This document shows positions 1 through 19,816 of a stretch of 19,816 bases of DNA, piece by piece. The translations under genes and the position numbers were made by a program. Below the pieces are notes generated by a model. It had not been told where the DNA came from. It searched no databases and saw only the letters and a program-made list of their open reading frames with translations. The DNA comes from Sulfurovum sp. (GTDB taxonomy: Bacteria > Campylobacterota > Campylobacteria > Campylobacterales > Sulfurovaceae). Location: contig JAUXGC010000013.1 in the NCBI GenBank assembly GCA_030622375.1, positions 1 to 19,816 on the forward strand. The letters are read 5' to 3'. Position 1 is the stretch's first letter. The number at the start of each line of letters is the position of its first letter.

Positions 1-1666
1 AGAAAAATTGACTCTCTCCTGCGTCACCCTGACGCCCTGAACGACCTCTTAATTGGTTGTCTATGCGCCTACTTTCATGACGCTCTGTACCAAGTATCAT
101 TAAGCCTCCAAGATCTCTGACTTCATCATCTATCTTGATGTCAACTCCACGACCTGCCATATTTGTGGCAACAGTAACTGCACTTTTCTGTCCAGCATTG
201 ATAATAATATCTGCTTCGTGAGCATGGTTTTTGGCATTAAGCATATTGTGTGGAATCTTCTCTTGCGTTAACCTCTTGTCGATCATTTCTGATTTTTCAA
301 TGGAGGCAGTACCTATGAGTACTGGCTGACCTTTACTGTGGAGCTCTTTTACTCTTTTGACTACGGCGTTAAGTTTTTCTCGTTCAGTATTATAAATAAG
401 GTCGTTTTTATCATCTCTTGCAACTGGCTCATTAGTAGGAATAGAGATAACCTCAAGATTGTAAATCTGTGCAAACTCTGTTGCTTCAGTTTGTGCTGTG
501 CCTGTCATACCAGAGAGTTTTTCATAGAGTCTAAAGTAGTTTTGGTAAGTAATTTCAGCTAAAGTTTGCGACTCCTCTTGTATCTCTACATCCTCTTTGG
601 ACTCAAGTGCCTGATGTAAACCCTCAGAGTATCTACGCCCTTCACTGAGCCTTCCTGTAAACTCATCAACTATAATTATTTCATTGTTTTGCACTACATA
701 ATCAACATCTTTTTCAAAAATATAGTGAGCTTTGAGTGCTTGGTCAAGATGGTGAGATAATGCAGCATTTTCAAGATTGTATAGATTGTCCACTTCAAAA
801 AGACTTTGTGCTCTCTCTAGACCTTGTTCTGTCATTACAACAGTTCGGTTTTTCTCATCCACTATAAAGTCACCAGTTGTTACTTCATCTTCTCCAGCGT
901 TGGTCTTTAGTTTCTCCCCACGCTCCATCTGTTGTGCTATTTTATCGGCTCTTGCGTAGTGGTTATGGTCTCTTTGTGTTGGTCCAGAGATAATCAGAGG
1001 TGTACGGGCTTCATCGATTAGTATAGAGTCAACTTCATCTACTATGGCGTAGTTGTGTTGACGCTGTACTTTCTCTTCCGATCTTACTTTCATATTGTCA
1101 CGAAGATAGTCAAAACCATATTCATTGTTAGTTCCATAAGTGATGTCTGCACTATATTGTGCTTTTCTGTTTACTTCATCATGAATGTCAGTAGTGATGC
1201 ACCCTACCGTGTATCCTAGAAAATTGTAAAGCTTGCCCATATCTTCAGAGTCTCTTTTGGCAAGATAGTCATTGACTGTAACAATGTGTACACCTTCCCC
1301 TTCCATGGCATTGAGCACAACGGCAAGTGTTGCTACAAGTGTTTTACCTTCACCGGTTTTCATCTCTGCTATATCACCATCGTGGAGTACCATTCCTCCA
1401 ACCATCTGCACATCATAATGTCTTAGTCCAAGAACACGTTTGCTTGCTTCACGCGTAATAGCAAAAGACTCATAGAGTACATCAGTTAGAGTTTTTTCTC
1501 CACTACGAACTTCTTCTCTCAGCGTATTGAATACAGATTGAAGCTCTTCGTTGCTTAAATTTTCATAATTTGACTCGAGTATATTTATATTTGCTACTCT
1601 CTTCAGATAGTTTTTGACAATTTTGTCGTTTCTTGTGCCAAAGAGTTTAAGTACGTTTTTTATCAT
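1..1666 (-). CDS. secA: Preprotein translocase subunit SecA, C-terminal part cut by the window edge
   Basis: SecA is the cytoplasmic ATPase motor that drives unfolded preproteins through SecYEG. I translated the minus strand from the ATG at 1666-1664 and read 555 codons to base 1 without a stop. Visible motifs are Walker A (MKTGEGKT, about residues 102-109), the DEAD-like Walker B DEVDS (210-214), the [14 protein letters not shown] block near 177-190, GMTGTA in the second half, and the motor motif [10 protein letters not shown] close to the edge. The usual family length is about 830-870 residues, so roughly 300 residues (rest of the motor, scaffold/wing and C-terminal linker) lie outside the window. 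It is divergent from lolA across a roughly 200 bp spacer, the same neighbour pair I recall from Campylobacter. No frameshift was seen in the part read. The identification is secure; only the 3' end is unknown. Confidence 0.97.
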
Positions 1667-1872
1667 AATGGTTTTACCTTACTTGCTTTTTACTGCATTT
1701 GTTCTAATAAATTTTGGTTATTTTATCTAAAAAGTGATTAATAGTCAGTTATCGTAATTATCATTTTATATACCTCACTGTTCTTTCACTATTTTATGAC
1801 ATACTTATGAAAACTCTCAACCTATTTCAAGTGGATTTTGGGTATATTTCAATTTATAAAATGAGGAATTTA

Positions 1873-2406
1873 ATGAAAATATTATTGATGTTTGCAGTTA
1901 GTATAATAATAAATATATATGCTTTTGCAGCACCTATTGTCATTCCAGAAAACTTTCAGGCAAATTTCACTCAAAAAATCACAAACCCTAAAGGAAAGGT
2001 GATTAACTATAGCGGTAAAGTACGATTATCAAATAGTTCATCTATAAAGTGGGAGTATCTGGAGCCAACTAAAAAAGAGGTATGTTCTAATGGGCTTGAG
2101 CTTTTGGTGGTTGACCATGACTTAGAGCAGGTTTCAAGTTACATTATAAAGCAAGGATTTAATCTTTCCAAAATTCTTAAAAATGCGAAACTACATAGTG
2201 AAAATATCTATTTGGCAGAGTATCAAAATAGAAAATATACTATACAGATTGATGGACAAGGAGAACTTCAAAGTGTGGCATACTTTGATGACTTAGACAA
2301 TAAAGTGCAAATAGTTTTCAAGGGAATGAAATATAGTAAAGATGAGTTCTCTTCTAAACTAATGAAATGTAATTACCCTAGTAGTTATGACATTATAAGA
2401 GGATAA
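1873..2406 (+). CDS. lolA: Outer-membrane lipoprotein carrier protein LolA
   Basis: LolA is the periplasmic chaperone that takes lipoproteins from the inner-membrane LolCDE-type exporter to the outer membrane. The frame is open from 1807, but the start at 1873 is preferred: GAGGA at 1863-1867 sits 5 nt before it, and the resulting N-terminus (MKILLMFAVSIIINIYAFAAP) is a clean Sec signal peptide with cleavage near AFA. The mature part starts with the family hallmark of a short hydrophobic lead and NFQANFTQKI, followed by the SGKVRLS...IKWEYLEPTKKEVCSNG block that forms the first strands of the LolA half-barrel. The length of 177 residues is on the short side but normal for this phylum. The gene diverges from secA and is followed after 1 nt by the coiled-coil gene, which suggests co-transcription. 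An alternative ATG at 1861 would add MRNL and lacks a ribosome site. Confidence 0.9.
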   Translation: MKILLMFAVSIIINIYAFAAPIVIPENFQANFTQKITNPKGKVINYSGKVRLSNSSSIKWEYLEPTKKEVCSNGLELLVVDHDLEQVSSYIIKQGFNLSKILKNAKLHSENIYLAEYQNRKYTIQIDGQGELQSVAYFDDLDNKVQIVFKGMKYSKDEFSSKLMKCNYPSSYDIIRG

Positions 2407-2407
2407 A

Positions 2408-2956
2408 GTGGAGAAACTTATTTTCGAAATAGATGGAGAGCATATGTTTATGTTCATTGGTGCCATGACACTTGTGGTATTGCTTTTTATAGTACTAGTA
2501 GTTGTTATTTCAAATTTAAAAATCAAAACATATAGAGATGTATTTGAAAATATTCAAGCTGATAGCCAAGAAAAATCATATGAGATAACAACACTCCAAA
2601 GTGAACTAGAAACAGTTAAAATAAAAAATGCACAATATGAGCAAGAGTTAGAGCAATTTTCTCAGACAAAAGATAAATTAACTAACACAGAAGAGACACT
2701 AGTCTCGCTACGAAATAGACACATTGAGCTAGAAAAATTAGAGAGTCAAACTAAAGTAAAATTTGAAAATATTCACAGTATGTACGAAAAGCTACTCAAA
2801 GAATATAAAGATATTAAAGAGAACTTTGAGTTGCTGAGTGAAAAGAACACTAAACTGCGCATTAATAATGCCAGACTTTTGATAAAACTAGAGAGAGAAG
2901 AGAGTTTGTCTCCCAGTGTGAATAAGTACTCTACAAATAACAAAAAAGAGTCATAA
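2408..2956 (+). CDS. Single-pass membrane protein with long coiled coil, function unknown
   Basis: I do not recognise a named family. The 182-residue protein has a short N-terminus, one strongly hydrophobic segment at about residues 13-36 (MFMFIGAMTLVVLLFIVLVV), then a Lys/Glu/Leu/Gln-rich stretch from about 45 to 170 that reads as a near-continuous coiled coil, and a polar tail. The proposed GTG start at 2408 lies 1 nt after the lolA stop, and AAGAGGA at 2397-2403, inside the lolA end, is well placed for it. An ATG at 2443 is possible but would cut into the membrane segment. The topology suggests an inner-membrane anchor with a rod on one side, as in division or envelope scaffold proteins; that is inference from shape only. 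Linkage to lolA hints at an envelope role. Confidence 0.75.
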   Translation: MEKLIFEIDGEHMFMFIGAMTLVVLLFIVLVVVISNLKIKTYRDVFENIQADSQEKSYEITTLQSELETVKIKNAQYEQELEQFSQTKDKLTNTEETLVSLRNRHIELEKLESQTKVKFENIHSMYEKLLKEYKDIKENFELLSEKNTKLRINNARLLIKLEREESLSPSVNKYSTNNKKES

Positions 2957-2997
2957 ATGAATAGGTATTAGCAAACTGTAAACAAAGGAATGGAAAT

Positions 2998-3348
2998 ATG
3001 GCAAAAATAACAATATGGCACAATCCAAGATGTAGCAAATCAAGAAACTCCATGACACTTTTGGAAGAGAAAGGTGTGGATGTGGAGGTAGTGAAGTACC
3101 TCGATACCCCACCGACAAAAGAGGAGCTTAAAACGTTGTTATCACAACTTGATATGAGTGCCAGAGAACTTATGAGAACAAAAGAAGATATCTACAAAAA
3201 GCTTGGACTTAAAGAGGTAGAAGATGAAGAGAAGCTCATAGAAGCTATGGCAGAAAATCCAAAACTTATAGAGAGACCTATTGTCATTAAAGATGGCAAA
3301 GCTGTCATAGGAAGACCTATTGAAAATGTGCTGGAGCTTTTAGGATAG
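2998..3348 (+). CDS. arsC: ArsC-type arsenate reductase (glutaredoxin-dependent class) or related Spx/ArsC thiol reductase
   Basis: This 116-residue thioredoxin-fold protein matches the class that reduces arsenate to arsenite using glutathione/glutaredoxin. The active-site loop is HNPRCSKSR with the nucleophile at Cys12. The three arginines that hold arsenate in the Escherichia coli plasmid enzyme (60, 94, 107) have counterparts at Arg60 (ELMRTKEDIY), Arg93 (LIERPIVI) and Arg106 (GRPIENVLEL). AAAGGAA just before the ATG is a good ribosome site. There is no arsR, arsB or acr3 nearby, so the gene is not in an ars operon; a wider thiol-redox role (YffB-like) cannot be excluded. The gene ends in TAG and converges on sorB with only 4 nt between the stops. 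Confidence 0.85.
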   Translation: MAKITIWHNPRCSKSRNSMTLLEEKGVDVEVVKYLDTPPTKEELKTLLSQLDMSARELMRTKEDIYKKLGLKEVEDEEKLIEAMAENPKLIERPIVIKDGKAVIGRPIENVLELLG

Positions 3349-3352
3349 ATTC

Positions 3353-3670
3353 CTACTCCAACTCCCCATTTCCATAATTTTCAAAAAGATAATTTACAAC
3401 TTCATCTATATGTTTATCTTCTATAGGTGCTTTAAAGATGAGTATCATCTTCATTACCTTTTCTTGCCAAAACTTTTTAGACTGTAGTCCTTGATTTAGG
3501 GTGTATCCCCAAGAGTGGCACATGTTGCATTTCCCTTTTGTGGAGTACATTCCTTTACCTTCTTTCATAGGGAAATCTATGTATGGAACGGTAATGCCAC
3601 CTTTTACTTGTGCAAAAAGAGGTGATACTGATATAAGTATGGTTAGCAATAACTTCTTAAACCTTGTCAT
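3353..3670 (-). CDS. sorB: Sulfite dehydrogenase cytochrome c subunit (SorB-like)
   Basis: This is a small periplasmic monohaem cytochrome c, 105 residues with signal peptide, that would accept electrons from the molybdenum subunit SorA and pass them to the respiratory chain. An N-terminal Sec signal (MTRFKKLLLTILISVSPLFA) is followed by a single haem site CNMCH at Cys48/Cys51/His52. Met73 or Met75 in the KVMKM segment could be the sixth haem ligand, with the typical helix near EVVNYLFENYG at the end. Its ATG overlaps the sorA stop in a TAATG arrangement (shared base 3670), so translation is probably coupled. The pair has the same layout as Campylobacter jejuni Cj0005c-Cj0004c, which was shown to be a sulfite:cytochrome c oxidoreductase. 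The cytochrome assignment is firm; the substrate follows from the partner. Confidence 0.88.
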   Translation of the reverse strand: MTRFKKLLLTILISVSPLFAQVKGGITVPYIDFPMKEGKGMYSTKGKCNMCHSWGYTLNQGLQSKKFWQEKVMKMILIFKAPIEDKHIDEVVNYLFENYGNGELE

Positions 3671-4875
3671 TATACTACCTCCACAGTAACTTCATCTATA
3701 CCGTTATATTTATATCCACCATGGTTCCACTTGACATCTTTCGCAAATGGCTGACTTTCACCTTTTTTATTGGTAGCTTTACACATGATAGTTAGACTAC
3801 CACTGCTTTTTGGCTTGAATGCATATGTAAAGGTTCTGTATGCATATTTGCCTTCGCGATCATCATCAAGAAGTGCATCTTCCCACATCTGACCACCATC
3901 TATGGAGATTTGTACTTTTTCTATGCCGTGACCACTGTCAAAAGCAACACCTCTTACCACCAAGTCAGAAGCATCTCTTACTTTAGTGCCTGTGACAGGG
4001 TAACCGATGATAGAGTTTACATTCATCTCTTCAATAGGTTTAGTTTTTTTAAATAGATTTTTCGGTGTTTCGCATTCACAGGAGTTGTCTGGTATGCGGT
4101 AGGCATGCTCCATAAAGTGAAGATCCTGCTTCTCTTTAGTCACAGTAATATTTGAAATCATTTTTATCCAGCTATCTGCATAGACACCAGGTATTATTAG
4201 TCTAAGTGGGTAGCCATTAAGGTATGGCAGGTCTTCCCCGTTCATCTTGTAAGCTAAAATAATATCATCATCCAAATGTTCAAGATTGAGTTCTCGTACA
4301 AAATTAGCCGTCTTATTATATACTGCTTTATCTTCTCCGTTAAATCCTATATATGTAGCCTCTTTTTTAAGTCCGGCCTTTGCTAAAACATCTTTTAATC
4401 TAACACCTCTCCATCTAGCGCAACCCATAGCTCCAATACCCCACTGTATGCCTCCAGCCATTGGCTTAAAGGCAGTACGACTGTTGCCGCCACACTGAAG
4501 AACAGCAGTCAGTTCTACTTGATTAAACTGTGTTTTAAGCTCTTGTAGTGAAACTTCTATCTCCTTTTCTACCAGCCCATTTACACTTATTGTAAATTTA
4601 TTTGGATTTATATATGTTGGAATGAGAGGCATATGCCAGCGTACAAAAAAGAGGTCATTTGGAGTTAGTGCAGAGGTAAATACTTCTCTGGGACTCTCTA
4701 ACAGGGGAGGTCTGTCTGAGTAAGTAATAAGAGGTCTTTTTTCAGGAAAAGCAATATCTGAGACTTTTCTGTTGTCTATGGGATGAGTGGTCTCTACAGC
4801 CTCTATAGTACTGCCACCTACAGCAGCTGACCCTGCAACTACAATAGCTTTTTTAAAAAAGTCTCTTCTTTGCAT
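3670..4875 (-). CDS. sorA: Sulfite dehydrogenase molybdopterin subunit (SorA/SoxC-like)
   Basis: This molybdoenzyme of the sulfite oxidase family oxidises sulfite to sulfate in the periplasm. The N-terminus is a Tat signal (MQRRDFFKKAIVVAGSAAVG), as expected for a cofactor loaded in the cytoplasm. The molybdopterin-binding domain spans about residues 70-250, with the Mo-ligating Cys128 in LQCGGNSRTAF and the GGIQWGIGAMGCARWRGVRLKDVL block after it. The Mo-co dimerisation domain covers about 265-400, with the VRGVAFDSGHGIEKVQISIDGG strand pattern. A length of 401 is normal. AAGGA 5-9 nt upstream of the ATG supports the start. sorB follows with overlapping start and stop. The absence of soxXYZAB nearby and the adjacent monohaem cytochrome favour SorA over SoxC. 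Role: energy gain or detoxification of sulfite. Confidence 0.9.
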   Translation of the reverse strand: MQRRDFFKKAIVVAGSAAVGGSTIEAVETTHPIDNRKVSDIAFPEKRPLITYSDRPPLLESPREVFTSALTPNDLFFVRWHMPLIPTYINPNKFTISVNGLVEKEIEVSLQELKTQFNQVELTAVLQCGGNSRTAFKPMAGGIQWGIGAMGCARWRGVRLKDVLAKAGLKKEATYIGFNGEDKAVYNKTANFVRELNLEHLDDDIILAYKMNGEDLPYLNGYPLRLIIPGVYADSWIKMISNITVTKEKQDLHFMEHAYRIPDNSCECETPKNLFKKTKPIEEMNVNSIIGYPVTGTKVRDASDLVVRGVAFDSGHGIEKVQISIDGGQMWEDALLDDDREGKYAYRTFTYAFKPKSSGSLTIMCKATNKKGESQPFAKDVKWNHGGYKYNGIDEVTVEVV

Positions 4876-5024
4876 AAAATTCCTTTTTACTTATATAGTT
4901 GGATTATAAGTATTATCTCTTAAATGGGTACTGAAAATAGATAATTACTTCGTCAAAAACCTAATATTCCCACTTTCAGCACATTATGCTAAAATCCTAT
5001 TAATTATAGATAGAAGGATATCAT

Positions 5025-6620
5025 TTGCTTAGTATAGTGAATTTAACACAACGTTACGGAAAGAGAGTACTTTTCGACAAAATTAACATGACTTTAGATG
5101 TCGGTAAACGGTATGGACTCATAGGTGCCAACGGGGCAGGGAAGTCAACATTTATGAAAATACTTGCAGGTGAACTAGAGCAGAGTGGTGGCGAAGTGCA
5201 ACTTCAAACTGGACTTAAACTGGGAATGCTTTCTCAAAATCAGTATGCTTTTGAGGACTATACTTTAAGTGATGCGGTACTGTATGGAAACAAAAAACTC
5301 TTTGATGCACAAAAAGAGAAAGAAAAACTTTATATGGCGGGTGACTTTGAGAGTGACGCGGTCAATAACCGTTTAGGTGAACTTGAAATGATATGTGCAG
5401 ATGAAGACCCAACTTATGAGTCTGATGTAAAGATAGAAAAACTGCTTCAATCTCTAGGATTTCCTGTGAGTCAGCACAGTGACCTTATGTCTTCACTTAC
5501 TGGTGGAGATAAATTTAAAATACTACTCGCACAGGTACTGTTTCTTAAGCCTGATGTACTTCTGCTTGATGAGCCTACCAACAATCTTGATATGGAAACC
5601 ATCTCTTGGCTGGAAAATGAACTGAAACGTCATGAGGGTACACTGCTAGTTATCTCTCACGATAGACATTTTATTAACGGTGTAGTTACACATATCCTTG
5701 ACCTTGATTTTCAAAATATTCGTGAGTTTACAGGCAATTATGATGAGTGGTACATAGCTGCAAACCTCATAGCCAAACAGGCTCAAACAGATAGAGCAAA
5801 AGGACTTAAAGAGAAAGAGGAGCTTGAAAAATTCATTACTAGATTTTCTGCAAATGCCTCAAAAGCGAAACAGGCGACAAGTAGGCAAAAACAGTTAGAC
5901 AAACTAGACGTTCAAGCCATAAAGCTCTCATCAAGACGCGACCCTTCTATTATGTTTAAAGCCCACAGAGATATTGGAAATGAAGTACTTGAAATTGAAA
6001 ATCTTTCTAAAAGTTATGATGAAAAACAAGTATTTGAAAATCTTACATTTAAATTAAACAAGGGTGAAAAAGTAGCACTCATTGGTACCAATGGTGTAGG
6101 TAAAACGACACTACTCCAAATCCTTATGGAAGAGATAGAAGCAGATGTGGGAATGTTTAAGTGGGGACAAACCATTACACACTCTTACTTTCCACAAAAC
6201 ACAACAGACTTAGTAGTAGGCAATGAAGAGTTGCCACAATGGATACAAGGCTTTGATCAAAAATGGCATATTGATGACATTAGAAAAACACTTGGACGTA
6301 TGCTATTTTCCGGTGAAGAGCAGAAAAAAAAGATAGATGCCTGTTCAGGTGGAGAAAAACACCGTGTAATGCTAAGTAAGATTATGATGGACTCTTCAAA
6401 TTTTTTAGTAATGGATGAGCCAAACAATCACCTTGACTTGGAAGCTATTATTTCACTGGGTGAAGCACTTCATAACTATAAAGGTGGAGTGATTTGTGTC
6501 TCTCACGATAGAGAGCTCATCGATGCATTTGCCAACCGTATCATTAAATTAAATGTTGATGGCACGGTGATAGATTTTAAAGGTGATTATGAAGCGTTTG
6601 TGGAGAAACACGGACACTAA
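5025..6620 (+). CDS. ybiT: ABC-F family ATPase, YbiT-like
   Basis: This soluble protein has two ABC ATPase domains and no membrane part; ABC-F proteins act at the ribosomal E site on stalled or idle ribosomes. Its 531 residues match E. coli YbiT (about 530) in length and in many blocks, e.g. RYGLIGANGAGKSTFMKIL, the linker RFSANASKAKQATSRQKQLDKL, and the C-terminal IDFKGDYEAFV. Walker A motifs are at about 34-41 and 354-361; Walker B/D-loop motifs are LLDEPTNNLD (180-189) and VMDEPNNHLD (462-471). The first signature is LTGGDK rather than LSGGE; the second is SGGEK. The start is TTG at 5025, with AGAAGGA at 5012-5018 placed 6 nt upstream. The gene diverges from sorA. The family is certain and the YbiT subgroup very likely; the cellular substrate is not shown by sequence. 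Confidence 0.92.
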   Translation: MLSIVNLTQRYGKRVLFDKINMTLDVGKRYGLIGANGAGKSTFMKILAGELEQSGGEVQLQTGLKLGMLSQNQYAFEDYTLSDAVLYGNKKLFDAQKEKEKLYMAGDFESDAVNNRLGELEMICADEDPTYESDVKIEKLLQSLGFPVSQHSDLMSSLTGGDKFKILLAQVLFLKPDVLLLDEPTNNLDMETISWLENELKRHEGTLLVISHDRHFINGVVTHILDLDFQNIREFTGNYDEWYIAANLIAKQAQTDRAKGLKEKEELEKFITRFSANASKAKQATSRQKQLDKLDVQAIKLSSRRDPSIMFKAHRDIGNEVLEIENLSKSYDEKQVFENLTFKLNKGEKVALIGTNGVGKTTLLQILMEEIEADVGMFKWGQTITHSYFPQNTTDLVVGNEELPQWIQGFDQKWHIDDIRKTLGRMLFSGEEQKKKIDACSGGEKHRVMLSKIMMDSSNFLVMDEPNNHLDLEAIISLGEALHNYKGGVICVSHDRELIDAFANRIIKLNVDGTVIDFKGDYEAFVEKHGH

Positions 6621-6660
6621 AATAATGTGGCATCTGATGAAACACAGATACTAAATGTAG

Positions 6661-6703
6661 GGTGGGCATTCCTGCCCACAATGAATGTGGGGAAATGCCC
6701 ACC
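6661..6703. repeat. Nested inverted repeat / hairpin of GGTGGGCA type
   Basis: GGTGGGCATT at 6661-6670 is perfectly complementary to AATGCCCACC at 6694-6703. A second stem sits inside it: CCCACA at 6675-6680 pairs with TGTGGG at 6686-6691 around the loop ATGAA. The unit is far richer in G and C than the flanking DNA. It lies 40 nt after the ABC-F stop and ends 7 nt before the ribosome site of the flavin reductase gene. There is no T-tract after it, so a classic terminator is unlikely. GGTGGGCA/TGCCCACC palindromes occur as dispersed REP-like or MITE-like elements in several bacterial groups; whether this is one cannot be told from a single copy. Confidence 0.8.
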
Positions 6704-6721
6704 TTGCAGAAAAGGACAAGA

Positions 6722-7312
6722 ATGTTAATAAATTTTAAAGATAGCGTACTGAATGAAAAATATAACCTCATGGCACAACTCATCATCCCTCGTCCTATCG
6801 CTTGGATAGTGACTGAAGGAGAGGTGCTCAATATAGCTCCTTTCTCTTATTTTACAGGACTCTCTTCCAATCCCCCAACGATGATTGTCTCTATAGGGCA
6901 TCGTTCTGATGGGGCACCAAAAGATACATTACGCAATCTAAGAGAGTTAAAAAAATGTGTTGTCTGTATGGTAGACGAAACACATCTTGAAATGATGCAT
7001 TACAGCTCTAAGGCTCTAGATGCTTCTCAAAGTGAAGCAGAAATTTTTGACATTCCTACACAGAAATTTTTTGATGATTTTCCTCCTATGGTAGAGGGTG
7101 TAAAAGCTGCCTTTTTTTGTGAGTATTTACAAGAGATTAACTTAGATGGAAGTCAGACTGTTCCTGTAGTGATAGAGATTAAACATTTATATATTGATGA
7201 GTCTATTATAAGTGATAGTGAAAAAATGAGTTTAGAATTTGATGCTATTGCGCGCATCGGGAAGAGTTATGCAAAACTAGGAGAGAAAATTACTCCACCA
7301 CTTATTCCTTAA
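6722..7312 (+). CDS. Flavin reductase-like (FMN-binding split-barrel) family protein
   Basis: The protein has 196 residues in the family that contains flavin reductases and small FMN-binding oxidoreductases (DIM6/NTAB type). Recognisable blocks are RPIAWIVTEGEVLNIAPFSYF, followed by LSSNPPTMIVSIG and GAPKDTLRNLRE, the FMN-binding part of the split barrel, then a C-terminal VVIEIKHLYIDESI strand region and IARIGKSYAKLG. The frame is open from 6662, but that would read through the hairpin; the ATG at 6722 with AAAGGA at 6711-6716 is the better start and gives the normal beginning of the family (short strand, then the YNLMAQLIIPRPIAW region). The gene ends 1 nt from the convergent transporter stop. 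The physiological substrate is unknown; cytosolic reduction of flavin by NAD(P)H is the family's typical activity. Confidence 0.85.
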   Translation: MLINFKDSVLNEKYNLMAQLIIPRPIAWIVTEGEVLNIAPFSYFTGLSSNPPTMIVSIGHRSDGAPKDTLRNLRELKKCVVCMVDETHLEMMHYSSKALDASQSEAEIFDIPTQKFFDDFPPMVEGVKAAFFCEYLQEINLDGSQTVPVVIEIKHLYIDESIISDSEKMSLEFDAIARIGKSYAKLGEKITPPLIP

Positions 7313-7313
7313 C

Positions 7314-8615
7314 TTAATACTCTGCTTTATGTGTCAATCTATTTAGTCTGTTTTTAAAGATAAGAACTATAAGGCCTATGGTAATAGTAAATATAACCAG
7401 CCCTGTAAATATGGCAAAGTCACCAAATTCTTCAGTCTGTTTACCTATTTCTGAAGCCAATTTATTTGCTATACCTGTAACGGCAAAATAGACTCCAAAA
7501 ACAGTAGCTACATATCTTTTTGGTGCGAGTTTAGTAATATAAGATAGCATTACAGGAGATAAAAATAGTTCCCCAATTGTATGAAACAGATAAGCAAAAA
7601 CTAACCAATACATACCAGACTTTACAATAACCTCTCCATCTATGTTTAACTCTTTTTGTAAAGAGGCAAGAACCATAAACACAAATCCAAGACCAAGGAT
7701 TATGGTTCCTATAGACATCTTAAAAATCCCTGAAGACTCTTTTCCTGCTTGTGCTCTTTTAAGCCAAAATCTTGCTACTACTGCACCAAATATAATAATG
7801 AAAAAAGGATTTAAACTTTGTAGCCAACTTGCAGGTACCTCATAACCAAAAAGATTTCTATCTGTAAAATTAAATGTATAAATATTCATGAAGCCACCAG
7901 CCTGTTCAAATGCCATCCAAAATATTAATGCCAATAGAAAGGCTACAGATAGAACAAGTAACCTATCTTTCTCTTTTGTGCTGAGTGGTATTTTTACTTT
8001 ACTCTCATGAGAACTTTTTCTTGTTATATTGCCAACATGCACAAGATGTTTTTGTCCCCTAAGATAAAAAACAAACCCTGTAAGCATACCAATACTAGCC
8101 AAACTAAATCCTATATGCCAACCATATGTTTCACCAACATATCCAACGATTAAAGTAGCAAAGAATGCCCCTATATTGATACCCATATAAAATATTGTAA
8201 ATCCAGAGTCTCTTCTTTGGTCTCCGTCTTCATAAAGCTCTCCAACCATCGTAGATATATTTGGTTTAATCATGCCAGAGCCTAAAACAATGAGAGATAA
8301 AGCTATGTAAAAAGTATTAATATAAGGGAAAATCATAAATACGTGGCCTGCACATAAAAGTAAAGCACCTATCATTACAGCTCTCTTATGCCCAAATACT
8401 CTATCTGCTAAAATTCCTCCTGGAATACAAACTATATAGACCATCATTGTATACCATCCATATAGGGTTAAAGCTTCATTCTGGCTCCAACCAAGACCAC
8501 CGTTCACATTTGATATAAGAAATAGAACTAAAATGGCCCTCATCCCATAATAACTAAAACGTTCCCACATTTCAGTCATAAAAAGTACATAAAGGCCTTT
8601 TGGATGTCCAAACAT
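7314..8615 (-). CDS. POT/PTR2 family proton-dependent oligopeptide transporter
   Basis: This is an inner-membrane MFS transporter that imports di- and tripeptides with protons. The POT signature is clear: the first helix carries TEMWERFSYYGMRAIL, i.e. the ExxERFxYYG motif at about residues 15-24. GMIKPNISTMVGELY and the second PTR2 signature region (FTIFYMGINIGAF) follow in the N-terminal half. About 12 hydrophobic segments can be counted, with a polar central loop near residues 195-220. At 433 residues it is somewhat shorter than typical members (about 450-500), mostly in the loops and tails. A GGGAG ribosome site lies about 11 nt before the ATG at 8615. It is convergent with the flavin reductase gene and lies downstream of yebC on the same strand, 61 nt apart. 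Confidence 0.92.
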   Translation of the reverse strand: MFGHPKGLYVLFMTEMWERFSYYGMRAILVLFLISNVNGGLGWSQNEALTLYGWYTMMVYIVCIPGGILADRVFGHKRAVMIGALLLCAGHVFMIFPYINTFYIALSLIVLGSGMIKPNISTMVGELYEDGDQRRDSGFTIFYMGINIGAFFATLIVGYVGETYGWHIGFSLASIGMLTGFVFYLRGQKHLVHVGNITRKSSHESKVKIPLSTKEKDRLLVLSVAFLLALIFWMAFEQAGGFMNIYTFNFTDRNLFGYEVPASWLQSLNPFFIIIFGAVVARFWLKRAQAGKESSGIFKMSIGTIILGLGFVFMVLASLQKELNIDGEVIVKSGMYWLVFAYLFHTIGELFLSPVMLSYITKLAPKRYVATVFGVYFAVTGIANKLASEIGKQTEEFGDFAIFTGLVIFTITIGLIVLIFKNRLNRLTHKAEY

Positions 8616-8676
8616 AATTAGACTATCTCCCTATTTTTGAGCTGATTTATATGGTATTTCATAAACCAATGACATG

Positions 8677-9414
8677 TCAATTAATATTTGTATAAACAGC
8701 TTGAACATCTTCATCATCTTCAAGTTTGTCTATGAGTACATCTACCTCTTCTATCTGTTTATCTGTAAGTTCTATGGGAGTATTGGCAATGCGTTGTAGC
8801 TCGGCTTTTGTTACTTCTATGCCTCTATCTTCAAGGGCGTGAGAAAGTTCTCCAAATGATGCAAACTCACCAAAAATCCTGACGATAGTTTTATCATCAC
8901 CGTTCTCTACAGGCTCTACATCTTCTTCTATCTCTTCAAGACCAAAGTCTATGAGTTCAAGTTCAAGCTCTTCTATGTCCATATCTTCTGTTTTATCAAA
9001 AGTAAAAACAGACTTTCTCGTAAACATAAAGTCAAGGGAACCATTTTTTAGTGCCTCTCCACCGTTACGTGTAAGCAGAGCTTTCACATTGGCTACGGTT
9101 CTTGTGTTGTTGTCTGTAGCACAATCTATAAAAAGAAGTACTCCATGAGCTGCTTTCGCTTCATAGCTTAGCTCCTGAATGTCAGCAGCATCTTTTGCCA
9201 AAGATCTTTTAATAGCCGCATCAATGTTATCTTTAGGCATATTTTGTGCTTTGGCGTTAATGATGGCAGTACGAAGTTTAGGGTTCATGTCTGGGTCTTG
9301 CCCACCATCTTTGGCAGCCATAGTTATGATTTTTCCTAGTTTTGGAAAAACTCTTGACATCGTTCCCCACCGTTTCATTTTGGCTGCTTTACGGTACTCA
9401 AATGCTCTTCCCAT
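8677..9414 (-). CDS. yebC: YebC/PmpR family protein
   Basis: Cytosolic YebC-family protein of 245 residues, long annotated as a DNA-binding transcription regulator; more recent work on the family points to ribosome-associated relief of stalling at proline-rich stretches. The N-terminus [30 protein letters not shown] is the family hallmark, followed by the [12 protein letters not shown] and [13 protein letters not shown] blocks, [28 protein letters not shown], and the acidic C-terminal domains. GAAGGA sits 7 nt upstream of the ATG. A TATAAT hexamer on the minus strand at 9449-9444 is placed to drive it. The gene is divergent from selO across 85 bp and is followed by the peptide transporter. 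The family is certain; the molecular function in this organism is by family only. Confidence 0.95.
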
Positions 9415-9430
9415 ATCTATTTCCTTCGTG

Positions 9431-9449
9431 TATAATTGGCGATATTATA
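9431..9449. promoter_or_regulatory. Back-to-back -10 boxes in the yebC/selO divergent spacer
   Basis: TATAAT occurs on the plus strand at 9431-9436 and on the minus strand at 9449-9444, 7 nt apart. The minus box lies about 30 nt upstream of the yebC start, a normal leader length. The plus box is about 63 nt upstream of selO. A minus-strand TTGATG at 9475-9470 is 20 nt from its box, too long for a standard spacer, so no convincing -35 is claimed; weak -35 elements are usual in Campylobacterota. Overlapping promoters here would make the two genes compete for polymerase. Confidence 0.45.
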
Positions 9450-9499
9450 CTCCTATTTGCCTTAAGTAGCATCAAAGTTTGGCTAGGTAGTATGCAGAT

Positions 9500-10954
9500 A
9501 TGAAATTAAACGATATAAAGCTAACCAATCCTTATCTAAGTCTACCAGAAGAGTGTTACACTAGAGTAGAAGCAAGTCCGCTTAAAAATACATTTCTCAT
9601 CCATGCTAACGAAAAATTGGCGCAGATGCTTGACATAGATGTAAATGAACTTAATTCAGATGACTTTGTAAAACTGCTCAATGGTGAACTTCAAACAGAA
9701 GGTTCAGATACTTTTGCAATGTGTTACGCAGGACATCAGTTTGGACATTTTGTACCACGTCTTGGTGATGGTAGGGCGATCAATATAGGGACTATTTCTA
9801 CCCCTATGTATGGAGAGCAGCACTTACAACTCAAAGGTGCAGGACAGACACGCTATTCTCGTTCAGGGGATGGACGTGCAGTGTTACGTTCTAGCATTCG
9901 TGAGTATCTTATGAGTGAGGCGATGTTTGGTTTGGGCATAGAGACGACACGCGCTTTAGGACTTTTAGGCTCAAACCATAGAGTCTATAGAGAAAACTGG
10001 GAAAAGGGGGCTATCGTTTTGCGTGTTTCTCCTTCATGGGTACGATTTGGTACTTTTGAATATTTTTCACATAAAAAGCGCTATAAAGAGTTGGAAGCAT
10101 TGGCCGATTATGCTATAGCCGAAAGCTATCCTCATTTGGTAGATGAGCCAAACAAATATTTACATATATTTACAGAAGTAGTTGGTAAAACAGCCATACT
10201 CATGGCACAATGGCAAGCTGTAGGCTTTAACCATGGTGTGATGAACACAGACAACATGTCCATAGCAGGACTTACCATAGATTATGGTCCTTACGCATTT
10301 TTAGATGACTATGATTTTCAGTATATTTGTAACCACACTGACTCAGGTGGACGTTACAGTTTTGGTAACCAGCCAAACATAGGAGAGTGGAACTTACGCG
10401 CGTTAATGCTGGCACTCTCACCACTGGTGAGTTCTGAGAGACTAGAAAAGATTTTAGAACACTACCCAAGACTCTATACAGAGAGATACCTCTACTTAAT
10501 GGGTAAAAAACTAGGATTAAAAAGTGTAACTCAGGAAAAAGACTTAGACCTCTTCAAACATTTACTAGGTATGTTGCAAGGAATCAATGTAGACTATACT
10601 TTGTTTTTTAGAACGCTTAGTCATTATGATGGTGACAGAACAGCATTACTAAAAATAGGACTCTACCATAAACCTATGAATGACTGGTTAGATTCTTATG
10701 ATGATAGACTTAAAGAAGAGACAACAACCACAGAGGAAAGACACACTTCAATGTTTCAAAACAATCCTAAATATGTACTAAAAAACTACATGCTCCAAGA
10801 AGCCATAGATTCTGCAGAAAATGGAGACTATACTATAGTAGATAATCTGTTTAAAATAGCTCAAGACCCATATTTAGAACATGAAGGTTTTGAAAGATGG
10901 GCAGGAGCAACACCAGATGAGTTTAAAAATAAAAAGCTAAGTTGTTCTTCATGA
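9500..10954 (+). CDS. selO: SelO (YdiU/UPF0061) pseudokinase-fold protein AMPylase
   Basis: SelO has an inverted kinase fold and transfers AMP from ATP to Ser/Thr/Tyr of target proteins; E. coli SelO modifies redox proteins such as glutaredoxin. The 484-residue length is normal. Key blocks are AMCYAGHQFGHFVPRLGDGRA (72-92), the nucleotide-binding LQLKGAGQTRYSRSGDGRAVLRSS with Lys112, the HGVMNTDN catalytic loop (245-252) and the metal-binding DYGP (Asp261). The C-terminus ends in SCSS: the cysteine three from the end stands where many eukaryotic members carry selenocysteine, and is implicated in redox control by disulfide formation. The stop TGA overlaps the ATG of the following thioredoxin-like gene (ATGA), implying coupled translation. 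The ATG at 9500 has only a weak upstream AGG. Confidence 0.95.
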   Translation: MKLNDIKLTNPYLSLPEECYTRVEASPLKNTFLIHANEKLAQMLDIDVNELNSDDFVKLLNGELQTEGSDTFAMCYAGHQFGHFVPRLGDGRAINIGTISTPMYGEQHLQLKGAGQTRYSRSGDGRAVLRSSIREYLMSEAMFGLGIETTRALGLLGSNHRVYRENWEKGAIVLRVSPSWVRFGTFEYFSHKKRYKELEALADYAIAESYPHLVDEPNKYLHIFTEVVGKTAILMAQWQAVGFNHGVMNTDNMSIAGLTIDYGPYAFLDDYDFQYICNHTDSGGRYSFGNQPNIGEWNLRALMLALSPLVSSERLEKILEHYPRLYTERYLYLMGKKLGLKSVTQEKDLDLFKHLLGMLQGINVDYTLFFRTLSHYDGDRTALLKIGLYHKPMNDWLDSYDDRLKEETTTTEERHTSMFQNNPKYVLKNYMLQEAIDSAENGDYTIVDNLFKIAQDPYLEHEGFERWAGATPDEFKNKKLSCSS

Positions 10955-11268
10955 CTTTAGAAGAACTACAAACTACCATAAAAACTCAAGTAGGCGTACT
11001 TCTCTATTTTTCAGGTGAAAACTGTAGTGTATGCCACGCGCTTAGACCTAAGTTTAAAGAGCTGTTTGATGAGAGTTTTCCAGAGTTAAAACAGATCTAT
11101 TTGGATGCTCATGAAAATGCAGAGATTTCAGCACATTTTCAAGTTTTTACTGTTCCTGCAATGATAGTCTTTATGGATGGAAAAGAGTTTGCAAGAGAGG
11201 GGCGTTTGGTGAGTTTACATCAATTAACTAAACAGTTAAAACGCCCTTATGAAATGATGACAGGGTAG
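10951..11268 (+). CDS. Small thioredoxin-fold protein with CSVC active site
   Basis: This is a 105-residue cytosolic thioredoxin-family protein with no signal peptide. The redox motif is NCSVC (CXXC) at the start of the first helix, preceded by VLLYFSGE, and the cis-proline loop is FTVPAMIVF, both standard for thioredoxins. The CSVC pair differs from canonical CGPC, so its redox potential and partners are probably specialised. The preferred start is the ATG at 10951, inside the selO stop (ATGA overlap), rather than the in-frame TTG at 10942. There is no obvious ribosome site, which fits translational coupling to selO. It ends in TAG. Given the coupling, it may reduce the C-terminal disulfide of SelO or share its targets; that is inference. 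Confidence 0.88.
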   Translation: MTLEELQTTIKTQVGVLLYFSGENCSVCHALRPKFKELFDESFPELKQIYLDAHENAEISAHFQVFTVPAMIVFMDGKEFAREGRLVSLHQLTKQLKRPYEMMTG

Positions 11269-11416
11269 AATTTACACCATATATAGAGGCATCAAATAAC
11301 CATTTTAACTCATATTATATTATGTTAACCAAAAATATTAAATCTATAAAAATCCATTTTAAGGTATCTAGCAAAGCCATAGAGCCATTTTTAAGCATTT
11401 TTCTCTTCTTATAAGG

Positions 11417-11447
11417 TATAATAATCCAATTTTTACGTCCCAAGGAG
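11417..11447 (+). promoter_or_regulatory. gyrA promoter -10 and ribosome binding site
   Basis: TATAAT at 11417-11422 stands 29 nt before the gyrA ATG, in a run of T-rich sequence (11386-11410) typical of Campylobacterota promoters without a clear -35. AAGGAG at 11442-11447 is a strong ribosome site 4 nt from the ATG at 11452. The rest of the 183 bp spacer (11269-11416) is AT-rich, and I see no other gene or strong hairpin in it. Confidence 0.6.
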
Positions 11448-11451
11448 TCTT

Positions 11452-13935
11452 ATGAGTGATTTATTTGAAGAGAAAAATGTTGAAGAGGTGCTTATAGAAG
11501 ACAGTATTAAAGCTAGTTATCTTGACTACTCTATGTCAGTTATCATTGGTAGAGCACTGCCTGATGCTCGTGATGGTTTGAAGCCCGTACATAGAAGAAT
11601 TCTCTATGCCATGAATGACCTTCACCTCTCACATAGAAGTCCATATAAAAAGTCTGCGCGTATTGTTGGAGATGTTATAGGTAAGTAGCACCCGCATGGT
11701 GACAACTCGGTCTATGATGCACTCGTTCGTATGGCACAAGACTTCTCTATGCAAGCACCTTTAGTTGATGGTCAAGGTAACTTTGGTTCGGTAGATGGTG
11801 ACAATGCGGCAGCCATGAGATATACCGAAGCTCGTATGGCGAAAATAGCAGAAGAACTTTTAAATGATCTAGATAAAGATACAGTAGATTATGTACCAAA
11901 CTATGATGACTCTATGAGTGAGCCAGATGTACTTCCTGCTCGTGTACCAAACTTGTTGCTAAACGGTTCAAGTGGTATCGCTGTTGGTATGGCAACCAAT
12001 ATCCCTCCTCATAGACTAGATGAGCTTATAGAAGCACTAGTGTTACGTATAGATAGTCCAGAGTCAACTATTGAAGATATGATGAAAATTGTACATGGTC
12101 CTGATTTTCCAACTGGTGGTATTATATTTGGTCGCAAAGGTATTACAGATGCCTATACAACTGGACGTGGACGCATAAAAGTACGTGCAAAAACACATAT
12201 AGAACAGAAAGGAAACAAAGAGGTTATTGTTATAGATGAGCTCCCTTTTCAGGTAAATAAATCAAGACTCATAGAGAACATCGCACAGCTTGTACGCGAT
12301 AAACATATAGAGGGTATCTCTGAACTGCGTGATGAGTCAGATAGAGAGGGTATTCGTGTAGTCTTTGAGCTTAAGCGTGATGCTATGAGTGAGATAGTGC
12401 TAAATAACCTTTTCAAAAGTACACAAATGCAAGTGACATTTGGTATTATAATGTTGGCTATTGCAAATAAAGAACCAAAAGTTTTTAAGCTTATGGAACT
12501 TTTTGACCTCTTCTTAAATCATAGAAAAACAGTAGTCATTAGAAGAACTATTTTTGACCTTGAAAAAGCAAGAGCAAGAGCTCACATATTAGAGGGACTT
12601 AAAATTGCTGTCGATAATATCGATGAAGTGATTAAGATTATCCGTGCTTCTGCAGATGATGCGGAAGCAAGAGAAAACCTCATAAGTAGATTTAAACTTT
12701 CAGAAATACAAGCAAAAGCCATCTTGGAAATGAGACTAAGAACACTTACTGGCCTTGCAATAGAAAAAATCGAAAATGAGTTAAATGGATTATTGAAACT
12801 CATTGCAGAGCTTGAATCTATCTTAAAAAGTGAAGATAAGATCAACGAAATAATTCGTGCAGAACTTGTAGAGATGGGCGAGAAATATACAACACCACGT
12901 CGTACAGAGATTGTAGATGATTATGATGATATTGATATTGAAGACCTTATTCCTAATGAGCCAATGGTTGTGACCATTACTCATAGAGGGTACATAAAAC
13001 GTGTACCAGTCAAACAGTACGAGAAACAACATCGTGGTGGTAAAGGAAAAATAGCAGTTACCACCTATGATGATGATTTCATAGAGAAATTCTTTACTTC
13101 AAATACGCACAATACACTAATGTTTGTAACAGATAGAGGACAACTCTATTGGCTTAAAGTATATCGTATTCCAGAGGGTTCTCGTACAGCCAAAGGTAAA
13201 GCGGTAGTAAATCTTATTAACCTTCAAAAAGATGAAAAGATTATGGCTATCATTCCTACTACTGATTTTGATGAAGATAAAGGTTTAGTGTTCTTTACAA
13301 AAAATGGTATAGTTAAAAGAACAAATCTCTCTGAGTATTCAAACATAAGAAGCAATGGTGTAAGAGCCATTAATCTTGATGAAGATGATGCTATAGTTGA
13401 TGCAAAGATAGTCAAACCAGATACACAATGGCTCTTTGTCGCTACTAAAAAAGGTTTATGTATTAGATTTAAAGTAGGTGATGCTAGAGAGATAGGACGA
13501 GTAGCTCGTGGCGTTACAGCGATTAAATTTAAGATAGATGGTGACTATGTATGTGGTGCAACTACCATAGAAAATGAAGAAGATGAACTTCTCATGATGA
13601 GTGAAAAAGGTCTTGGCAAACGTACAACAGCCAATGAATATCGTGAACAAAATCGTGCAGGTAAAGGAGTTATCTCTATGAAGCTTTCTCCTAAGACAGG
13701 CGATGTTGTAGGCGTAGTATTTGTAGAAGAAGATAAAGACTTGATGTGTTTAACAAGTATAGGTAAGATGATACGTGTAGATATGGAGACCATTCGTAAA
13801 GCAGGAAGAAATACTTCAGGCGTGAAGATAGTCAATGTAGAGAAAAAAGATATAGTTGTGAGTATTGCAAAGTGTCAAAAAGAGGAGAATTTAGATAAAG
13901 ACTCCGATACAAATAGTGAATTAGGATTAGAATAA
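11452..13935 (+). pseudogene. gyrA: DNA gyrase subunit A with an in-frame amber codon at position 79
   Basis: GyrA carries the DNA cleavage and wrapping functions of gyrase, which introduces negative supercoils. Reading 11452-13935 gives 827 codons, a normal length, but codon 79 (11686-11688) is TAG. The sequence around it reads GDVIGK, stop, [11 protein letters not shown]. coli and relatives have Tyr there (GKYHPHGD), so a single change from TAC or TAT explains it. Both sides stay in frame and well conserved: catalytic Tyr124 in AAMRYTE, and the GyrA box QHRGGKG at 526-532. Quinolone-resistance positions equivalent to E. coli Ser83/Asp87 are Asn85 and Asp89; Asn is the wild-type residue in Helicobacter. 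Restart at Met94 (11731) has no ribosome site and would lose the HPHGD region. Labelled broken as written; most likely the gene is functional and the base is an error. asd follows after 2 nt. Confidence 0.9.
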
Positions 13936-13937
13936 AA

Positions 13938-14969
13938 ATGAGAAAATACAATATAGCAGTAGTAGGTGCTTCTGGTGCTGTGGGAGAAGAACTTTTTAGA
14001 GTACTCGAAGATGTGCAGTTTCCTGTTGGCAATATTTTGCCACTCGCTAGTGCAAATAGTGCTGGAAACGATATAGAGTATAGAGGGAAAATCTATAAGA
14101 TAGAAGAGCTTACCCAAGAAGTATTTAATGGAAGAGATATTGACATAGCTTTCTTTTCAGCAGGGGGTAGCATATCTGAAAAATATGCAAAGTATGCCGT
14201 GGAAGCAGGGGCAGTAGTCATAGACAATACTTCACACTTTAGAATGGATGAGAAGGTACCACTTGTTGTACCTGAAGTAAATCCTGAAGATATAGAGTTA
14301 TGGGAAGATACAGGCATCATCGCCAATCCCAACTGCTCTACTATTCAGATGGTGCAGCTTCTTAAACCTCTTCACGACCTTTATGGTATCAAAAGAGTAG
14401 ATGTGAGTACATATCAGGCAGTAAGTGGAGCAGGAAAAGCAGGCATGGAAGAGTTAGTAAAACAAATGCAAGACTTCTTTGCCTTTAAGCTTGACGAGTC
14501 TAAAGTAGAAGCTTTTACACATCAAATAGCACTCAATGTCATTCCTCATATCGATACACCTCAAGAGAACGGTTATACCAAAGAGGAGATGAAAATGGTC
14601 AACGAAACTGCTAAGATTATGGGTACTGACTTTGCACTTTCTGCAACCTGTGTACGTGTACCTGTATTGCGTTCTCACTCTGAGTCTATTACTATTACAT
14701 TTGAAAATGATGTAAATGTAAATGTAGATAAAGTAAGAGAAGTTTTAAGTGACTTTGAAAATGTAACAGTCATAGATGATATGTCTAAAAATGAATATCC
14801 AATGCCAATCATAGCAACAGATACAGATGAAACTTATGTGGGACGCATTAGAAAAGATTTGTTTTCAGATAATATCTTACACCTTTGGGGTGTAGCAGAT
14901 CAGATTAGAGTAGGGGCTGCGACAAATTCAGTACGTATTGCACAAAAATGGATTGAGCTAGAAGCCTAA
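13938..14969 (+). CDS. asd: Aspartate-semialdehyde dehydrogenase
   Basis: Asd reduces aspartyl phosphate with NADPH to aspartate semialdehyde, the branch point to lysine/diaminopimelate, threonine and methionine. The 343-residue protein shows the NADP-binding P-loop VVGASGAVGEE (8-18), AFFSAGGSIS (71-80), the nucleophile Cys133 in NPNCSTIQ, and the catalytic histidine in VLRSHSESI in the second half, with the usual C-terminal GVADQIRVGAATNSVRIA nucleotide-contact region. It begins 2 nt after the gyrA stop; AGGA at 13922-13925 is a rather distant ribosome site, so coupling to gyrA translation is plausible. If the gyrA amber codon were real, polarity on this essential gene would be expected, which is another reason to doubt it. 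The assignment is secure. Confidence 0.96.
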   Translation: MRKYNIAVVGASGAVGEELFRVLEDVQFPVGNILPLASANSAGNDIEYRGKIYKIEELTQEVFNGRDIDIAFFSAGGSISEKYAKYAVEAGAVVIDNTSHFRMDEKVPLVVPEVNPEDIELWEDTGIIANPNCSTIQMVQLLKPLHDLYGIKRVDVSTYQAVSGAGKAGMEELVKQMQDFFAFKLDESKVEAFTHQIALNVIPHIDTPQENGYTKEEMKMVNETAKIMGTDFALSATCVRVPVLRSHSESITITFENDVNVNVDKVREVLSDFENVTVIDDMSKNEYPMPIIATDTDETYVGRIRKDLFSDNILHLWGVADQIRVGAATNSVRIAQKWIELEA

Positions 14970-15019
14970 GAAGGCACCACTCAAACAATAAAAAATTAGT
15001 AATAGGAAAATATATAAAA

Positions 15020-15526
15020 ATGATAGAAAAATTATTTGAAGGTGCCATTTGGCATAGTAGGTTTATTGTCATATTGGCAGTTGTCTTTGGACTTCTTGGA
15101 GCAGTTATACTTTTTGTAGTAGCTTCAATGGATATTTGGTATGTTGCAGTTTATACATTTGATACCATTATCACCCATGCACATCCAGATAAATTTCATG
15201 AAGATATAGTTGCCGGCATTATAGGTGCAGTAGACTTGTATCTTATAGCTGTTGTGATGTTCATCTTTTCATTTGGAATATATGAACTTTTTATATCAGA
15301 CATAGATCAGGCAAGCGGTAAAAATGGTAGCAAGTTGCTTGCCATACACTCACTTGACCAGCTTAAAGACAAGATAGCAAAAGTCATAGTGATGGTTCTA
15401 GTTGTAAACTTTTTTCAAAGAGTTCTACATACACAATTTGTAACAGCTTTAGAGATGTTGTATTTTGCACTCTCCATTGCAGCACTTGCAATAGGGTTAT
15501 ATTTTTTAGGTAAAGTAGGTAAATAA
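15020..15526 (+). CDS. YqhA/UPF0114 family inner-membrane protein
   Basis: The 168-residue integral membrane protein belongs to UPF0114 (YqhA), whose function is unknown. Four hydrophobic segments can be seen at about 15-40, 66-90, 117-135 and 142-163. The strongest family marks are the N-terminal RFIVILAVVFGLLGAVILFV and FGIYELFISDID (about 85-96), which carries charged residues just after the second helix. It lies 50 nt downstream of asd and 39 nt upstream of hemE on the same strand. AGGAA at 15004-15008 lies 11 nt from the ATG, a little far. No enzymatic residues are evident. Confidence 0.88.
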   Translation: MIEKLFEGAIWHSRFIVILAVVFGLLGAVILFVVASMDIWYVAVYTFDTIITHAHPDKFHEDIVAGIIGAVDLYLIAVVMFIFSFGIYELFISDIDQASGKNGSKLLAIHSLDQLKDKIAKVIVMVLVVNFFQRVLHTQFVTALEMLYFALSIAALAIGLYFLGKVGK

Positions 15527-15565
15527 TGAGTACAAGAATTAAAATTCAATGCAGTGAGGTACTAA

Positions 15566-16612
15566 ATGCCGAATCGTAAAATATTTGTAGATGCCTGTCT
15601 AGGCAAAGAGACACCATACACACCAGTATGGATGATGAGACAAGCAGGGCGTTACTTGCCAGAGTATATGGCCGTAAGAGCAGAAGCAGGAGATTTTCTA
15701 AACTTGTGTCATAATCCTAAAAAGGCAGCAGAAGTAACCATCCAGCCACTTGACATTGTGGGCGTAGATGCAGCTATTTTGTTTTCAGATATTCTTGTTA
15801 TTCCAGATGAGATGGGGATGGACTTGAGTTTTATCAAAGGCGAAGGACCGAAGTTTTCTGACCCTCTTGAGACACAAGCAGATTTAGACAGACTTATCGG
15901 TGGTGATGAGGCTGCGAGTAAACTTACCTATGTTTATGAAACCATAGAGCTACTTGGAGAGCAACTAGATGCAAGAGGTGACGGTATAGCGCTCATAGGC
16001 TTTACTGGAGCTCCTTGGACACTGGCTACATACATGATAGAGGGGCAAGGTACTAAAACATATAACATTTGTAAAAAGATGATGTACTCAAATCCTAAAC
16101 TCCTCCACAACATACTTGCAAAAGTAACAGATGTAGTTAAGCTTTATATGGAAAAACAGATAGAAGCAGGCATAGATGTAGTGCAGATTTTTGACTCATG
16201 GGCAGCAGCCATAGAGCCAGATAAATATGATGAATTTTCTTGGAAATATATGGTTGAGATAGCAGACTATCTTAAGTCAAAATACCCAAATGTGCCTATT
16301 ATCATGTTTCCTAAAGGTATCCCTTCATTTTTAGACAAAGTGTATGGTAACTTTGATGTATTTGGCGTAGATTGGGGAACACCTATGGCACTAGCTAAAG
16401 AGAAGTTAGGCAGCAAATATGTACTTCAAGGCAATATGGAACCATGCAGACTTTATGACAAAGAGGCAACTACATCATCTGTAGAAGCCATACAAAAAGT
16501 TATGGGTGGCAAAAGACACATCTTTAACCTTGGACACGGTATCTTACCAGATGTACCAGTTGAAAATGCAAAACATTTTGTAAGCGAGTGTCAAAGAGTA
16601 TCTAAGAAATAA
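15566..16612 (+). CDS. hemE: Uroporphyrinogen decarboxylase
   Basis: HemE removes four acetate carboxyls from uroporphyrinogen III to give coproporphyrinogen III in haem synthesis. The 348-residue length is normal. The first signature [15 protein letters not shown] (20-34) supplies substrate-binding Arg25 and Arg29; the key aspartate is Asp75 in [14 protein letters not shown]; the second signature is [16 protein letters not shown] (145-160); [12 protein letters not shown] near the C-terminus holds the conserved histidine. A GTGAGG ribosome site precedes the ATG. It is followed after 1 nt by the radical SAM gene, so the two are almost certainly co-transcribed. Haem supply fits an organism with cytochromes such as SorB. 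Confidence 0.97.
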
Positions 16613-16613
16613 T

Positions 16614-17525
16614 ATGAATATAATCTTTGGACCTATCCATTCAAGAAGATTTGGTAAATCTTTAGGAGTTGATTTAAGTCCAAACAGAAAGCAGTGCAAT
16701 TTTGACTGCCTATACTGCGAGTTAGACTCTGTAAAAACGATGAATAGTTATGAAGATGTAGTAAGTGTAAAACAAATTACATTTGCACTAAAAACAGCAC
16801 TCAAAGAGCATAGTGATATAGATTTTATCACTCTTACCGCCAATGGTGAACCTACACTCTACCCACACCTATCAAAACTCATAGATGAGATAAATAGCTT
16901 TAAGGGAAAAACTAAAACTCTCATACTCTCCAATGCTGCCAATATAGATAACCCTCAAGTACAAGATGCACTTTTGAAGATAGATGAGGTAAAACTCTCT
17001 TTAGATTGTGCAACTCAAAAATGTTTACAAAAGCTTGACCGTTCACATCAAGGCATAAAAGTTGAGAGTATAAAAGCAGGGATGTTAGAGTTTAAAAACA
17101 GATATAACGGACCACTAATCATAGAGATACTCATAGTCAAAACGCTCAACGACTCCAAAGAGGAGATAGCTAAACTCAATGAGTATCTTCTGAAACTACA
17201 ACCAACACGCATAGACATAAGTACCATAGACAGACCACCAGCTTACGCTGTAAAACCTTTAAGTTATGAAGAGCTTCACACTATTTCACAACTATTTGAC
17301 TCTTCACTTCCTGTCTATATAGCTTCTAGAAAAAAGGTAGAGTCCAAACCATCTTCATACAGTGATGATGAGATTTTACAAACACTCTCAAAAAGACCAC
17401 TAAGCCCTGATGATATAACTATTTTGTTTGATAAAAAGAGTCAAAAAAGGTTAGAGAGTTTAATAGAAAAATCAAAAATAAACACTATTGATACAAATGG
17501 CGTATCATTTTACAAAAAAGCTTAA
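16614..17525 (+). CDS. Radical SAM protein of the COG0731 (TYW1-related) type, function unknown
   Basis: The 303-residue enzyme binds a [4Fe-4S] cluster and S-adenosylmethionine. The cluster motif is CNFDCLYC (Cys28, Cys32, Cys35), preceded by FGPIHSRRFGKSLGVDLSP, which is characteristic of this subgroup; TLTANGEPTLYPHL (about 73-86) is the GGE-like SAM-contact motif in its ANGEPT form. The TIM-barrel core runs to about residue 225, and a 75-residue C-terminal extension (from about 230) resembles a small winged-helix-like tail, judged by pattern only. The subgroup includes the tRNA-wybutosine enzyme TYW1 in archaea and eukaryotes, but bacterial members have no established product. The start lies 1 nt after the hemE stop, and the gene is next upstream of a tRNA gene, which may be coincidence. 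Confidence 0.85.
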   Translation: MNIIFGPIHSRRFGKSLGVDLSPNRKQCNFDCLYCELDSVKTMNSYEDVVSVKQITFALKTALKEHSDIDFITLTANGEPTLYPHLSKLIDEINSFKGKTKTLILSNAANIDNPQVQDALLKIDEVKLSLDCATQKCLQKLDRSHQGIKVESIKAGMLEFKNRYNGPLIIEILIVKTLNDSKEEIAKLNEYLLKLQPTRIDISTIDRPPAYAVKPLSYEELHTISQLFDSSLPVYIASRKKVESKPSSYSDDEILQTLSKRPLSPDDITILFDKKSQKRLESLIEKSKINTIDTNGVSFYKKA

Positions 17526-17531
17526 AAATCC

Positions 17532-17559
17532 TTGACTTTAAAAAACTTTTTGACTATAA
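17532..17559 (+). promoter_or_regulatory. Sigma70-type promoter of the tRNA-Asn gene
   Basis: TTGACT at 17532-17537 and TATAAT at 17554-17559 are separated by 16 nt, close to the ideal for the housekeeping sigma factor. Transcription would begin near 17566, about 34 nt before the tRNA. This is the clearest two-box promoter in the window. It lies between the radical SAM stop (17525) and the tRNA. Confidence 0.8.
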
Positions 17560-17599
17560 TCTCATCCACTAAATAAGCACTCGCTTTTTTAATAACCAT

Positions 17600-17674
<75 letters not shown>

Positions 17675-17793
17675 CTAACCAAAACAATCCCATAAAACAA
17701 CCTAATAAAGCTCTAAAATATAATGCAATACTTAATGTCGGCTATTAGGCTATAATACTTTTTCACTTGATGTATAATAAAAGGATACTATCT

Positions 17794-18015
17794 ATGAGCG
17801 AAGAGCATAAAAATAATCCCTTGCATGGAATCAACTTAAAACAGATTATGAATGAATTGGTTAATCAATACGGTTGGGATGAACTGGGACAACGCATAAG
17901 CATTAAATGTTTCAACTATGACCCTTCTATAAACTCCTGTCTCAAATTCTTGAGAAAAACACCTTGGGCAAGAACGAAGGTTGAAAATCTCTATATTTCT
18001 ATGATTAAGAAATAA
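17794..18015 (+). CDS. VF530-type small DNA-binding protein (DUF2132)
   Basis: The 73-residue protein closely follows the VF530 family, named after a Vibrio fischeri protein of known structure that binds DNA. The diagnostic pattern is NPLHGINLKQIMNELV, then YGWDELGQRISIKCFNYDPSI, SLKFLRKTPWAR and KVENLY. The start is taken at 17794: AAGGA at 17781-17785 lies 8 nt upstream, whereas the upstream in-frame TTG at 17767 has no site. TATAAT at 17751-17756 is a candidate -10, with no good -35. It sits directly after the tRNA gene. The biological role of the family is not established. Confidence 0.85.
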   Translation: MSEEHKNNPLHGINLKQIMNELVNQYGWDELGQRISIKCFNYDPSINSCLKFLRKTPWARTKVENLYISMIKK

Positions 18016-18082
18016 ATTTCTCCTTAAACACGATTTTTCAATGCCTAGTATAATTTAAAGTTAAATATTTGATTTGTCTTAT

Positions 18083-18349
18083 CTATTCGCACCCTTGAGG
18101 TACACGCAATAAAAAAGTTAAATTCACTTTTTTGTGTACTCTTTTTCTTGTATCATGATAGGCAAAGATATGCACTGTTTTCAATCTGCTATCTACAAAC
18201 TTACCATCTTTTTGCCATGAATACTCAAATTCATATGCACCTTTAAGAAGATTCTTAATATCTGCTCGAAAATATCTACCTGCATCAAGCACTATGGCAG
18301 AAAAAGACTTTTGGTTAGTATGGACATTGGGTAAACTTTTCTCAGACAA
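18083..18349 (-). CDS. Hypothetical ORF without an ATG, possibly a gene remnant
   Basis: An open frame of about 88 codons with protein-like composition (aromatic and basic residues mixed; SAIVLDAGRYFRADIKNLL, then GAYEFEYSWQKDGKFVDSR) and no close resemblance to a family I know. It contains no ATG; the only start is TTG at 18349, and no ribosome site is visible before it. The frame extends back only to a TAA at 18367-18365, so few extra residues are possible. It could be the 3' part of a decayed larger gene left in the spacer between the VF530 gene and the ATPase, or a chance ORF. No other gene was seen in 18016-18467. Confidence 0.35.
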   Translation of the reverse strand: MSEKSLPNVHTNQKSFSAIVLDAGRYFRADIKNLLKGAYEFEYSWQKDGKFVDSRLKTVHIFAYHDTRKRVHKKVNLTFLLRVPQGCE

Positions 18350-18360
18350 CAGACGTAATA

Positions 18361-18456
18361 ATAGTTAACTATGTAGTAAATTCTAAGATATATTTGGAAT
18401 AAGTTATATATTACGTGATTTAGAGTAATATGTATTACAGTAACATATATTACTCT
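18361..18456. promoter_or_regulatory. Cluster of palindromes upstream of the ATPase-nuclease gene
   Basis: ATAGTTAACTAT at 18361-18372 is a perfect 12-bp palindrome. Two operator-like elements follow in tandem, GTAATATGTATTAC (18425-18438) and GTAACATATATTAC (18440-18453), starting 15 bp apart; a shorter relative, GTTATATATTAC, is at 18403-18414. Together the tandem pair also forms a long imperfect inverted repeat, AGAGTAATATGT (18422-18433) with ACATATATTACTCT (18443-18456). The last element ends 12 nt before the GTG start and abuts the ribosome site AAAGG. The position suggests repressor binding or an RNA hairpin that controls the ATPase gene. Confidence 0.55.
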
Positions 18457-18467
18457 AAAGGTAAAAA

Positions 18468-19772
18468 GTGAAATTCTATAATAGAGAAAAGGAACTGCAA
18501 AATCTTAGGGCTATAGAAGAGGCTTCCAAAGTTAGTTCTAAGATGACGGTGGTAGTAGGACGAAGAAGGATAGGCAAGACTACACTTATCAAAAAAGCAT
18601 ATAGTGATAGAGTTTATCTCTTTGTTTCTAAAAAGAATGAAGCTTTGTTGTGCGATGAATTTGTGACTATTATACAAAATACATTGGATGTAAAGATATT
18701 CGGTGAGATAAGAACGTTTAAAGAACTGTTTGAATACTTGATGGAATTATCTAAAACAAGACACTTTACACTTGTTATTGATGAGTTTCAAGAGTTTTTG
18801 CATATTAATAGTACAGTTTATGCTGACATGCAAAACATCTGGGATAGTAATAAGGACAGAACGAAAATTAATCTTGTACTTAGCGGATCTATCTACTCCC
18901 TTATGAAAAAAATATTTGAAGATAAGAAAGAACCTCTTTTTGGGCGTTCGAACAATAAAATTCACTTAAAACCTTTTTCTGTTGAAACGATTAAAGAAAT
19001 ACTTGCAGAGAATAGTCCTACCTATAGTGCAGATGATTTACTCTCATTCTATATGCTTACAGGCGGTGTGGCGAAGTATGTAGAAATATTTGTTGATAAT
19101 AGTGCATTCACACTAGAGAAACAGTTAGAACTCATTTTCAAGGAGTATTCTCTCTTTTTAGAAGAAGGTAAAAATCTATTGGTTGAAGAGTTTGGAAAAG
19201 AATATACTACGTATTTCTCAATACTTTCACTCATTGCTTCCTCTAAGACTTCTCGTTCTGAGTTAGAGAGTATATTGGAGAAAAATATCGGTGGCTATCT
19301 TGATAGATTGGAAAATGAATATACTATTATAAAAAAGGTCAAGCCTATCTTTGCAAAAGAGGGGAGTAGAACGTTAAAATATGAGATAATTGATAATTTT
19401 TTCAACTTTTGGTTTAGGTTCATATACAAATATAGATCTGCCATAGAAATAGAAAACTATGAGTATGTAAAAAAGATTGTACTACGAGACTATGCTACTT
19501 ATAGTGGTAAGTTTTTAGAAAAGTATTTTGTAGAGCAGCTAAAACTTTCTTATGACTATGGTGATATAGGTTCCTACTGGGAAAGAGGCAATCAAAATGA
19601 GATAGATATCATTGCTGTGAATGATGAAAAGAAAACGATGCTCATAGCTGAAGTCAAAAGAAATCCTAAGAAGATTGATATAAAAGTGCTGGAGAAAAAA
19701 GCTTCAAAGTTGATGGCAAAACATAAGAAGTATGAGTATGAATTTTTGGGTTATTCTTTGGAAGATGTATAA
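18468..19772 (+). CDS. ATPase of the archaeal-type ATP-binding family (ATPase_2/DUF234) with C-terminal PD-(D/E)XK-like domain
   Basis: The 434-residue protein has a STAND/AAA-like P-loop ATPase domain at the N-terminus: Walker A GRRRIGKTT (31-39), Walker B TLVIDEFQEF (101-110), and a sensor-like NLVLSGSIYSLM (135-146). A helical middle part (about 240-320) resembles the winged-helix region of this family. The C-terminal domain (about 340-434) shows the restriction-nuclease-like pattern EID (Asp380) and AEVKR (Glu395, Lys397), with YWERGNQNEIDIIA preceding it. The start is GTG at 18468 with AAAGG at 18457-18461. The family is common in archaea and patchy in bacteria, and its role is unknown. 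The gene stands alone behind a palindrome-rich spacer, at the accessory end of the window. Whether the nuclease motif is active cannot be told from sequence. Confidence 0.85.
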   Translation: MKFYNREKELQNLRAIEEASKVSSKMTVVVGRRRIGKTTLIKKAYSDRVYLFVSKKNEALLCDEFVTIIQNTLDVKIFGEIRTFKELFEYLMELSKTRHFTLVIDEFQEFLHINSTVYADMQNIWDSNKDRTKINLVLSGSIYSLMKKIFEDKKEPLFGRSNNKIHLKPFSVETIKEILAENSPTYSADDLLSFYMLTGGVAKYVEIFVDNSAFTLEKQLELIFKEYSLFLEEGKNLLVEEFGKEYTTYFSILSLIASSKTSRSELESILEKNIGGYLDRLENEYTIIKKVKPIFAKEGSRTLKYEIIDNFFNFWFRFIYKYRSAIEIENYEYVKKIVLRDYATYSGKFLEKYFVEQLKLSYDYGDIGSYWERGNQNEIDIIAVNDEKKTMLIAEVKRNPKKIDIKVLEKKASKLMAKHKKYEYEFLGYSLEDV

Positions 19773-19816
19773 TTATTTAGATTTTTAGAGTCATGCTAAT
19801 ATCTTGAATAATGAAC

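Follow-up and report, generated by a model that had tools for sequence, protein, structure and literature searches.

According to the introduction of the eLife survey PMC8629427, all known bacterial code changes reassign UGA. Such reassignments (UGA to Gly or Trp) bring an in-frame stop codon to a conserved residue, amber suppression and pyrrolysine decoding act on the codon UAG, and the isolated in-frame stops of draft and metagenome-assembled genomes concern one base of one gene, the rest of which is conserved. The locus described here shares each of these traits. It is a TAG codon within gyrA, the gene for DNA gyrase subunit A, in a draft genome from the Campylobacterota.

The window, the whole stretch of 19,816 nucleotides that was analysed, is the complete contig C21 of this draft, which comprises 1,432,744 bases in 202 contigs, with a completeness of 76% and a contamination of 1.9%. 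Most of the closest protein matches are records titled Sulfurovum, and we infer the genus to be Sulfurovum. The following features of the window are referred to below:

11452-13935, forward strand: gyrA (DNA gyrase subunit A), 827 codons followed by TAA, with one internal TAG; the closest relatives are 92-94% identical at the protein level
11686-11688, forward strand: the in-frame TAG, gyrA codon 79, Tyr in relatives
11689-11701, forward strand: a CACC/GGTG stem, conserved coding sequence for HPHGD
11731-13935, forward strand: the longest conventional frame left downstream of the TAG, 734 amino acids
17600-17674, forward strand: tRNA-Asn (GUU), the only tRNA in the window

The main observation of the preliminary description, a TAG at codon 79 of an otherwise open gyrA, was confirmed. 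The codon is in frame with both the ATG at 11452, which has AAGGAG just 5′ of it, and the terminal TAA ending at 13935, and 748 open codons come after it. The 827-codon frame and its alignment with relatives showed neither another stop nor a break of frame, and homology extended over the full length of GyrA (91% identity, residues 1-829 of an 830-residue relative). Stop codons are created by 294 of the 7434 single-base changes in this frame, about 4%, so one wrong base suffices to produce TAG 79.

Comparison with gyrA of close relatives, proposed in the preliminary description together with the expectation of Tyr at this codon, gave Tyr at residue 79 in every locus that covers it (106 of 106). 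For this count 109 relative loci (L002-L110) were examined, some of which are the same genome fetched twice, and three (L099, L101, L104) do not cover the Tyr position. A motif-based count, in which only the longest L059 frame was taken, gave 105 relatives with Tyr. In a non-redundant alignment Tyr was present in all 92 other sequences and the stop in the window alone. These 92 relatives were left after dropping four loci whose chosen frame lacked the motif, three frames of more than 1000 residues (L094, L100, L102) and near-identical rows. Among the best 120 of 8000 GyrA matches in a protein database none exceeded 93% identity; this database is clustered at 90%, and a copy from the same species may be hidden in a cluster.

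Several relatives carried intein-like insertions in GyrA. The GyrA protein P0043 (1259 amino acids) has one (PF14528, PF14890, PF07591) between ARIVGD and CIGKYHPHGD, a few residues away from codon 79. The 1270-residue frame of L094 shows a break at query residues 72-77, and its insertion is probably at the same site. This site differs from the one at the catalytic Tyr. In four assemblies (L099, L100, L101, L102) an intein-like insertion ended just before TEARM, at the intein site that follows the catalytic Tyr of GyrA. An intein remnant at codon 79 was considered for the window and rejected, its gyrA being of normal length there.

Within the genus, a gyrA match was found in 70 of the 78 Sulfurovum genomes, four of these matches (G004, G005, G010, G436) falling short of codon 79, and an internal stop was present in the window's genome only. 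None of the 78 genomes had two full-length gyrA matches; G007 and G017 each had two partial pieces on separate contigs. In the wider sample of the order, 387 of 398 genomes had a gyrA match, and at least six places, the window included, carried a stop. One of them is a TAA in the gene body of G066, at query residue 102 (L238, G066:C73:31900-34900). The stops at four other listed places are probably natural ends, with none inside the aligned body. Among the relatives examined, L059, whose draft shows about 88% identity to the query used, carries a TGA in gyrA at query residue 377 (locus position 3738). Isolated gyrA stops are thus not confined to the present draft; those of the other drafts lie at unrelated codons, and together the cases include all three stop codons.

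We suggest that TAG 79 reflects a fault of one base in the assembly, within a normal, functional gyrA, and we hold this best explanation with high confidence. It is favoured because Tyr is invariant, the rest of the gene is conserved, the stop is the sole internal one in the genus set and no recoding machinery was found. The source would be a miscall, or else a minority strain or a damaged read whose base entered the consensus of a fragmented draft. The fault would then belong to the consensus rather than to the cells. The gene itself would be normal, single-copy and functional, with codon 79 read as Tyr in the living population, as in every relative examined.

The quality of the assembly was assessed by searching for other interrupted genes. 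A set of 1447 reference proteins (1.6 Mb of the close relative G003) was compared with 318 kb of the draft, made up of 40 stretches and the window and amounting to 22% of the assembly. At 55% identity or more, 160 reference proteins matched; their 157 distinct places lie in 24 of the 41 stretches and cover 142 kb. With only half of the G003 reference, 99 proteins had matched and three had been flagged. Five of the 157 places were flagged as interrupted, gyrA being the fifth, and ten other genes of the window matched G003 proteins with none flagged. Three of the remaining flags were rejected: that of L139 is, by eye, a natural TAA two codons ahead of the relative's end, that of L169 is, also by eye, sequence 5′ of the gene's own Met, and that of L171 (6948-7843) comes from two adjacent genes, nadD-like and rsfS-like by eye, which are joined as one frame in G003. 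The last flag, L136 on contig C13 of the draft (G000:C13), has two TAA codons within bases 1-24 of the contig, where the relative's gene (sppA-like, named by eye) is open, and these stops were taken as a contig-edge fault.

Base-level trouble is therefore seen at one contig edge of this assembly. An error-ridden assembly inside contigs is unsupported; among the 157 referenced places only gyrA is truly interrupted there, and it is the only one with an internal TAG. Stops were also scanned by codon usage with lowered cut-offs, and 23 of 141 were coding-like on both sides, the gyrA stop among them. The other 22 were judged by eye and without homology. In 20 of them a start codon follows the stop at a distance of at most 20 codons, and these mostly resemble neighbouring genes that share a frame; the two that lack a start resemble antisense shadows. 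Further genes interrupted by TAG had been named in the preliminary description as something to look for, and across the sampled 22% of the assembly (157 referenced places, and 141 stops scanned and judged by eye) gyrA was the only one seen. In favour of a base-level fault, isolated stops of a similar kind occur in the gyrA genes of L059 and G066, and this assembly has stops at the edge of C13. However, because gyrA is the only gene interrupted inside a contig of the sample, base errors must be rare there; a rare error fits this result, which is nevertheless the main point against calling the error certain.

Constraint on gyrA appeared ordinary. The median pN/pS between the window and ten near relatives was 0.089, and among those relatives it was 0.095 (range 0.052-0.146). 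Signs of a pseudogene, such as relaxed constraint or further lesions, were not seen in this comparison, in which synonymous divergence from each of the ten relatives is close to saturation (dS 1.05 or more), so that a very recent loss of gyrA would be invisible. Nucleotide identity to the ten relatives was 0.77-0.83 for codons 1-75 and 0.80-0.88 for codons 76-150, and a dip at codons 376-450 (0.73-0.81) was common to all of them. A chimeric join at TAG 79 was also considered, and no sign of it was found, there being no step in nucleotide identity at the stop in any of the ten relatives. Of 425 positions that are otherwise invariant among the 73 relatives within 80% identity, the window's GyrA differs at 2, a rate higher than that of 66 of these relatives and below the maximum of 1.6%. 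Codon 431 (12742-12744) encodes Thr in the window, with 91 Arg and one Lys among all 93 aligned sequences. Codon 554 (13111-13113) encodes Asn, the window being one of two sequences with this residue and the other 91 having Asp. These two departures may point to slightly relaxed constraint or to additional errors. As judged from these sequence comparisons, gyrA seems to have been under normal constraint until at least recently.

This pattern also bears on the alternative that the nonsense mutation is real. It might be carried by part of the population, by dying cells or within a mixture of strains, or by a cell whose second, intact gyrA lies in the missing part of the genome. An absence of long-term decay would fit a very recent event as well as a faulty base, and the lack of any other gene interrupted inside contigs at the 157 referenced places is in its favour. 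The preliminary description had pointed out that a second intact copy would make the interrupted gene a true pseudogene. None was found: the draft has one gyrA match, and about a quarter of the genome (~24%) is missing from the assembly, which leaves some room for such a copy. However, no genome of the genus set has two full-length matches, and GyrA is essential in bacteria. We consider a real nonsense mutation unlikely, though not so unlikely that it should be neglected.

A further alternative is a restart of translation at the ATG at 11731, with a product of 734 residues that would serve as GyrA in a split or shortened form. In its favour, the frame downstream of the stop is long, conserved and still includes RYTEAR, the segment with the catalytic Tyr. 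However, the part before the stop is conserved as well (77-83% nucleotide identity over codons 1-75 in the ten relatives), and the product would be without the first 93 residues. Since these residues are missing and no ribosome site is evident 5′ of 11731, the frame is not plausible as an independent GyrA, and the chance that a restart explains the locus appears negligible.

Suppression or programmed read-through would have UAG 79 decoded by a suppressor tRNA, by near-cognate decoding or through a local signal. An essential gene that is open and conserved on both sides of the stop speaks for such decoding. A reassigned code would make UAG rare or absent as a terminator, whereas TAG ends 62 of the 239 long frames in the sample. 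It also terminates arsC, a gene named sorB in the preliminary description and a thioredoxin-like gene in the window, as that description had stated. Nor was there a set of genes with in-frame UAG at one kind of residue, gyrA being alone at the 157 referenced places in 22% of the assembly. Loss or alteration of RF1, another mark of a reassigned UAG code, was not observed: an RF1-type factor is encoded at full length in locus L122 on contig C94, with the PxT motif that we take to mark this type. RF2 is cut by a contig end.

The sole tRNA of the window has the anticodon GUU, as already described, and a search for a tRNA with a CUA anticodon, suggested at the same time, found none among the 11 tRNAs of the 76%-complete draft. 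Since the draft is incomplete, the search was extended to G130, a member of the genus with 99% completeness, and none of the 40 tRNAs found there had CUA. The best match to PylS in the incomplete draft scored 20.1 bits against a curated cut-off of 178.15; among 14 control genomes this model gives matches in 13, one of which has a score above the cut-off. The stem just downstream of the stop had been doubted as a recoding signal from the outset, rightly so: its letters encode HPHGD and are identical in 56 of the 105 relatives with Tyr. Recoding is thus unsupported, and suppression or programmed read-through of UAG 79 is very improbable.

Of the two readings offered in the preliminary description, an erroneous or unrepresentative base is therefore the better supported, and read-through has received no further support, TAG being an ordinary stop beside an intact RF1, with no CUA tRNA and no other internal TAG found in the material searched. 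A narrower form of the latter, in which the TAG is real and full-length GyrA arises by efficient, site-specific read-through at the conserved Tyr without a dedicated suppressor tRNA, is even less credible. If read-through were true, the supply of gyrase, and hence supercoiling, would depend on the efficiency of termination. A TAG both real and read through would make this a natural case of an essential bacterial gene dependent on stop-codon decoding. As it stands, the single-base fault that we favour serves only as a warning that, where a draft shows an essential gene with an isolated stop, the reads should be consulted before recoding is claimed.

Set against the known systems, the locus differs from amber suppression and pyrrolysine decoding in that no CUA tRNA was found in the two genomes searched, the PylS match lies below its cut-off and the residue of the relatives is an ordinary Tyr. 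It differs from the UGA reassignments in that TAG commonly serves here as an ordinary stop and the sample has a single affected gene. It resembles the isolated in-frame stops of draft and metagenome-assembled genomes, and similar ones occur at other gyrA codons in L059 and G066. Compared with isolated stops of this kind, TAG 79 looks more striking, since its residue is invariant and lies near the beginning of a well-known essential gene.
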